From Mucilaginibacter cryoferens (GTDB lineage Bacteria > Bacteroidota > Bacteroidia > Sphingobacteriales > Sphingobacteriaceae), in assembly GCF_014205845.1 (NCBI RefSeq), contig NZ_JACHCR010000008.1, forward strand, positions 124,001 to 188,000: a DNA stretch of 64,000 nucleotides, given 5' to 3'. Shown here one piece after another: positions 1 to 64,000 of this stretch; position 1 is the stretch's first letter, and every line of letters begins with the position of its first letter. Both the position numbers and the translations under genes were made by a program. The notes below the pieces were generated by a model that saw only the letters and a program-made list of their open reading frames with translations, made no database searches and was not told the DNA's origin.

Positions 1-600
1 TCAAAGGCAGAACGCACCCGCCGGTTTATTTTGGAAACTACGGCTCCTATTTTTAATAAGAAAGGTTATGCAGGTACTTCGCTATCAGATTTAACCGAGG
101 CTACCGGCCTTACCAAGGGAAGCATTTATGGTAACTTTGCCAATAAAGAGGAAGTAGCGGCTGCGGCTTTCGATTATAATTCGGGTATGATCAGGAAACA
201 GATCCAGGATAGGGTTCAAAAGGCCATTACCTATTATGATAAGTTGCTGGTATATGCCCAGGTATATCACAGTTTTACCCGTACAGCCACTTTTCCGGCG
301 GGTGGTTGCCCTATATTAAATACCGCTGTTGATGCCGATGATACCAATCCTTTGTTAAAGGAGAAAGCCGCTCACGCTGTTTTACGTTGGAAAAAATCAA
401 TAGAAAACCTTATACAATCCGGAATTGAAGCGGGAGAATTTAGGGCCGATGTGGATATAAACGGTACAGCTCTTTCTATGATAGCCCTCATTGAAGGCGG
501 TATTATGATAGCCAAGGTAACCAACACACCAGCTAATCTTGATGCGGTTTTAAAAACTGTTGATGCCCTGGTTACTGCGTTAAAGCCTGTACAGCAGTAA
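1..600 (+). CDS. TetR/AcrR-family transcriptional regulator, 5'-truncated by the window edge
   Basis: The frame is open from base 1, so the gene starts upstream; the TTG at 31 is an internal leucine codon, not a credible start. The visible 199 residues begin in helix 1 of a TetR DNA-binding domain, and the helix-turn-helix is clear (LSDLTEATGLTKGSIYGNF, then NKEE). The rest is an all-helical ligand-binding domain with a GGCPILN stretch common in TetR proteins of this type. Such proteins are dimeric repressors released by a small ligand. The ligand and targets cannot be told from the sequence; the response regulator and fatty acid hydroxylase downstream are only candidates. Confidence 0.85.
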   Translation, partial: SKAERTRRFILETTAPIFNKKGYAGTSLSDLTEATGLTKGSIYGNFANKEEVAAAAFDYNSGMIRKQIQDRVQKAITYYDKLLVYAQVYHSFTRTATFPAGGCPILNTAVDADDTNPLLKEKAAHAVLRWKKSIENLIQSGIEAGEFRADVDINGTALSMIALIEGGIMIAKVTNTPANLDAVLKTVDALVTALKPVQQ

Positions 601-683
601 CTCAAATATTACAATAGGATGTTGTGAAGGTTGAAAACAAATGATCGTTGCGGTACGTTAGGAAGGGTACCAATTATATAAAA

Positions 684-1073
684 ATGTCTAGAAAGATCTT
701 GATACTCGACGATAGCGAAGATATCCTTGAGGTGATGAAAGAGGTGCTCGAAATGGCGGGTTATGAGGTTAAAACTTTAAACTATACCGATGATATCTGT
801 AAGTCGGTTATGACGTTTAACGCCGATTTGGTGATCCTGGATTATATTCTTTTCGGTATAAATGGCGGCGAGCTTTGCCATATACTCAAAACAAGCGCGG
901 TTACAGCCCATATACCGGTAATTATGGTTTCGGCGTATCCTCGTGTGCTCGAATCATTGGGCAGTTATGGTTCAGATGCTTTTGTAGCCAAGCCTTTTAA
1001 TCTTACCGATATTGTTGATACGGTAAAGGAATGCTTTTTAAAAGCAGGCGATATTGAACATGCCGATTATTAG
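684..1073 (+). CDS. Single-domain response regulator (CheY-like receiver)
   Basis: The 129-residue protein is one receiver domain with all key residues: acidic pair D9/D10, phosphoacceptor D53 (VILDYIL), switch Ser in MVSAYP and K103 in the AKPF motif. There is no output domain, so it probably acts by protein contact or as a phosphate shuttle. I chose ATG 684 over the in-frame upstream start at 648 because receivers normally begin a few residues before the first beta strand (KILILDD). No kinase is adjacent; the window holds several kinases without partners, any of which could be its donor (inference). Confidence 0.85.
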   Translation: MSRKILILDDSEDILEVMKEVLEMAGYEVKTLNYTDDICKSVMTFNADLVILDYILFGINGGELCHILKTSAVTAHIPVIMVSAYPRVLESLGSYGSDAFVAKPFNLTDIVDTVKECFLKAGDIEHADY

Positions 1074-1245
1074 GCATTTTTTAATCAGTGCCGGAAAGCT
1101 TACATGCCCCGTTGTTTATTAACATTGTTACATGGATGTAGTCATTTAATCCATTGATTTATATGTTTTAATTTTATAATATTGTAATGTATATACAATA
1201 GCACATTTGTTGTTGTAAACATATAGCAATTATAAAATTTAAGCG

Positions 1246-2280
1246 ATGGAGTTTTTTAATACCGTACTTAACCTTTTTAAAGGTTTTTTTGGCTGGGGTA
1301 GCTGGGTGAGTTTAACAGATATCATCAAAACCGGCGATTATAGCAAGCTGCTTACTTATCAGGGTTTCCAGGCAATGCTGTTTCCAATTTTGCCTTTTTT
1401 ACTGTTGCTGGAAATTATTCGCGGGGCTTTTTATAAGCGTTTTAAGGTTATCAATTATAAACTGTCGTTTTTCTCCTTCGTTTTTAATTCTTTTATCGGC
1501 AGGTATATCTCTATAGCCATGGTGGTATTGTGCATTGGTTTGTTTGAGAAGCATGCCTTTTTTAAAACCACATTTACCTGGTACTGGTTTATTTATGGCT
1601 ATATAGTTTGGGAGTTTTCTCACTTTTTGTACCATTACTTTGGTCACAAAGTAAGGCTGTTCTGGTGCCTGCACTCTACCCACCACGCGCCAGAGAGTAT
1701 GAATCTGGCCATTAGCAACGCACATTTCTTTTTGGAAGCGCCTTATGCCGATTTTATCCGCACTACGGTTTGTATTTTATTAGGTGTTAGTCCGCTGATG
1801 CTGGGTGTAATTATGTTTATAGATGGCTTTTGGGGCACGTTTATCCATATTGGCGAAAACGTGATGAAAGATGCCCGGCTTGGCTTTTTAAATAATATTA
1901 TCCTTACCCCCTCGCACCATCGGGTGCACCATGCCCGTAATATAAAGTATATGGATACCAATTTTTGTAACCTGTTGCCCATTTGGGACAGGGTATTTGG
2001 TACTTACCAAAACGAAGAGCAAGAAATTGAGATTGAATATGGTATTAGCAGGCCGATGATCAAAAATAGTTTCCTTGATGCTTATTTTGGTGAAATTGTA
2101 GCCCTATCAAAAGATGTATACAAAGCGCCCGGTATTAAAAATAAACTACTGTATATTGTAATGCCACCGGGCTGGAGCCATACCGGCGACCACAAAATGA
2201 CTACCGTAGTAAAGCGGAAGTATTTTGAGGATTTAGAGAAGCAGAAAAATGAAGTGGCGAAGGATAGCGTATTGATGTAA
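1246..2280 (+). CDS. Fatty acid hydroxylase / sterol desaturase family membrane protein
   Basis: This 344-residue integral membrane protein has hydrophobic segments over about residues 40-120 and 165-205. The three histidine clusters of the fatty acid hydroxylase superfamily are present: HFLYH (126-130), HSTHH (143-147) and HHRVHH (224-229), which bind a di-iron centre. Family members hydroxylate or desaturate lipid chains or sterol-like molecules at the membrane. The substrate is not predictable here. It has 170 bp of its own upstream DNA and converges on the lut operon, separated by a hairpin terminator. Confidence 0.88.
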   Translation: MEFFNTVLNLFKGFFGWGSWVSLTDIIKTGDYSKLLTYQGFQAMLFPILPFLLLLEIIRGAFYKRFKVINYKLSFFSFVFNSFIGRYISIAMVVLCIGLFEKHAFFKTTFTWYWFIYGYIVWEFSHFLYHYFGHKVRLFWCLHSTHHAPESMNLAISNAHFFLEAPYADFIRTTVCILLGVSPLMLGVIMFIDGFWGTFIHIGENVMKDARLGFLNNIILTPSHHRVHHARNIKYMDTNFCNLLPIWDRVFGTYQNEEQEIEIEYGISRPMIKNSFLDAYFGEIVALSKDVYKAPGIKNKLLYIVMPPGWSHTGDHKMTTVVKRKYFEDLEKQKNEVAKDSVLM

Positions 2281-2320
2281 AAAGGATTAACGTAGATAAT
2301 ACAAAGGCTTTTTACATCCA

Positions 2321-2353
2321 AAAAAAAGCCTGCTGCCAATCAAACAGCAGGCT
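2321..2353 (-). terminator. Intrinsic terminator of the lutABC operon
   Basis: A perfect 9-bp stem (AGCCTGCTG / CAGCAGGCT, loop 9 nt) is followed on the minus strand by an uninterrupted T-run, the classic intrinsic-terminator layout. It lies about 30 bp beyond the lutC stop. On the plus strand the tail is AT-rich but not a T-run, so it may only weakly stop the converging hydroxylase transcript. Confidence 0.85.
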
Positions 2354-2381
2354 AATTAAAAATATATAAACCAAATAAAGG

Positions 2382-2978
2382 CTAAGGAAGTATAAACACC
2401 GAAAGGCTTCTTGGCCCGTGTGCTCCTATAACAAGCGATTGCTCAATATCGGCAGTTTTTGAGGGGCCGGAGATAAAGGCGCCGTAGCCATAGCTTGCAC
2501 TGCCAATAGTTTGGTAAGCTTGCGCCATGGTAGGTACCAATTGTGTTTTATGGATAACCACAGCAAGGTGTTGGGCAATAAAGGGGAGTACCCTTACTAC
2601 CATTTGCTCTTCGGTAAGCCAAAGCGCGCCGTTTTCTGCAACGCCAAGCGCTGATGGCAAAATGCAGAGTTCTACATTGGCAAAACTGTGCGATAGCTGG
2701 TGTCTTACATCTTCTACAAAAGTATAACCGGGTAATTCGCGGATACCCGAAATGATCTCTACACCGGCTTTAAATTCTTTTTGAAGGATGGTTTTGATGG
2801 CTTCATAGTCGGCCACCTCGTAAACAAAGCTTCCGCCGGCACTGGCTACGGCAGTGTAAGGTACTACTAAATCATCATTTGAGGCTGTTAACGATGCCAA
2901 TATCTCCAGATCGGGCAATTCGGCATGGCTAAATTGATTGGCTTTTACAGCCGCTAATATTTTTTCCCTGCTGCTCAT
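2382..2978 (-). CDS. lutC: LUD-domain lactate utilization protein LutC
   Basis: LutC is the LUD-domain subunit of the LutABC complex, which oxidises L-lactate to pyruvate. The 198-residue product starts MSSREKILAAVK and carries the LUD core (GVAENGALWLTEEQ, ISGPSKTADIEQSLVIGAHGPRSL). A longer in-frame reading to 3059 exists, but ATG 2978 overlaps the lutB stop as ATGA, a classic translational-coupling arrangement, and gives the family's usual length and N-terminus. It is the last gene of the minus-strand lutABC operon, followed by a strong terminator. Confidence 0.9.
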   Translation of the reverse strand: MSSREKILAAVKANQFSHAELPDLEILASLTASNDDLVVPYTAVASAGGSFVYEVADYEAIKTILQKEFKAGVEIISGIRELPGYTFVEDVRHQLSHSFANVELCILPSALGVAENGALWLTEEQMVVRVLPFIAQHLAVVIHKTQLVPTMAQAYQTIGSASYGYGAFISGPSKTADIEQSLVIGAHGPRSLSVFILP

Positions 2979-4366
2979 TTCTTGTTTTCCTTTCTTTTGG
3001 CATACCATTCGCCAAATGATTGTTCGGGGGCTTTTGGCATTTCGCGGTGTTTGTACCATGGGTTGGCACCATTATTTACGGCGAAAGGTGCATGCTTAAA
3101 AGTCCACCTGCCCATTTTGCCGGCGGCCCGGTATAGGGTAGGAGAGGCCAGCGTAAAGGCCATTCCTTTCATGGCTATTGTTTTTGCTTTGGGAGTGTAG
3201 CCGGCTTTAACAATTACCTGCCGCCACTTATATAACTGGTCGTGGATGTCAATTTTAACGGGGCAAACGTTAGAGCACGATCCGCATAGGGTAGAGGCAA
3301 AGGGCAGGTCGGCATATTTCTCCATATCCAGGTTGGGGGCCAGTATACTGCCAATTGGCCCGGCAACCGCGGTATGGTAACTGTGGCCGCCGCTTTTACG
3401 GTAAACCGGGCAGGTGTTCATACAAGCACCACAGCGGATACATTTTAAGGAGTTGCGGAAATCTTCCCGTCCTAATTGAATGCTGCGGCCGTTATCTACA
3501 ATAATAATATGAATTTCTTTACCATCCTGCGGTTTGCTAAAATGGCTGGAGTATGTAGTAATCGGCTGGCCTGTAGCGCTGCGGGTAAGCAGGCGTAAAA
3601 ATACACCCAGATGTTTTCTTTCGGGGATTATCTTCTCCATACCCATGCTGGCAATATGGATATCGGCCAGGTGTGCGCCCATATCGGCATTACCCTCGTT
3701 GGTACATATCACTATTTCGCCGGTTTGGGCAATAGCGAAGTTTACGCCGGTAAGGGCCGCGCGGCGGGTTAAAAATATTTCCCGTAGGTGCTGGCGCGCT
3801 GTTTCTGTTAGTATTTTGGGGTCAGACTCGCCTTTGGCCGAGCCTAAATGCTCGTGAAAAATATCGCCGATCTCTTCCTTCTTTTTATGAATGCAAGGCA
3901 GTACAATATGGCTTGGCGGTTCGCCTGCTAATTGTACTATACGTTCGCCAAGGTCAGAGTCTATCACATCAATCCCTCGTTGGGCCAAAAACTCGTTAAG
4001 GTGGCACTCTTCGGTAAGCATCGATTTACTTTTCACCATGCGGTTGATGCCCCGCTCGCTTAGTAATTGATGAACTATGTGGTTGTGCTCTTCGGCGTTG
4101 GCAGCCCAATGTACAATAACCCCATTTTTAATGGCGTTGGCCTCAAATTGTTCGAGGTAGCTGCTCAGGTTTGATAGTACGTTGTTTTTTATCTGCGATG
4201 CTGTTTCGCGCAGCAACTCCCATTCGGGTAGTTTATGCGCGGCTATATCGCGTTTGGCGCGTACCCACCACAGGGTTTCGTCGTGCCAGTTAACCCGGGG
4301 TTCGTCGCGGTTAAATATGGCAGCTAATTGCGGATGATCTTTGGTGGTGGTGGTGGTGCTGCTCAT
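2975..4366 (-). CDS. lutB: Iron-sulfur LUD protein LutB
   Basis: LutB is the central electron-transfer subunit of the lactate-oxidising LutABC complex. In 463 residues it has an N-terminal LUD domain (about 60-290) and ferredoxin-like Cys clusters: C309-x2-C312-x2-C315-x3-C319-P and C361-x2-C364-x3-C368-P. The C-terminal region (about 390-463) matches the usual tail of the family. Its ATG overlaps the lutA stop by one base (TGATG) and its own stop overlaps the lutC start, so the three genes are translationally coupled. No lactate permease lies nearby. Confidence 0.93.
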   Translation of the reverse strand: MSSTTTTTKDHPQLAAIFNRDEPRVNWHDETLWWVRAKRDIAAHKLPEWELLRETASQIKNNVLSNLSSYLEQFEANAIKNGVIVHWAANAEEHNHIVHQLLSERGINRMVKSKSMLTEECHLNEFLAQRGIDVIDSDLGERIVQLAGEPPSHIVLPCIHKKKEEIGDIFHEHLGSAKGESDPKILTETARQHLREIFLTRRAALTGVNFAIAQTGEIVICTNEGNADMGAHLADIHIASMGMEKIIPERKHLGVFLRLLTRSATGQPITTYSSHFSKPQDGKEIHIIIVDNGRSIQLGREDFRNSLKCIRCGACMNTCPVYRKSGGHSYHTAVAGPIGSILAPNLDMEKYADLPFASTLCGSCSNVCPVKIDIHDQLYKWRQVIVKAGYTPKAKTIAMKGMAFTLASPTLYRAAGKMGRWTFKHAPFAVNNGANPWYKHREMPKAPEQSFGEWYAKRKENKK

Positions 4367-5103
4367 CAGATGCTGTGGTTTAAAATTTCGGCAATATGTA
4401 TTACTTTAACATCACTGGTTTCGCGGCGCAAAATGCCCTCTAAATGCATCAGGCAGCTGAGGTCGGCAGAGGTGATGTACTGCGCGCCATGCGCTATATG
4501 ATCGTTCACCCTGTCTTTCCCCATTTTAGATGATACGGCCTCTTCTACTACGCAAAAAGTGCCCCCAAAGCCACAGCAGTCGTCTGCCCGGCTTAGCGGC
4601 ACCAGTTCCAGCCCTTTAACCATGCTAAGCAATTGCGTGGGTTTGCTAAAAGGAGGGGCTACCAGCTCGGTCATTTGCGCAATGTGCAAACCACGCAGCC
4701 CGTGGCAGCTTTGGTGCATACCTACTTTGTATGGAAAGCTGGCTTCAAGGGTTTTTACCTGTAAAATATCCACCAAAAATTCGGTAAGCTCAAAAACGCG
4801 TTTGCGAATTTCAGTTGCCAGGCCCTCATTTTCATTCGAATGCAGATGTTCTTTTATATGCAGGGTGCAGCTGCCGGATGGGCATACAATATAATCGAAC
4901 CCCGAAAAGTTATCGATAAACAAATTATTGCAACCACCTGTAAGGTGCTCATAGCCGCTATTGGCCATAGGCTGCCCGCAGCAAGTTTGGTTTTTGGGAT
5001 AATGAACTTCGCAGCCCAGCTTCTCCAGTAACTCCAGCGTGGCTATGGCCGCCTTGGGGTAAAACTGATCTACGTAGCAGGGAACAAATAAAGCTACCTT
5101 CAT
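4366..5103 (-). CDS. lutA: CCG-domain Fe-S oxidoreductase LutA
   Basis: LutA (245 residues) belongs to the heterodisulfide reductase subunit B-like/GlcF CCG-domain family. Two CCG modules are visible: CCG at 41-43 with the later CPSGSC, and CCG at 176-178 with the earlier HQSCHG. In characterised homologues it forms LutABC with the two LUD proteins and oxidises L-lactate at the membrane. It is the first gene of the minus-strand operon. An imperfect inverted repeat 55-95 bp upstream is the best candidate control site. Confidence 0.92.
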   Translation of the reverse strand: MKVALFVPCYVDQFYPKAAIATLELLEKLGCEVHYPKNQTCCGQPMANSGYEHLTGGCNNLFIDNFSGFDYIVCPSGSCTLHIKEHLHSNENEGLATEIRKRVFELTEFLVDILQVKTLEASFPYKVGMHQSCHGLRGLHIAQMTELVAPPFSKPTQLLSMVKGLELVPLSRADDCCGFGGTFCVVEEAVSSKMGKDRVNDHIAHGAQYITSADLSCLMHLEGILRRETSDVKVIHIAEILNHSI

Positions 5104-5156
5104 TTTTTGTTTGTGTTTACTTTAATTGGTTAAAGCAATATTAACGCTTATGGGTT

Positions 5157-5198
5157 AAACAACTATCCCTGTGTATCTGCCAGGAAATAGGGTTGTTT
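5157..5198. promoter_or_regulatory. Imperfect inverted repeat upstream of lutA, possible operator
   Basis: AAACAAC at 5157 pairs with GTTGTTT ending at 5198, and CCTG (5168-5171) with CAGG (5181-5184) inside it. The dyad sits 54-95 bp before the lutA start, where a regulator could bind. No lut regulator gene is adjacent. The remaining upstream DNA, 5199-5442, shows no gene or clear signal. Confidence 0.3.
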
Positions 5199-5442
5199 GC
5201 TAAATATCGAAATTACGGATATAAGCGGTAACGGTTGTTCAGTTTTTTTTGCAAAAGTGTGCGGTAGATTGGCGAAAATGGATAGTGGAATAATCCGTTA
5301 AATAGAGGGAATTGAATAGTATGCCTCGAAGGGTTAGAACCTATTTTAATATGAACTTAGAAATCTTATACATTTTATCAGGGCATTTGGACGTATAGTG
5401 CTATTAAAGCATTTGCTGTCTTTTAGTACTTAATGGAACAGA

Positions 5443-5766
5443 TTAATCTTTGCCCTCAATAACAACACTTCCATCTGTTTTTATAAGTTTTACAATCATA
5501 GAATTTCTTTTTTTTATCAAAGAATCCCCAACTATGATCCGATTGTGATCAAAATCCCAATCATTATCAGATAGATAGTATTTAACTCCATGGATAAAAA
5601 CATAGGCATCTCCTTTTATTGTATATGAAACGCTATCAACCTTGCCTTTAAATTGATAACTGCGGTTTTTATTTTTAGCCTTAAAATAGAAATAAGATAG
5701 GGAAATAGACATACATATACAGGCTGATATGAAAAATAACGCAGTCCATTTTTTTAACGTGGTCAT
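5443..5766 (-). CDS. Small membrane-anchored protein of unknown function
   Basis: I do not recognise this 107-residue protein. It begins with a short basic segment and one hydrophobic helix (about residues 8-27), then KAKNKNR, the pattern of an N-terminal anchor with an extracytoplasmic tail. The tail is mixed alpha/beta with a VDSVSYTIKGDAYVFI stretch and resembles small domains common in Bacteroidota exported proteins. It stands alone on the minus strand between the lut operon and the riboswitch region. Base composition is more AT-rich than its neighbours. Confidence 0.6.
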   Translation of the reverse strand: MTTLKKWTALFFISACICMSISLSYFYFKAKNKNRSYQFKGKVDSVSYTIKGDAYVFIHGVKYYLSDNDWDFDHNRIIVGDSLIKKRNSMIVKLIKTDGSVVIEGKD

Positions 5767-6095
5767 ATTAAATATTTTTACGATTGGGCTAACAGAATTT
5801 ATTATCTATTTTTCATTGTGTACCTGTTCTTATTTAAAAATATAATCTACTTCGCATTTAACTTCAAAAGGAATTAAATAATAAATAAGTGCAGAGCTTG
5901 ATTATTTGTCAATCACTTAGTCTTTCCGATTATACGAAATAATTCTGTAATATTCCATAAGGTACATTTTGTTAATTTATATAGTTGGTTTATAATGTAT
6001 TGTGTATTTCTTTTAAATATTCTACTATTCCTATAGGAATTATATAAATAATGTTTTATGTTTGCACTGTCCAAAGAGACAATCGTTCTTTATTT
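5767..6095. other. AT-rich intergenic DNA, nothing identified
   Basis: This roughly 330-bp stretch between the small membrane protein and the riboswitch is strongly AT-rich and has no credible reading frame. It must contain the promoter for the riboswitch transcript, but I could not pick a clear TAnnTTTG box. Confidence 0.5.
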
Positions 6096-6206
6096 AACTT
6101 ATCAAGAAAGACTGAGGGAAAGGCCCAAAGACGTCTTAGCAACCTGTACATCCGCATAATGTAAAAGGTGCTAATTCCTGCTCCATTCAACGGAGAGAGA
6201 TAGTAT
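6096..6206 (+). ncRNA. SAM-I (S-box) riboswitch
   Basis: The conserved SAM-I core is present in order: TTATCAAGA at the end of P1; CTGAGGGAAAGGCCC; P2 closing AAGAC/GTCTT; TTAGCAACC; P3 TACAT/ATGTA; the invariant AAAAGGTGCTAATTCC; and P4 CTCC/GGAG. P1 closes with ACTTATC against GATAGT (one bulge). S-adenosylmethionine-binding aptamers of this class normally switch off methionine/cysteine genes. Here no protein gene follows on the plus strand; the next transcribed feature is tRNA-Cys, about 50 nt downstream. ACTTAT of the P1 5' strand can also pair with ATAAGT at 6232-6237, a possible alternative fold of an expression platform. Confidence 0.9.
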
Positions 6207-6256
6207 ACCATCTTCGCCCCCTGCCAATCTAATAAGTGATTTTATAGTTTTTTTTA

Positions 6257-6327
6257 AGTCGCGTGACCGAGAGGATAGGTGGGGGTCTGCAAAACCCTAA
6301 ACGGCAGTTCGAATCTGCCCGCGACAT
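6257..6327 (+). tRNA. tRNA-Cys (anticodon GCA)
   Basis: A cloverleaf can be folded: acceptor GTCGCG/CGCGAC, D-arm ACC/GGT, anticodon stem GGGGT/ACCCT with loop CTGCAAA giving anticodon GCA, a 4-nt variable region, and T-arm GGCAG/CTGCC around TTCGAAT. The discriminator base is probably T, as usual for Cys. The outermost acceptor pair is weak (A opposite A), so the ends are approximate. No CCA is encoded, as is common in Bacteroidota. The gene lies directly after a T8 run and about 50 nt after the SAM-I aptamer. Confidence 0.85.
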
Positions 6328-6375
6328 CAAAGTTTTTCCAAAACACATTTTTCTTAGCCTAATTTACAGCTATAA

Positions 6376-6490
6376 TGTTTGCTATGTACCAGGCAATCCC
6401 CTATTTAAAGGTCGAACCGGCAAGTTCGTTCTGTACAGTTGGGGATTGTTTTGTACATTGTAAATAACCTGTATAGCAAAGATTTTTTTA
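6376..6490 (+). ncRNA. Long structured hairpin with T-run 3' of tRNA-Cys
   Basis: Three nested helices can be drawn: TTTGCTAT/ATAGCAAA (8 bp, outer), GTAC/GTAC, and CAATCCCC/GGGGATTG (8 bp, inner), with a small CGAAC/GTTCG hairpin in the apical loop. The outer helix is followed at once by GATTTTTTT. It could be the terminator and 3' processing hairpin of the riboswitch-tRNA transcript, or a separate small RNA. I cannot match it to a known family. Confidence 0.45.
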
Positions 6491-6622
6491 CAAGTTTCCT
6501 CCCGATACCTTATGTATAATTAAGGTGGTTTATTGATTCGCCAATTACATTAAAAGCTGTCTGAATTTGATTTACTAATGCTTTTATAGTTCTAATGAAG
6601 CATATATCCGAGCGCCATTGTA

Positions 6623-6722
6623 ATAACCAGGACTAACCTGGAAAAAACAGTAATAACATGGTAAGAAAAGGGTACTCATTGCGAGTGACAACCAGGATTA
6701 ACCTGGAAAAAACGGGAATAAC
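6623..6722. repeat. Two direct copies of a 35-nt hairpin-forming repeat
   Basis: Copies at 6623-6657 and 6688-6722 differ at about five positions and start 65 bp apart. Each holds the dyad CCAGG-n5-CCTGG followed by AAAAAAC and ends AATAAC. The block lies between the tRNA region and the 3' end of the minus-strand transglutaminase gene. Its function is unknown; operator pair and small repetitive element are both possible. The remainder of 6491-6790 shows nothing else convincing apart from a weak hairpin near 6750. Confidence 0.6.
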
Positions 6723-6747
6723 GTAATTGCAAACGTTGGGGCTTATA

Positions 6748-6767
6748 AAGGCGCATCATATGCGTCT
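6748..6767 (-). terminator. Weak hairpin downstream of the transglutaminase gene
   Basis: On the minus strand GACGCAT-ATG-ATGCGCC forms a 7-bp stem with one mismatch, followed by TTTAT. It is placed about 25 bp after the transglutaminase stop and is the only terminator candidate for the Anbu-transglutaminase operon. Confidence 0.35.
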
Positions 6768-6790
6768 CCCGTCAGACAATCGGCAGCCTA

Positions 6791-7642
6791 CTATAAATAG
6801 GATAATCCATCGTATCCCCCATGGATATAATATACCGGCTGAAAATTATGTTCGTCGGGGGCAAGTTCGCAGCTAACCTGCATGGTTGTAAAGGTTACAT
6901 CGCCAAAAATGTTGGCTATGGCTGTATCGGCGGCATCGCGGCCGGTGGCAATTTTTATAAGGCCGTTAAGCGGTACCAGTTTGGTGGCATCAAACAGAAT
7001 CCATTTGCCGCCCAGGTAGGCCTCAAAACAAGCGTGAAAGTCGGCCGGGTTTAAGTGATAGGCATAGCCAGTAAAATAGCGTGCAGGTATGGTTAAGGCA
7101 CGGCAAAGGGCAATACCTAAGTGTGCAAAATCGCGGCAAACGCCAATTTGCTCGGTAACGGTATCAAAAGCCGAAGTTTGCGAATTACTGTACCCGCTTA
7201 AATATTGCACATTGTTGTGTATCCAATCTGTTAGGGTAACTACTTTCTCAAATGGATTGGTGATGTGCCCAAAAAGATTGTGTGCCAGGCGGTACAACTT
7301 ATCAGACTGGCAATATCTGCTGGGATTTAAATAGGGTAATACCGATGAGTCTAGTTGTGCTACCAGGGTTTCCTGCTGCTGCGCGTAATCTGTAAGTTGG
7401 TAGCTGTTATCAACCAATGCGTTATAGATAACTTTAATGGTGCCGGGTTGATAAACCTCAAAACGCATCAACCGGTTTTCGCCTTGTGCCGATATGATCT
7501 CCTCTACCCTAATGTAAGGATCAACCGTAAAATCTTCGTTTAATACTGTTTGGTTGGGTGTGCGTAAAGCATGTATGTTTAAAATCAATGTGCCCGGCGA
7601 CCGTACTACATATTCCATTTGGGTAAACACATTGAATTTCAT
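6791..7642 (-). CDS. Transglutaminase-like cysteine protease partner of Anbu
   Basis: The 283-residue protein has the bacterial transglutaminase-like fold: an N-terminal beta domain (about 1-100) and a core with the catalytic triad C169 (GVCRDFAH), H203 (FHACFEAY) and D218 (WILFDAT). There is no signal peptide, so it is cytoplasmic. It starts 4 bp after the Anbu stop, so the two are co-transcribed. In many bacteria Anbu is encoded with a transglutaminase of this type, an alpha-E protein and an ATP-grasp protein; only the first is present here. It may process or modify peptides with Anbu (inference). Confidence 0.88.
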   Translation of the reverse strand: MKFNVFTQMEYVVRSPGTLILNIHALRTPNQTVLNEDFTVDPYIRVEEIISAQGENRLMRFEVYQPGTIKVIYNALVDNSYQLTDYAQQQETLVAQLDSSVLPYLNPSRYCQSDKLYRLAHNLFGHITNPFEKVVTLTDWIHNNVQYLSGYSNSQTSAFDTVTEQIGVCRDFAHLGIALCRALTIPARYFTGYAYHLNPADFHACFEAYLGGKWILFDATKLVPLNGLIKIATGRDAADTAIANIFGDVTFTTMQVSCELAPDEHNFQPVYYIHGGYDGLSYL

Positions 7643-7646
7643 TTTA

Positions 7647-8384
7647 TTAGCCTCCGGTTTTAGTTTCTTCTACTTTGTTAAATGTTGCATCCATCCAGTC
7701 CTCAGAGATATGCTCCAGGGCCAGTTTTAGTTCTTCGGCCCATTGGGCCGAAATATATTCGAGGTCTTTCTTTTCGTACCGTTGCTCTACTATTTCAAAG
7801 CTATCTCTTTTATAAACAGCTACATCAATAGGAAAATCAACATTGTTTGAGCTTACCCTTGTCGAATCGAACGAAAGAAACCCTGTTTTAAGTGCTAGTT
7901 TAAGACTACTGTCTTCGGTTAATATCCGGTTCAAAATAGCCTTGCCATGGCCCGAATTACCAATTACCACGTAAGGAGCACCTTGCCCTAATTCAACCCA
8001 GTTTCCTTCGGGATATAGTAAAAAAAGCTTGTGCTCGTCGTCGTCTTTAAGCTGGCCACCAATTATAGTATTCAGATCAAACCTGAAGCCTGCGGCCTCC
8101 AATGAGGCTCTATCTTCTGCAATCACTCTTTTTACCTGTTCTCCAAAGGCGTTTACGGCTTTGTACATTTTGTTAAACTCCTTGGTTTCCAGTAGCTCGT
8201 TAAAATATACAATGGCCTTATCCCGTGCAGATCGCAGGCCGCTTGTCATGATGAAAAGCGAAAATTTATCTTTTTGCGCTATTGTTATTTTCTTTTTTAC
8301 GGTGGTATCTGTACCCGAGGTAATACGTGTATCGGCAATGGCCAATAAACCTTCTTTAACCTTAATCCCGAGGCAATAAGTCAT
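7647..8384 (-). CDS. Anbu, proteasome-like peptidase (bacterial proteasome-related Ntn hydrolase)
   Basis: The 245-residue protein starts M-TYCLGIKV, which places Thr2 as the N-terminal nucleophile after Met removal, followed by the proteasome beta signatures ADTRIT and the conserved Lys (KKKITIAQKDKFS) plus a later GxGxGK-like GNSGHGK. The sequence pattern is that of Anbu, the ancestral beta-subunit-like family, rather than HslV or 20S subunits. Published Anbu structures form open helical rings. It heads a two-gene operon with the transglutaminase. A terminator separates it from the upstream bestrophin gene. Confidence 0.87.
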   Translation of the reverse strand: MTYCLGIKVKEGLLAIADTRITSGTDTTVKKKITIAQKDKFSLFIMTSGLRSARDKAIVYFNELLETKEFNKMYKAVNAFGEQVKRVIAEDRASLEAAGFRFDLNTIIGGQLKDDDEHKLFLLYPEGNWVELGQGAPYVVIGNSGHGKAILNRILTEDSSLKLALKTGFLSFDSTRVSSNNVDFPIDVAVYKRDSFEIVEQRYEKKDLEYISAQWAEELKLALEHISEDWMDATFNKVEETKTGG

Positions 8385-8534
8385 TTTTATGCTATGCGTT
8401 AGTTATTAACTTTCTGATAGCCAAAGTAGGTAAAAGAATCGGGGAAATTAGAATCAAGAGTAAGGAACCAAGGCGCTGAAAAATAATAAACAGTTAGAAT
8501 CAGGGGGGGCAGGATTTTTGACGGAAAGTTCAAC

Positions 8535-8569
8535 AAAAAAGCCGCCGCCTCCGAAAGGAGACGAGCGGC
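8535..8569 (-). terminator. Intrinsic terminator after the bestrophin gene
   Basis: On the minus strand GCCGCTCGTCTCC pairs with GGAGGCGGCGGC across a 4-nt loop and is followed by a T6 run. It lies about 30 bp beyond the bestrophin stop and isolates the Usp-bestrophin operon from Anbu. Confidence 0.8.
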
Positions 8570-8598
8570 ATCACGGTACAAAAAACTTAACTCTTCTT

Positions 8599-9534
8599 TT
8601 AAAGTATGTAAAACGCTGGCTGTTTCTGCGGCTGTTTGTTGATCATCGCATTAATATCGGCTGGCAGTTCATCTTTCATCATCTGCTTAAGGTTGTTTTC
8701 TATAGTGCGGCTAATGGTAGTTGTAGGGGTGTCTGTTGGTTTGTTTTCAAAGGGATCTTGTAGGTGGATGGCCATTTTTTCGATCAGGAAAAAAGCTGAT
8801 GAAATAGCAATTACCAACGGCACCTGAAAAATGCCAAAAAATTCCATTAAACTAAATGGCAGCAGCAAAACAAAAAACAATACCAATAGATGGATATAAA
8901 CACTATAGGTAACGGGGAAAACGGTGTTTTTAATGCGCTCGCAACCACCCATCGAGTTTGTAAACCCGGTTAGGGTACTATCCAAAGCCACTTGCTGGTA
9001 TTCGTTTATCCAACCCAGTTTGTGTAAGGTGCGCAAATCATGTCCCTGTAGCTCATTTAAGGCAAGCGGAACGTGATCCATTTTTTTGATGGTTTTTACA
9101 TCGTCGTCGCTTAAATAAGCTTCAAGGTTTTCTTTGGCATTTTGGCCGCGTAGGTGGCAGCTTAAGCTGTAGCACCAGGCCATTTGCCGCCTGATGATAC
9201 GCTCTTTTAGCGCCCATTTCTGCTCTCCGTCGTGGTTACTACTATCCACAAAGGTTAAAATCTGGCGGGTAAGTGTGCGACTGTCATTTACAATGGCGCC
9301 CCACAACGTTCGTGCTTCCCACCAGCGGTCATAAGCCTGGTTGGAGCGAAAGGCCAGCAGCAGTGAGATTATAGTGCCCAACATGGTTGACACCGTTAAA
9401 GGGATAGACACTGCTTTGAAGTTGTAATACTGGTGTATAAAGTATATAGAGGCCGAGTAAACGGCTACCAGGATGAGCTCTTTTTTTATCTTGCCAAATA
9501 CGTAGCTTACCGGTATATTTTCTTTTAATAACAT
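8599..9534 (-). CDS. Bestrophin family (RFP-TM, UPF0187) ion channel
   Basis: The 311-residue membrane protein matches bacterial bestrophins: hydrophobic helices around 22-75, then the signature FRSNQAYDRWWEARTLWGAI (about 68-88), and two further hydrophobic segments near 210-255. The long soluble loop contains RQMAWCYSLSCHLRG. Bacterial homologues form pentameric channels, some cation- and others anion-selective. It lies 22 bp after the Usp-like gene and shares its operon. Length is typical. Confidence 0.9.
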   Translation of the reverse strand: MLLKENIPVSYVFGKIKKELILVAVYSASIYFIHQYYNFKAVSIPLTVSTMLGTIISLLLAFRSNQAYDRWWEARTLWGAIVNDSRTLTRQILTFVDSSNHDGEQKWALKERIIRRQMAWCYSLSCHLRGQNAKENLEAYLSDDDVKTIKKMDHVPLALNELQGHDLRTLHKLGWINEYQQVALDSTLTGFTNSMGGCERIKNTVFPVTYSVYIHLLVLFFVLLLPFSLMEFFGIFQVPLVIAISSAFFLIEKMAIHLQDPFENKPTDTPTTTISRTIENNLKQMMKDELPADINAMINKQPQKQPAFYIL

Positions 9535-9556
9535 AAATGTAAGTTTTAAGGGTTAA

Positions 9557-10036
9557 TTAATGATGTTCTGTTAATTCCGGCTCTTCAATTACCACGTTGG
9601 CCGGTATGCCCGGTGTTTTAGGGAGGGTAACAATGTCAATGTCGCACCTTTCAATCAGCACGTTTGGGTCTATACTGTTTTTAAACAGTAGCTGGTAATT
9701 ATCGTGCGGGGTTACAATGGCATCTACTTCATTGGCTTCCAAAAAGTTATTAAAAACAGCCACGGTGCTGCCATAAAAAAATGTGATGGCAATGTTGTTA
9801 ATGAGGTGGCTGTGTTTGTTTTGAATATCGCGGCAACGGATATAAAAATTATCGGGGATATGCCTGTACTCCACACTTCGGCGCGAGAGCATCAGCAGTT
9901 CGCTTATCGAGTCGGTAATTTTAAGCATGTGTACCAATACTACATTTATCTTTTCGGGATAATAACGTTCGGCTAATGCCGGGATACTTTGTATGGACTG
10001 TTGGGTAAAATCGGTTGGAATTAATAACGTTTTCAT
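9557..10036 (-). CDS. Universal stress protein-like protein
   Basis: The 159-residue product starts MKTLLIPTDFTQQS, the usual first beta strand and PTDFS-type motif of UspA proteins. I chose this ATG over the start 20 codons upstream because the extra N-terminus has no family counterpart. The middle of the domain is recognisable (NVVLVHMLKI, NNFLEANEVDAIVTPHDNYQLL) but the C-terminal GS-rich ATP-binding motif is not obvious, so nucleotide binding is uncertain. First gene of an operon with bestrophin. Confidence 0.75.
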   Translation of the reverse strand: MKTLLIPTDFTQQSIQSIPALAERYYPEKINVVLVHMLKITDSISELLMLSRRSVEYRHIPDNFYIRCRDIQNKHSHLINNIAITFFYGSTVAVFNNFLEANEVDAIVTPHDNYQLLFKNSIDPNVLIERCDIDIVTLPKTPGIPANVVIEEPELTEHH

Positions 10037-10187
10037 GGTGATCCTAATTAATGGTGAAACCTTGTATGTTTTGTTTGATACAAGTGTAGCGGCCAATAAT
10101 TAGGAGGATATAAGAAAGTTATTAGAAATTGATTAGAGTTTTTTTTATTCTCCCTGGGGCACTTTTAATTGTTGCCCAAAAGTATAG

Positions 10188-10248
10188 TGTTGCGCAACAA
10201 GTGAAATACTTGAAAGTGTCATCTATTTAGTAATCAGTAAATTACTAA
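10188..10248. promoter_or_regulatory. Two palindromes upstream of the Usp-bestrophin operon
   Basis: TGTTGCGCAACA (10188-10199) is a perfect 12-bp palindrome, and TTAGTAAT (10227-10234) pairs with ATTACTAA (10241-10248). They lie 150-210 bp before the Usp start, after the histidine kinase gene's stop. They could be operators or form the kinase operon's terminator; no T-run was seen. Confidence 0.3.
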
Positions 10249-10314
10249 TTATCATAAAGTACAAACCGCTACAGCAGGCCAAAAAGAGTAAGAAATAAAT
10301 AAGGTAGGGCGAAG

Positions 10315-11673
10315 CTATTCCACCGGTAAAAAGATCTTTATCTCGGTACCTAATCCTACTTCAGAGCTTATGCCCAGGCTGCCTTTATGCAATCGTATAA
10401 TGTTAAGCGCTAATGGCAGGCCAACACCATGCCCATGGTAATTATTTGTGTTTGATGCCCTGAAAAACGGTTCGAAAATATGCTGAAGTTCGGTTTGTGG
10501 GATGCCTATTCCCTGGTCTTTAATGGCAACTATCACTTTATTATTCTCCGAAAGCAGTCTAACCTGTACCATGCTGTTGTTAGAGTATTTGCAGGCATTG
10601 CTAATGATGTTGTTAATGGCAAGCCGCAGCAGGTTGCTGTTACCTTTAACATGGAGCAGGCCTTCGTCGGCAGGCAGGTTTTCAAGATCAATGTAGATAT
10701 TACTTTCGGGGTTGATCCTTTTAACAGTTTCTGAGGCGGTTAGCAAAAGCTCATCCATGCGGATGCTTTCCCAGTTTTGCCGTTTACCATCAAAGCCCGA
10801 TTGTGCCAGGGTAAGTAAACTGTTCAGTATCTGGCCCAGTTTTTCAGATTCGGCATAAACGGTATTTAAAATTTCCCGTTGATGCGGATTCAGATCGTGT
10901 TTGTTTAAAGCCAGTTCAATTTCTGATGAAATAATGGTTAAAGGTGTGCGTAACTCATGCGATGCATTGCTCACAAAGTTGTTTTGTGTTTCGAAGGCCG
11001 TTTCGAGGCGGTTAAGCATGTCATTAAAGGTAAGGGATAGCTCGGCTACTTCATCTTTACCACTTAACTCATCCAGCCTGAAATGCAGGTTGTTGGCCGT
11101 TATACTTTTTACTTTGTTGATGATACGCCGTACCGGCTGAAAGGTGTAAAAAGAAAATATCTTACCTACAAAATACACCAGTACCAGGGCAAGTAGAAAG
11201 CCATAGATCAATATTTCTTGCAGATCTTTTAACTCCTGGAAACCCGCCGGATTTGATGCCGATACGATGACGATATATTTATTGCCATCTTTTTTAAACA
11301 CCGAGCCGGCATAAAAAGTATTGTTGTTTTTAAAATGAGCATGCCCGCTTAATAATATATCTGCAACAAAACTGTTTTTAACACCGTTGCCGGCCGGTAT
11401 CTGAAATTTGCCGCTACTATCCGCAGTAAAAAAATATTCCCTTTCCGACTCTAGTTTTTCGAGATATTTGTTGCGCACCTCCAAAGTGGCTTTGCTTTTG
11501 GCTCCCGGCGAAAGATGTACTTCGGCCGCTATGTTTACACGGGCTTCCAGGCGTTTATAAAAATCGTCGAAATTAAATTTGTAAACCAGGTAAAATATAG
11601 ATGCATTGAGCAATATAAGTATACCACCCGATAGCAGGAGGAACAATAGGGTTATTTTACTTTGTATCTTCAT
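10315..11673 (-). CDS. Sensor histidine kinase with HAMP domain
   Basis: This 452-residue classical membrane kinase has TM1 (about 7-30), an extracytoplasmic sensor loop, TM2 (about 153-175), HAMP (about 176-228), a HisKA domain with H239 in SNASHELRTP, and a HATPase with N-box NNIISNACKYS, G1 DQGIGIP and G2 GHGVGLPLA. It overlaps the preceding response regulator gene by 17 bp, so they form a cognate pair of the OmpR/EnvZ type. The signal is unknown; the sensor loop is about 120 residues with no recognised domain. Confidence 0.92.
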   Translation of the reverse strand: MKIQSKITLLFLLLSGGILILLNASIFYLVYKFNFDDFYKRLEARVNIAAEVHLSPGAKSKATLEVRNKYLEKLESEREYFFTADSSGKFQIPAGNGVKNSFVADILLSGHAHFKNNNTFYAGSVFKKDGNKYIVIVSASNPAGFQELKDLQEILIYGFLLALVLVYFVGKIFSFYTFQPVRRIINKVKSITANNLHFRLDELSGKDEVAELSLTFNDMLNRLETAFETQNNFVSNASHELRTPLTIISSEIELALNKHDLNPHQREILNTVYAESEKLGQILNSLLTLAQSGFDGKRQNWESIRMDELLLTASETVKRINPESNIYIDLENLPADEGLLHVKGNSNLLRLAINNIISNACKYSNNSMVQVRLLSENNKVIVAIKDQGIGIPQTELQHIFEPFFRASNTNNYHGHGVGLPLALNIIRLHKGSLGISSEVGLGTEIKIFLPVE

Positions 11674-12355
11674 CTTTATTGCCCTCTTTCATCATATAGC
11701 CCATGCCAAATACGGTATGTATCAGCTTTATACCGCCATTTTTCTCAAGTTTTTTACGCAGGTAGTTTACGTACACATCTACCACGTTGGTACCCATGTT
11801 AAAGTCGATATCCCAAACGCTTTCCAAAATCTGTATGCGCGACAATATCTTTTTCTGATTTTTAACAAAATACTCCAGCAAACGGTATTCGGTTGCTGTA
11901 AGTTTTAATGCCTCTTTATTTCGGTAGGCAATTTTGGAGTCGGTATCCAGCAGCAGGTCACTTATGGTATAGGTGTTATTTACCAGTGTTTCGCCGCTAC
12001 TACGGCGCAGTAGTGTACGTAAGCGTGCAGCAAGCTCGGCAATTTTAAATGGTTTTACCATGTAATCGTCCGCACCGCTATCAAGACCACTCACAATGTT
12101 CTCGGTAGAGTCGAGCGCGGTAAGCATAATAATTGGTATCTGTTTTTTTTGCTGTCTAATGAGTTTGCAAACCTGTATACCATCCATTACCGGCAGCATC
12201 ACATCAAGTATAATTAGCTCAAAATCATTATCCAATGCCATTTGTAAGCCGGTAGCGCCATTGGCAGCAACGCTTACTTCAAAGCCATAATCGGTAAGGC
12301 CCCGCTTTATTACCGATACCACATTTGGCTCATCCTCAACTAATAATATCCCCAT
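11657..12355 (-). CDS. OmpR/PhoB-family response regulator
   Basis: The 232-residue protein has a receiver (acidic pair in LLVEDE, phosphoacceptor D51 in IILDVMLP, Thr in MLTALD, Lys in MVKPF) and a C-terminal winged-helix domain (LTATEYRLLEYF, VDVYVNYLRKKLE, VFGMGYMM). It is a DNA-binding transcription factor phosphorylated by the overlapping kinase gene downstream. No target is evident. Confidence 0.93.
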   Translation of the reverse strand: MGILLVEDEPNVVSVIKRGLTDYGFEVSVAANGATGLQMALDNDFELIILDVMLPVMDGIQVCKLIRQQKKQIPIIMLTALDSTENIVSGLDSGADDYMVKPFKIAELAARLRTLLRRSSGETLVNNTYTISDLLLDTDSKIAYRNKEALKLTATEYRLLEYFVKNQKKILSRIQILESVWDIDFNMGTNVVDVYVNYLRKKLEKNGGIKLIHTVFGMGYMMKEGNKDEDTK

Positions 12356-12544
12356 AAAACAATCGGCATTGTTAATCTTTTAATTTGCCAGATACGCCAA
12401 AATATTAATAAATCTGTTGATTAAGCGATTTATTAAAAGATAAAGCTATCATCTTGCATTCAATACAGGTTTAATTGATATTAAAGTTCGGAACCAGAAT
12501 AATAAGGCGCCGGATACGGGCACTACATTTATGCGTAGGGTGAG

Positions 12545-13300
12545 TTAACCTTTGCCGGTTACGTAGTTAACACCAAAACCAATAACTTCTTTAATATATA
12601 TACTCCAGGTGTTTAACACATATGCGTCGGGTATAAGGTCAAAAAAAGAGATGTTGCCCTGGCCGGCCAGGTAATTGCAGGGATATGGAATTACATCAAT
12701 ACCCCTGTTTTTAAATATCTGTAATGACCGACGCATGTGAAATGCCGATGTTACCAATATGTATGGACCCTGTTGTTGGTTTTTTATAAGCAATGCTTTT
12801 GTAAGCGAGGCATTTTCGAGCGTATTTCTTGATTGATTTTCTAAAAGTATACAACTATCCGGAATTTGCAGCGCCGTTAATTGCGATTTAACCCAATCTG
12901 CTTCCTTAAAACCATTGTTAATAAGCAGGCCGTTACCGCCAGATATAACAATTTTTTTTACCCTGCCCGTACGCTGTAGTAATACACCCTGTATAAACCT
13001 GTCGGCTGCCCAGTTAAAGGCTCCTTTACCGGTGTTGCCATCCCCCGCAAACCCGCCCAATATAATGGCTGCGCTGTAGGTTTTATTGGGTTGCAGTTTG
13101 GCCGGGGCAATATCCCAGCCTTTAGCCAATAAGTTTAAAAATAGCGGGGCCGAAAATATCCAAAGCAGCGCAAGGCCCCAGGCCATGCATTTACGCTTTA
13201 ATCCGGGTTTTTTTGAAAAAAAAGCCACAACCAGTAATACAAAAATATACAACAGCGGTAAAAGCAGAAATGACAGTATTTTAGACAGGATGAAAAACAT
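12545..13300 (-). CDS. YdcF/ElyC/SanA family (DUF218) membrane protein
   Basis: The 251-residue protein has two N-terminal hydrophobic helices (about 4-27 and 36-57) and then a DUF218 domain: AAIILGG, KKIVISGGNG, LENQSRNTLENA and ILVTSAFHMRRS. Members such as ElyC and SanA affect envelope integrity and cell-wall precursor metabolism in enterobacteria; the biochemical role is unsettled. It stands alone on the minus strand. A T-rich tail follows the stop but no clear terminator hairpin. Confidence 0.85.
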   Translation of the reverse strand: MFFILSKILSFLLLPLLYIFVLLVVAFFSKKPGLKRKCMAWGLALLWIFSAPLFLNLLAKGWDIAPAKLQPNKTYSAAIILGGFAGDGNTGKGAFNWAADRFIQGVLLQRTGRVKKIVISGGNGLLINNGFKEADWVKSQLTALQIPDSCILLENQSRNTLENASLTKALLIKNQQQGPYILVTSAFHMRRSLQIFKNRGIDVIPYPCNYLAGQGNISFFDLIPDAYVLNTWSIYIKEVIGFGVNYVTGKG

Positions 13301-13506
13301 AGTGATAGTAAAAGTAATTAAAAACAGTTAACCTAAAAATTACAACCGGGAGTTAATATGCAATAATCTCAGATTTACGGCGTATAATTTAAGGTTGATT
13401 TATATGGCATTAAACTATTTGCCGTTATAAAGCTCTTAATAGCGATGGCGCGTAACAAACTGGCACCATCATTGTCATACACTTATTTAAATAAAACATT
13501 AAAAAG

Positions 13507-13716
13507 ATGGGCTTTATCAAAACACTTGCCATTGGCGCAGCAGTTGCCTATGGTATAAATTACATTACTAAAAAAGGACCGGATGGCAAATCGATCATCG
13601 ATAACCTGGTAGATGAAGCTCCGGACTGGATGGACCGCGCCAAAAAATATGGCGAACTTACATTAGAGCAAATTGCGGTAAGGGCACAAAACTACAGGGA
13701 TAACGCGAGGTTTTAA
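13507..13716 (+). CDS. Small YtxH-like hypothetical protein
   Basis: The 69-residue protein starts MGFIKTLAIGAAVAYGINYI, a short glycine/alanine-rich hydrophobic helix like those opening YtxH-type proteins, then a charged helical tail. I do not assign a function. The ATG is preceded by a purine-rich AAAAAG. It is bounded downstream by a dispersed repeat. Confidence 0.6.
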   Translation: MGFIKTLAIGAAVAYGINYITKKGPDGKSIIDNLVDEAPDWMDRAKKYGELTLEQIAVRAQNYRDNARF

Positions 13717-13717
13717 G

Positions 13718-13867
13718 TAAGTCTTTAGTCGAAAGTCTTAAGTACGAAGTGGTATGTTATTAGCCATTAGTCGAAACAAAAGGAAGCATTTTAAGAGCTT
13801 GCTATAAATTCTGAAAGCGTAAGCCAAAAATTTAGGACTTAGAACTCCCGACTTAAGACTTAGAACC
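13718..13867. repeat. Inverted pair of an AGTCTTAAGTC-type intergenic repeat
   Basis: GTCTTTAGTCGAAAGTCTTA (13722 on) and the reverse complement of ACTTAGAACTCCCGACTTAA (about 13834 on) are versions of one motif rich in AAGTCTTAAGT. The inverted arms flank about 90 bp and fill the gap between two genes. Similar non-coding motifs are frequent between genes in this bacterial group (from memory, not checked). Confidence 0.5.
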
Positions 13868-13873
13868 TATCAC

Positions 13874-14431
13874 ATGCAGAATATACTTTTCTTTGGCGAT
13901 AGCCTAACGGCGGGGTACGGTTTGCGCGATCATAAAACCGAATCGTTCCCTGCTTTAATACAATATAAAATTGCTGCCGAAGGGCTGGCCTACCATTGTA
14001 TAAACGGCGGCCTTAGCGGCGATACTACCGCTGGCGGTTTAATGCGGCTGGAGTATTGGATGAACCGCCCTTTACATTTATTTGTACTGGAGCTGGGCAT
14101 TAACGATATCATTAGGGGGATCTCGCCCCAAACCACCGCTAAAAATCTGCAGGCAATTATTGATAAGGTAAAACTTAAATACCCTGGTATTAAGCTGGTA
14201 ATGTTTGGTATGGAGATCCCCGCTTTTATCCCAGGCGCTTTTGCCAATGATTTTAAAGCGATCTTTCGCACACTGGCTGATGTTAACCAAATAACTTTTG
14301 TGCCTTTTTATCTGGATGGCGTTGCCGGCAAAGCACAATTTAATTTACCCGATAGGTTGCACCCCAATGCAGCAGGGTATAAGGTAATGGCCGATAGGAT
14401 TTGGCCGGTGCTGAAAAATTGCCTCCTCTAA
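13874..14431 (+). CDS. SGNH/GDSL hydrolase, TesA-type arylesterase/lysophospholipase
   Basis: The 185-residue protein has the SGNH blocks: FFGDSLTAGYGL with the nucleophile Ser (residue 9), GLSGDTTAGG with the block-II Gly, GINDI with the block-III Asn, and DRLHPNAAGY with the Asp/His pair. TesA-type members hydrolyse thioesters, aryl esters or lysophospholipids. No signal peptide is visible, unlike E. coli TesA, so it is probably cytoplasmic. The start ATG directly follows the dispersed repeat. Confidence 0.88.
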   Translation: MQNILFFGDSLTAGYGLRDHKTESFPALIQYKIAAEGLAYHCINGGLSGDTTAGGLMRLEYWMNRPLHLFVLELGINDIIRGISPQTTAKNLQAIIDKVKLKYPGIKLVMFGMEIPAFIPGAFANDFKAIFRTLADVNQITFVPFYLDGVAGKAQFNLPDRLHPNAAGYKVMADRIWPVLKNCLL

Positions 14432-14522
14432 AATGCCCCTTTAATACATGCCGCTAAAAAAACTCTCAGAAAATGAAGTAATAAGCTTATTATTGTTTTT
14501 ACTGATAGAACCAATTTAAAAA

Positions 14523-14912
14523 ATGAAAGTGTTGCTCACCAATTGGATAAATATTGCAGGTGTTTTTGGTGCTGGATTTTTGTTTGCAATGGGTGAAATG
14601 ATTTTGGAGCAACAAGGTAATATTGCCGCTGTATTATTAGGCCCTCTGTTTTTAATTCTTTTATATGGACTTACATCATGGTGTTTATTTATAGCTTCGT
14701 TGTTTATTTTCGATTTGCTTTTTATAGTTAAGAGCAGGGATAATTTACTGATTAAATTAGCTGTTGAGTGGCTGTTGATAAGTTCACCTTTTATTTATTG
14801 GACAATTATATTCCATGAATGGATATTTGGGGTGTGCACAATAGCCTTTTTTGTAACGCAGTTTTTAAGGATTAAACTTATTGTTAAAGCGCAAACCTCG
14901 GGTTCGCGTTAA
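14523..14912 (+). CDS. Multi-pass membrane protein of unknown function
   Basis: The 129-residue protein has about four hydrophobic segments (roughly 5-27, 33-64, 75-98, 101-118) with few charged residues between them. I recognise no domain. It follows the esterase gene by 90 bp on the same strand. Confidence 0.6.
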   Translation: MKVLLTNWINIAGVFGAGFLFAMGEMILEQQGNIAAVLLGPLFLILLYGLTSWCLFIASLFIFDLLFIVKSRDNLLIKLAVEWLLISSPFIYWTIIFHEWIFGVCTIAFFVTQFLRIKLIVKAQTSGSR

Positions 14913-14914
14913 GG

Positions 14915-15062
14915 ATTGTAGTGAAACGCCCTGAGCGAGCAATTGCCTTGCGAGTGCGCGGACTTGTCTTGTAACGGAAAGCCTGACCGCCGCTTCTATC
15001 GGCGGTGGAAACGCCATGATATTTATACGCTTCCACTGCAAGACAGTTCAGGATGCTCCAAT
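14915..15062. repeat. Intergenic repeat-like element with a perfect 7-bp hairpin
   Basis: The stretch is more GC-rich than its surroundings and reads AACGGAAAGCCTGACC, a perfect hairpin ACCGCCG-n7-CGGCGGT (14986-15006), then GGAAACGCC. This layout resembles a GCGGAAAGCCC...GGAAACGCC element I associate with Bacteroidota intergenic DNA. That association is from memory. Confidence 0.4.
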
Positions 15063-15090
15063 AAAAATATCATTTTACATTGCAGCTTGT

Positions 15091-15114
15091 ATCCGGAAGG
15101 CTCGCCTTCCGGAT
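15091..15114. terminator. Perfect 10-bp hairpin upstream of the rhamnosidase gene
   Basis: ATCCGGAAGG-CTCG-CCTTCCGGAT is a perfect stem with a 4-nt loop, 56 bp before the rhamnosidase ATG. The plus-strand tail is AGTATTTTA. It could end upstream transcription or be a REP-like element. Confidence 0.45.
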
Positions 15115-15169
15115 AGTATTTTACTTGTGATTTTGCTGCTTTTATAAACATAAATACCACCATCCTGCT

Positions 15170-17848
15170 ATGAAACATCCTTTATGTAAGCCCGCGCTTT
15201 ACATCGCCCTGTTATTTAATTGCTTTTTAGTAATCAACACCGCCACTGCTGCCGGGCAACCCCAAGCTGCCGGTTTAAAGTGCGAATACCTCAATAATCC
15301 TATTGGTATAGATGCTAAGCACCCGCGTTTAACCTGGTTAATGGCCGATGCAGAACAGGGTGCCGCTCAAACAGCTTATCAGCTTTTTGTAGGTACCGAT
15401 TCGCTTGCGGTAAATGCCGGTAAAGGCGAAAGCTGGAGCACTGCAAAAGTTGCATCGGCAGCCAGCCTGGTTAGTTATAATGGTAAGGCTTTGCAGCCAT
15501 TTACCAAATATTACTGGCGGGTAATACTATGGGATAAGGCAGGTAAAAAGCTTAACCCATCGGCAACGGCCAGCTTTGAAACCGGGATGATGGACATGCG
15601 CAACTGGAAAGGATCGTGGATAAGCGATAACAAAGGCATCGCGGTTAACCCTGCGCCTTATTTCAGGCATGGGTTTAAGGTTGATAAAACCATTAAATCG
15701 GCCCGTGCTTATATAGCGGTTGCCGGTTTATACGAGCTGTATATTAACGGTAAAAAAATAGGCAACCACCGGTTAGATCCAATGTATACCCGGTTTGACA
15801 GGCGGACTTTATATGTAGCTTATGATGTTACCGCCAATCTGCAAAATGGCAAAAATGCCATAGGGGTATTGCTGGGCAATGGCTGGTACAATCACCAAAG
15901 CACTGCTGTGTGGTACTTTCACCAGGCACCGTGGCGTAACAGGCCAACTTTTTGCATGGATTTGCGGATAACTTATACCGATGGAACAGTAGAAACCATA
16001 ACATCAGATACCCGGTGGAAAACATCGCTTAGCCCTATAGTATTTAACAGTATTTATACTGCCGAGCATTACGATGCCCGTAAAGAACAACCGGGATGGA
16101 ATACCGCCACTTTTGTTGATACGGCCTGGAAACAGGTGATTAACCGCTCGGCACCATCTGCCAATATTGTGGCGCAAAGTATGCAGCCTATTCGTAACGT
16201 AGAGGAGATAGCCTCTAAAACCATTACTAAGCTGGATAACAACCTGTGGGTGTTTGATATTGGCCGCAATATTTCGGGCGTAAGCCAAATAACAGTAAAA
16301 GGCGACTCGGGCACGGTGATTCGCCTTAAACATGCCGAGCGGTTGAATAAGAACGGCCATGCAGATCAATCCAACATCGACCTGCATTATCGCCCTACCG
16401 ACGATAAAGACCCATTTCAAACGGATATTTTTATTTTGGGTGGTAAAGGCGAGGAAACCTTTATGCCTAAATTTAACTATAAAGGTTTTCAGTATGTGGA
16501 GGTAAGCAGCAGTAAGCCTATAGCGCTAACTAAAGAGAGTTTAAAAGCTTACTTTATGCACAGCGATGTGGAGCCAATAGGCGAGGTAAGCTCATCGAAC
16601 CCAACTATTGATAAAATTTGGAGCGCTACCAACCACAGTTACTTAAGCAACCTGCAAGGTTACCCAACAGATTGCCCACAACGCGAAAAAAACGGATGGA
16701 CGGGCGATGCTCATATAGCCAGTGAAACAGGCCTGTTTAACTTTGATGCCATCACCATTTATGAGAAATGGCTGGCCGACCACCGCGATGAGCAGCAGCC
16801 CAACGGCGTATTGCCATCCATTATTCCAACAGGTGGCTGGGGTTACGAGTGGGGTAACGGGCCCGACTGGACAAGTACCATTGCCATAATTCCGTGGAAT
16901 GTTTATATGTTTTATGGCGATAGTAAACTATTGGCCGATAGCTATACCAGCATCGAGAAATATGTAAACCACATTAATGATCTGTATCCAACCGGCCTTA
17001 CCACCTGGGGGCTTGGCGACTGGGTGCCGGTAAAATCAGTTTCGCCGGTTGAACTTACCTCGTCTGTTTATTATTATACCGATGCCAATATATTGGCCAA
17101 AGCAGCAAAAATACTAGGTAAACAGGCCGATTTTGTAAAATACACTGCCCTGGCCAATAAAATTAAAAATGCTATCAACGCCAAATACCTTAATGCGCAA
17201 ACCGGCATCTATGGGCAAGGTTTGCAAACTGAGTTAAGTGTTCCGTTATTTTGGGGAGTAACGCCGGATAATCTCAGGAGCAAGGTAGCCGCCAACCTGG
17301 CCGCGCGTGTTGCTGCCGATAACTACCATTTGGATGTTGGTATATTGGGTGCCAAGGCTATTTTGAGTGCTTTGAGCGATAATGGCTACCCTGATGTTGC
17401 CTACAAAATAGCATCGCAGGAAACTTTTCCTTCGTGGGGATGGTGGGTGGTGAACGGTGCTACTACGCTGTACGAAAACTGGCAGATAGATGCCAAATCA
17501 GACATCTCCTTAAACCACATTATGTTTGGCGAAATTGGTGCCTGGTTATTTAAAGGCATTGCCGGTATTCACCCGGATAGTAACCAGCCGGGCTTTAAAA
17601 ACGTGATACTGGCACCCCACTTCGTGCCCGGCTTAAACCAGTTTACGGCTACACACAATGGCCCGTATGGTAAAATTGTATCGGCATGGCAACGCGAGGG
17701 TAATAAGGTAATTTACAAAGTAACCGTACCTGCAAATTCAACCGCGGGTATTACTTTCCCGGCAGGGAGGGTTTATTTAGGTGGTAAATTAATTGCCAAC
17801 AATTATAAAGTTGCAGCAGGGAGCTATGAGTTTGAAGTGAAACCCTAA
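15170..17848 (+). CDS. Secreted alpha-L-rhamnosidase (GH78)
   Basis: The 892-residue enzyme has a signal peptide (about 1-28, TATAAGQ) and the full GH78 order: an N-terminal fibronectin-like domain (about 35-137), beta-sandwich domains including AYIAVAGLYELYINGKKIG (about 178-200) and the (alpha/alpha)6 barrel with the signature DCPQREKNGWTGDAH, where E506 is the expected general acid, then a C-terminal beta domain. It hydrolyses terminal alpha-L-rhamnose from plant polysaccharides, glycosides or exopolysaccharides, probably in the periplasm. It is a solitary gene with no SusCD pair nearby, and a terminator follows. Confidence 0.93.
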   Translation: MKHPLCKPALYIALLFNCFLVINTATAAGQPQAAGLKCEYLNNPIGIDAKHPRLTWLMADAEQGAAQTAYQLFVGTDSLAVNAGKGESWSTAKVASAASLVSYNGKALQPFTKYYWRVILWDKAGKKLNPSATASFETGMMDMRNWKGSWISDNKGIAVNPAPYFRHGFKVDKTIKSARAYIAVAGLYELYINGKKIGNHRLDPMYTRFDRRTLYVAYDVTANLQNGKNAIGVLLGNGWYNHQSTAVWYFHQAPWRNRPTFCMDLRITYTDGTVETITSDTRWKTSLSPIVFNSIYTAEHYDARKEQPGWNTATFVDTAWKQVINRSAPSANIVAQSMQPIRNVEEIASKTITKLDNNLWVFDIGRNISGVSQITVKGDSGTVIRLKHAERLNKNGHADQSNIDLHYRPTDDKDPFQTDIFILGGKGEETFMPKFNYKGFQYVEVSSSKPIALTKESLKAYFMHSDVEPIGEVSSSNPTIDKIWSATNHSYLSNLQGYPTDCPQREKNGWTGDAHIASETGLFNFDAITIYEKWLADHRDEQQPNGVLPSIIPTGGWGYEWGNGPDWTSTIAIIPWNVYMFYGDSKLLADSYTSIEKYVNHINDLYPTGLTTWGLGDWVPVKSVSPVELTSSVYYYTDANILAKAAKILGKQADFVKYTALANKIKNAINAKYLNAQTGIYGQGLQTELSVPLFWGVTPDNLRSKVAANLAARVAADNYHLDVGILGAKAILSALSDNGYPDVAYKIASQETFPSWGWWVVNGATTLYENWQIDAKSDISLNHIMFGEIGAWLFKGIAGIHPDSNQPGFKNVILAPHFVPGLNQFTATHNGPYGKIVSAWQREGNKVIYKVTVPANSTAGITFPAGRVYLGGKLIANNYKVAAGSYEFEVKP

Positions 17849-17944
17849 AGCGCGTTTTTGCTATAGGCAGGCAGAGGGCTAAGTGACCAATTGCCATAGT
17901 TTCTTCATATTTATATTAACGCATAGGCAAATGACCTTTTGCTG

Positions 17945-17974
17945 ACAGGCCGGATAACTAACCGGCCTGTTTTG
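17945..17974 (+). terminator. Intrinsic terminator after the rhamnosidase gene
   Basis: ACAGGCCGG pairs perfectly with CCGGCCTGT across an 8-nt loop and is followed by TTTTG. It sits about 95 bp past the stop codon. Confidence 0.75.
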
Positions 17975-18017
17975 TATATAGATTTGTTACATCGGGTCCT
18001 GTAGCCCGGCCTACACT

Positions 18018-18662
18018 ATGTATAAAAAATTGACACTGCTGTTTCTGTTGGTTGTGAACGTAGCTTTTGCCCAGGCCGATGGCGGCTGGACACTGCACAC
18101 TAATGATGACGGCATAAAGGTTTATACCCGTACTCTGGTTACCTCAAAGGTAAAAGCTATAAAAGTAGAGTGTGTGTTAGATGCCAGCCCATCGCAATTG
18201 GTGGCGGTGCTTATGGATATTAAAAACAGCGAAGATTGGGTGTACCATACAGCGGCCAACTACATCATAAAGCAGGTTTCACCCTCAGAGATATATTATT
18301 ACTCGCTGGTAAAGGTGCCTTGGCCGGTAAATAACCGCGATTTTATTGCCCATATTAAAGTAACACAGGATGCTGCAACCAAAATAATAACTGTTGATGC
18401 ACCTTGCATTACCGATATGATTCCGCAAAAGCCCAACATTGTGCGTATTCAGCAGTCGGCAGGTAAGTGGGTTATTACGCCTACCAATGATGGGAAGGTA
18501 AAGGTAGAGTATACGCTGCATGCCGATCCGGGAGGTAACGTACCCTCGTGGCTGGTAAATATGTTTGTAACCCAGGGCCCTATGGAAAGCTTCAAAAAAT
18601 TAAAACTCCAGCTGCAAAAGCCTGCTTATAAAAATGCAAAGCTGGCTTATATTGCAGATTGA
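18018..18662 (+). CDS. Secreted START-domain lipid-binding protein
   Basis: After a signal peptide (about 1-19, VNVAFAQA) the 214-residue protein carries a START-like domain: WTLHTNDDGIKVYTR, LVAVLMDIKNSEDWVYH, VKVPWPVNNRDFI and VEYTLHADPGGNVPSWL. START domains bind lipids or sterols in a helix-grip pocket. Bacterial exported versions are poorly characterised. It is monocistronic. Confidence 0.82.
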   Translation: MYKKLTLLFLLVVNVAFAQADGGWTLHTNDDGIKVYTRTLVTSKVKAIKVECVLDASPSQLVAVLMDIKNSEDWVYHTAANYIIKQVSPSEIYYYSLVKVPWPVNNRDFIAHIKVTQDAATKIITVDAPCITDMIPQKPNIVRIQQSAGKWVITPTNDGKVKVEYTLHADPGGNVPSWLVNMFVTQGPMESFKKLKLQLQKPAYKNAKLAYIAD

Positions 18663-18811
18663 GTTAAGGGGGTTTGATTTGTAGGTCAGTTCATTTAAAG
18701 AGTAGCTATTTTCTCGTTTTTGTTATGCAGGTGTAGATTGTTTTGACCTGAAGCTTATTCTATCAGAATAAATTGTACTTTACCTCAATTTTAAATTAAC
18801 TAAACCTTAGT

Positions 18812-19282
18812 ATGTTAACCGAATTAGGGCCTAATAAAACAGATCTTTATGGCAGGATATTTTTACAGATAGTACTTATCGCTTTTGTAGCCTATTTTAT
18901 TTACGTTATAGTTCATCCCACTGGTCATCATCATTATGCAAAGCAGCTGTTTAAAGATAAACTTTGGTGTGGCTGTGCACTAATAGCAAATGTTGTACTG
19001 TTTCTGAAATTATATTTTACTCCATATTGGGTAAGTATCGATGACGAATTAAAAACCCTTACTGTAAGGTATCTTATTCAACCAACCCGCACTATTGGTT
19101 TGCACGATATTGCAGGCTACGGTACTACTGCTTTTAAATCAAAATCAGTAAGCTATTTTGGCATCTCCATTCATCTGCACCAGGGCAAGTCAATCCCGCT
19201 AAGTGATTTAAATTTAGGTAACTATTTCCCTGTCGAACTTTTTTTAATAGATGCAAAGGTTAAGAAATTGGGTCAGGAGTAG
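18812..19282 (+). CDS. Hypothetical membrane protein with PH-like C-terminal region
   Basis: The 156-residue protein has two hydrophobic segments (about 13-33 and 52-72) followed by a beta-rich domain (YWVSIDDELKTLTVRYLIQP..., YFGISIHLHQGKSIPLSD) that resembles membrane-attached PH-like domains. The resemblance is by pattern only. The 276 bp after it up to lysC show no further gene. Confidence 0.55.
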   Translation: MLTELGPNKTDLYGRIFLQIVLIAFVAYFIYVIVHPTGHHHYAKQLFKDKLWCGCALIANVVLFLKLYFTPYWVSIDDELKTLTVRYLIQPTRTIGLHDIAGYGTTAFKSKSVSYFGISIHLHQGKSIPLSDLNLGNYFPVELFLIDAKVKKLGQE

Positions 19283-19558
19283 TTTCGTATTGTACGCTAA
19301 CAGTTCTATATCTGTATTCTATATTGTTTTGCTTAGCAATTTAAACCTTATTAATACACAGCCTGGTATTAACTGCTAAACCGTTGAAGATTTGGAACGA
19401 GATGGGCATTGAACGATATGCAAATGGCTACATCCATAGGCTTGAAAGGATTTATATCTCCCTTTAAATTTAATTAGCTATAAGAATTTTAAAACCCTAT
19501 TTTTAGCGCCGCAAATAAAGGTACCTGCGTACCGGTTATGGGGGTTTAAAAAATACAG

Positions 19559-20869
19559 ATGAAAGTTTTAAAATTTGGTGGCACATCAGTGGGCAGCCCG
19601 GCCCGTATGAAGGCACTGCTCGACATTATTAATCCTGCGGAGCGACAAATAGTTGTGCTTTCGGCAGTATCGGGTACTACAAACAACCTGGTTGAGATTG
19701 GACAAGCTTATCTTACCGGCGATAAAAAGAAGGCTATTATTCTTATTAGCGCGCTAAAGGATAAGTACGAGCTGTTTATAAATGAGCTGTTTGCCAACCC
19801 CGAATATTTAAAACAAGGCAAGGATGTTATTGATTACCATTTCGCCCTGCTTAATAATATGGCCAATGATAATTTTACATCTGTAGAAGAGAAAATTGTA
19901 CTGGCCCAGGGCGAGTTACTATCTACCACATTGTATCATGTTTATTTAAAGGAAATTGGCGTGCCATCGGCATTGCTGCCTGCTTTAAGTTTTATGAAGA
20001 TTGATGAGGATAACGAGCCTATTGTTGATTATATTACCGAAAAGATAAGCCCCTCGCTGGATAAGCACCCCGATGTTAACCTGTTTATTACCCAGGGTTT
20101 CATCTGCCGTAACGCTTTTGGCGAAATAGATAACCTGCGCCGTGGTGGCAGCGATTATACGGCATCGCTGATAGGTGCCGGTATTCGGAGCGAGGAGGTG
20201 CAGATATGGACGGATATTGATGGTATGCACAACAACGATCCGCGGATTGTTAAGGGTACACAGCCTATTGCCCAGCTATCTTTTGACGAAGCCGCCGAGC
20301 TGGCTTATTTTGGTGCCAAAATACTGCACCCGCAAAGCGTATTCCCCGCTCAAAAATATAAGATTCCGGTTAGGCTATTGAATACGATGGACCCGCAGGC
20401 AAAAGGTACATTAATAACCAATACCAGCGAGAAAGATAAAATTAAATCTATTGCAGCTAAGGATGGTATTACCGCCATTAAAATCCAAAGTAGTAGGATG
20501 TTACTGGCGCATGGTTTTTTAAGAAAGGTATTTGAGGTGTTCGAACGTTATAAAACATCTATAGATATGATCACCACATCGGAGGTGGGCGTATCTTTAA
20601 CCATAGACGATACCACCTACCTGGGCGAGATAACCACCGAACTGAACATATTTGGCTCGGTAGAGCTGGATGTAAACCATACCATCATTTGTGTTGTAGG
20701 CGATTTTGGCGCCGAAAAGCATGGTTATGCGGCAAGGGTACTGGAGGCTGTAAAGCATATTCCGCTGAGGATGATATCATACGGCGGCAGCGATCACAAC
20801 CTATCGTTACTGGTTAAAACCGACGATAAAGTGGAAACTTTAAGAAGTTTACACAACAGGCTATTTTAA
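19559..20869 (+). CDS. lysC: Aspartate kinase (monofunctional)
   Basis: Aspartokinase phosphorylates L-aspartate, the first step to lysine, threonine and methionine. The 436-residue protein opens with KFGGTSVGSPARM (catalytic Lys and nucleotide loop) and shows the RRGGSDYTA-type motif (LRRGGSDYTASLIGAG, about 198-213), TDIDGMHNNDPR and EAAELAYFGAKILHP. The C-terminal 140 residues form two ACT domains (IKIQSSRM..., GDFGAEKHG) that bind feedback inhibitors. No dehydrogenase domain is fused. lysA follows 255 bp downstream, so a lysine/diaminopimelate role is likely. Confidence 0.93.
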   Translation: MKVLKFGGTSVGSPARMKALLDIINPAERQIVVLSAVSGTTNNLVEIGQAYLTGDKKKAIILISALKDKYELFINELFANPEYLKQGKDVIDYHFALLNNMANDNFTSVEEKIVLAQGELLSTTLYHVYLKEIGVPSALLPALSFMKIDEDNEPIVDYITEKISPSLDKHPDVNLFITQGFICRNAFGEIDNLRRGGSDYTASLIGAGIRSEEVQIWTDIDGMHNNDPRIVKGTQPIAQLSFDEAAELAYFGAKILHPQSVFPAQKYKIPVRLLNTMDPQAKGTLITNTSEKDKIKSIAAKDGITAIKIQSSRMLLAHGFLRKVFEVFERYKTSIDMITTSEVGVSLTIDDTTYLGEITTELNIFGSVELDVNHTIICVVGDFGAEKHGYAARVLEAVKHIPLRMISYGGSDHNLSLLVKTDDKVETLRSLHNRLF

Positions 20870-20948
20870 TGTTGGAATTGGGAATTTCGATTTCGGATTT
20901 GTTCTGATCCCGGAATTTTGATATCCGATTTTAAATTGATTAGAAAAC

Positions 20949-21119
20949 TTAACGCAGTAAAAAATAAATACCAAGTATGGCTACTGCTGCCGAAATACCA
21001 GTGTTTAAAATAAAGCGTTTTAGCGTAAGTTTTCTATCATGGTACAATTTATAGCTGGATATAACACCAGCAAATACAGAGATAGATACACATAATATAA
21101 CAGACAGATTATTCTTCAT
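20949..21119 (-). CDS. Small two-helix membrane protein (56 aa)
   Basis: A 56-codon frame runs from ATG at 21119 to TAA. It has two hydrophobic helices (LSVILCVSISVFAGVIS and NTGISAAVAILGIYFLL) separated by a basic loop YHDRKLTLKR, a convincing membrane-protein pattern. It starts only 4 bp from the lysA start on the other strand, so its upstream signals would lie inside lysA. I do not recognise a family. Confidence 0.5.
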   Translation of the reverse strand: MKNNLSVILCVSISVFAGVISSYKLYHDRKLTLKRFILNTGISAAVAILGIYFLLR

Positions 21120-21123
21120 TACT

Positions 21124-22326
21124 ATGTTTAGTAAAGCTAATATAAATAAATTTCAAGAGTTGGATACCCCATTTTATTACTATGATATGGGTGTGTTACG
21201 CCAAACTTTAGATGCCTGCCGTGATGCTTCTGTAAAGCATGGTTTTCATGTACATTATGCCATGAAGGCCAATTTTAACCCCAAGGTTTTGGATATGATC
21301 CAGTCTTTTTGCTTTGGGGCCGATTGTGTGAGCGGTAACGAGGTTAGGGCCGCTATTGAGCATGGTTTTGATAAAGGTAAAGTTGTTTTTGCGGGTGTAG
21401 GAAAGTCTGACAGGGAGATAAACTTTGCTCTTGATGCAGATATCTTTTGCTTTAATGTAGAGTCGGTTCAGGAGTTGGAAGTGATCAATGAACTGGCTGC
21501 CGCTAAAGGTAAAAAGGCCAATGTAGCTATCCGCATAAACCCTAATGTAGATGCGCATACACATCATTTTATTACTACGGGGCTCGATGAAAATAAATTT
21601 GGTATCAATATATGGCAACTGCCCGATGTGGCCGCAGCCTTGCGTAAATGTGCCAGCCTGCAGTTTTTAGGTATCCACTTTCATATCGGTTCGCAAATTA
21701 CCGATCTGGAGGTTTACAAAAGCCTGTGTACCCGCATTAACGAAATGCAGGATTGGTTTGAAGATCATGGTTTTCCGGTTAAGGTTTTAAATGCCGGTGG
21801 TGGTTTGGGTGTTGATTATTATAGCCCCGATACCAATATTGCCGATTTTGAAAATTATTTTCAGGTGTTTAAAAACTTCCTGAACGTAAAACCTGGTCAG
21901 GAAGTACATTTTGAGCTTGGCCGCGCATTGGTAGCCCAGAGTGCATCGCTGATATCGAGAGTGCTATACGTTAAAAACGGTAAAAAGAAAAACTTCCTGG
22001 TACTTGATGCCGGCATGACGGAGCTTATCCGCCCGATGCTTTACCAGGCTTATCATCAGATTGAGAATATAAGTAAAAATTCAAAATTCAAAATTCAAAA
22101 CCTGGATAGTGGAGAGAGCCCGAACCTCGCCACCGACAACGGGAACCTGAAATACGACGTAGTAGGCCCTATCTGCGAAAGCACCGATTGTTTTCAGAAG
22201 GATGTTGACCTGCCCGAATCTTTCCGTGGCGACCTGATTGCCGTACGCACGGCTGGCGCATACGGCGAGGTAATGGCATCGGGCTATAACCTGCGCGATA
22301 GGGTAGGGAGCGTTTATTCTGAGTAA
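21124..22326 (+). CDS. lysA: Diaminopimelate decarboxylase
   Basis: LysA removes CO2 from meso-diaminopimelate to make L-lysine, using pyridoxal phosphate. The 400-residue protein has the PLP lysine in VHYAMKANFNP (K42), GIHFHIGSQI, the glycine loop NAGGGLGVDY, the CESTD motif with the active-site Cys, and GAYGEVM near the C-terminus. Between YHQIENI and KYDVVGPICESTD there is a low-complexity segment (about residues 318-340) made by a triplicated ATTCAAA motif and not expected in the family. The frame is kept. It shares the lysine pathway with lysC upstream. Confidence 0.92.
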   Translation: MFSKANINKFQELDTPFYYYDMGVLRQTLDACRDASVKHGFHVHYAMKANFNPKVLDMIQSFCFGADCVSGNEVRAAIEHGFDKGKVVFAGVGKSDREINFALDADIFCFNVESVQELEVINELAAAKGKKANVAIRINPNVDAHTHHFITTGLDENKFGINIWQLPDVAAALRKCASLQFLGIHFHIGSQITDLEVYKSLCTRINEMQDWFEDHGFPVKVLNAGGGLGVDYYSPDTNIADFENYFQVFKNFLNVKPGQEVHFELGRALVAQSASLISRVLYVKNGKKKNFLVLDAGMTELIRPMLYQAYHQIENISKNSKFKIQNLDSGESPNLATDNGNLKYDVVGPICESTDCFQKDVDLPESFRGDLIAVRTAGAYGEVMASGYNLRDRVGSVYSE

Positions 22327-22327
22327 G

Positions 22328-23092
22328 TTAAAACTTTACACCAACCCTGAACTGTACATACGTACCGCCTTCAATTACTGCAAAGTATTGCTTTAGCTGT
22401 ACAAAGTAGGCGAATGATACGTATGTGGGCGCTTTATAGGTTATATAGTTGTTTTTGGTGTTGTTATAAATATTGTCGTTGCCAAAGGTTTCGCCTACAA
22501 ATACCCTGAAACCCATTTGGGTATTTGGGCGGCGGCCGTGAAAAACAATTTCGCTGGTTAAGCCTCCGGTAAAAAGTTCGGTGCGGGTATCTGTATAAAA
22601 ATCGGGCTGCCCGGTTATGGCTTTTCTGAACTGGGCATAGTCGCCAAATTCGTGGCTATATACCGCTTCGAAGCCTATGATCCGGAAATCTGTACGGCTA
22701 TCGCTGTTAAAGAAAAAGTTACCCGATAGCCTGCCGCCAACAGCACCAAAAAATTTGCTGTTAAAATAGTTAACGTTATTGGTCTGCAAATCGTAGTTTT
22801 TATAGCCCCCTAAAGAGGTAAATGCCCCATAGGCCAGGTTAAAGTTTTGAAATGTATTGGCGTGGATTACATTTAATTGTCCACTGGTAAGCTGGTCGTT
22901 TAAGTTATTGGCAAAATCCCGTACCAGTGCGCCTGATATGTAGGTGGCAGATTTGGCGCTATCCATAGACATGGGCTTAGGCATGTAAGATATATCGCTA
23001 TGATGCAAAGCCGGGCCATACACATGATCGCTGCACGAGCTCAATAAACCCAGTAATAGCGCCGTGGCCGGTAAGTAAAATTTTATCTTCAT
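22328..23092 (-). CDS. Outer-surface lipoprotein, tandem paralogue 2
   Basis: The 254-residue protein starts MKIKFYLPATALLLGLLSSC, a lipoprotein signal with lipobox LSSC; a longer in-frame start at 23161 would bury this signal. It is a close paralogue of the next gene upstream: SCSDHVY(G/A)PAL, YMPKP, DSAK, the LTSGQLN stretch, FFGA/VAGGRLS and FRIIGFEA are shared. The body alternates hydrophobic residues as in beta-barrel or beta-sandwich proteins. Function unknown. Its 3' end abuts the lysA stop tail to tail. Confidence 0.75.
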   Translation of the reverse strand: MKIKFYLPATALLLGLLSSCSDHVYGPALHHSDISYMPKPMSMDSAKSATYISGALVRDFANNLNDQLTSGQLNVIHANTFQNFNLAYGAFTSLGGYKNYDLQTNNVNYFNSKFFGAVGGRLSGNFFFNSDSRTDFRIIGFEAVYSHEFGDYAQFRKAITGQPDFYTDTRTELFTGGLTSEIVFHGRRPNTQMGFRVFVGETFGNDNIYNNTKNNYITYKAPTYVSFAYFVQLKQYFAVIEGGTYVQFRVGVKF

Positions 23093-23172
23093 AAGGTATA
23101 TTTTGGCTGATATTTGATGGTTTGATGGCAATGTAATTGATTTAATTATAAAATTAGTCATATTCAGCTGAT

Positions 23173-23946
23173 CTAAAACCGGTAGCCAACCCTTATTTGT
23201 GCGTAACTGCTTAGCTCAACAACAGTGATGAAGTTTTTTATCTGCATAAAATAAGCAATGGTTGCAAATCCTGGTCCGTTTGGCAGCCGATCTGTATTCA
23301 GCGCATGCCCGTCGGTATACCTGTTATAAATACTGTTACTGCCAAAAGTACCTCCTATAAATCCCCTTAGCCCAAATTGATAATTGTGCCTGTTTCTGAA
23401 AACTATTTCGGTTGTGGCACCCATCGAAAAAAGATCTGTACGGCTGTCGGCATGATAATTATCCTGGTTGCCTATCGCTTTTCGGAAAGAGGAATAGTTT
23501 CCAAATTCGTTGCTGTAAGCAGCCTCAAAACCAATAATGCGAAAATCGAAACTACCACGATGGATAAAGTAATTGGCAGACAGGCGGCCGCCGGCTACAC
23601 CAAAAAACTTATTGTTAAAATAATACCTATCGCCTGGGGCAAGCTCATTATTATGGTAATTGCCGGCCACTCCAAAAACGCCATAAGCCAGGTTAATGTG
23701 GTTAAAAGTATTGGCCCTGCTTAAATTTAATTGTCCGCTGGTAAGCACATCATTATAATGCGCGCTTTTTGCAATACCAAAACCACCCGAAACATAATTA
23801 GCCGCTTTTGCCGAATCGGTAGCCAGAGGTTTGGGCATATAGGCTATATCTGCAAGGCGTAAAGCAGGTGCATACACATGGTCGCTGCACGAACTTATTA
23901 CCAATGCAAGCAGCATAACAGGCAGGTAAAATTTAAACTTCATCAA
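23173..23946 (-). CDS. Outer-surface lipoprotein, tandem paralogue 1
   Basis: This 257-residue lipoprotein (signal to VISSC) lies 80 bp upstream of its paralogue on the same strand and shares its whole layout. It ends in an aromatic residue after alternating strands (ELSSYAQIRVGYRF), as outer-membrane barrels do. I do not recognise a named family; a tandem duplication is the likely origin. Confidence 0.75.
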   Translation of the reverse strand: MMKFKFYLPVMLLALVISSCSDHVYAPALRLADIAYMPKPLATDSAKAANYVSGGFGIAKSAHYNDVLTSGQLNLSRANTFNHINLAYGVFGVAGNYHNNELAPGDRYYFNNKFFGVAGGRLSANYFIHRGSFDFRIIGFEAAYSNEFGNYSSFRKAIGNQDNYHADSRTDLFSMGATTEIVFRNRHNYQFGLRGFIGGTFGSNSIYNRYTDGHALNTDRLPNGPGFATIAYFMQIKNFITVVELSSYAQIRVGYRF

Positions 23947-24047
23947 CGGTTATAATTTAGTAGCCGGGTTTATTGGTTTACTAAATCAATAATACGTTAA
24001 ATTATGCCTTTGTGTAACAGTTGTTTACAGTTAAGTTTATTGGCTAA

Positions 24048-24701
24048 TTAAGATAATAATCCAGCAAAATAATCATCAGTAAAATCAGCCGAAAAATGAA
24101 GTGCGTTTTCCATGTGATCAAATTCGTGGCGTTCATGGGTGGTGGTAATTACAACAGCCTTCATACCGGCATTGGCCGCGGCTTCTACTCCCTTGGGCAC
24201 ATCTTCAAACACCACACAATCGGCAGGAGCGGTATTTAAAAGCTGCGCCGCTTTTAAAAAAGTTTCGGGGTGGGGCTTGCTCAATACCACATCGTCGGCG
24301 CTCACTATGGCCGTAAAATAATGCCTTATGTTGAGGTTGTCTAACACAAAATTGATATTAAAAGGGATCGCTGCCGAGCCAATAGCCATAGGAATACCTT
24401 TTTGATGAGCGGCTTCTAAAAAATCATGTAACCCAGGTAACAGTTCCAAATGTGGTAGAAATTCCTGTTGATATTTTTCTTCTTTTTTGTACGATAGATC
24501 GTTCATCTCATCTATAGTAAAACGATTTGGGCCAAACATGCGTACCAACACTTCGGGATTTTTGCCGTACATCTGTTTTTTTACTTCTTCCCAGGTAAAA
24601 TTGCCGCCCAGTTGCTCATTTAAAAGTGTTTGCCATGCTTTGGTATGGTAGGGCATATCATTAATCATGGTGCCATTAAGGTCGAATATAAAGGCCTTCA
24701 T
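24048..24701 (-). CDS. HAD-superfamily phosphatase, beta-phosphoglucomutase-like
   Basis: The 217-residue protein has HAD motif I as FDLNGTMIND, a helical cap (about 15-85), motif II IGSAA, motif III Lys (VLSKPHPETFLKAA) and motif IV FEDVPKGVEAA. It groups with sugar-phosphate phosphatases or beta-phosphoglucomutases. Motif I has Asn where most phosphatases of the family have the second Asp (DxDGT), which normally acts as acid/base, so activity could be altered. Monocistronic. Confidence 0.85.
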   Translation of the reverse strand: MKAFIFDLNGTMINDMPYHTKAWQTLLNEQLGGNFTWEEVKKQMYGKNPEVLVRMFGPNRFTIDEMNDLSYKKEEKYQQEFLPHLELLPGLHDFLEAAHQKGIPMAIGSAAIPFNINFVLDNLNIRHYFTAIVSADDVVLSKPHPETFLKAAQLLNTAPADCVVFEDVPKGVEAAANAGMKAVVITTTHERHEFDHMENALHFSADFTDDYFAGLLS

Positions 24702-24838
24702 TGAGTGTGTTTTGATTTTGGCGCAAAATACACTTTATAAAAACTAAAAATTGCCTGTTGGCGTATAATCAGGCAAATCGCTTTTAAAATTAGAAACCGA
24801 CAGAAGGTACCTACTGAGCCAAAAATACAAAGCAACCA

Positions 24839-25732
24839 TTAAAACTTAACCGTTACTCCGGTATCAAAGTAAAATATCCCTGGTTTGGTTATCATACTCC
24901 CCGTAATATTTGCCGGCAGCTTGTTTTGCGAAACCGCGTAGGTTGGTGTAAAATGAAATATAAGCCTGCCTATTTTATAGGCTATGGGTAACGAAAACTC
25001 ATAGTCGAGCAGGTTAAACTTGCTTAGTTTTGTTTCTTGTTTGGTAAGTGTTTTTGACGTTGCTGTTTTCGATTTTAGTTTATATTTTTTTAAAGTAAGG
25101 TAAGCATCGTAAAAGTTTTGAGTACCGGCATTTACCGTTACAGATGGCGAGATCACTAAAAAATCATCATCGCTCAATAACCCGGTGTTTATAAAATCGT
25201 GAGATAGACCGGCATTTAAAAAAATATCGTTTTTAAATCCTTGTTTAACAAAATTATAGTCAACCCCAATGGTGGGGGTAATAATATCGCCAATGTCATA
25301 ATCAAGGCTTGCACTTATAGTGCTGCTTATAGACGAGCCAATTTGTGTGCTGTTTTTGTTGTAAAATAATTTCGAGAAAGAGGTTGTGGCACTCAAATCG
25401 TCGGTAATGTCAAAATCATACCCTGCTGTAATGTTTCCCTCGTCCAGTTTTCCACTTACCCTATTGGGGATATAGGTAACGCTTCCCAAAACATATATCC
25501 CGTTGCTAAAGGTGTATTTAATATCGGGTATCAGCATGGCAGTTTTAATGGTATCGGCCCGGCCCATAATTACGTTGTTGCTTAAATAGCTCAACCCAAA
25601 CTTAAACGAATTTTCTGGGGCGCTTTTATCATCCTTATCGGTTTTATCAATGGAGGTGTTCTGAGCGAAAGATTGGCTTGCCGAAAGCAGTAGTGCAGTA
25701 ATTACCAACAGGGATAGATAAACGATCTTCAT
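24839..25732 (-). CDS. Exported beta-barrel-like protein
   Basis: A signal peptide (about 1-23, SASQSFAQ) precedes about 270 residues of alternating amphipathic strands (NSFKFGLSYLSNNVIMGR, PDIKYTFSNGIYVLGSV...) ending in YFDTGVTVKF, a C-terminal aromatic as in outer-membrane barrels. No domain is recognised. A monocistronic gene on the minus strand. Confidence 0.72.
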   Translation of the reverse strand: MKIVYLSLLVITALLLSASQSFAQNTSIDKTDKDDKSAPENSFKFGLSYLSNNVIMGRADTIKTAMLIPDIKYTFSNGIYVLGSVTYIPNRVSGKLDEGNITAGYDFDITDDLSATTSFSKLFYNKNSTQIGSSISSTISASLDYDIGDIITPTIGVDYNFVKQGFKNDIFLNAGLSHDFINTGLLSDDDFLVISPSVTVNAGTQNFYDAYLTLKKYKLKSKTATSKTLTKQETKLSKFNLLDYEFSLPIAYKIGRLIFHFTPTYAVSQNKLPANITGSMITKPGIFYFDTGVTVKF

Positions 25733-25825
25733 TGCTTTTTAGAATAGTAGTTTGCGGTATTAATTATTGGGTTTTTAGCAGGTTAAAAAATGGTATTATA
25801 TTTAAAGTGATGCTGTGATGAGGTA

Positions 25826-25854
25826 TAAAAAAAGCTGCCCGTTGTAAGCAGCTT
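25826..25854 (-). terminator. Intrinsic terminator after the Ala/Lys-rich gene
   Basis: On the minus strand AAGCTGC pairs with GCAGCTT across a 9-nt loop and is followed by a T7 run, about 20 bp past the stop of the Ala/Lys-rich gene. Confidence 0.75.
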
Positions 25855-25874
25855 ATTTATTTGATAGCATGCCG

Positions 25875-26294
25875 CTATTTGGCGCGTGCAGTACGATGTT
25901 TTATAGCATCGTGCCTGGCCTGTCGTACTTCCTTTTTTATATCTTTTACATCGGCCCTGGCGGTTGAGCGCAATTCTTTGGCTGTTTTTACATTTGCTTT
26001 GGCAGCTTTTAAATCGTCTTTGGCGGTGGCAACATTGGCCTTGGCGGCTGCAATGGTTACCTTATCGGCTTTTTGTGCAATGGCTGCATCTAAAGTGGCC
26101 TTTGCCGTAGTAAAAGCCGACTCGGCAGCTGCTAAGTTTGTTTTTGCAGTTACTTCTCCAGTTTTGGATGCTGTTGCTTCGGCTTTGGCAGTAACGGGCA
26201 CTGCTTTTTCATCCGCTTTGGCCGGTATAGTCGTTTGGGCAAACGCTAAACTCGAAAAAAGCGTAGCGATAGCTAACAGGGTGAATTTTTTCAT
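25875..26294 (-). CDS. Exported Ala/Lys-rich helical protein
   Basis: The 139-residue protein has a signal peptide (about 1-20, SSLAFAQ) and a mature part that is about one-third alanine with many lysines in quasi-repeats (AAESAFTTAKATLDAA, AAKANVATAKDDLKAAKANVKTAK), predicting a long helix or coiled coil. A basic tail ends HRTARAK. The plus strand is also open across it, but the signal peptide, terminator and composition favour this strand. The role is unknown; similar proteins act as periplasmic or DNA-binding-like proteins. Confidence 0.75.
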   Translation of the reverse strand: MKKFTLLAIATLFSSLAFAQTTIPAKADEKAVPVTAKAEATASKTGEVTAKTNLAAAESAFTTAKATLDAAIAQKADKVTIAAAKANVATAKDDLKAAKANVKTAKELRSTARADVKDIKKEVRQARHDAIKHRTARAK

Positions 26295-26523
26295 GATTTT
26301 TGATTCGAACTGGTTTAATAATTGTTTACGTTTTTTGTAACTGCATAGTTACAAACTATGATCAAACTATTATTAAAAGGTTTAAAATTATTTGTTGAAA
26401 AATTAAACCATTCCTGATAGCTATAATTGCCGGGTTCTTGTCAAAATGACAACTATTAGGCCTCGTAATCCGTATTCATTGGTGAAACCATAATCGTACA
26501 TATACACTTCTACATAATCAATA

Positions 26524-27657
26524 ATGAATAACGAATTACTACGTCTGCAGGCAGTAAGGAAATTTAAGGAGCTTGACGAGCATATCGTTGTTGATTTAAA
26601 TGAAATAGTGGGCCTGGCAGCCCAGATCTGTAATACCCCCATAGCCCTGGTAACTTTACTTGACGAGGATAAACAATGGTTTAAGGCAACCTTTGGCACC
26701 GAACTTACCTGTACCGATAGAAAGATAGCCTTTTGTAACCATACCATTCAACAAACAGAAGTACTGGTGGTGCCCGACATGCTAACCGATACGCGTTTTA
26801 ACGGTAAGTTGGTAAAAAATGAACAACAGGTACGGTTTTATGCCGGCGCCCCGCTAATAACAAAAGATGGGTTTGCGCTGGGTACGCTATGTGTAATTAA
26901 CTTTGAACCCGCCAACCTGGATATAAAACAAATCAATTCGTTAAAAGTATTGGCCAAACAGGTTGTTAATTTGCTGGAGCTTAACTGGAGCCTTCGCTCG
27001 TTAGAGCATCAGCACCAGGAAACTCAAACCCAGCAAGTTGCTATTGGCAAATCAGAAATGAAACTTAAAGCCATTTTTGATAGTTCGAGAGATACTCATA
27101 TTTTGGTTGGCAAACAGCTGGAAGTACTGGCCTTTAACAAAAGCGCAGCGGTTTTTATCCGCACTACATTCAATAAAAAGCTTTGCAACGGCGATAACAT
27201 TCTTCAATACACATCGCCGGAGTTGCTTACACTGTTTAGTAAATATTTTAATGTGGCGTTGGCCGGTCGCTCCATTAAACGTGAATGGGTGTTAATGCCC
27301 GGCACCATAAACGAGAATTGGAAAGAAACCTCTTTTATTCCGGTTAAAGATATTAGCGGCGCCGTTATTGGTGTGGCCCTTAACTCAACAGATATAACCA
27401 CCCGTAAAAGGCACGAAGAACAAATTCGTGTTCAAAACGAGGCGCTGCAACGCATTGCCATTATTCAATCGCACGAGTTGCGCAGACCGGTGGCCTCATT
27501 ATTGGGCATTATGGATCTTATGCGTATGGAGAATATCGATTTTAGTTATTTTGATATTATGGAACTTACCGTACAGGAGCTTGATGAAAAGATACGAGGC
27601 ATAGTTAAAGATTCTGAAGATACCATTCAGGGCAGGCACCTTGCCATTGTGGCGTAA
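26524..27657 (+). CDS. GAF-PAS sensor protein with HisKA but no ATPase domain
   Basis: The 377-residue protein has a GAF domain (about 15-150, with LAAQICNTPIALVTLLDEDKQ-type start), a PAS domain (about 180-295, ending GVALNSTDITTRKRHEE) and a HisKA-like helix with H317 in IIQSHELRRPVAS. The protein stops about 60 residues later, and none of the N, G1 or G2 boxes follow. No frameshifted ATPase remnant is seen before the repeat at 27661. It cannot autophosphorylate alone; it may dimerise with or be phosphorylated by other kinases (inference). Confidence 0.82.
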   Translation: MNNELLRLQAVRKFKELDEHIVVDLNEIVGLAAQICNTPIALVTLLDEDKQWFKATFGTELTCTDRKIAFCNHTIQQTEVLVVPDMLTDTRFNGKLVKNEQQVRFYAGAPLITKDGFALGTLCVINFEPANLDIKQINSLKVLAKQVVNLLELNWSLRSLEHQHQETQTQQVAIGKSEMKLKAIFDSSRDTHILVGKQLEVLAFNKSAAVFIRTTFNKKLCNGDNILQYTSPELLTLFSKYFNVALAGRSIKREWVLMPGTINENWKETSFIPVKDISGAVIGVALNSTDITTRKRHEEQIRVQNEALQRIAIIQSHELRRPVASLLGIMDLMRMENIDFSYFDIMELTVQELDEKIRGIVKDSEDTIQGRHLAIVA

Positions 27658-27660
27658 ATT

Positions 27661-27812
27661 TAATTTGAAGATTTAAGGATTTGAAAATTTGAAGATAATT
27701 TTCTAATTTTTCAAACTGTTGATTTTTAGTTGTTTAATTTCTGTTGTTGCTACTTGGCTTCTACAGCATAACTTTTCATCCCCAAATCTTCAAATTCTCA
27801 AATCTTCAAATC
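27661..27812. repeat. AT-rich inverted repeat (TTTGAAGATTTGA family)
   Basis: The left arm (27661-27695, copies of ATTTGAAGATTT) and the right arm (27783-27812, copies of AAATCTTCAAATTC) are inverse versions of the same motif, enclosing about 85 bp. The same family forms the perfect hairpin at 39759-39809. The candidate csp promoter (TAACTTGC, 27826-27833) lies just beyond it. Confidence 0.6.
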
Positions 27813-27853
27813 GAAGAATTTTCCATAACTTGCCGCCTTTAATAAATAACATA

Positions 27854-28048
27854 ATGCAAAAAGAAGGAACAGTAAAATTTTTTAATGAGACAAAAGGTTT
27901 TGGATTTATTACACCAGCTAGCGGTGGTCAAGACATTTTTGTTCATTCTACAGGCCTAATCGATGAGATCCGTGAAAATGACAAAGTTGAATTTGAAGTT
28001 GAAAACGGCAGAAAAGGTTTAAATGCGGTAAATGTAAAAGTTATCTAA
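27854..28048 (+). CDS. Cold-shock protein (CspA family)
   Basis: The 64-residue protein is a single cold-shock domain: KEGTVKFFNETKGFGFITP with RNP1 (KGFGFI), then DIFVHSTG as RNP2, and the closing strands. It binds single-stranded RNA/DNA. An open frame extends 45 codons upstream, but it crosses the intergenic repeat, so ATG 27854 is the start, 20 bp after a TAACTTGC -7-like box. A terminator follows. Confidence 0.93.
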   Translation: MQKEGTVKFFNETKGFGFITPASGGQDIFVHSTGLIDEIRENDKVEFEVENGRKGLNAVNVKVI

Positions 28049-28073
28049 GTATAATATAACCATTAAGCATACC

Positions 28074-28108
28074 AAGGCATTCACTTTTTAGTGGATGCCT
28101 TTCTTTTT
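28074..28108 (+). terminator. Intrinsic terminator of the cold-shock gene
   Basis: AAGGCATTCAC pairs with GTGGATGCCTT (one G-T wobble) across a 6-nt loop and leads into TTCTTTTT, 25 bp past the csp stop. Confidence 0.8.
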
Positions 28109-28189
28109 GCCCATTTCGCCAGGCAGTTTATTAGTCATTGGTCATTTCGCTTCGCTGTCATTGGGTATTGTGGTTTGTTTTTTATTCCT

Positions 28190-28285
28190 GGTACCAAAGT
28201 CTTTTGTGAGAAAGTCCTTTGTCCAGAAAATCAAAGTCCTTGCTCTTTTATCCAGCAATCCTTACTCCCCAAAACTGGCATTGTT
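28190..28285. repeat. Degenerate CCTTRCTCC-type intergenic repeat
   Basis: Variants of TCCTTTGTCC, GTCCTTGCTC and ATCCTTACTCC follow each other separated by short A/C runs. Related tracts occur at 36550-36625, 41683-41734 and 41880-41968. They are non-coding; the rest of the gap between csp and the YtxH gene holds nothing else I can name. Confidence 0.45.
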
Positions 28286-28336
28286 GTTGTTCTTATCCTT
28301 GCAGGTTAAATCATTATCTACAAAAAAACAAATAAA

Positions 28337-28735
28337 ATGAAAGATCAAGCAAAAATTATAGCCGCATTATTAGTAGGTGCCGCAGCAGGTGCTGCTTTAG
28401 GTTTATTGTTGGCCCCAGAAAAAGGCGGTGAGCTGAGAGACGATATTGCCGATTACCTAAACGACCTGGTTGATACCGCCAAAACAAAGGCGCAAACAAC
28501 TGCCAGCGGCATAAAACAGTATAGTAATGATGCCGTTGAAAGAGCAAAATCAAAGTTTAACGGTACCGTGAGCGATTTATACGATTATAAAGATGATGCT
28601 ATCGAGTCGGCTAAATCAAACGCTAAAACTGCTGCCGAGCATGCACAAGCTGTAGCCGAAGGCGTTGCAGATGATGCTAAAGCTAAAGTTAAAACAGCTG
28701 CCAATAACTGGAACAATTCTATACAGGGCGCATAA
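28337..28735 (+). CDS. YtxH domain-containing protein
   Basis: The 132-residue protein opens with IIAALLVGAAAGAALGLLLAPEKGGELRDDI, the YtxH glycine/alanine helix and APEKG motif, then a long amphipathic helical region rich in Ala/Lys/Asp. Members are general-stress-associated membrane-anchored proteins. It ends at a strong bidirectional terminator. Confidence 0.85.
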   Translation: MKDQAKIIAALLVGAAAGAALGLLLAPEKGGELRDDIADYLNDLVDTAKTKAQTTASGIKQYSNDAVERAKSKFNGTVSDLYDYKDDAIESAKSNAKTAAEHAQAVAEGVADDAKAKVKTAANNWNNSIQGA

Positions 28736-28755
28736 TATTTAGTACTATATTAAAA

Positions 28756-28795
28756 ACAGAAAACCCGGCCAATAAGCCGGGTTTTCTGTTTTTAT
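28756..28795. terminator. Bidirectional terminator between ytxH-like and M1 peptidase genes
   Basis: ACAGAAAACCCGGC and GCCGGGTTTTCTGT form a perfect 14-bp stem with a 6-nt loop, flanked by A-rich and T-rich tails on both sides. It separates two convergent genes. Confidence 0.9.
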
Positions 28796-28807
28796 ACATT
28801 TTCTATT

Positions 28808-30688
28808 TTATTTAATAGTGTATGTATTGTTAATTGGGGTAGCATCCATAAATATGTTGCCATCTAACGTAACCGCTTTAATGGTTTTGTTTGTTTTAAT
28901 GTTTACTGCAATCTGTTTCTGATTGTGTTCCCAAACTGCAGGTGTTTGGTGCTGTGTTTCGGTAGTACCATCTGTGTAAGTTATTTTTACATCAAACGGT
29001 ACGGCAAAGCCGCCCACGTTTTTAATATCGGCTGTGTAGCCTCCGTTGGTTTTGCCTACGTTTTGCAGATCAAGATCAATATAGTAATTGCTGAAGAACC
29101 AGTTGTTGAAAAACCAATCGAGGTTGCGGCCCGATAGATTGGTCATGGAGTTAAAGTAATCCCACGGAATTGGGTGTTTACCATGCCAGCGGTCCATGTA
29201 ACCATGCAATGCTTTTTTAAACAGATCGTCGCCCAGCATGTCTTTTAAGGCAAAATAGCTTAATGACGGCTTGCCGTACGAGTTGTTGCCATAACCGGCC
29301 CTTAACTCGCTCGACATGGTGATTATTGGCTGATCTTCGGCTGTTACCGCATCATGAATCCATCCGTTTATCCTGAAATCTTTATAAAGCGCATCGGCTT
29401 TTTCGGCCCCAACCTCATCTGTACCTATCAGGCGTTCAAAGGTGGTAGCCCAGCCTTCGTCCATAAAAGCATAGCGGCTTTCGTTTATACCCATATAAAA
29501 AGGGAAATAGGTATGCGCAATTTCATGATCCTGCACAAAGGCGGCAAATTGAATATCGTCGGTATGGCTGTCATTAACCATCATTGGATATTCCATATCG
29601 GCAAAGCCCTGGAAAGCGGTCATCTTAGGGAAAGGATAAGGTACGCCAGGCCAGTTGTGCGACAGCCAGCTTAGTGAGTGGCGGCCTGCCTGTACTGCGT
29701 GGTGAAAATCGGCAGCACTATCCTGAAACGCGGCCTGCATACTTGCTCTGCGGTGTGTGGCATCATCAACTATAGTGCTTGCGCCATCCCATACGTAATG
29801 ATCGCTAATGCCAACGGCCATATCGCTGATGTCGTCGGCCTTCCATATCCATGAGTTTTGATCTTTCTGGGCTGTAATGTTCTTTTTAGCAATATCGGCA
29901 GCGGTAGCTATGTGGATGGTAGAGTCGCTGGTCATTGATTTTTCCAGGCGTTTGGCATATTCTGGCTGTAACACGGCTTTAGGGTTTTGCAAGGTGCCTG
30001 TTGCCCAAACTATATAGTTTTTGGGTGCATTTACAGTAAGTGTGTAGTCATTAAAATCGTTATAAAATTCCTGTGCATCTAAAAACGGTAACCTGTCCCA
30101 GCCATTGTAATCGTCGTAAACAGATACGCGGGGGTAAAAGTAAGCCAGGTAATAGGTGGTAGGGTCAATCATTCCTTCACGGCCGCTTTGTAGCGAGATC
30201 TCAAAATGCCAGTCAATATCCAGCTTTACCGATTGATGAGGAGCCAATGGTTTGGCTAAAGTAACCCCCATATTGGTTGATGCGCCCTCTCCATTTATTT
30301 TAGCGGCATCGCCATTAACCAAAAATTTATCAAAATGGATACCTGTGGTTAAGTAGTCGGCCCCGGCATCGCCAAACCTGGCAGCGCCCGGTTTATGAAT
30401 GTTGAGGATAAGCTTCATGTTAAGCCTTTTCAGCGTATCGGGGCTGTTATTTTCGTAAACAATGGTTTCTGAGCCTTTAATATTACGATCGGGCGGTAAC
30501 GCCGTAATGGTAATGTTGTAGGTGCCATGGTTTTGCCAGTATTTTTTGCCGGGAGTGCCATCGGCCTGGCGGGTTTCTTTGTTAAAGGCCTTTTGAATAT
30601 CGCGCGGCATATATAAGCTTTGTGCCTGTGCCTGCATCAGCGCGAAAAAAAACAATGCGGATAACGCAATCGGTTTAATCAGTTTCAT
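28808..30688 (-). CDS. Secreted M1-family (gluzincin) metallopeptidase
   Basis: The 626-residue protein has a signal peptide (about 1-22), an N-terminal beta domain (about 50-250) and the M1 catalytic core: zinc motif H388-E-I-A-H392 with the third ligand E411 in DEGWATTFE. The substrate-binding GxMEN motif appears as GFADMEYPM (about 361-369). Members are aminopeptidases acting on peptides in the periplasm; specificity is unknown. It is monocistronic. Confidence 0.9.
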   Translation of the reverse strand: MKLIKPIALSALFFFALMQAQAQSLYMPRDIQKAFNKETRQADGTPGKKYWQNHGTYNITITALPPDRNIKGSETIVYENNSPDTLKRLNMKLILNIHKPGAARFGDAGADYLTTGIHFDKFLVNGDAAKINGEGASTNMGVTLAKPLAPHQSVKLDIDWHFEISLQSGREGMIDPTTYYLAYFYPRVSVYDDYNGWDRLPFLDAQEFYNDFNDYTLTVNAPKNYIVWATGTLQNPKAVLQPEYAKRLEKSMTSDSTIHIATAADIAKKNITAQKDQNSWIWKADDISDMAVGISDHYVWDGASTIVDDATHRRASMQAAFQDSAADFHHAVQAGRHSLSWLSHNWPGVPYPFPKMTAFQGFADMEYPMMVNDSHTDDIQFAAFVQDHEIAHTYFPFYMGINESRYAFMDEGWATTFERLIGTDEVGAEKADALYKDFRINGWIHDAVTAEDQPIITMSSELRAGYGNNSYGKPSLSYFALKDMLGDDLFKKALHGYMDRWHGKHPIPWDYFNSMTNLSGRNLDWFFNNWFFSNYYIDLDLQNVGKTNGGYTADIKNVGGFAVPFDVKITYTDGTTETQHQTPAVWEHNQKQIAVNIKTNKTIKAVTLDGNIFMDATPINNTYTIK

Positions 30689-30865
30689 ATTATAAATAAG
30701 TTCAGTTTGTCAACTTCTGTAAAGATGCTGTTAACTGTAAATAGTTACAAAATAAATGTTTTTTTAATATACCTACTTATTCGTCAGTTTTTGGTAACAA
30801 AACTGTAACATCCCTTTAAATCACATTAAATGGTTTGCGATTACGGGAAATATTTTTTTACTTTG

Positions 30866-30942
30866 TTTAAGTTATTTTAATAGGGGTATTAAATAACTAA
30901 TATTTAAGCCATTCGCGTAAAGCGGATGGCTTTATTTTTTTA
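30866..30942 (+). ncRNA. Candidate small RNA between M1 peptidase and DUF892 genes
   Basis: The plus strand has TTTG at 30834 and TTACTTTG at 30858-30865, spaced like a Bacteroidota -33/-7 pair (one mismatch in the -7 box). About 40 nt later comes a terminator hairpin (AAGCCATTCGC/GCGGATGGCTT, 30906-30932) with TTATTTTTTT. No reading frame fits in between, and both flanking genes are on the other strand. Confidence 0.35.
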
Positions 30943-30963
30943 GCAAAAGAGCCGTATAATTTA

Positions 30964-31470
30964 TTATTCCTCAGTGAGGTACTCTTTTGAGATGATCACA
31001 AACAAGCGGTCGTTATCTGTCGATTCATCAAAGCATTCGGTAAGTAGCTGTTTAACTTTATCATATTTTAATAATTTTGCTATCATCATAAGCATGCGGC
31101 ACGATGTAATATTAATATGTTCCAACACCTGTAGGTACATAATAATATCCAGATCACTAAAAACGGTTATGGTCTGTTTTTCATCAAGGCAAAACTCATC
31201 TTTAACAATTGATTTTATGGGATTGCAGTTTTTATCAGATGGGGTTTCGCCCATGTAGGTATAAACTTCATCCATACGTGCAATTTGCTTTTTAATATCG
31301 CCCCAAAACTCATGTATGGCCAGTTGCAGGTTGCTAAACGATGCCAGGCTTATAATATGCTCCAGATTTTTATCGAGGTAACACTTGCCAAAATAAATGC
31401 GGTTAAGGTTGTGTACAAATACCTGTTTCAGTAAATGCGGGTTTAAGGTGTTAGGGGTATTTTCGCTCAT
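30964..31470 (-). CDS. DUF892/YciE-type ferritin-like protein
   Basis: The 168-residue all-helical protein fits the DUF892 (YciE/YciF) pattern: LLKQVFVHNLNRIYFGKCYLDKNLEHI, a helix with FWGDIKKQIARMDEVY, then a third and fourth helix (VLEHINITSCRMLMMIAKLL). Family members are ferritin-like stress proteins; several expected Glu/His ligands look replaced here (YFGKC where many have YxAEK), so metal binding is uncertain. Monocistronic. Confidence 0.7.
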   Translation of the reverse strand: MSENTPNTLNPHLLKQVFVHNLNRIYFGKCYLDKNLEHIISLASFSNLQLAIHEFWGDIKKQIARMDEVYTYMGETPSDKNCNPIKSIVKDEFCLDEKQTITVFSDLDIIMYLQVLEHINITSCRMLMMIAKLLKYDKVKQLLTECFDESTDNDRLFVIISKEYLTEE

Positions 31471-31559
31471 GGTTTTTATATAAATAATTTATGATGTTTA
31501 AAAGATCTTGCTAAATCTGCATTCAAATACAATGTAAATGGCTATTAGTTTTATTTTAT

Positions 31560-31589
31560 AGTTTAATGTGCCCATATAGGCTAACTTTG
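31560..31589 (+). promoter_or_regulatory. Bacteroidota-type promoter of the DUF2027 gene
   Basis: TAACTTTG at 31582-31589 is an exact match to the TAnnTTTG -7 element and lies 19 bp before the ATG at 31609. A TTTA at about 31562 is in place for a weak -33 box. Confidence 0.55.
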
Positions 31590-31608
31590 CTAACAGATAA
31601 ATACTACT

Positions 31609-32556
31609 ATGAAATATAAATTAGGCGATTTTGTGCGGTTTGTTGACGAAAAAATGGAGGGCTTTGTTACTCGCATTATAGACGAGCAAATGATAGGCGT
31701 AACCGGCGAAGATGAATTTGAGATACCCGTATTGGCCAGCAAAGTTACTACCGTACATGGCTATGAGCCGGCCGGATCAAAAAAACAAGCTGTGCCCGAT
31801 GAAAAACCTGCCGACCTAACGCAGTTTGAAAAGAAAGGAATTTACCTGGGTGTTGTTGCCGATTTAAAAGCACCATCGGTGGTGCATTTTCATTTGGTAA
31901 ATACAACATCGTTTCAGTTGCTTGCAGCTTTTAGTACCGAAAAGCTGCATGCGTTTAAAGGCGAATTTTCTGGTGCTATAGCGCCCCGGTCATCAGAAGT
32001 TATCTACTCGGCACAACTGGCCGATTTGCAACTGTGGCCCGCGTTTACCTTTCATGTTATTTACAGTACCAAACAAAATATAGAGCCACCTGTGCCATTG
32101 GTGGTAAAAGAGAAATTTAAAGCGAAAGATTTTTCGGGCACCAAAAAACAAGTGCCACTATTAAACCAGCAGGGATGGATCATCAGGCTGGATGAGCCGG
32201 ATATGGTGATAGATGCCCAAAAACTCAAAGAAAGCTTTTTTAAACCAGCCGAAGAAAAAGTTGTGTTTGAGCGGCCGGTAAGCGAGGTAGACCTCCACAT
32301 AGAAAAACTACGGGATGATTACCAGTTTTTACAAAGCAGCGAAATGATACAGATTCAACTTGCTCATTTCCATAAAGCATTGGATGCAGCTATAGTACAC
32401 CAGCTACCCGATATTACTTTTATACATGGCGCGGGTAACGGTACTTTACGTAATGAGTTACACAAGCAATTGGGCAAACACCCCAAAGTGCAAACCTTTA
32501 TGGATGCCCGTAAAGAGAAGTTTGGTTATGGGGCCACTAAAGTTTTGTTGAAGTAA
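31609..32556 (+). CDS. DUF2027/Smr-domain protein
   Basis: The 315-residue protein has the DUF2027 arrangement: an N-terminal small beta domain (KYKLGDFVRFVDEKMEGFVTRI), a central beta-sandwich (about 75-165) and a C-terminal Smr domain (about 225-315) with VDLHIEKL and IHGAGNGTLR motifs. Smr domains are nucleases or nucleic-acid binders related to the MutS2 tail. Function of the fused form is unknown. It has its own promoter. Confidence 0.88.
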   Translation: MKYKLGDFVRFVDEKMEGFVTRIIDEQMIGVTGEDEFEIPVLASKVTTVHGYEPAGSKKQAVPDEKPADLTQFEKKGIYLGVVADLKAPSVVHFHLVNTTSFQLLAAFSTEKLHAFKGEFSGAIAPRSSEVIYSAQLADLQLWPAFTFHVIYSTKQNIEPPVPLVVKEKFKAKDFSGTKKQVPLLNQQGWIIRLDEPDMVIDAQKLKESFFKPAEEKVVFERPVSEVDLHIEKLRDDYQFLQSSEMIQIQLAHFHKALDAAIVHQLPDITFIHGAGNGTLRNELHKQLGKHPKVQTFMDARKEKFGYGATKVLLK

Positions 32557-32646
32557 AAGAGAGCGATTAGTAATAGAGAAATTGCACTGTTACAATTAAT
32601 AACCTATTACAACACCTTATTGGTTTATCTATAGCTCATTGCAGGA

Positions 32647-32682
32647 TGCCAGACTTGAAGTTTTTGAAATTTAAGTCTGGCA
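32647..32682. terminator. Perfect 10-bp hairpin between convergent genes
   Basis: TGCCAGACTT pairs with AAGTCTGGCA across 16 nt, followed on plus by CTTTTC. It sits between the converging DUF2027 and TPR-kinase genes. Confidence 0.6.
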
Positions 32683-32751
32683 CTTTTCAGTAGCTTATTG
32701 TTTGTGGTGTTTTTTCTGTTTTAGAACAGCAATAAACTCGTTGTAACCTTT

Positions 32752-34668
32752 CTATTTTATCAGTTCCCTTACAGGTGTTTTAAAAATGCTTTTTCTGGGT
32801 TTTTGAGCATTGGGGAGGGCGTAGCAAAATGAGGCACCTTTTTGCTGGTTGCTCTCTACCCAGATACGGCCGTTCATTTTCTCGGTAAAATCGTTACAGA
32901 TCATCAGGGCCACGCCGGCGCCTTTTTCCTTTTCGTTGCTGTATTTAAGGTCGGCTTTAAAATTGAAAATGCCGGGTAGTTTTTCGGCAGAAATTCCTTT
33001 GCCCTCGTCTTGTACACAAACGGTAGTTTCGTTATTATCACTAAAGCCAACTATAGTAATAGTGGTGCCTCTTGGCGAAAACTTAAGGGCGTTGTGTATA
33101 AAATTACGGTTGATGAATTGTACCAGTTCTTTATCAGCGTAGAGGGTTATATTGCGGTCAATATTGTTTACCATGGTTATGTTGCAGTCTTCGGCCATGG
33201 CTTTAAATGTTTGCAGGGCTTCATCAATTAAATCTCTAAGGGGGAGCGAAACGGGGGCATAGCTAAAGCCCGATAGCTGCTGCTTTATCCACTGCAAAAT
33301 ATTTTCGAAAATCTCTAATGATATATTGGATGAGTGCTCCATGCTTTCTACCAGCGTCATCAGCTCTTCGCGGGTAAGTGCGTCGGCATCTTTTAATACC
33401 GTAGCTAATGTTTTCAGGGTACCAATCGGCTGCCTGAAATCATGCGCCAGTATGGATACCAGGCGGTTGTTAAACTCGTGGTCAACTTCCAGTTTTTGGT
33501 TACGTGCCTGCACGGTGCGGTTAAGTTCTTCCAGGGTTTGGTTGTGTTTTTGTTTTAAAATATATAACCTGTAAAATATTACCAGGGATAGTGCAGTAAG
33601 TAGTAATAGAAAGCCGAAAACCAATAGTAATGTGTTGCGCCCCTCGGCGCGTATTGTAAGTGCCTCAATTTGTTGATCTTTTATGGCGTAATCAATATAG
33701 TCGAAACCGGAGGTGTTGGTGAATATTTCCTCATCCTCATATAATTTTAATAGTTTACCGCTGTAGCGCTTTACTTCGGGGAGGTTATTCTGGTTAATGT
33801 AGACGTCGTAAAGCCTTTTGCCAAATATTTTGTCGTAAAAATGGTAACCTTTTAAATTGGATATGCCAAGCCCCTGTTTGTAATAGTCAATAGCTTTTAC
33901 GCTATCGGTAATAATAAACATATCGCCCAGGTTTTGGAGAATATCGAGGGTAACGTAGTTTACTTCCATAGCTATGCCTTCGGCGGCGGCTTTTTGCAAT
34001 AACGCTATTCCTTTCTCACGCTCACCGTTTTTAAAGTACAGCTTGGCCTGTATCTGGTCTGTAACCAGTAGTACGCGTTCATCTTTGTATTTGGTGGCTA
34101 TCTGCCGGGCTTTTTGCAGATAGGCTGTTGTAAGCTCGTTGCTAAGCTGCCCGGGATATAAAAGCAGGTAGTTGCAGTACACCAGGCTCATAATGGAGTC
34201 TCTTTTAAGCGTAATGCCTAGCGCTATGGCCTGTTTTAAGTTTTCAACCGCCTTTGCATCTTCTTTGCGTTCATTAAATACCAGGGCAATATTCATGAGG
34301 CCCTGAATAATATTAACAGAATCGTGTAAGGCCACATATCGTTGATAAGCATCGTTGTAATACTTTAACGAAAGTTGGAGGTTGCCCCGTAAATCATATA
34401 CTATACCAATAACGTTTATGGCATCAGCCTCGCCCTGTTTGTATTTTATACGGGCAGATATGGCGCGCGCAAGCTTGGCGTAATAAAAGGAGTTATCTAC
34501 ATTTTTTTCGTACATCAACATGCCCAGGCGGTTAAGGGCATTTATATATTTGGTACTATCGGTAATTAAAGGCAGTTCTTTCTGTATCCTGTTAATATCG
34601 TTTAACTGGCCATAACATATATTGCCGGCAAAAATCAACAGAAATAAAATTACCAGGTGTTTTCTCAT
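32752..34668 (-). CDS. TPR-containing sensor histidine kinase
   Basis: The 638-residue protein has a signal/anchor (1-20), TPR-like helical repeats (about 40-310), one TM (346-368), a coiled coil, a HisKA domain with H409 in SILAHDFRQP and a HATPase with N-box INRNFIHNALKFS and G1 DEGKGIS. This is a common Bacteroidota kinase design that senses in the periplasm with TPRs. No regulator is adjacent. A 15-nt palindrome ACAACTT-A-AAGTTGT lies 5 bp upstream of the start (34673-34687) and could be an operator. Confidence 0.9.
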   Translation of the reverse strand: MRKHLVILFLLIFAGNICYGQLNDINRIQKELPLITDSTKYINALNRLGMLMYEKNVDNSFYYAKLARAISARIKYKQGEADAINVIGIVYDLRGNLQLSLKYYNDAYQRYVALHDSVNIIQGLMNIALVFNERKEDAKAVENLKQAIALGITLKRDSIMSLVYCNYLLLYPGQLSNELTTAYLQKARQIATKYKDERVLLVTDQIQAKLYFKNGEREKGIALLQKAAAEGIAMEVNYVTLDILQNLGDMFIITDSVKAIDYYKQGLGISNLKGYHFYDKIFGKRLYDVYINQNNLPEVKRYSGKLLKLYEDEEIFTNTSGFDYIDYAIKDQQIEALTIRAEGRNTLLLVFGFLLLLTALSLVIFYRLYILKQKHNQTLEELNRTVQARNQKLEVDHEFNNRLVSILAHDFRQPIGTLKTLATVLKDADALTREELMTLVESMEHSSNISLEIFENILQWIKQQLSGFSYAPVSLPLRDLIDEALQTFKAMAEDCNITMVNNIDRNITLYADKELVQFINRNFIHNALKFSPRGTTITIVGFSDNNETTVCVQDEGKGISAEKLPGIFNFKADLKYSNEKEKGAGVALMICNDFTEKMNGRIWVESNQQKGASFCYALPNAQKPRKSIFKTPVRELIK

Positions 34669-34923
34669 CTTTACAACTTAAAGTTGTTATAGGTATGTAT
34701 ACGGTATAAACTGTAAGGTGGTTTAAGATATGTAAAATTTTTATTACTAAGTTGTTTTTTGGATTATAATAATAATTAATCAATACCTGTATCACTGGCT
34801 GCTTTATTTGTTTTTACCTTGTTTGAAAGGTATGTAAGGCAGGCGTAAGGCGTTGTTATTTAAATAAAAAGAGTAATGGCAGGTTGCGCCAGTGTTAAAA
34901 TTGGCGAGACGCTATAATGTAAT

Positions 34924-34970
34924 ATGCCCAACACTAAACATATATTAAATATATGTTTAGTGTTGGGCAT
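34924..34970. repeat. 47-bp nearly perfect palindrome
   Basis: The arms are perfect over 20 bp (ATGCCCAACACTAAACATAT and its reverse complement), and ATTAAAT in the centre extends them to 23 bp around one base. It lies between the TPR-kinase start and the NUDIX-regulator stop. It could end transcription of the regulator gene, but the tails lack a T-run. A second dyad, GCCAGCC-TT-GGCTGGC (34995-35010), sits just before the NUDIX stop. Confidence 0.85.
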
Positions 34971-35015
34971 GTGCTCTGTATAATTTATAATGAAGCCAGC
35001 CTTGGCTGGCAATAT

Positions 35016-35717
35016 TTACAACGTATCCGGATTAGGGATAAAGTTCATAAATGCCTGAAATTTGGCGTAGTAATTTTGCATATTAAGCTGGTAGTAATAG
35101 GCTCCCCGTTTCGAGCCGGCTTTATCTTTATCTGTAAGCTTTATTAATAAGCCTGTAGCTAATACCCGCTTGCTGAAATTGCGTTTATCTATAGTGGTAT
35201 TAAAAACACTTTCGTACAAGATCTGTAACTGGGGGATGGTGAATTTTGTAGGTAAAAGCTCAAACAAAATAGGGTGCATGGCTGCTTTGTAGCGAATGCG
35301 CTTGCGGGCCTGCTCCACCATTTCCTGCTGATCGAATATCAGTTTGGGTACGCGTTTAAGCTGAAACCACTCGGCATGGTAATCGGCGCTTATCTGTGTT
35401 TCGTATTTATGAATATCGATAAGGGCAAAGTAAGCTACCGAAACCGTGCGCTCCATAGGGTCGCGCTGCGGATCGCCAAAAGTGTATAGTTGCTCAAGGT
35501 ATACGCCTTCCAGGCCTGTTAACTCTTTCAGAATACGATTGGCAGCCTGATCTAAGCTTTCTTCGTTTTGTACAAAGCCGCCCATCAAACTCCAGTTCCC
35601 TTTTTCGGGCTGAAAATCTCTCTTGATCAGTAATATTTTTAAAACTTCCCCATCAAAGCCAAAAATTATGCAATCTACAGCTAATAATAACCTGGTTTGT
35701 TTGGAATACTTCTGCAT
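35016..35717 (-). CDS. NUDIX-winged-helix transcriptional regulator (NrtR/AraR-like)
   Basis: The 233-residue protein joins an N-terminal NUDIX domain (about 8-140; LLLAVDCIIFGFDG, GFVQNEESLDQAANRILKELTGL where the NUDIX box is partly degenerate) to a C-terminal winged helix (about 160-225; FTIPQLQILYESVF, NFSKRVLATGLL). NUDIX regulators of this design control sugar (AraR-type) or NAD (NrtR) genes by sensing a nucleotide-like ligand. Box residues needed for hydrolysis look altered, so it is probably a sensor. Targets unknown. Confidence 0.87.
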   Translation of the reverse strand: MQKYSKQTRLLLAVDCIIFGFDGEVLKILLIKRDFQPEKGNWSLMGGFVQNEESLDQAANRILKELTGLEGVYLEQLYTFGDPQRDPMERTVSVAYFALIDIHKYETQISADYHAEWFQLKRVPKLIFDQQEMVEQARKRIRYKAAMHPILFELLPTKFTIPQLQILYESVFNTTIDKRNFSKRVLATGLLIKLTDKDKAGSKRGAYYYQLNMQNYYAKFQAFMNFIPNPDTL

Positions 35718-35775
35718 TTTATACCTTAAGGTTTATAACAAAAACAAATATATAATAACAATTGGATTATCTAAA

Positions 35776-35812
35776 ACCTCACCCAGGCCTCTCCAACCAG
35801 CTGGGCTTTAAA
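35776..35812. repeat. Partial copy of the CTCTCC/GGAGAGG intergenic repeat
   Basis: ACCTCACCCAGGCCTCTCC (from 35777), then AACCAGCTGGGCTTTAAA, is a diverged inverted copy of the repeat family at 35929-35958 and 39945-39976. Confidence 0.5.
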
Positions 35813-35928
35813 TGAGCCTATTTTATACACTAATTTGACAAATACAACCTTGCAATTAGCCAGCCCGGCTATGCAAATCGCCAATGCAAAAATTATCTAA
35901 AGCCGAATTAGTTTCTTTGCAAATTAAA

Positions 35929-35958
35929 GCCCTCTCCTTTGGAGAGGGTTGGGTGAGG
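35929..35958. repeat. Hairpin repeat CCCTCTCC-TTT-GGAGAGGG
   Basis: A perfect 8-bp stem is followed by TTGGGTGAGG, which runs to the stop codon of the yjbQ-like gene. The core, with its GGGTGAGG tail, recurs at 39945-39976, where it is translated. It is a dispersed intergenic repeat of this genome. Confidence 0.7.
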
Positions 35959-36381
35959 CTACTCGCCCCAGGCGGTTACCACCAAGTCTCTGTTCCCTCC
36001 ATAATTGCGATGCTCGCACAAATAAATGCCCTGCCAGGTGCCAAACGCCGGCCTGCCGTTACGGATAGGTACCGTTACCGAGCTACCCAGCATGGCGGCT
36101 TTTAAATGAGCGGGCATATCGTCGGAGCCTTCATCATCGTGGCGGTAGTCGGGGTCGTTTTCTGGAACGGCCTTGTTAAAATACATTTCAAAATCCATGC
36201 GCACGGTTGGGTCGGCATTTTCATTAATAGTGAGGGATGCCGATGTATGCTGTATAAAAACCTGCAGCATACCCACACGCATGTTGGCTATTTGGGGCAA
36301 CGCCTGTAAAACTTCGGCAGTAATTAAATGAAAGCCGCGTTTCCGTTCGCGCAGGCGTATGGCTTGCTGATGTATTTGCAT
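35959..36381 (-). CDS. YjbQ family protein (UPF0047)
   Basis: The 140-residue protein has the UPF0047 signatures: FIQHTSASLTINENADP, DPDYRHDDEGSDDMPAHLKAAMLG and GTWQGIYLCEHRNYGGNRDLVVTAWGE, including the metal-binding His and Glu cluster. E. coli YjbQ has weak thiamine-phosphate synthase activity in vitro; the true role is unclear. It is monocistronic and its stop touches a dispersed repeat. Confidence 0.92.
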   Translation of the reverse strand: MQIHQQAIRLRERKRGFHLITAEVLQALPQIANMRVGMLQVFIQHTSASLTINENADPTVRMDFEMYFNKAVPENDPDYRHDDEGSDDMPAHLKAAMLGSSVTVPIRNGRPAFGTWQGIYLCEHRNYGGNRDLVVTAWGE

Positions 36382-36685
36382 GGTTAATAAATGTACCTAA
36401 TTAAAATTGTTGGTATGGCGCTTAAATAGCACAATAGCCTACATGTTTCGGCAAATATAGTTCCTTCTGCCCAAGGCTTAAAGCACTTTAAAAAGCGTGG
36501 GTATTTTTAGTTGTATTACTTGCTATTGCAAGGGTACATAACAACAGTGTTCTTCCCAAAAAAGCCTTGTTCCTTACTCCAAAAATCCTTACTCCAAAAA
36601 ATCGAAGATTTTTTCTTACTTTTCTGTAACCAATTAAAATTACGGCGGTCTCCAATATATAAATTAACGCAACTAAGCCTTTTTT
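36382..36685. other. Intergenic region with CCTTACTCC-type repeat
   Basis: This 304-bp divergent gap holds a degenerate repeat tract (36550-36625: CCTTGTTCCTTACTCC, ATCCTTACTCC) ending in the hairpin AAAAAATC-GAA-GATTTTTT. The ECF operon promoter must lie near 36640-36680 but is not obvious. Confidence 0.45.
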
Positions 36686-37237
36686 TTGAACGCATTAAGT
36701 GATAATACAATAATGCTCCGGGTAAAAGCCGGAGATCTGGATAGGATGGGGCTGCTGTTCCAAAGGCATTACCGCGCCTTGTATGGCTTCCTGTTCCACA
36801 TGACCTATCAGCGCGAGGCCAGCGAGGATATGGTGCAAACTGTGTTTTATAAAATGCTGCGGTATCGTAACAGCTTTACCGGCGAGGGTGAGTTTATGGC
36901 CTGGATGTACCAGATAGCACGTAATGTATTAAAGGATAACGCCAAAAAAGGCAATAAACAAGGCCTGCACTTTGATGCCGGCGACATGGCCGACAGGCTG
37001 CCCGGGGGCACAAGCGCCGATGAGCAGCTGGAGAAAAAACAGGCAAACGCCGGGCTACATAAAGCAATGGAAAAGCTAAGCACCGATAACCGGGAGATAT
37101 TAACGCTGAGCCGTTTCCAGGAACTGAAGTACCTGGAGATTGGGCACATATTGGGCATCACAGAAGGGGCCGCTAAAGTACGCGCCTTTAGGGCCATGCA
37201 GGAGTTGAAAGATATTTATACCAAAATGGAACGTTAA
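36686..37237 (+). CDS. ECF-type RNA polymerase sigma factor
   Basis: The 183-residue protein has sigma region 2 (about 15-95; LLFQRHYRALYGFLFHMT, EDMVQTVFYKMLRY, WMYQIARNVLKD) and region 4 (about 125-178; LSTDNREILTLSRFQELKYLEIGHILGITEGAAKVR). The start is a TTG; the first ATG (36713) removes SDNTIM, which is usually conserved, so TTG is preferred. It begins a four-gene operon with its anti-sigma factor, 5 bp downstream, and two DUF4097 proteins. Confidence 0.9.
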   Translation: MNALSDNTIMLRVKAGDLDRMGLLFQRHYRALYGFLFHMTYQREASEDMVQTVFYKMLRYRNSFTGEGEFMAWMYQIARNVLKDNAKKGNKQGLHFDAGDMADRLPGGTSADEQLEKKQANAGLHKAMEKLSTDNREILTLSRFQELKYLEIGHILGITEGAAKVRAFRAMQELKDIYTKMER

Positions 37238-37242
37238 AAAAG

Positions 37243-38061
37243 ATGAAGATGAATTGTGCGCAATACGAAGAGGAATTTAGCAGCTATATGAACAACCAGC
37301 TAACCGCTGCCCAACAGGTTGAGTTTGAACAGCACATTGCCGGCTGCGAAGGCTGCCTGCAAGAGCTAACCGCCATGCAGCAGGTTTGGAGTTTGATGGG
37401 CGACATGGAAGTACCGGAACCCGGCGCCCACATGGAAGTTAAGTTTGAAGCAATGCTGGCCACCTTTAAACAATCTGTAGCCGAGAAAAAAGCAAGCTTT
37501 AGCATTAAAGAACAATTTGCCCGCCTGTGGCAATGGCAGCCTAAATGGCCGTTGGCATATAGCTTTGTAATTATATTAATAAGCTTTAGTTGTGGATATT
37601 GGGTGTTTAAAGGCAGTACTACAGGTAAACAGGATGAGCAATTGCAGGCGCTTACATCGCAGGTGCATGAGTTGAAGCAAACCATGATGCTGGCCTTGCT
37701 GGAGAATCCTTCGGCATCTGAAAGGATAAGGGGGGTAAGCTATACCAGCGAGATAAAACATGCCGATAAGGAGGTAATAGATGCCTTATTTGCCACGCTA
37801 AATAACGACCCTAATGTGAATGTGCGCTTAAGCACTTTAGATGCCTTAACTCACCTGGCTGCACACCCCGAAGTGCGGCAGGGACTGATAGCATCCATCG
37901 TTCAGCAAGATTCACCTTTGCTGCAATTGGCCATTGCCGATGTGATGCTGAAGCTGCAGGAAAAAGGATCGGTAAACTCGTTTAAACAGCTATTGAAACA
38001 AAAAGACCTTAACCCGGGTGTAAAGGATAAAATAAAGCAAACCATAACACAACTCATTTAA
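37243..38061 (+). CDS. Anti-sigma factor with zinc-finger-like domain and HEAT repeats
   Basis: The 272-residue protein has an N-terminal anti-sigma domain (CAQYEEEFSSYMNNQL, FEQHIAGCEGCLQEL: the HxxxCxxC pattern of zinc-binding anti-sigmas), one TM (about 102-122) and a C-terminal region of HEAT-like helical repeats (VNVRLSTLDALTHLAAHPEVR..., LAIADVMLKLQEKGS). It should tether the ECF sigma to the membrane until a periplasmic signal acts. It is translationally close to the sigma gene. Confidence 0.87.
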   Translation: MKMNCAQYEEEFSSYMNNQLTAAQQVEFEQHIAGCEGCLQELTAMQQVWSLMGDMEVPEPGAHMEVKFEAMLATFKQSVAEKKASFSIKEQFARLWQWQPKWPLAYSFVIILISFSCGYWVFKGSTTGKQDEQLQALTSQVHELKQTMMLALLENPSASERIRGVSYTSEIKHADKEVIDALFATLNNDPNVNVRLSTLDALTHLAAHPEVRQGLIASIVQQDSPLLQLAIADVMLKLQEKGSVNSFKQLLKQKDLNPGVKDKIKQTITQLI

Positions 38062-38072
38062 AAACCATATTT

Positions 38073-38924
38073 ATGAAACCAGTTTTATTTGCCGTATTGT
38101 CGGCACTCGGGCTGTGCCTTGCCCAAAATGGCGTGCAGGCGCAGGAGTATAAGGAGCATATAACCAAACAGTTTACCGTAAACGGCGGCACCGTAGCCGT
38201 ATACAATATATGGGGAACCATTAAGGTAGAAGGCTACAGCGGCAATAAAGTGCTGATGGAGGTAGACGAAACCATTAAAGGCAAAACCCAGGCCGATGTA
38301 GACCAGGCCAAAAAAGAAGTGAAACTGGGGTTTGACCAAAAGGCCGATAGTGTAATAGCTTACACCGCCGAACCTTATGATACCCGCCCTCATAATTGGA
38401 ACCATCATGACGACAGCCACCGCAGGGATTACACCGTGCATCTGGAATATACTATTAAAGTGCCTTTTAACACAAGCCTGGCGGTATCTACCGTAAACGA
38501 CGGGCATATCACCGTTAAAGATGTTTACGGCTCATTAAAAGTAAATAACGTTAACGGCTCGTTAGAGATTATTAACGCCAAAGGTACCACCATTGCTCAT
38601 ACCGTGAACGGCCCGGTAACGGTAAACTATTTGGCTGCGCCTCCGGGCGAATCATCATATTATACCATCAACGGGCAAATGAATATCACCTATCCCGCCA
38701 ACCTATCGGCCGATCTCACTTTTAAAAGCTTTAACGGCCAGTTTTTTACCGATTTTCCGGATGCTGTGGTATTGCCCAATAAAGTTGTAAAAACCGAGGC
38801 CAAAAGCGGCGCAGGTACTACCTATAAGCTAAGCACAAACTCTGATGTGCGCATAGGCTCTGGCGGTAAACTATTTAAATTTGAAACCCTTAACGGAAAT
38901 ATTTATATCAAAAAACAACAATAA
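38073..38924 (+). CDS. Exported DUF4097-family protein 1
   Basis: After a signal peptide (about 1-24), the 283-residue protein shows repeated short strands built on a V/I/F-N-G motif (VNNVNGSLEI, HTVNGPVTVNY, TINGQMNITYPANL, SFNGQFFTDF, TLNGNIYIKK), typical of DUF4097 beta-helix-like proteins. The family is often placed behind ECF sigma/anti-sigma pairs in Bacteroidota. It could sense or shield the cell envelope; no function is known. 11 bp gaps on both sides show operon structure. Confidence 0.85.
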   Translation: MKPVLFAVLSALGLCLAQNGVQAQEYKEHITKQFTVNGGTVAVYNIWGTIKVEGYSGNKVLMEVDETIKGKTQADVDQAKKEVKLGFDQKADSVIAYTAEPYDTRPHNWNHHDDSHRRDYTVHLEYTIKVPFNTSLAVSTVNDGHITVKDVYGSLKVNNVNGSLEIINAKGTTIAHTVNGPVTVNYLAAPPGESSYYTINGQMNITYPANLSADLTFKSFNGQFFTDFPDAVVLPNKVVKTEAKSGAGTTYKLSTNSDVRIGSGGKLFKFETLNGNIYIKKQQ

Positions 38925-38935
38925 TAAACGATAAG

Positions 38936-39748
38936 ATGAAAGCGATAAATTTTTTAAGTGTACTTGCTGTAGCCATGCTGTTAACAGCCCGCCTGTGGGC
39001 ACAAGATCAATTAGTGGTACCCTTAAGCGAGCCCGGTAAACCATATAAACTGAATGTAGGTTTAATAGATGGATCGATAACCGTGATAGGTTACGAGGGT
39101 AAAAGTATTGTTGTTGAAGGGCAGCTTGACGAGAAACGCAAAGAGCGCGATAAAGAAAAGGAAAAGCCAGCCGGCATGCACCGCCTCAATAGTAGTGGGA
39201 TGGATATCAGCGCCCAGGAAAACAATAACCAGGTTACCATACACAGCAGTATAGGCAAACCCGTTAACCTCACTATAAAAGTGCCTAAAACCACAGCTAC
39301 ATTTCAAATATCTACCGTAAACGGCGGCGATATCACCGGCAGTAACCTGGATGGCCAGCTGGAAGTAACCAATGTAAACGGCTCTATAAAACTAACCGAT
39401 ATCACCGGCTCGGTAGTAGCCACAACGGTGAACGGCCCGGTTATAGTAACTTTCAGATCGATAGACCCAAAGGCGGCCATGGCTTTCTCTACCCTTAACG
39501 GTAAAATAGATGTAACCTTCCCGGCAAATCTTAAAGCCAACGTGAAGCTAAAATCAGACCATGGCGATATTTTTACCGATTTTGATGTAGTAACCGATCA
39601 GCATAAACCCAACGTAACCCGCACCAGCAAAGATGGCATGTACGGTCTTAAGGTTGACGAGTGGGTATACGGCAAAATAGCAGGCGGCGGTCCCGAACTG
39701 ATGATGAAAACCACCTTCGGCGGGGTTTATATCAGAAAGGCGAAATAA
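38936..39748 (+). CDS. Exported DUF4097-family protein 2
   Basis: This 270-residue paralogue of the preceding gene has a signal peptide (about 1-22, ARLWAQD) and the same NG-strand repeats (STVNGGDITGSN, TNVNGSIKLTDI, TTVNGPVIVTF, STLNGKIDVTFPANL). It has a lysine/glutamate-rich insertion around 65-85. Last gene of the ECF operon; the perfect hairpin at 39759-39809 lies 11 bp past its stop. Confidence 0.85.
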   Translation: MKAINFLSVLAVAMLLTARLWAQDQLVVPLSEPGKPYKLNVGLIDGSITVIGYEGKSIVVEGQLDEKRKERDKEKEKPAGMHRLNSSGMDISAQENNNQVTIHSSIGKPVNLTIKVPKTTATFQISTVNGGDITGSNLDGQLEVTNVNGSIKLTDITGSVVATTVNGPVIVTFRSIDPKAAMAFSTLNGKIDVTFPANLKANVKLKSDHGDIFTDFDVVTDQHKPNVTRTSKDGMYGLKVDEWVYGKIAGGGPELMMKTTFGGVYIRKAK

Positions 39749-39758
39749 TTAATTTGAA

Positions 39759-39809
39759 GATTTGAGAATTTGAAAATGTAAATTAAACTCATTTTCAAAT
39801 TCTCAAATC
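39759..39809. repeat. Perfect 20-bp stem hairpin, TTTGAGAATTTGAA family
   Basis: GATTTGAGAATTTGAAAATG and its exact reverse complement are separated by 11 nt. It belongs to the same AT-rich family as 27661-27812 and may end the ECF operon's transcript, although no T-run follows. Confidence 0.85.
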
Positions 39810-39924
39810 ATTCTCTTTTGCCCCCGCGAGGTTAGCGTAGCATAACTCGTGGGTTAAATGATTTAAGCCTTTGGCTTAACTTCAGCTGAAAGCCCTCTAT
39901 AGCTACGTTTATATTTTGATTTAC

Positions 39925-40266
39925 TTACAGTAAAATTTTCAGAACTCTTTCCTTTGGAGAGGGCAGGGTGAGGCTCTGCATATTAGTAAACCACCTGTTC
40001 ACCCATTCCCTTAATGCCTCCAGTAATCCCTGCTTTTTTACCGGGTAAACAGCCGACTCTTCAATGGGAGGCCGGCTATCCGGCGGGGTATCTATCTCCT
40101 GCATTTCTACCAGGATGCTTTCGCGGATGGCGGGGTCGCGGTTTACAATATCATCCAGTTCGGTAAGCTCGTTAAAGGTAGCAGTGCCGTTTTTTTGTCG
40201 TTTAATCAGTATGTCGAAACGGTCTTGTAAAAAAGTACGTCGTTCCAGTTGTTTGTGGTGCTTCAT
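39925..40266 (-). CDS. Small hypothetical protein with repeat-encoded C-terminus
   Basis: The 113-residue protein is not recognised; it is charged and helical (LERRTFLQDRFDILIKRQKNG, NELTELDDIVNRDPAIRESIL) with no membrane helix. Its last 17 or so residues (QSLTLPSPKERVLKILL) are translated from the GGAGAGG dispersed repeat at 39945-39976, which has probably replaced the original end. It is monocistronic, and the ORF start has ordinary upstream DNA. Confidence 0.6.
   Translation of the reverse strand: MKHHKQLERRTFLQDRFDILIKRQKNGTATFNELTELDDIVNRDPAIRESILVEMQEIDTPPDSRPPIEESAVYPVKKQGLLEALREWVNRWFTNMQSLTLPSPKERVLKILL
39945..39976. repeat. CTTTCC/GGAGAGGG dispersed repeat inside an ORF end
   Basis: CTTTCCTTTGGAGAGGG, followed by CAGGGTGAGGCT, is a copy of the 35929-35958 hairpin repeat. 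Here it lies inside the last codons of the 113-residue protein on the minus strand. Confidence 0.7.
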
Positions 40267-40475
40267 GGTGCTTCCCCTAATGTACTATACTAAGCAAACT
40301 AAATGCCATGCTTATATTTATTTGATTTTTAGATATTTACATTTTTAAAACTTCAAATTTGTTCAGTTTTGATACAGCAGATGTACGCTTTTGGACAAAT
40401 TAGCGGCGGCACTATCCGATCTTTCTTTAAAACGAATTTTATTTGTTTTCTTAATCACAAATCATAACTTCACTG

Positions 40476-40485
40476 CCCCCCCCCC
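40476..40485. repeat. C10 homopolymer tract upstream of the RsbQ-like gene
   Basis: Ten consecutive C residues lie 41 bp before the hydrolase ATG, in otherwise AT-rich DNA, roughly where a core promoter would sit. Such tracts change length by slippage and can alter promoter spacing. Confidence 0.8.
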
Positions 40486-40525
40486 TAACTAACCATTTAA
40501 CCGATACTTACTGTTGATTTTTTGT

Positions 40526-41332
40526 ATGACTCCCGCAATTCAAGAAAAGAACAATGTTACCATTGAAGGTAACCTTAATGCGCCCGAAACACTGGTGTTT
40601 GCCCATGGTTTTGGTACCGACCAAACCGCCTGGAACTGGGTAAAAGAAGCCTTTAAAGATGATTACCGCCTGGTATTATATGATAACGTTGGCGCTGGCA
40701 GTGCCAATCCGGATGCTTATAGTTCCATTAAATACAACCATATTGGTACATATGCCGATGATATGCTGCGTATTCTGGCCGATCTGAAATTATATAACGC
40801 CACTATCATTGCGCATTCTGTAAGCTCGATGGTTACCTTACTGGCGGCTAATAAGGCCCCCGAATATTTTGGTAAAATGGTTTTTATTGGGGCTTCACCA
40901 CGTTATATCAATGACGAAAGCACAGGCTACACGGGTGGCTTTACTCAAACAGCACTTGATAGCATGTACGATACCATGACCAATAATTATTATGCATGGG
41001 TAAGTGGCTTTTCGGCATACGCTATGGGTAACCCGCAGCAACCCGAACTGGGCGAGCATTTTGCTTATACGCTATCGGCCATAAGACCAGATATTGCCCT
41101 GTCTGTAGCCAAAGTGATCTTCGAGTCTGATTTGCGCAGCGAGATAGGTAAACTGGATAAAGAAGTACTGTTGCTGCAAACCAAAGAGGATATTGCAGTG
41201 CCCCTGGCGGTAGCCGAGTACCTGTTGGATAACATTAAAGGAAGTAGGCTGAAAATAATAAAGGCAACCGGCCATTTCCCGCACATTAGCGCGCCTAAAG
41301 AAGTAATAGCCGCCATCAAATCATTTATCTGA
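40526..41332 (+). CDS. Alpha/beta hydrolase, RsbQ-like
   Basis: The 268-residue protein has the RsbQ-type alpha/beta hydrolase fold: oxyanion FAHGFGTDQTAW, nucleophile Ser in IIAHSVSSMV, the acid in LLLQTKEDIAVP and the His in ATGHFPHIS. RsbQ and the plant strigolactone/karrikin receptors share this fold. In Bacillus RsbQ supports RsbP in stress signalling; no partner phosphatase is adjacent here. An in-frame TTG four codons upstream exists, but ATG 40526 fits the family. Confidence 0.87.
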   Translation: MTPAIQEKNNVTIEGNLNAPETLVFAHGFGTDQTAWNWVKEAFKDDYRLVLYDNVGAGSANPDAYSSIKYNHIGTYADDMLRILADLKLYNATIIAHSVSSMVTLLAANKAPEYFGKMVFIGASPRYINDESTGYTGGFTQTALDSMYDTMTNNYYAWVSGFSAYAMGNPQQPELGEHFAYTLSAIRPDIALSVAKVIFESDLRSEIGKLDKEVLLLQTKEDIAVPLAVAEYLLDNIKGSRLKIIKATGHFPHISAPKEVIAAIKSFI

Positions 41333-41402
41333 TAGTTCTAAAAGAAGTACAACCCTGGCGGCTACTCTTTTTTGAAGTAAATGCCTGCCGGGTAAAACCG
41401 GC

Positions 41403-41436
41403 TTATTATTTATTACGTTTTTATAATAAATAATAA
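41403..41436. promoter_or_regulatory. Perfect 13-bp inverted repeat at the XRE start, candidate operator
   Basis: TTATTATTTATTA (41403-41415) and TAATAAATAATAA (41424-41436) are exact inverse copies with an 8-bp spacer, ending 8 bp before the XRE regulator's ATG. That is the usual place for an autoregulatory operator. Simple A/T composition makes chance less negligible. Confidence 0.5.
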
Positions 41437-41444
41437 ACCGACCA

Positions 41445-41681
41445 ATGAATGCCTTAGTAAACCACAGCGTTAAATCTGTTGCAGAAAACATCCGGACTAC
41501 CCGAGAGCGTTTAGCATACTCGCAAGAGTACATTGCCGCTAAGCTCAATGTATCGCAAAATACCTATAGCAAAATTGAATTAGGTTACGTTAAATTAACC
41601 CTCGATAGGTTTTTCAAAATCTGCCGTGTACTGGAAATAGATCCCGCCGAGGTTATTAACGCCGATAAGTTAGTAGCTTAG
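41445..41681 (+). CDS. XRE-family helix-turn-helix protein
   Basis: The 78-residue protein is one HTH_3 domain: IRTTRERLAYSQEYIAAKLNVSQNTYSKIELGYVKLTLDRFFKICRVLEIDP, a Cro/CI fold with no effector domain. A perfect A/T-rich inverted repeat sits just before its start. It is near the RsbQ-like gene (112 bp) but not clearly co-transcribed. Downstream lies repeat DNA. Confidence 0.88.
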   Translation: MNALVNHSVKSVAENIRTTRERLAYSQEYIAAKLNVSQNTYSKIELGYVKLTLDRFFKICRVLEIDPAEVINADKLVA

Positions 41682-41682
41682 T

Positions 41683-41968
41683 TTGGGAGTAAGGATTTTT
41701 GGATTAAGGAGCAAGGATCTTTGGATTAAGGATTTGTAATTTACACTCCGAATGACAGCTAATGGTCTACTAGCCTACTATATAGTGTGTTAATAACTAT
41801 TTCATTTCGCAATCAACAAGCTTTTAAACCCAAAACCTGGGAGCCTGTCGCTATTTACCAGGTATATTCTCCACCGTCAAAATCCATCTTCAAAAAATCT
41901 TTATTCTTTGCTCCTCTAATCGTTGTTCCCCTGCTCCTTGTTCTTTACTCCCCCAATCCTTGCTCCAA
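41683..41968. repeat. Region of degenerate ACTCC/AAGGAG repeats
   Basis: The gap between XRE and AraC genes has GGGAGTAAGGATTTTTGGAT and AGGAGCAAGGATC (41683-41734), then inverse copies TTTGCTCC, TGCTCCTTG, TTTACTCC and CCTTGCTCC (41880-41968). These are oriented as a loose inverted pair. Nothing coding was recognised. Confidence 0.45.
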
Positions 41969-41969
41969 A

Positions 41970-42896
41970 TCAATTTTCTTTCACTATTCCTGCCTTATAT
42001 AAGCTTGGCGTTGTGCCCACAGTTTTTCTGAAAGCGCGGCTAAAATAGTGCTGATTGTTAAACCCGGCTTTAAAGCAGGCATCGGCCATACTGCAATAGG
42101 GGTTGTGTAATAGATGCTTGGCAAATTGGATGCGCTCTTTAATAATATAATCAACCGGCGAAATGCCCATTTCGTGTTTAAATGCTCTAAAGAAACTGGC
42201 CTTGCTCATGTACGCCATTTGGCTCAGTGCATCTATATTTAATTTTTCGGTAAGGTGATTTTTAATGTATTGCAAAATATAAGCAAAGCGGTTGCCTGTA
42301 GATAGCTGCTGCATATTATCTTTTACCTGGTGCAGGTTTTGCATCTGCATAATGCGTATCAGCAGTTCCTTAAGTGTTAAATTGGCCAATACATCTTTAG
42401 TGAGCACATCGCCGGTGCTTATGCTGATGAGTTTATTGATGAGTTGCGCCAGCTCGTGGTTATTAAAAAAATGGAACTGCTGATAGTTTAATTCCCATTG
42501 ATCGTTGTTGGCGCGCGGATAGTTCTCGTTTAAAAAATCGAGCGTGCTTTTTATCTCCTGATGATTAATGGCAAGGGCTGTGCATTGTGATGGATTAAGC
42601 TCGGAAGCCTCGGGGAAATCGATGGTCATGGTTACGTTGGGTGGTACTATCACGGTTTCGCCGGGGAGGTAATCAAAACCGGGTTTATCAAACAGGTGCA
42701 TCACCTTTTTGCCACGCAGCATGCTGGTGATCACCAGGTCATGAAAGGTAAGCGGCACAAGTTCGCTGCGCTGGTAGGTTTCATAGATGTTTAATTCGCA
42801 GTGGTTTAAGGTATACGCACGGCGATTTTCTACCAACGTGTGCAGCTCCCGTTTGCCGCTCAGGGTAAACGGAGATACCAGGCTTCTCTCGGTCAT
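41970..42896 (-). CDS. AraC-family transcriptional regulator
   Basis: The 308-residue protein has an N-terminal cupin-like sensing domain (LFDKPGFDYLPGETVIVPPNVTM) and a C-terminal AraC tandem HTH (LNIDALSQMAYMSKASFFRAFKHEMGISPVDYI, ACFKAGFNNQHYFSRAFRKTVGTTPS). It is divergent from the aldehyde dehydrogenase gene (157 bp between), which it probably controls in response to an aldehyde or alcohol. Confidence 0.9.
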   Translation of the reverse strand: MTERSLVSPFTLSGKRELHTLVENRRAYTLNHCELNIYETYQRSELVPLTFHDLVITSMLRGKKVMHLFDKPGFDYLPGETVIVPPNVTMTIDFPEASELNPSQCTALAINHQEIKSTLDFLNENYPRANNDQWELNYQQFHFFNNHELAQLINKLISISTGDVLTKDVLANLTLKELLIRIMQMQNLHQVKDNMQQLSTGNRFAYILQYIKNHLTEKLNIDALSQMAYMSKASFFRAFKHEMGISPVDYIIKERIQFAKHLLHNPYCSMADACFKAGFNNQHYFSRAFRKTVGTTPSLYKAGIVKEN

Positions 42897-43053
42897 AATT
42901 GGTTTATTATAAATTAAATTTAGGGATAGTAATCGGTAGTTTATAATCCAATTTAAAATTGAAACTATTGTGCACCCAATTGCGATTATAATGCAAATGG
43001 TTGATGGTGGCCGCCCCTAACTTAGCCTTACCAATTAAACTATAAAAAACATT

Positions 43054-44556
43054 ATGAGTGTAGCGCAAAGACCATCCTTTAAGGATAAGTACGACAATTT
43101 TATTGGCGGCAAATTTGTTGCGCCTGTTAAAGGCGAATATTTTGATAACATATCGCCCATTGACGGCAAGGTTTTCACTAAAGCCGCCCGATCAACCAAA
43201 GAAGATATTGAAGCCGCTGTTGATGCCGCTACCGAAGCTTTTAAAACATGGAGTAAAACAGCGGCTACCACCCGCAGTAACTTATTATTAAAAATTGCCC
43301 AGGTAATTGAAGACAACCTGAGTTACCTGGCCACTGTAGAAACTATTGATAACGGCAAGGCCATCCGCGAAACAATGGCGGCCGATTTGCCGTTGTGTGT
43401 TGATCACTTTCGCTACTTTGCAGGTGCTATCCGTGCCGAAGAAAGCAGCATATCCGAGCATGATGAGTTTACGGTAAGCATTAACCTGCAGGAGCCACTG
43501 GGCGTAGTAGGCCAGATCATCCCCTGGAATTTTCCTTTATTAATGGCTACCTGGAAAATAGCACCGGCCCTGGCCGCGGGCTGTTGCGTGGTAGTAAAAC
43601 CAGCCGAACAAACACCAACCAGTATTATGGTATTGATGGAGCTGATTGGAGATATACTGCCTCCGGGAGTATTAAACATTGTAACAGGTTTTGGCCCCGA
43701 AGCTGGTAAGCCACTGGCTACAAATCCGCGTATAAGCAAAGTTGCCTTTACCGGCGAAACCACTACCGGGAGGTTAATTATGCAGTACGCATCAGAAAAC
43801 CTGATACCGGTTACTATGGAGCTGGGTGGTAAATCGCCCAATATCTTCTTCGAATCTGTAGGCGACGCCGACGATGAGTTTTTTGATAAAGCTGTGGAAG
43901 GGGCGGTGCTGTTTGCCTTAAATCAGGGTGAGGTTTGTACCTGCCCGTCGAGATTGCTGGTGCACGAGAATATTTATGATAAGTTTATTGAGCGTGTAAT
44001 AGCCCGTACCAATGCTATTATTATGGGCAATCCTTTAGATTCTACCACGATGATGGGCGCACAGGCTTCAAACGATCAGTACGAAAAGATTTTGAGTTAC
44101 CTGGATATTGGCAAAAAAGAAGGCGCCGAAGTATTGGCCGGTGGGGATGCTAAAAAGCTACCCGATGAATTGGGTGGTGGCTATTACATTCAGCCTACTA
44201 TTTTTAAAGGGCACAACAAGATGCGCATTTTTCAGGAAGAAATTTTTGGTCCGGTACTATCAGTTACCACTTTTAAAACCACCGAAGAGGCTATAGCAAT
44301 TGCTAACGACACACTTTACGGTTTAGGGGCCGGCGTATGGACACGCGACGCTCATGAAATTTACCAGGTGCCACGTGCTATACAGGCCGGTAGGGTATGG
44401 GTTAACAATTACCACGCATATCCGGCGCATGCGCCATTCGGTGGCTACAAAAAATCGGGCTTTGGCAGGGAGAACCATAAAATGATGCTGAACTACTACC
44501 GCCAAACTAAAAATATGCTGATCTCTTATAATAAAAACAAACTGGGCTTCTTTTAG
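43054..44556 (+). CDS. NAD(P)-dependent aldehyde dehydrogenase
   Basis: The 500-residue protein has the aldehyde dehydrogenase signatures: NAD-binding [17 protein letters not shown] and FTGET, general base E256 (MELGGKSPN) and nucleophile C295 ([11 protein letters not shown]). It oxidises an aldehyde to the acid; the neighbouring DUF779 gene suggests acetaldehyde or similar short aldehydes (AcoD/ExaC-type). It has an upstream divergent AraC regulator and a terminator right after the stop. Confidence 0.93.
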
Positions 44557-44565
44557 CCTTGTGTT

Positions 44566-44606
44566 AAGGCGCTGCGAAATGATTGGAGTTTTGCAGCGCC
44601 TTTTTA
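44566..44606 (+). terminator. Intrinsic terminator after aldehyde dehydrogenase
   Basis: AAGGCGCTGC pairs with GCAGCGCCTT (10 bp, 17-nt loop) and continues in TTTTATTTG. Confidence 0.8.
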
Positions 44607-44698
44607 TTTGAAAATATCTAATTTGTCATTTCTATGCTCGCACCTCGTATCTAAATGACATGCTTTTTTAGATGTTTGTTGTTAAAAAGCCATCCATC

Positions 44699-45073
44699 AT
44701 GACCAAAAGAGTATCCACAACCCCTGAAGCCGAAAAGGTAATAGCTCAATTAAAATTAAAGTTTGGAGAGTTGATGTTTCACCAAAGCGGTGGATGTTGC
44801 GATGGTTCATCGCCTATGTGTTTTGAAAATGGCGACTTTAAAATTGGCAGCCGGGATGTAAAAATAGGTGAGGTGGCCGGATGCGGTTTTTTTATGAGCA
44901 TAGATCAGTTTGAGTACTGGCAACATACCCATCTTACATTAGATGTTACTCCAGGCAGAGGAAGTAGCTTTTCTATCGAGATACCCATGGGAATCAGGTT
45001 TATTATCCGTTCGCGTTTGTTTACCGATGAAGAGCTGGGCCACCTGGAGGCTGTGGAGTATTTTGAATCTTAA
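44699..45073 (+). CDS. DUF779 domain-containing protein
   Basis: The 124-residue protein shows DUF779 motifs: TPEAEKVIAQLKLKFGELMFHQSGGCCDGSSPMC and DVTPGRGSSFSIEIPMGIRFIIRSRLFTDEE. The family commonly sits next to acetaldehyde/aldehyde dehydrogenases and is thought to help aldehyde metabolism; its chemistry is unknown. ATG 44699 is preferred to a start nine codons upstream. It lies after the dehydrogenase terminator, so it may have its own promoter. Confidence 0.88.
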   Translation: MTKRVSTTPEAEKVIAQLKLKFGELMFHQSGGCCDGSSPMCFENGDFKIGSRDVKIGEVAGCGFFMSIDQFEYWQHTHLTLDVTPGRGSSFSIEIPMGIRFIIRSRLFTDEELGHLEAVEYFES

Positions 45074-45178
45074 CCGGTGGCAGGTTGTTTTTCGTCTTCA
45101 ATCCAATTGGAGGTTTCTGGATTTCTTTCTAACTTAAAAGTTTACTTAAAAAAATATTGAACTTTTAAATAAACAAAA

Positions 45179-46408
45179 TTGTTGTTAGATTGCTTAACAA
45201 TTCTAAGTAACACAAACATCAGGTTGGAAAACTTTAGTCCCCAGATTCAGGCAGATATTAAAGCTGTAAATGCCATATCTGTAGTGCCATCTATTTTAGA
45301 AGTTATTTGCCGTAGTACAGGTATGGGTTTCTCGGCAATTGCACGGGTTACCGACGAGAAATGGATATGCTGTGCTGTGCGCGATGAAATAGAATTTGGA
45401 TTGGATATAGGTGGCGAACTGGTATTGGAATCAACCATCTGCCACGAGATAAGGCAAAGCGGCGTGGGCGTAGTTATAGATCACGTACAGTTGGATGAGT
45501 ACTTTTGCAATCACCATACGCCTGCTATGTATGGTTTTCAAAGCTATATTTCTATTCCTATTATACGTAAAAACGGCGAATTTTTTGGAACACTTTGCGC
45601 CATAGATCCAAGGCCGCATATTGTAAACACGCCCGAGACCATCGGCATGTTTAAGCTATTTGCCGAATTGATTGCCTTTCACCTGGATTCGATGGATAAG
45701 TTGGCGCTAAGTGAGAAGAAATTGAAGGAAGAGCGCGAAACAGCAGAACTACGCGAGCAATTTATAGCCATTTTAGGGCACGATTTGCTTAACCCGGTGG
45801 GGGCTGTGCTTAACGTGGCGCAGTTGCTTTTACGCATCCCCGGAGACGAGCGCGTAAAACGGATGGCCAACATTGTACAGGATTCGGCCTACCGGATGAA
45901 GGGACTGATTGAAAATATATTGGATTTTGCCCGTGGTCGCCTTGGCGAGGGTATTGTTTTGAACCGTAAGGATGATGAGGCTGTAGAGGACCTGCTGAGC
46001 AAGATATTAACTGAACTACGCATCATTTGGCCCGATAGGGCTATTGAAACATATTTTAATTTTTCGGTACCTGTAAATTGCGATGGCCGGCGCATAGCCC
46101 AGTTGTTTTCTAATATTTTGGGCAACGCTTTGTCGCACGGTAAAAAAGATGTGCCTGTAATTGTTGAGGCATTTAGCGATACCAAAGGTTTAACGCTTTC
46201 TGTAACCAACGGCGGTAACAAAATACCGGATGCGGTACGCGAACGCCTGTTTCAACCCTTTTACCGCGGCGAAGTAGAACCGCACAAAGAGGGCTTGGGG
46301 TTAGGGCTTTACATTTCATCAGAAATTGCCCGTGCCCATGGTGGTACACTAAAGGTTAAATCAACAGATGCAGGTACCTGCTTTACGCTGTGGCTGCCCG
46401 CCTGTTAG
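45179..46408 (+). CDS. GAF-domain sensor histidine kinase
   Basis: The 409-residue soluble kinase has a GAF domain (about 35-170), a short coiled coil, HisKA with H201 in AILGHDLLNP and a HATPase with N-box FSNILGNALSHG and G2 GLGLGLYIS; G1 reads TNGGNKIP, a form seen in phytochrome-like kinases. The best start is a TTG (45179); other upstream starts are no better. No response regulator is adjacent. Confidence 0.9.
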   Translation: MLLDCLTILSNTNIRLENFSPQIQADIKAVNAISVVPSILEVICRSTGMGFSAIARVTDEKWICCAVRDEIEFGLDIGGELVLESTICHEIRQSGVGVVIDHVQLDEYFCNHHTPAMYGFQSYISIPIIRKNGEFFGTLCAIDPRPHIVNTPETIGMFKLFAELIAFHLDSMDKLALSEKKLKEERETAELREQFIAILGHDLLNPVGAVLNVAQLLLRIPGDERVKRMANIVQDSAYRMKGLIENILDFARGRLGEGIVLNRKDDEAVEDLLSKILTELRIIWPDRAIETYFNFSVPVNCDGRRIAQLFSNILGNALSHGKKDVPVIVEAFSDTKGLTLSVTNGGNKIPDAVRERLFQPFYRGEVEPHKEGLGLGLYISSEIARAHGGTLKVKSTDAGTCFTLWLPAC

Positions 46409-46520
46409 CGTAGGCTGCAATTTTTAACTTGCCCATTGCTTCATTTTTTAATATTCACCGTTGTACGGCGATGCTTTTTTGCAAGTTTTTCTGTCAATTC
46501 CCAAATCTAACCTCCTGGTG

Positions 46521-47645
46521 CTAATTGATAACCGGTACCGGGCTTTTAACTAATTTGGCGTATTTGGCATCAAGCGTGCTTACCGGTACGGTTATGCTCA
46601 ACGCGTTGATGGCAAAGTAATTTACCGATACATAATCGTACCCTTTAAACGGACCGTAATGTTCGCCGCCCGAATCTTTTAAAATAAAAAACAATTTGCC
46701 GCCTTTACTTTTGGCTATGCCCACTATGTGTATCAGGTGATCGTCCTGGGTTACCAGGGTTTCAAAAAGTTCTTGTCTTAATGGTACAGTGTATGCCATT
46801 TCGGGAGTATCGGCATTGGCATGTTTAAACCGGGCGCTTTCAAAAAGGGCGTATCCGGCTTTGCCACAATTCCAGCCGTTGTTGCTTACATCCATATCAA
46901 CCACCAGCGACTGGCCTTTTTCAATGGTTTCTTTGGCAATAGTTATCAACTCCTCTAACGGAACGTTCAGGTAGTTTTCGCGCAGCAAAAAATTATCAGG
47001 AATTTCCAGCGGGAAGTTTTCGTAAAATGGATGATGCGTGAAAGAGGTTATGGTTGCATAATCTTCGCGTTTAAATTTTAAAACATCCTTTGCAAAAGTA
47101 AGAGGTGTATACTCCTTGCCCTCCCATGTAAATTTTTCGGGAGGGGTGCCCACAATGGCATCGTGCTTTTTAATAAAGCCGGCCAGCCAGTTGGCATCAA
47201 TAGGTTTGGTTTTAAGCACCGAATCAAGATAGCTTTTCAGGATCTCGTCTGTTTGCTTGCCGCCTTTTTTGTCAGAAAAATCCACACCTTTTTTGCGGGC
47301 ATAAAATTCGTTGGGAATAGCGCCATATTTTTCAATACCATACATGGCATCATGAGCCAGGCCTCCGGCCTCAAACAACGTTGTTCCGTTTGATAGGATG
47401 TAGCGTTTGGCTTTTTCTATAAACAGGTTGCGGGAGGTATATAGTTCAGATATATCAATGTCTTTTTTTGCATTTTCTATCTCTGCCGATTCCACAAGCG
47501 AGGTAGTTGAAAACGACCAGCAGGTATTGGTGCCACCCTGATATTTTACGGTGCCGGCGGCAATTTTTTTAATGGTTATAGGTTCTTGTGCATACACACA
47601 GCTAACAGCAGCGGTAAGCATCAAGGCCAGGCAATACTTTCTCAT
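46521..47645 (-). CDS. Secreted C1-family cysteine peptidase (bleomycin hydrolase-like)
   Basis: A signal peptide (about 1-19, SCVYAQ) precedes a papain-type peptidase of the aminopeptidase C/bleomycin hydrolase group: QGGTNTCWSFSTTS with nucleophile C42, H303 in DDHLIHIVG, and a third triad site as LKDSGG, where D324 stands in place of the usual Asn of the NSWG motif. The Asn-to-Asp change and the lost Trp may affect activity. Monocistronic, in the kinase cluster. Confidence 0.85.
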   Translation of the reverse strand: MRKYCLALMLTAAVSCVYAQEPITIKKIAAGTVKYQGGTNTCWSFSTTSLVESAEIENAKKDIDISELYTSRNLFIEKAKRYILSNGTTLFEAGGLAHDAMYGIEKYGAIPNEFYARKKGVDFSDKKGGKQTDEILKSYLDSVLKTKPIDANWLAGFIKKHDAIVGTPPEKFTWEGKEYTPLTFAKDVLKFKREDYATITSFTHHPFYENFPLEIPDNFLLRENYLNVPLEELITIAKETIEKGQSLVVDMDVSNNGWNCGKAGYALFESARFKHANADTPEMAYTVPLRQELFETLVTQDDHLIHIVGIAKSKGGKLFFILKDSGGEHYGPFKGYDYVSVNYFAINALSITVPVSTLDAKYAKLVKSPVPVIN

Positions 47646-47802
47646 TTTTTTGTTGAGGTTTAGTGACTAAAGTAAAAATAAAATTTGATTGGAAAAGGAA
47701 GAATAGCCAATAATATCAAACAGGAGATTTTGAAAACAATACGTTAATCGTCAATGTGTGGTACACATTTGGGTTTGGTGCCAAAAGGCTAGGGGCTTAT
47801 AT

Positions 47803-48897
47803 TTAATTAATAGCAGGTATTGGCAGGGTAAAGTAAAAGCAGGTACCGTTAGCCAATTCCTCATCATCTACACCAATTAGGCCGCCATGCCTGATGATAA
47901 TTTCGGCGCTTAGAAATAAGCCTATGCCAAATCCCGGTATGTTTTTGGGGGTTGAACTTGCCCTGTAAAACTTTTGAAATACTTTATGATGTTCGCTTTT
48001 TGCCAGGCCAATACCGTAATCTTTAACCTGTACTTTTATCTCGTTATTGTGTGTGCCTATATAAACTTCCACCTCCTTACATTCGGGCGAATATTTAACG
48101 GCATTATTAACAAGGTTGGTTAAAACCTGCCCAATGCGGTACCTATCGGCAAATACCAGGCTATCAATGTTGGTAGTAGCAACCTGTATTTTGTAGTCGG
48201 GATTTATTAGCATGGCATTGCCGGCAATTTCTTCGCCAAGCGCGTTTAAATCAAAATAATCTTTAGCTAACCTAATTTGGTTCGAGTATAGATTAGCAGG
48301 ATCGGCCATTTCATTTAACAGGCGGGTAATTCTTTCAACAGAGCCCAGCGCGCGTTTTGCTACCTGGGTAATTTTTTCGTTCCCGGTGGTGGCAATAAAC
48401 CTATCCAGCAATTGCAGGTACCCTTTTACTGCCGAAAGTGGTGTTTTAAGCTCATGCGTGGTAACGTTAAAAAGCTCATCTCTTAAAAGTTCCAGGTCTT
48501 TTTTTTCGGTAATATCAACCATGGTACCTATAATACGGGTAGGTACCGCGGCATCAAAAAATACGGTGCCTTTGGCATCTATCCAATGGATGCTGTAATC
48601 GGCATGCCTTACCCTGTACTGCAGGCTATAAATACCATCGGTTGATTGTATGGCCTCAATAATGGCTTCAGGCATTAAAAGCCGGTCTTCGGGCAGTATG
48701 CACTCCAGCAGTTTATCATAATCTAAGGTGTCGTTTATTTGTATGCCGATGTTTGTTTTGCATTTTGAGGTGCAGTTTAACGCATAGTTACCTAAGTCGA
48801 GTTCCCAAAAGCCCAGTTGAACCTGGTCGAGCGCTATTTTTAAATGCTCCTGGGTTACTTCGATAGTAGGCTCCTTGTAGGCTAAAACTGATGGCAT
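47803..48897 (-). CDS. PAS-domain sensor histidine kinase
   Basis: The 364-residue soluble kinase has a PAS fold with a PAC tail (about 15-130; LQYRVRHADYSIHWIDAKGT), HisKA with H148 (NVTTHELKTP) and HATPase (NLVNNAVKYS, DYGIGL, GFGIGLFLS). It lies 46 bp downstream of the coiled-coil kinase on the same strand, so the two may be co-transcribed and act together. No receiver domain is nearby. Confidence 0.9.
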   Translation of the reverse strand: MPSVLAYKEPTIEVTQEHLKIALDQVQLGFWELDLGNYALNCTSKCKTNIGIQINDTLDYDKLLECILPEDRLLMPEAIIEAIQSTDGIYSLQYRVRHADYSIHWIDAKGTVFFDAAVPTRIIGTMVDITEKKDLELLRDELFNVTTHELKTPLSAVKGYLQLLDRFIATTGNEKITQVAKRALGSVERITRLLNEMADPANLYSNQIRLAKDYFDLNALGEEIAGNAMLINPDYKIQVATTNIDSLVFADRYRIGQVLTNLVNNAVKYSPECKEVEVYIGTHNNEIKVQVKDYGIGLAKSEHHKVFQKFYRASSTPKNIPGFGIGLFLSAEIIIRHGGLIGVDDEELANGTCFYFTLPIPAIN

Positions 48898-48943
48898 AAC
48901 GTAAAATTAAAAGTTGAGCTATTTTAACAAGATAAACAATAAC

Positions 48944-50446
48944 TTATGTACCAGGTGTCATTTCTTTAAGTGCGGGCGTTAGTGGCAGGCTAAAGCAAAA
49001 ACGGCTGCCCTTGCCGGGCTCGCTTTCTATGGTGAAATTTCCGTTGTGTTTTTTAATGATCTCGGCAGCAATGTACAAGCCTAAGCCTACACCCTGGTAA
49101 TGCATGGCAGTTTTGCTTACCCTGTAAAAACGCTGAAATAGCTGGTCTATATCTTCTTTGGCTATACCTATTCCAAAATCCTCCACAATCACTTCAATTT
49201 GCCCTGCCGATACTTTGGCTCTAACCATTATCTTATTGGCATTGGGCGAATATTTGATGGCGTTATTCAACAGGTTTACCATTACCTGCTCTATCCTAAA
49301 CTGATCGCCAACATAGTTTATATTAATAGCGTTTTCCAATATTATCTGATGTTTGTTGGATATCAATTGTACATTGGTGATGCTATTGGTAAGGGCTTTT
49401 GTAAAGTCAAATTCGGCAGTGTTAAGGTCTATCTGCCCTGCGTTTATCCGGGTAACATCCAGCAGGTCTTCAATTAATCGTTCTAAGCGTTTAATACTGT
49501 GGTTTGCATTTAAAATGAAGGCATACGTTCTATCTGTTTTGTTGGCGGTTTTCTCCAATAACTGATTAATTGCCTTAATATTGGTTAGCGGGGTTTTAAA
49601 CTCATGGCTTACCATATTAAAAAACTCATCTTTTTTTGCCTCTGCAGCTGTGCGCCTCTCTTTTTCCTGTTTTTGGAGCTGTACTTCCCTGTTGGCAATA
49701 ACTAATTCGGCAGCACGCTTCTCCTTTTCTTCGTCCTGAAAATCAAGCTCTTTAAGCGCGATGATCAGTTCGGCCGCTCGCTTTTCTTTTTCTTCATCCC
49801 GAAAATCAAGTTCGGTATTGGCGATAATCAGCTCTGCGGCACGTTTCCCTTTTTCTTTATTTTGGTACGCCAGTTCTTTGTTGGCTATTATTAACTCAGT
49901 TGCCCGTTTTTCCTTTTCCTGGTTTTGGAAAATCAATTCGGCATTGGCTACAATTAATTCGGCAGCCCGTTTTTCCTTTTCCTGGTTTTGAAAAATTAGT
50001 TCGGTATTGGCTATAATTAATTCGGCAGCTCGTTTTTCTTTCTCCTGGTTTTGAAAAATTAACTCGGTATTGGCCAGTATCAGTTCGGCCGCCCGTTTTT
50101 CCTTTTCCTGGTTTTGGAAACTCAACTGGGCATAGGCAATAATCAGTTCGGTAGCGCGCTTCTCTTTTTCGGCGTTCTGAAAATCAAGTTCAATGTTGGC
50201 GGCAATTAACTCTTCGGCACGTTTTCTTTTTTCCTCATGCTGAAAATCGAGTTCTATATTGGCAATGATCAGTTCGGCGGCACGTTTCCCTTTCTCCTTA
50301 TTTTGGAACTCCAGCTGCATCAGGGCCTGGTTTAGGTCGGCGGCAAGTTTTTCTTTTTCCTGATGTTGGATTATCAGCTCATTGTTGGCAATGGTTAATT
50401 GCTCCGATAGCCTTTTTATCTCCATAATACGGGTTGATAGTGTCAT
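48944..50446 (-). CDS. Histidine kinase with eleven tandem 21-residue coiled-coil repeats
   Basis: The 500-residue protein has no obvious sensor domain. Residues 30-260 are eleven consecutive units of 21 residues with consensus EKEKRAAELIIANTELIFQN plus one residue: three heptads each, predicting a long coiled coil. Then come HisKA with H281 (NMVSHEFKTP) and HATPase (NLLNNAIKYS, DFGIGI, GVGLGLYIA). The repeats are near-identical in the centre (units 5-7), suggesting recent duplication. It is soluble and probably paired with the downstream PAS kinase. Confidence 0.9.
   Translation of the reverse strand: MTLSTRIMEIKRLSEQLTIANNELIIQHQEKEKLAADLNQALMQLEFQNKEKGKRAAELIIANIELDFQHEEKRKRAEELIAANIELDFQNAEKEKRATELIIAYAQLSFQNQEKEKRAAELILANTELIFQNQEKEKRAAELIIANTELIFQNQEKEKRAAELIVANAELIFQNQEKEKRATELIIANKELAYQNKEKGKRAAELIIANTELDFRDEEKEKRAAELIIALKELDFQDEEKEKRAAELVIANREVQLQKQEKERRTAAEAKKDEFFNMVSHEFKTPLTNIKAINQLLEKTANKTDRTYAFILNANHSIKRLERLIEDLLDVTRINAGQIDLNTAEFDFTKALTNSITNVQLISNKHQIILENAININYVGDQFRIEQVMVNLLNNAIKYSPNANKIMVRAKVSAGQIEVIVEDFGIGIAKEDIDQLFQRFYRVSKTAMHYQGVGLGLYIAAEIIKKHNGNFTIESEPGKGSRFCFSLPLTPALKEMTPGT
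49667..50359 (-). repeat. Eleven tandem 63-bp repeats within the kinase gene
   Basis: The DNA encoding the 21-residue units repeats in register, with a conserved CGTTTTTCCTTTTCCTGGTT-like block visible on the plus strand, especially around 49905-50115. Copy number could vary by recombination without shifting the frame. Confidence 0.85.
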
Positions 50447-50701
50447 TTTTTAATGAATACCATCGCCGTCCGAACAGTTAGATGTGTGTAATTGCAAGCT
50501 GATTTTGAGTTGCTAAGCTTAAAAAGACCGGATCAATGCAATAGTACATATAAAACAACTATTTGTTTTAAAATTAAATTAATGCTCGGGGTAAGGGTAA
50601 CAGGTATAAGGAAGATAGCTGTGACAAAAGGGACTCTTGTACCCATATAAAAATATCCGCCCCGTACAAACCATCCTTCACCTCGCCCGTTGCATTAAAA
50701 C

Positions 50702-51451
50702 ATGAAAAAGCTAATTGTTTTTGATCTGGATGGTACCCTTGCCGAAAGTAAGGCGGCTATAGATGCCGAAATGGCCAGGCTGTTTTCGGGCTTGCTTAAT
50801 GTTGCCCATGTTGCCATTATATCTGGTGGCGACTGGCCTCAGTTTGAAAAGCAGGTAATTGCTCACCTGCCAAAAGGTAGTAAACTGGCCCGCCTGTCGA
50901 TATTGCCTACATGCGGTACCAAGTATTATCAATACAAGGCCTCTAAATGGAAAAAGATCTATTCAGAAGATTTTACTGCAGATGAGAAGAAAAAGATCAC
51001 CAGTTCGCTGAATGAGGCGGTAGAAAAATCAGGCTTTAAAGCCGATAAAACCTGGGGCAACCAGGTAGAAGACCGCGACAGCCAGATCACCTTTTCGGCA
51101 CTTGGCCAGAAAGCGCCGCTGGAGCCTAAGAAGGCCTGGGACCCCAATTTTAAAAAGCGAAAGAAAATTAAAGTGATATTGGATAAACTGATCCCCGAGT
51201 TTGCGGTTCATTTAGGTGGTGCAACCTCTATTGATGTTACCAAACCCGGTATAGATAAGGCTTATGGGATGTACAAACTGAGAGATATACTGAAAATACC
51301 CATTAAACAAATGTTGTTTATGGGCGATGCCCTTTTTGATGGCGGTAACGATCAGCCTGCCCGAACAACAGGTGCCGATTGCATCCAGGTGCGCGATCCG
51401 CAGGAAACAAAAAGCGTAATTGCAGGTGTGATTGCCTGTTTAAAAAAATGA
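50702..51451 (+). CDS. HAD-IIB family hydrolase (phosphomannomutase-like)
   Basis: The 249-residue protein has motif I FDLDGTLAESKAAID, motif II IISGGDW, motif III Lys (IDVTKPGIDKAYG) and motif IV GDALFDGGNDQ, with a large cap between, as in eukaryotic-type phosphomannomutases and sucrose-phosphatase relatives. It may be a sugar-phosphate phosphatase or mutase. It precedes the flavoprotein by 50 bp. Confidence 0.85.
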   Translation: MKKLIVFDLDGTLAESKAAIDAEMARLFSGLLNVAHVAIISGGDWPQFEKQVIAHLPKGSKLARLSILPTCGTKYYQYKASKWKKIYSEDFTADEKKKITSSLNEAVEKSGFKADKTWGNQVEDRDSQITFSALGQKAPLEPKKAWDPNFKKRKKIKVILDKLIPEFAVHLGGATSIDVTKPGIDKAYGMYKLRDILKIPIKQMLFMGDALFDGGNDQPARTTGADCIQVRDPQETKSVIAGVIACLKK

Positions 51452-51501
51452 CATTAAAAAGCAACTATGTTGCATTTGTTTGATAATTTTACGAGTTATT
51501 A

Positions 51502-52407
51502 ATGGATGCGAACATGAGCTATGATGTAATTATAATTGGCGGAAGCTATGCAGGCTTGCAGGCTGCCATGACTTTGGGCCGGGCTTTAAGAAATGTATTG
51601 GTGATAGATAGCGGTAAACCGTGTAACCGTAACACTCCGTATTCTCATAATTTTTTAACCCAGGACGGCGAAACACCACATGCGGTAGCAGCTAAAGCGA
51701 GGACACAGGCAGAACGATATCCGACAGTGAATTTCTTAACTGGGAAAGTTGTGGGAGCAGAAAAAGGGGAGACCTTGTTTTCAGCAAGTACAGATGCGGG
51801 AGAGTTGTTTGAAGCTAAAAAACTTTTGTTTACCACAGGTATAGCAGATGTAATGCCGGCTATTCCCGGCTTTGCACATTGTTGGGGTATATCGGTTATC
51901 CACTGTCCGTATTGTCATGGTTACGAAATGCATAGTAAACCAACAGGCATTATAGGTAATGGCGATGCTGGTTTCGAGTACGCAAAAATGATAAGTAACT
52001 GGAGTAGGGATTTAACGTTATTTACTAATGGTGCAGCTACATTTACCCATATTCAGGCCCAAAAGCTACTTGCTAATGGTATAAAACTGGTGGAAACCGG
52101 CATTGAACAAATTATTCATACAAATGGATATATAGAGCAACTGGTGGCCGGTGACAATTATAAATTGGATGCCCTGTATTGCAGGCCTGTGTTTAAACAA
52201 CATTGCAGCGTGCCGCAAACAATATTGGAGTGTAATATTACCGATGATGGCTATATTAAGGTTGATGATTTTAACCGTACATCTGTAGCAGGTGTTTATG
52301 CTGCCGGAGATTGTATATCGCCTTTACGGTCTGTTTCTACAGCGGTGTTCTCGGGAACTTTGGCGGGCAGTTTTATCAACAGAGAATTGATTGATGAGGA
52401 CTTTTAA
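51502..52407 (+). CDS. Thioredoxin reductase-like FAD/NAD(P) oxidoreductase
   Basis: The 301-residue protein has the FAD-binding GGSYAGLQAA, a redox-active C135-P-Y-C138 pair in a CPYCHGYE context, a second nucleotide site GNGDAGFEYAK that lacks the third Gly of GxGxxG, and the C-terminal FAD motif VAGVYAAGDC. It resembles the ferredoxin/thioredoxin reductase-like group. An alternative ATG at 51514 is equally possible. The electron partner is unknown. Confidence 0.85.
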   Translation: MDANMSYDVIIIGGSYAGLQAAMTLGRALRNVLVIDSGKPCNRNTPYSHNFLTQDGETPHAVAAKARTQAERYPTVNFLTGKVVGAEKGETLFSASTDAGELFEAKKLLFTTGIADVMPAIPGFAHCWGISVIHCPYCHGYEMHSKPTGIIGNGDAGFEYAKMISNWSRDLTLFTNGAATFTHIQAQKLLANGIKLVETGIEQIIHTNGYIEQLVAGDNYKLDALYCRPVFKQHCSVPQTILECNITDDGYIKVDDFNRTSVAGVYAAGDCISPLRSVSTAVFSGTLAGSFINRELIDEDF

Positions 52408-52568
52408 TGTTGCATTTTTTTCTCTGTCCCAATTAACAGTATTGTGGTAAAGGCAATGCACTTATATAAAAAATCTGCACCTTTCAACAAAGTAGTTTGA
52501 GCCTTATAACAAAGTTTAACGCTCACACCCTCCCGATATTTGTATCAACAAACAAATAAAAAAGAGAG

Positions 52569-53453
52569 ATGGAAAAGATTTGGTTTATAACAGGCAGCTC
52601 CCGCGGATTGGGACGCAGCCTTACAGCGGCAGTACTTGCCAAAGGCGATAAAGTGGCGGCCACAGCACGTAACCCCGCGCAATTAAAAGATTTTGAAGAT
52701 CAGTACCCCGGTCAGCTACTGGCTATTCAGCTGGATGTAACTAACCAGGAGCAAATAAACGCGGCTATCAAAAATACCATTCAGCATTTTGGCCGTATAG
52801 ATGTATTGGTAAACAATGCCGGCTTTGGTATTACCGGCGCTGTGGAGGCGTTTACCAACGAGCAGGTTAGTAGTCAGCTTGACACCAATTTGCGGGCGCC
52901 AATTGCCATTACCCGCGCGGTTTTGCCTTATATGCGTAAGCAACGGTCGGGGCATATATTGCAGATCAGTTCTATTGGAGGTAGGGTAGGTAGTGGTGGT
53001 GTATCTGTTTACCAGGCCGCTAAGTTTGGTTTAAGTGGCTTTAGCGAGGGTTTGGCACAGGAAGTTGCACCACTGGGCATAAAAGTAATAGTTATTGAAC
53101 CGGGAGGTTTTCGTACAGATTGGGCCGGCGATTCGATGACCTATGCAAAAGAGATTGAGGGGTACGAAGATACGGTTGGCAAGCGTGCCGAATTTTTCAA
53201 AAGCGGAGATTTTGTGCCCCTGGGTGATCCGGATAAGGCTGCCAAAGTAATGGTAGATATTGTTGAGCACCCCCAACCGCCCCTGCACTTAATATTAGGC
53301 AGCGAAGGCCTGGTCATAGTTAAAGCATCAGAGACCGCGAAAATGGCCGAGCTGGAAAAATGGGCAGAGGTAAGCCGCTCAACCGATCATGATGAGGCTG
53401 AAAACTTTTTCGAAACAGAACAAGGTAAAGCCTATCTCCAACTAAAAAAGTAA
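52569..53453 (+). CDS. Short-chain dehydrogenase/reductase
   Basis: The 294-residue protein has the classical SDR pattern: cofactor loop TGSSRGLG, DVTNQEQ, NNAGFG, active-site Ser in QISSIGGR, and YQAAK (Tyr/Lys). AARNP after the second strand suggests NADP(H) preference. Substrate unknown. The AraC regulator 73 bp downstream may control it; a strong hairpin lies between them. Confidence 0.9.
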   Translation: MEKIWFITGSSRGLGRSLTAAVLAKGDKVAATARNPAQLKDFEDQYPGQLLAIQLDVTNQEQINAAIKNTIQHFGRIDVLVNNAGFGITGAVEAFTNEQVSSQLDTNLRAPIAITRAVLPYMRKQRSGHILQISSIGGRVGSGGVSVYQAAKFGLSGFSEGLAQEVAPLGIKVIVIEPGGFRTDWAGDSMTYAKEIEGYEDTVGKRAEFFKSGDFVPLGDPDKAAKVMVDIVEHPQPPLHLILGSEGLVIVKASETAKMAELEKWAEVSRSTDHDEAENFFETEQGKAYLQLKK

Positions 53454-53467
53454 AAAAAAACAGATAG

Positions 53468-53506
53468 TTATAACAGCGCAGGTTTATTTTACCTGCGCTG
53501 TTATAA
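53468..53506. terminator. Perfect 16-bp stem hairpin between SDR and AraC genes
   Basis: TTATAACAGCGCAGGT pairs exactly with ACCTGCGCTGTTATAA across a 7-nt loop. It is 15 bp past the SDR stop and 20 bp before the AraC start, so it ends the SDR transcript or controls the AraC message. Confidence 0.75.
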
Positions 53507-53525
53507 TTTATAAATTTGAATTGAT

Positions 53526-54332
53526 ATGCTTAAGCACGATAAGGAACCGGTATTGCAGCAAATAAAGCACTCGTGCTATATAAGCAGGAGCAGGGAGGGT
53601 GAGCAATTTGTACCCGAGCATGTTTTTAGCTACCAAATAGCAGGCTCGATAGAAATAAACGACGGAACTAAAACTTATGTGGTTAATGAGGGGGATTTTA
53701 GGCTTAGTAAGCGTAATCACCTTATTAAGTTTATAAAAACGCCGCCACCAAATGGCGAGTATAAGGCATTATCGATTTACCTTGACCAGGAAACCCTGCG
53801 TAATTTTAGTATAGAGTATGGGCTGAAGTCTGATAGGCACAATGCCGAAGGGCCATTTATTGTGCTAAAGCCCAATGCGCTTTACAAAAGCTTTATGGAT
53901 TCGCTGATCCCTTACCAGCAAAGCGGGCATGCCATTGGTAACGAGTTGCAACGTTTAAAGTTACGGGAAGCCATTCTGATATTATTACAGGCCAACCCGG
54001 AGTTAAAGGATGTGCTTTTTGATTTTAGCGAACCGGGTAAAATAGACCTGGAAGGCTTTATGAATAAAAACTACCAGTTTAATGTTGAGTTAAAACGCTT
54101 TGCGTACCTCACCGGTCGCAGCCTGGCAACATTTAAGCGCGATTTTGACAAAATATTTCATATAACCCCCAGTAGGTGGTTACAGCAGCGCAGATTGCAG
54201 CAGGCTCGTTACCTCATCAAAGAAAAGGGAAGGGCCCCCTCTGAAGTTTACCTCGAACTGGGCTTTGAAGACTTATCGCACTTCTCATTTGCTTTTAAGA
54301 AAACCTACGGCGTTGCGCCATCAAAAATTTAA
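53526..54332 (+). CDS. AraC-family transcriptional regulator
   Basis: The 268-residue protein has an N-terminal cupin-like domain (VFSYQIAGSIEINDGTKTYVVNEGDF) and a C-terminal AraC HTH pair (FNVELKRFAYLTGRSLATFKRDFDKIFHITPSRWLQQRRLQQA, VYLELGFEDLSHFSFAFKKTYGVAPS). It is adjacent to the SDR on the same strand, a common pairing. Confidence 0.9.
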   Translation: MLKHDKEPVLQQIKHSCYISRSREGEQFVPEHVFSYQIAGSIEINDGTKTYVVNEGDFRLSKRNHLIKFIKTPPPNGEYKALSIYLDQETLRNFSIEYGLKSDRHNAEGPFIVLKPNALYKSFMDSLIPYQQSGHAIGNELQRLKLREAILILLQANPELKDVLFDFSEPGKIDLEGFMNKNYQFNVELKRFAYLTGRSLATFKRDFDKIFHITPSRWLQQRRLQQARYLIKEKGRAPSEVYLELGFEDLSHFSFAFKKTYGVAPSKI

Positions 54333-54437
54333 AACCCAATTGTTTTGAATGGCGTATTTGCTGCATTATCTCCACGTTACGGGGAAAATAATCCCCGCAT
54401 ATTTTAAATTAAATTTGAAGAAATTGAATCTATTTGA

Positions 54438-54785
54438 CTAAGTTGTAAGGGCTTGCGTGTTATCTTTAATAAATGAGTAAGCTTCCAGCTTTTGTAAAAA
54501 GGATTGGATGTTGGCATCAATCAATCTCACCATATCTAGCGTTACTAACGATACCCTCAGGAGGTTATCCTGAATATACACTGTATAAAATGCTTTAAGT
54601 GCTGTATGATCTTTGTAAATAAACTCAACCATACCTATAGGATTAAATTCCTCGGGATGGTGAAATGTGACCATACAGTTATGAAAAAAATGATTTTGAG
54701 CTGCTAACTCTCTGATGGCTTCGTTTTTTTGATCGGTAAGTTCAGGATCGGCTTCTGTGCGTAGGGCGTTATATAACATTGTCAT
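54438..54785 (-). CDS. Hypothetical protein
   Basis: The 115-residue soluble protein is alpha/beta with no recognised domain (MVTFHHPEEFNPIGMVEFIYKD, YTVYIQDNLLRVSLV). It converges with the AraC gene. Codon use is ordinary. Confidence 0.6.
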   Translation of the reverse strand: MTMLYNALRTEADPELTDQKNEAIRELAAQNHFFHNCMVTFHHPEEFNPIGMVEFIYKDHTALKAFYTVYIQDNLLRVSLVTLDMVRLIDANIQSFLQKLEAYSFIKDNTQALTT

Positions 54786-55044
54786 TTTTGGGGTATTGGT
54801 TAAATAAATAAATCAGTTATCACCAATTGCACAACAAAGATACCAATAGGTGTTTAACCGTCTATTCATTTTGTTCAGTTGTTATTTGTGCTGGATGTTA
54901 AAGATCTTATCCTTTTTGGTATTGGTTATTAATTGATTATATATTTGGTCGTTTTTTTTCAGTAGTCTGTTACTACTGAATATAATGGTTGCATCTGTAT
55001 ATATTAAAAAATCGTTAATTGATATATCATTTAATTTTTGACGG

Positions 55045-55350
55045 ATGTTTTTAAGCAAAATTAGAAATACTAACGTGACGGATAAACTTATCATTGACAG
55101 AATGGCCAACAAATTATTTTATTACCCCGGATTTTACGAAGGTGTAATAGAGGTATCCAACCTTTTTCAGTTTGAAGATATGGAACAGTTTGAGGCTGTA
55201 TGGCAGGATATTAAGCGATTTTTAAAGTACTACCAGTATATAACTTCGGCAGTATCAGATGCCGGCGTTTGTGTAGAAACTGTTTTTCCTTTCGGTACAA
55301 AAGATGATATAGAACTGGTGCGACTTATTATGGTAAGTTGTATTAAATAA
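55045..55350 (+). CDS. Small hypothetical protein
   Basis: The 101-residue frame reads like a protein (VIEVSNLFQFEDMEQFEAVWQDIKRFLKYYQYI). An internal ATG at 55102 is an alternative start. A minus-strand frame of 76 codons overlaps its beginning and is less convincing. No domain is recognised. Confidence 0.5.
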   Translation: MFLSKIRNTNVTDKLIIDRMANKLFYYPGFYEGVIEVSNLFQFEDMEQFEAVWQDIKRFLKYYQYITSAVSDAGVCVETVFPFGTKDDIELVRLIMVSCIK

Positions 55351-55477
55351 TACCCGTTTTACAAATTGATTACCAGCTTGTTAAATTTATTATTAATAAC
55401 GTAACTATTCTGTTTAATACCACGTACAAAAAGGTGTAAAAGGTTAGTTAATTTATTGGTTTGAATTTTTGTTTATG

Positions 55478-55510
55478 AACTCCCGGATGCCAACCGGGAG
55501 TTTTTTTATT
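55478..55510 (+). terminator. Intrinsic terminator
   Basis: AACTCCCGG pairs with CCGGGAGTT (7-nt loop) and is followed by TTTTTATTTT on the plus strand, between the small plus-strand gene and the converging SDR. Confidence 0.8.
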
Positions 55511-55534
55511 TTACAGGTAGTAAAAGCTACTTGC

Positions 55535-56299
55535 TTACAGATTGACGCCACCAGAAACCTCAATGCGCTGGGCGTTTATCCATCGGGCATCTTCGGTACA
55601 TAAAAAAGATACTACGCCACCAATATCATCTGGTAAGCCTACGCGGCCCAGTGCGGTGATGCCTGCAATATGATCATTTACATGTTGGTTATCGCGTACC
55701 ACGCCGCCGCCAAAGTCGGTTTCGATGGCACCGGGGGCAACTACGTTTACAGCAATATTACGTGCGCCTAGTTCCTTAGCCATGTACCTGGTAAGTACCT
55801 CAATAGCGCCTTTCATGGCCCCATAAGCCGAGTATCCTGGCATACAGAAGCGAGCCAAGCCGCTGGATAGGTTGATGATACGACCGCCATCATTAATCAA
55901 TGGCAAAGCTTTCTGACTTAAAAAGAATACACCTTTGAAGTGTATATTGAACAGTAAGTCAAAATCTTCTTCCTTGGTTTCGGCAAATGAAGCATTAACG
56001 CCAATACCGGCATTGTTAATTAAAAAATCAAAATTACTGGTATTGAAAGTGTTTTTCAATATGCCGGCAACCTGGATAAAAAAGCTGTCGAAGCTTTTGA
56101 TGTCGCCTGTATCAAGTTTTAAGGCTGCGGCTTTAACCCCGGTTTTTTCAATTTCGGCTACTACGGCCAGGGCTTCGTCTTGCTTACTGTTGTAGGTAAG
56201 TATAACGTTGATGCCTTTTTTTGCAAGGCTTAAGGCCATATTTTTACCCAACCCGCGGCTGCCACCGGTTACAAGGGCTATTTTATTTGTTGGTTCCAT
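55535..56299 (-). CDS. Short-chain dehydrogenase/reductase
   Basis: The 254-residue protein has TGGSRGLG, NNAGIG, INLSSGLAR and YGAMK as SDR cofactor and catalytic motifs, and NSKQ after the second strand. A longer frame to 56455 exists, but MEPTNKIALVTGG at 56299 is the natural start. It follows the AraC gene on the same strand with about 195 bp between. Confidence 0.9.
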   Translation of the reverse strand: MEPTNKIALVTGGSRGLGKNMALSLAKKGINVILTYNSKQDEALAVVAEIEKTGVKAAALKLDTGDIKSFDSFFIQVAGILKNTFNTSNFDFLINNAGIGVNASFAETKEEDFDLLFNIHFKGVFFLSQKALPLINDGGRIINLSSGLARFCMPGYSAYGAMKGAIEVLTRYMAKELGARNIAVNVVAPGAIETDFGGGVVRDNQHVNDHIAGITALGRVGLPDDIGGVVSFLCTEDARWINAQRIEVSGGVNL

Positions 56300-56493
56300 T
56301 TTTCTGTTTTGTTTAATAAACACAAAGGTAACGCGCCAAATTGCGGGTGGTTTGCGCATATCAATCCAATGTTTACCAAAATCAATCAGGTGCCGAAGGC
56401 ATAAAGTGGAAAGCTTGAGGTAAAATAGCCTCGTGGCCTGTACCTCATCACACAATATATCGCTATAAATACATGTATAGCTTTAAACTTTCA

Positions 56494-57399
56494 CTAGCTC
56501 GCTTTCACTTTCTTTCTATATTCATTTGGCGAACTTCCCATTAGTTTGGTAAACATGCGCGAAAAATAATATTGGTCCTCAATCCCTAAAGTTAAAGCGA
56601 TGTTTTTGATAGACATAGAGGTGAACGAGATGTACTGGCAGGCTTTCTGTACCTTCAGCTGGTTAAAATACTCAATAGGAGAATAGCCCGTTTTGGTGCG
56701 GAATATGGCCGAATAATGGGATGTGGATAACTTGGCAAGCCCCGAAAGATCATCCAACCTGATTAGCGTATTAACGTTATCCTGCATGTACTGGATGGTT
56801 TTTTCTACAATATCATTATCTGCCGGTTTATCATCGGCATGGTTAAACTTGTCCTCATAAATTAATGAAGATAAAAAATGCGAAAATATCATATTCACAT
56901 AGCGGAGGGCATCACTGCTGTAGCCTTTTTCCAGGTTAAAGCAAATATCCTCAAACAGCTTTATCCTGTTTTCATTAAAAGACAAGTATGGCTTATAGTT
57001 TTCAGAGTTTTTTAAAATCAGTTCAACAATAAAAGAGGCAATTTCGCCTTTAAAATGAATCCAGTATATCGTCCATGGTTTATCCATGTTGGCGGCGTAT
57101 TTGTGTGGCGTATTGGCTGGTATAGCTATAAATTGCGAGGGCGAAACCTCCACCTTTTTTTTGTTGATCTCCAACCAGCCATAGCCCTCGGTACAATAAA
57201 TAATAATATGCTGGTTAATGCCATTTGGGCGTTCGGCGTAGTGGTGGCTGGCTTTGGGGTAATAGCCAATGTCGGTAATGTATATTTGTTTGGTCACCAG
57301 ATCTTTACTTAAAAAGTTGGTGATTATTTTTTTTGGTAACACAATAAGCTTCTGTCCCTCAAAGCCATCTCTGCGCCGTAAAACTGTACTTTTCGCCAT
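56494..57399 (-). CDS. AraC-family regulator of the sugar locus
   Basis: The 301-residue protein has an arabinose-binding-type cupin (HHYAERPNGINQHIIIYCTEGYGWLEINKKK, about 50-130) and an AraC HTH pair (LIRLDDLSGLAKLSTSHYSAIFRTKTGYSPIEYF, IALTLGIEDQYYFSRMFTKLMGSSPNEYR). It is divergent from the glycosidase/transporter genes starting at 57781, so it likely activates them when a sugar binds (inference). Confidence 0.9.
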   Translation of the reverse strand: MAKSTVLRRRDGFEGQKLIVLPKKIITNFLSKDLVTKQIYITDIGYYPKASHHYAERPNGINQHIIIYCTEGYGWLEINKKKVEVSPSQFIAIPANTPHKYAANMDKPWTIYWIHFKGEIASFIVELILKNSENYKPYLSFNENRIKLFEDICFNLEKGYSSDALRYVNMIFSHFLSSLIYEDKFNHADDKPADNDIVEKTIQYMQDNVNTLIRLDDLSGLAKLSTSHYSAIFRTKTGYSPIEYFNQLKVQKACQYISFTSMSIKNIALTLGIEDQYYFSRMFTKLMGSSPNEYRKKVKAS

Positions 57400-57603
57400 T
57401 TTTTAAAACAGGGAATATAATGGTAAATTAATCTAGCCGGTTAATTGGTAAAACCTGGTTTACAAACATTCACAAAAAAACTCAAAATAACGGCATTTAA
57501 TAATAATTAATTGATACAAAGGTGCCGTAATAAAGTCCATCATTTCCGTAATATTAACTATTTTATTATCTCATTTAATCCATGAGATTTACACCATAAC
57601 CAA

Positions 57604-57626
57604 TTTTGATTCCATTACTATCAAAA
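57604..57626. promoter_or_regulatory. Inverted repeat in the AraC-glycosidase gap, candidate operator
   Basis: TTTTGAT and ATCAAAA flank 9 bp, about 155 bp before the glycosidase ATG. A hairpin CGGCTTCAGC-n4-GCTGTAAGCCG (57694-57718) follows nearer the start. The rest of the 380-bp gap has no other clear signal. Confidence 0.35.
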
Positions 57627-57780
57627 GCTTCTTAAAAAAATCCTGTTAAGCAATTAAAGAAGGGTTTGAGTAAATGACAGGGTCGCTTTTTATCGGCTTC
57701 AGCAACAGCTGTAAGCCGGCGGCATAGTATGAAGAATTTTAATATATAAACAGCTTTAACAAAAAGTATAATTACACTAA

Positions 57781-60036
57781 ATGCATCATTTTAATCTAAT
57801 ACTCAGCTATTGCAAATTGAAAGGGATAAAGTTACCCGGCTTTATAACTATGCTTATAACCCTATTATTTACAGGTACGCTGCAGGCACAGGATGTACAA
57901 AAAAACACCAATAATACCAGCATCAGCAACCCGCAGGTAACCATCACTGTTAATAAGCTAAACGGTATGGTAAACTACGTATTTGCCAATGGCATGCGTA
58001 TGGATAATACGGTCGCCTATGTTAATGATATAAAGCAAGGTATGTTTACATCTGCCGGTTTTACCAGTCACTCCTGTACAACCCGGCCTATTAATGATAA
58101 CATTGGCAAAGGCATTACCCTAACCGTTAAACATAGCGATGCTAAGCATAATATAAGCATCACACAGTGTTTTACCCTTTATCAAAATCACACATACGCT
58201 ATTGTTAATGTAAGCGCTGCAAGCGCCGGGAGGCCTATCGAAACGAGGGATATTTCGCCAATAGCAGTTTTGCCCGCTTATAAAGGCAAGCTATACATTC
58301 CGGGTACCCAGCCGCGTATTTTGGATGTACCGTTTGATAACGACGACTGGACACCTACTTTACAACGAAGCTGGCCTAAAGCCGGCGAGCCTAAAAATAG
58401 CGGTATCAGCTACGAGTTTATTGCCGTTTATGATCAGCTAAAAAATGCAGGCGTGGTAATTGGCAGCGTTAATCACGATTTTTGGAAAACCGGCCTGGCT
58501 TACCAAACCGGTAATCAATTGGGCTATGTAGATTCGTTAAAGGTTTTTGGTGGTGCGGTTACGCCCGATAACCCATCACTAAAATCGGCTTACGGTGGCT
58601 TGGATGGCACCCACGATCATGCCGATCATGGCACTATGCTGGGGCAAACGGTTAGTTCGGCTAATGTTTATATATGCGGATCGGACGATTTGCAGGAGGC
58701 TTTTAAAGATTACGGCCGGGTAAATTCTATCATCAACGGCAAACAAATCTGGGCGGGTTATGCGCCGGTTTATTGGAACAGCTTTGGAGTAGAAGGCGTG
58801 CTTGGCTACGAGGGGGTAATGATGCCGCCTGCTGTAAACCAGATCTCGGATTTTATCCGCTCTATGCCCAATTTTAGCGCCTACTCAAAACCGGTGCTCA
58901 GCATCGACTCTTACGATCAGGGCATTTACACTACCGAAGTTTTAAAAACGATAGGGGAGTATGGCAAAAATAACGGCCAGCAAATGGGCTTTTACTTTAT
59001 TCCTTTTGCCATGTGGAGCTGGAAAGATGATATTAAAGGTCATAAAGTACCCGGCTCCAATTACCTGTTAACAGATGTATTACTGCACGATACCGATGGT
59101 AAACCCATTATGTACAAAGACGGCAAATGGGGGGCGTATGCTATGGACCCAACGCATCCGGCCATTCGTCTGTATATTATACAGCAACTGGAAAAGGCCA
59201 AAGCCATTAATGCCAAATTCATTAAAATAGATTTCCTTACCGCCGGCGCGCTGGAAACAACCCGCCGGTACGATGCCAATGTGCGTACCGGGATGCAGGC
59301 CTACAGTTACGGGATGAAAACGCTGAGGCACCTGGTAGATTCTATTATGGGTAAAGATGTGTTTATTACCCAGGCTATTTCGCCCTTGTTTCCGCATCAG
59401 TACGCACATACCCGTTTTGTATCTACCGATGTATACTCACATCTGCGCGATGATCAGAAAGGTTTCCCTAACTGGGGCAGTACAGAATCTTCGCTGGCAA
59501 CGGGTTCGCACATGAACTGGGTGCAGGGTACTTTATTCCCTTATACTAACCTGGATGTTACCATCATGAAAAACTTTCAGCGCAATCCCGATTTAAATGA
59601 GCAGGAGATTAAAGTAAGGTTATACGCCATGATGGTAATGGGGAGTATTTTGGGCGATGGATCTGATTTTAGGAACCCTTTGGCTGCCTCCCGTGCGCAG
59701 GAGTTTTTAAACAATAAAAATATAGCGAAGTTTTTTAGTGATCCCAAAGCATTTACCCCTATTAAAACCGCTGACGGCGAAAGTTTTGATCAGCAGTTAT
59801 CATTTTACCTGCCGGGAGATGCTACGATGCTGGCCCTGTTTAATTTCGATCTGAAAAACGACTTTAAACAAACGTTTAGCCGGGCGGCCCTGCATCTTGA
59901 TGCACATAAAAAGTACGAGCTAAGGAATTTTATGACTGATGCTGTTATTGGCGAATTAAAAGCCGGTGCACCAGAACTTAGCTTACTTGCAAACCCTGCC
60001 GACGCGGTACTGATAAAACTGGTGCCCGTAAATTAA
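57781..60036 (+). CDS. Secreted clan GH-D-like glycoside hydrolase (alpha-galactosidase-like)
   Basis: The 751-residue protein has a signal region (about 17-37, TGTLQAQ) and a long N-terminal beta domain (about 45-310), then a TIM barrel with FIKIDF (D484 as probable nucleophile, K-x-D pattern of GH27/GH36) and STDVYSHLRDD (D550 or D557 as possible acid). A C-terminal beta domain follows. Clan assignment is by motif; GH36 and a novel related family are both possible. First gene of a sugar-use operon. Confidence 0.72.
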   Translation: MHHFNLILSYCKLKGIKLPGFITMLITLLFTGTLQAQDVQKNTNNTSISNPQVTITVNKLNGMVNYVFANGMRMDNTVAYVNDIKQGMFTSAGFTSHSCTTRPINDNIGKGITLTVKHSDAKHNISITQCFTLYQNHTYAIVNVSAASAGRPIETRDISPIAVLPAYKGKLYIPGTQPRILDVPFDNDDWTPTLQRSWPKAGEPKNSGISYEFIAVYDQLKNAGVVIGSVNHDFWKTGLAYQTGNQLGYVDSLKVFGGAVTPDNPSLKSAYGGLDGTHDHADHGTMLGQTVSSANVYICGSDDLQEAFKDYGRVNSIINGKQIWAGYAPVYWNSFGVEGVLGYEGVMMPPAVNQISDFIRSMPNFSAYSKPVLSIDSYDQGIYTTEVLKTIGEYGKNNGQQMGFYFIPFAMWSWKDDIKGHKVPGSNYLLTDVLLHDTDGKPIMYKDGKWGAYAMDPTHPAIRLYIIQQLEKAKAINAKFIKIDFLTAGALETTRRYDANVRTGMQAYSYGMKTLRHLVDSIMGKDVFITQAISPLFPHQYAHTRFVSTDVYSHLRDDQKGFPNWGSTESSLATGSHMNWVQGTLFPYTNLDVTIMKNFQRNPDLNEQEIKVRLYAMMVMGSILGDGSDFRNPLAASRAQEFLNNKNIAKFFSDPKAFTPIKTADGESFDQQLSFYLPGDATMLALFNFDLKNDFKQTFSRAALHLDAHKKYELRNFMTDAVIGELKAGAPELSLLANPADAVLIKLVPVN

Positions 60037-60092
60037 TTGACCAAAATAAATAGTAATATTATGCCTACTCCAATTATTATACAACCTAAAAA

Positions 60093-61436
60093 ATGAGCAG
60101 TTCTAAAAACTTTAACAGTAGTTATATCATCGGTATTTCGTTTATTTCGGCCCTTGGAGGATATCTTTTTGGGTTCGATTTTGCGGTAATCTCTGGCGCG
60201 TTGCCTTTTTTGCGTACCCAGTTTGCTCTTACGCCGGTTTGGGAAGGTTTTTTAACCGGTTCGCTGGCCCTGGGCTGTATTGTGGGCTGCCTTTTTGCCG
60301 GCAATATTGCCGATAGGTATGGCCGCAAACCGGGCCTTATTATTGCCGCCCTCATCTTCGCGGTATCCTCTATCGGGATAGCATTCTCGGCAACGTTAAC
60401 TTATTTTTTGATACTGCGTTTTGCAGCGGGTATAGGCGTAGGCATGGCATCAATGCTTTGCCCCATGTACATTGCCGAAGTTTCGCCGGCCGAAGTACGG
60501 GGGCGTAATGTGGCCATTAACCAGCTTACGGTGGTTATAGGCATATTGGTAACCAACCTGGTAAACTACTTTTTGGCCAATCATGGTGCCGATTCCTGGC
60601 GTTGGATGTTTGGTTTGGGTGCAGTACCATCAGCCATATTTCTGATAGGTGTTACCTGGTTGCCCGAGAGCCCAAGATGGCTGATGAAATCGGGCCAGCC
60701 CGATAAAGCCCGGTTGATATTGAATAAAATAGGTTCGCCAGATTTTGCGGAGGCTACTTTTAAAGCGGTAGAAAGATCGTTAGTTGGTTCAACAAAGCAA
60801 TCATACGCCATGGTGTTTGAGAAAGCCGTTCGTCCTGCTGTGGTGGTTGGTATCACACTTGCGGTGTTTCAACAGTTTTGCGGTATTAACGTGGTGTTTA
60901 ACTACACCTCTACCATATTCGAATCGGTTGGCGCAAACCTCAATCGTCAATTGTTTGAAACCGTGGCTATTGGTATTGTAAACCTGGTGTTTACGTTGCT
61001 GGCCATGTGGCAGGTTGATAAACTGGGCCGCCGTCCGTTAATGCTCTGGGGTTCATTGGGTCTATCTATCCTTTATATTGTACTTGCATTTTTACTGCAA
61101 AATCATTTCCCGGCGGGCCTGGTATCCATATTTGTGTTGCTGGCAATTAGCACTTATGCCATTTCTCTGGCCCCGGTTACCTGGGTGCTTATTTCAGAAA
61201 TATTTCCCAATAAAATAAGAGGTGTGGCATCTTCTGTGGCCATCGTATCATTATGGGGAGCCTACTTTATACTGGTTTTTACCTTCCCAATCCTCGCTAA
61301 AATATTGGGTGCTTATGGCCCCTTTTACCTGTACGCGGCTATTTGTTTTGGTGGCTTTTTGTTTGTAAAAGCTAAAGTGAAAGAAACCAAGGGCCAAACT
61401 TTAGAAGAGTTAGAAGATAATTTAATAAGACATTAA
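60093..61436 (+). CDS. Sugar porter, major facilitator superfamily
   Basis: The 447-residue, 12-helix protein carries the sugar porter signatures: GYLFGFDFAVISGALPF, NIADRYGRKPGL, PESPRWLMKSGQ, QQFCGINVVFNYT and DKLGRRPLM. It is an XylE/GalP-type H+ symporter of monosaccharides in the inner membrane. It follows the glycosidase by 56 bp and takes up its product (inference). Confidence 0.92.
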   Translation: MSSSKNFNSSYIIGISFISALGGYLFGFDFAVISGALPFLRTQFALTPVWEGFLTGSLALGCIVGCLFAGNIADRYGRKPGLIIAALIFAVSSIGIAFSATLTYFLILRFAAGIGVGMASMLCPMYIAEVSPAEVRGRNVAINQLTVVIGILVTNLVNYFLANHGADSWRWMFGLGAVPSAIFLIGVTWLPESPRWLMKSGQPDKARLILNKIGSPDFAEATFKAVERSLVGSTKQSYAMVFEKAVRPAVVVGITLAVFQQFCGINVVFNYTSTIFESVGANLNRQLFETVAIGIVNLVFTLLAMWQVDKLGRRPLMLWGSLGLSILYIVLAFLLQNHFPAGLVSIFVLLAISTYAISLAPVTWVLISEIFPNKIRGVASSVAIVSLWGAYFILVFTFPILAKILGAYGPFYLYAAICFGGFLFVKAKVKETKGQTLEELEDNLIRH

Positions 61437-61448
61437 TTAATACATAGT

Positions 61449-64000
61449 ATGCAGCATTCAACCGTTTCCGTTTGGGAAGAAAAAGTAATTATACCCACCT
61501 ATGGTGTTGGCAAGCCCGATAAAAACCCTATGTTTTTCGAAAAACGGGTATACCAGGGTAGCAGTGGTGTAGTTTACCCAAACCCGGTAATTGAAAAAAT
61601 TGCCGACGAAAAAGAAGATAAAGAATACATAGGCCTGTATCTCGAAAATAAATACCTTAAAGTGATGATATTGCCCCAACTGGGCGGTCGTATACAAACA
61701 GCGTTTGATAAAATTAAGCAACGCCATTTTATATACCACAACCAGGTAATTAAGCCTGCACTGGTGGGTTTAACTGGTCCGTGGATATCTGGTGGTATTG
61801 AGTTTAACTGGCCGCAGCATCACCGGCCAAGTACCTTCGACGCGGTTGACTATAAACTGGAAGAGCATGCCGATGGCAGTAAAACCGTTTGGGTTAACGA
61901 AGTGGAACGCATGTTTCACACCAAAGGGATGGCTGGTTTTACCCTGCACCCGGATACTGCTTACATCGAAATAAAAGCGAAGCTGTTTAACCGCTCGGCA
62001 TTGCCGCAAACTTTTTTATGGTGGGCAAACCCCGCGGTAAAGGTTAACGATTATTACCAATCGGTTTTTCCGCCCGATGTGAACGCGGTGTTTGATCATG
62101 GCAAACGTGATGTATCCGATTTTCCTATCGCTACCGGTACGTATTATAAGGTAGACTATGCGCCGGGTACCGATATTTCGATGTACAAGAACATTCCCGT
62201 GCCTACATCGTACATGGCCATCAATTCTGACTATGATTTTGTGGGCGGATATGAGCACGATAGCGAAGCCGGTTTGCTGCATGTGGCCAATCACCATGTA
62301 TCGCCCGGTAAAAAACAATGGACCTGGGGGCATAGTGATTTTGGCCAGGCCTGGGACCGTAACCTGACCGATGAAGACGGCCCATACATTGAGCTGATGA
62401 CCGGCGTATTTACCGATAATCAGCCCGACTTTAGTTGGCTGATGCCTTATGAGGAGAAAACCTTTACCCAATATTTTTTACCCTATCGCGAATTAGGGAT
62501 GGTGAAAAATGCATCGAAGGATATTTTGCTGGCGCTGAACAAAGCAGACGATAAAGTAACCCTCAAAATACAGGTAACATCGGCGCAGCCAGATCTTCAC
62601 ATCAGCCTTACTTATAAAGGGAGTGAGCTGTTTACGCAAACCACAGGCATTAGCCCCGAAAGTGTTTTTGTACACGAATTAAACGTTGCCGGCGGTTTAA
62701 ATGAAAACGAGTTATTACTTGTTATTACCAACAGCGCCAATCAGGAAGTATTGCGCTACGAGCCTGCCAAAAACAAAAAGAACGAAATGCCGGTTGCCGC
62801 AAAGCCTGCTGTGGCACCTGCCGATGTGGAAAGTGTGGAGCAATTGTTTTTAACGGCCCAGCATCTGGAGCAATATCGCCATGCTACTTATAGTCCGGTG
62901 CCTTATTATGAAGAAGCCTTGCGCCGCGAACCAACTGATGTTCGTAATAATAATGCCCTGGGCAAATGGTATATCCGCAAGGGGCAGTTTGCCAAAGCCG
63001 AGCCATTTTTAAGAACGGCTGTAGAAACCAGCATTAGGCGTAACCCTAATCCTTACGATAGCGAGCCATATTATAATCTGGGTTTATGCCTTAAATACCT
63101 GGATAGGGCCGATGAAGCCTACACTGTTTTCTATAAATCAACATGGAGTAATGCATGGAAAGATACCGGCTTTTTTGAGGTAGCCAAAACAGATATGGCC
63201 CGTGGTCACTTTGCTTTAGCATTAGATCATATCAATCAATCATTAGATAGAAACGCCAATAACAGCAAAGCTTATGTTGTAAAAATGGCTGCCCTGCGCA
63301 ACCTTAAACAGTTTGATAAGGCGTTGCAGGTTGCTGATGCCGCTTTAGAAAGAGATGGTTTTAACCTTGGTGTTATTTTCGAAAAGGTGCAACTATACAA
63401 GCTAACAGGCGAGGCTGAGCAGGTTGCCAGATGTTTGGATGAGCTGGCCAGGCTATCGAGAAATGAAGATCAAAACTATATAGAATACGCGTTGGATTAT
63501 GCCGCCGCCGGTTTGTATACCGAAGCAGATGAGCTTCTGCAATTGGTACTGAAAAGTGTAGGCAATAACCCTATGGTTTATTATAGCCTGGGCTATTTTA
63601 ACCATAAAAACGGACTGCCCGGCGTTGCAAAAAAATGGTTCGAAAAAGCCGCTGCCACCGATTCATACCTGTGTTTCCCTAACAGGTTGGATGAAGTGAA
63701 AATATTACAACTGGCCATGGAGATCAATCCGGCCGACGCCAGGGCTCCCTATTATTTGGGTAACCTGTTTTACGATAAACGCCAGTATAACGAAGCGGTA
63801 AGCAATTGGGAAAAGGCTGCCCAACTGGATGGAACTTTTCCAACAGTTTACCGGAATTTGGCTATAGCTTATTTTAACAAACAGAACGATGCTGATAAGG
63901 CGCTGGGTTATTTTGAAAAGGCTTTTTCTTTAGATCCTACCGATGCCCGGGTGTTGATGGAGCTTGATCAGCTTTATAAGCGATTAAATTATCCCGCTGA
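61449..64000 (+). CDS. DUF5107/TPR-repeat protein, 3'-truncated by the window end
   Basis: The frame is open from ATG 61449 to the last base (850 codons). The N-terminal half (about 10-400) is a beta-rich DUF5107 domain resembling aldose-epimerase-like carbohydrate enzymes (GGIEFNWPQHH, WWANPAVKVND, KKQWTWGHSDFGQAWDRNLTDEDGPYIELMTG). The second half is TPR-like helical repeats (PTDVRNNNALGKWYIRKGQFAKAEPFL...). No signal peptide is visible. Third gene of the AraC-regulated sugar locus, 12 bp after the transporter. Confidence 0.88.
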   Translation, partial: MQHSTVSVWEEKVIIPTYGVGKPDKNPMFFEKRVYQGSSGVVYPNPVIEKIADEKEDKEYIGLYLENKYLKVMILPQLGGRIQTAFDKIKQRHFIYHNQVIKPALVGLTGPWISGGIEFNWPQHHRPSTFDAVDYKLEEHADGSKTVWVNEVERMFHTKGMAGFTLHPDTAYIEIKAKLFNRSALPQTFLWWANPAVKVNDYYQSVFPPDVNAVFDHGKRDVSDFPIATGTYYKVDYAPGTDISMYKNIPVPTSYMAINSDYDFVGGYEHDSEAGLLHVANHHVSPGKKQWTWGHSDFGQAWDRNLTDEDGPYIELMTGVFTDNQPDFSWLMPYEEKTFTQYFLPYRELGMVKNASKDILLALNKADDKVTLKIQVTSAQPDLHISLTYKGSELFTQTTGISPESVFVHELNVAGGLNENELLLVITNSANQEVLRYEPAKNKKNEMPVAAKPAVAPADVESVEQLFLTAQHLEQYRHATYSPVPYYEEALRREPTDVRNNNALGKWYIRKGQFAKAEPFLRTAVETSIRRNPNPYDSEPYYNLGLCLKYLDRADEAYTVFYKSTWSNAWKDTGFFEVAKTDMARGHFALALDHINQSLDRNANNSKAYVVKMAALRNLKQFDKALQVADAALERDGFNLGVIFEKVQLYKLTGEAEQVARCLDELARLSRNEDQNYIEYALDYAAAGLYTEADELLQLVLKSVGNNPMVYYSLGYFNHKNGLPGVAKKWFEKAAATDSYLCFPNRLDEVKILQLAMEINPADARAPYYLGNLFYDKRQYNEAVSNWEKAAQLDGTFPTVYRNLAIAYFNKQNDADKALGYFEKAFSLDPTDARVLMELDQLYKRLNYPA

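Follow-up and report, generated by a model that had tools for sequence, protein, structure and literature searches.

The SAM-I riboswitch aptamer and the tRNA-Cys gene behind it in the window (the whole 64,000-nucleotide stretch that was analyzed, G000:C8:124001-188000) belong to a unit that, as judged by comparison with relatives, is conserved from the promoter region through the end of the tRNA and not beyond. On balance, we consider it somewhat more likely than not that aptamer and tRNA-Cys form one transcription unit whose linker gates the folding of the tRNA under the control of SAM, and that the unit arose when a gene for cysteine desulfurase was lost. Because conservation is confined in this way and because the linker has the features of a switch, SAM-dependent control of tRNA-Cys was the best reading of the data, and an inert relic was not. 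The earlier note had proposed such control, and the conservation of the unit, the pairing of the linker and two computed folding states support the proposal in part. The order of the elements, their conservation, the complementarity of linker and tRNA and the gene remnants in two relatives are features of the sequences themselves.

The window aptamer matched RF00162 over the full model (positions 1-108 of 108) with 73.1 bits against a gathering threshold of 44.4 (E = 3.2e-15; Rfam), and it carries the invariant core common to all 29 aligned SAM-I aptamers of the genus, which come from both protein-gene and tRNA units. ARAGORN predicted a single tRNA in the window, a tRNA-Cys (gca) at 6257-6328 (+), which Rfam placed at 6257-6327 (+) with 48.9 bits, a score not below the Rfam threshold. 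The spacing between aptamer and tRNA is 50 nt. The tRNA forms a cloverleaf with a GCA anticodon and U73, and 19 of the 19 tested stem pairs, a set without pair 1:72, were standard. The earlier description of a well-formed SAM-I aptamer followed after about 50 nt by tRNA-Cys (GCA) was therefore confirmed. Its further claim, that the plus strand carries no protein gene before 13507, is reasonable because the plus-strand open reading frames (at least 60 aa) between 6328 and 13507 do not exceed 116 aa and most of them overlap longer minus-strand frames. The genome (G000, 6.95 Mb) contains five SAM-I aptamers and four tRNA-Cys genes. The features of the unit are given in Table 1.

Table 1. Features of the aptamer-tRNA-Cys unit in the window (labelled L044 among the direct units).
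Feature	Position	Strand	Basis
Promoter-like element TATGTTTG (TAnnTTTG)	6057..6064	+	5' of the aptamer in 22/22 direct units
GTTCTTTA, boxA-like word immediately 5' of the aptamer	6085..6092	+	GTTCTTT common in SAM-I leaders of the genus
SAM-I riboswitch aptamer	6096..6206	+	RF00162, 73.1 bits
P1 5' strand ACTTATC, with two possible partners (proximal and distal strands)	6097..6103	+	Sequence, enforced folds
Proximal P1 3' strand GATAGT, closing the aptamer	6199..6204	+	Sequence; 5 pairs used in folds
Linker (candidate expression platform), antisense to the tRNA 5' half	6205..6256	+	20 linker-tRNA pairs, minimum-energy fold
CCCCC, C-rich part of the linker that pairs with the anticodon-stem/D-stem region of the tRNA	6217..6221	+	Predicted folds
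ATAAGT, distal anti-P1 element complementary to the P1 5' strand	6232..6237	+	Word conservation; enforced in folds
GTGATT, complement (with G-U) of tRNA positions 1-6	6236..6241	+	Linker pairing of positions 1-6 in most of 21 units
tRNA-Cys (GCA), A1.A72 mismatch in the acceptor stem, U73	6257..6328	+	ARAGORN, Rfam, sequence comparison by eye
Long hairpin with T-run, possible terminator but dispersed genomic repeat	about 6378..6489	+	Sequence; further genome matches

The search of relatives for the aptamer-tRNA order that the earlier note had suggested was carried out with a strict pattern (aptamer core, 85-115 nt, then the anticodon loop and T loop of tRNA-Cys) that misses some units. The order was detected in 16 of the 399 genomes of the family, 15 from the genus of the window and one from genus g2. 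The pattern read backwards matched none of the 399, so the order is more than chance, and 16 genomes rule out a one-off arrangement. A scan of a collection with one genome per species gave 19 matches, of which 16 had a predicted tRNA-Cys at that place (15 Mucilaginibacter records and one of Hufsiella arboris); three (L059, L070 and L071), which lack a tRNA-Cys and in which Rfam detected no SAM aptamer, were rejected as chance matches. M. lappiensis (L072) and M. dorajii (L068) are among the species with a direct unit. Rfam was run on eight of the 19. Five more genomes (G013, G017, G031, G401 and G408) were added by a tRNA search in 30 chosen genomes, a biased sample of which the first 16 were picked for having the direct unit, and by Rfam on the loci, bringing the short-spaced unit to 21 genomes in total. 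Among 21 distinct Mucilaginibacter units, whose related lineages are not independent, mean pairwise identity was 0.74 for the 75 nt upstream of the aptamer, 0.82 for the aptamer, 0.58 for the linker and 0.92 for the tRNA. The 77 nt after the tRNA had an identity of 0.19, the level of shuffled letters (0.21).

Folds of linker and tRNA together contained 17-26 linker-tRNA pairs in 21 of the 22 distinct units, including 20 in the minimum-energy fold of the window unit, and none in that of Hufsiella (L035). Forcing the cloverleaf cost 2.7-12.4 kcal/mol in these 21 units; for tRNAs whose acceptor stem contains a bulge, this energy gap is a confounded measure. Other tRNA-Cys genes folded with their own upstream 53 nt served as a control and gave 0-10 pairs in 47 of 49 contexts, the exceptions being L128 (23 pairs) and L133 (29 pairs); the control set comprised 54 genes in 50 distinct contexts, with L140 (28 pairs) set aside as a direct unit itself. 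Both L128 and L133 are operon tRNA-Cys genes, and near-identical relatives of L128 (L129 and L159) gave only five pairs.

The linker word AAGTG(A)TT is double-sided: ATAAGT is complementary to the 5' strand of P1, and GTGATT is the partner of tRNA positions 1-6. In most of 21 units these tRNA positions were predicted to pair with the linker. The predicted linker partner of tRNA positions 24-27 varied with the tRNA and gave G-C, A-U, U-A and C-G pairs across species, in linkers that also carry indels. Swapping linkers and tRNAs among units revealed only partial specificity and gave partial support for co-evolution. The linker-tRNA duplex was better than that of shuffled linkers in 22 of 22 units, and clearly so (0-6 of 300 shuffles) in ten. 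Seven units (L041, L040, L064, L074, L045, L116 and L049) were strong in other tests as well (0-4 of 200 and 0-2 of 60 shuffles), and L066, L117 and L060 were intermediate. The window linker was unexceptional in all three tests, where 58 of 300, 26 of 200 and 9 of 60 shuffles did as well. In Hufsiella, which had no linker-tRNA pairing and no P1 effect, 196 of 200 and 36 of 60 shuffles were as good. The L050 unit, with a different tRNA class, had 14 linker-tRNA pairs; it was uninformative in the 60-shuffle test, where 12 shuffles did as well. The pairing signal is carried by the relatives, and that of the window itself is weak. Judged by these predicted folds, the linker resembles an expression platform of a new type.

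A TAAGT or AAAGT word was present in 21 of the 21 Mucilaginibacter direct units with a class-A tRNA and absent from L035 and L050. The complementarity of ATAAGT at 6232-6237 to ACTTAT at 6097-6102 means that a strand competing for P1 is present in the window. When P1 was enforced, the mean acceptor-stem probability was 0.00-0.01 in all 21 Mucilaginibacter units; when the helix between the P1 5' strand and the distal element was enforced instead, it was 0.96-0.99 in all 21. The computed folds are thus two-state, with a misfolded tRNA predicted when P1 is closed and a formed acceptor stem predicted with the alternative helix. The cloverleaf was not fully predicted in the anti-P1 state because the anticodon stem reached a probability of just 0.18-0.78. 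In 19 of 21 units the ensemble energies of the P1 and anti-P1 states lay no more than 3.4 kcal/mol apart (-59.5 and -60.4 kcal/mol in the window), and L045 and L116 favored the anti-P1 state by 10.5 and 5.6 kcal/mol. Unconstrained ensembles were 0.3-7.6 kcal/mol below the better of the two states, with an acceptor-stem probability below 0.05 in 9 of the 21 units.

SAM stabilizes P1 in S-box RNAs and should therefore turn the tRNA off. With SAM bound, P1 would close with its proximal 3' strand and leave the linker free to capture the nascent 5' half of the tRNA when this leaves RNA polymerase; the product would be a long hairpin and no tRNA (OFF). Such capture is kinetically plausible, since the 5' half of the tRNA is transcribed first. 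When SAM is low, the P1 5' strand would pair with the distal ATAAGT and the enclosed linker would pair with aptamer sequence, as computed for its C-rich stretch in the alternative state, so that the tRNA would be free to fold and be processed (ON). We infer co-transcription, SAM binding, the sign of the regulation and its effect on the mature tRNA. The purpose may perhaps be to keep cysteine available to translation under sulfur shortage.

The promoter-like word TAnnTTTG, which we take to be the Bacteroidota -7 promoter consensus, preceded the aptamer in every one of the 22 direct units, and it occurred in 52 of the 59 SAM-I leaders of the genus, compared with 8% of shuffles. The earlier note had raised the possibility of a separate tRNA promoter; no promoter-like TAnnTTTG site was found between aptamer and tRNA in any of the 22 units, and such a site of its own for the tRNA was rejected. 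A boxA-like GTTCTTT directly 5' of the aptamer, found in 48 of the 59 leaders and in about 1% of shuffles, is not specific to tRNA units. A near-palindromic word upstream of the promoter-like site (CTATAGGAATTATAT, window 6031-6045) recurs in many SAM-I leaders and is perhaps a repressor site.

These promoter data, with co-transcription as their simplest reading, would also suit SAM control by another route than tRNA misfolding, namely termination at the T-rich stretch, Rho or RNA decay. The linker ends in a T-run in most units and its signal is weak in the window itself, which argue for such a route, but a terminator-like site was searched for in window 5800-6800 and not found. The stable hairpin directly before the linker T-run that an intrinsic-terminator SAM-I riboswitch would have was not found in the window unit either; the 35 nt before the T-run had folding energies of 0.0 to -3.3 kcal/mol in 22 units (-1.1 in the window unit) and -4.8 in Hufsiella. 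With such weak folds and no terminator-like site, an intrinsic terminator before the tRNA was rejected. Another route would also leave the complementarity of linker and tRNA unexplained, and we regard it as unlikely, though deserving of consideration. The long hairpin with a T-run that the earlier note placed after the tRNA is present, but it does not look like part of the conserved unit. The palindromic repeat at 6362-6490 has 13 further partial matches in the window genome (73-92% identity) and the sequence there is unconserved in relatives; the hairpin therefore looks like a dispersed repeat, and a conserved terminator after the tRNA was rejected.

The origin of the unit is suggested by relatives with protein genes. 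The earlier note had considered a sulfur gene in place of the tRNA; relatives instead have a gene between aptamer and tRNA. The order SAM-I, peroxiredoxin, tRNA-Cys was found in G004 (with two tRNAs), G010 and G025 and at L010, L023 and L034, and the order SAM-I, cysteine desulfurase, tRNA-Cys in G052 and G010, with TlpA in G002, and at L006. The window genome also has the order SAM-I, TlpA, SusC, SusD, tRNA-Cys, PIG-L. The tRNA started 6-20 nt past the stop codon at L105, L106, L107, L109, L110 and L111, and 53 nt past it at L113. Among the 32 of 34 SAM-I loci that were examinable with about 1.5 kb downstream, seven had a tRNA-Cys (one on the opposite strand), and the only other tRNA was a tRNA-Val behind the tRNA-Cys at L033. 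The 147-nt gap between aptamer and tRNA at L124 (G056) contains a 36-nt match to a desulfurase start (86% identity, E = 1.8e-7), and the 253-nt gap at L108 (G026) contains a 76-nt match to a desulfurase leader (74% identity, E = 4e-6). Both loci are, from their sequences, likely deletion products. Because these two relatives retain desulfurase remnants, a protein gene was probably lost between aptamer and tRNA-Cys. The unit would probably derive from a SAM-I, cysteine desulfurase, tRNA-Cys operon and have kept the anti-P1 element of the desulfurase leader. Such inheritance fits because 7 of 8 desulfurase leaders hold a complement of 6-9 nt to the P1 5' strand as their longest, matched by 0-20 of 200 shuffled leaders; the exception, L109, has 5 nt (136 of 200 shuffles). 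A complement of at least 6 nt was present in just one of six peroxiredoxin leaders.

The alternative given in the earlier note, a relic left by loss of the original target gene, thus probably stands as to origin, with remnants at L124 and L108 and whole sulfur or redox genes elsewhere, and does not stand as to inertness, the short-spaced unit being kept in 21 genomes. An aptamer that controls nothing, with the tRNA read through from an old promoter, would be compatible with the desulfurase remnants. Against it, the aptamer is 82% identical over 21 units where sequence after the tRNA is at the shuffle level, the window has retained the invariant core, and the anti-P1 word is kept in 21 of 21 units; an inert aptamer is accordingly improbable. 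It is likewise improbable that the linker-tRNA hairpin is a fixed, SAM-independent element delaying or guiding tRNA processing, a reading that fits the pairing also predicted without the aptamer, since RNase P needs the tRNA 5' half that the hairpin would bury and the aptamer and anti-P1 element would be left without a role.

The tRNA-Cys of the unit is unusual in its first acceptor pair, which by eye is A1.A72 in the window; in the remaining class-A direct units, A or U at position 1 faces A or G at position 72. A mismatched first pair (with U1 in one lineage) together with U73 was seen by eye in the Mucilaginibacter direct units except that of G030, and in several operon copies. The housekeeping tRNA-Cys copy, assigned by similarity as one per genome, is regular with G1:C72 by the same comparison. 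A second group of spare tRNA-Cys genes (L050, L053, L111, L113, L132 and L141) has, by eye, a bulged A that is conserved in the 3' strand of the acceptor stem and is flanked by covarying pairs. One cysteinyl-tRNA synthetase (CysRS) scored over the family cut-off in each of 12 of 12 genomes; a second CysRS for the odd-acceptor tRNA, considered as a candidate, was not found over the cut-off in any of the 12. Some CysRS variants do not recognize A1:U72 of selC* tRNA-Cys, according to a review (PMC7609411).

By our own tally, 35 of the 56 non-housekeeping tRNA-Cys matches in 30 genomes were downstream of a same-strand SAM-I aptamer, with unfetched spare loci counted as unlinked unless aptamer and tRNA were both otherwise located. 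At 22 housekeeping loci, no aptamer was nearby in 21, and the aptamer at L140 belongs to a direct unit 9 kb away. Not every spare tRNA-Cys lies in a SAM unit, because SAM model R1 detected none in 19 spare-tRNA or housekeeping loci, including L125-L129, L133, L135, L136, L145 and L159. Within a wider, recurrent link in Sphingobacteriaceae between spare odd-acceptor tRNA-Cys genes and SAM-controlled sulfur operons, the window unit would be a riboswitch with a tRNA as its output, derived by desulfurase loss, in which SAM decides during transcription between antisense capture and folding of the tRNA. We put forward this fuller reading tentatively, as a serious possibility. The spare odd-acceptor tRNA-Cys genes in sulfur operons raise the question why an extra tRNA-Cys would be made at low SAM.

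The proposed switch shares with SAM-I (S-box, RF00162) riboswitches the aptamer, the switching P1 strand and a competing downstream anti-P1 strand, and OFF with SAM is the usual logic of these riboswitches. It differs in that its output is a tRNA gene and its platform would be an antisense strand to the tRNA and not a terminator or start-codon hairpin. The desulfurase SAM-I leaders of the genus have the same upstream elements and, in 7 of 8, the distal complement, but their platform precedes a start codon and the protein gene is missing here. T-box riboswitches are likewise linked to tRNA; there the tRNA acts as the ligand, whereas in the proposed switch the tRNA is what would be regulated. 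The genes known to be under riboswitch control encode proteins. If the proposal is true, the unit would represent a new class of riboswitch target with an expression platform of a new kind, and the SAM level would be tied directly to the supply of the tRNA for a sulfur amino acid. At about 250 nt, the system is compact enough for ligand-controlled tRNA folding and RNase P access to be studied together in one tube. The available portions of the open-licence literature contained nothing evidently about a riboswitch controlling a tRNA gene, which is no proof of novelty. The yjdF riboswitch also connects a riboswitch with the shape of a tRNA; there, however, the aptamer itself is tRNA-like and controls translation (PMC9142559), whereas the aptamer of the present unit is followed by a genuine tRNA gene. 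The selC* tRNA-Cys described in PMC7609411 resembles the present one in its unusual acceptor end with U73, and A1 in some members, but is of 8/4 structure and is accompanied in some species by a second CysRS, whereas here the arms look ordinary and a single CysRS was found (12 of 12 genomes).

Several other arrangements of tRNA-Cys genes were observed. Spare copies without a SAM aptamer lie directly behind SusC-SusD operons at L125-L129, L159, L114 and L212, in some cases with a peptidase S51 gene between. At L213 (G096), where Rfam detected no SAM aptamer, a spare tRNA-Cys at 6945-7016 (+) is directly 5' of an ABC transporter gene at 7130-8158 (+) that is metN-like by eye. The neighbor of the tRNA-Cys at L144 is a SpoU methylase gene. 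At L143 in the window genome, a weak SAM-like match at 8158-8262 (-) (36.5 bits, model R1) lies on the opposite strand near a tRNA-Cys at 8785-8858 (+). The reverse order occurs in genus g14, where tRNA-Cys is 4-16 nt 5' of a same-strand SAM-I aptamer (L209 at 2110-2296 (+) in G197 and L210 at 597-773 (-) in G205).
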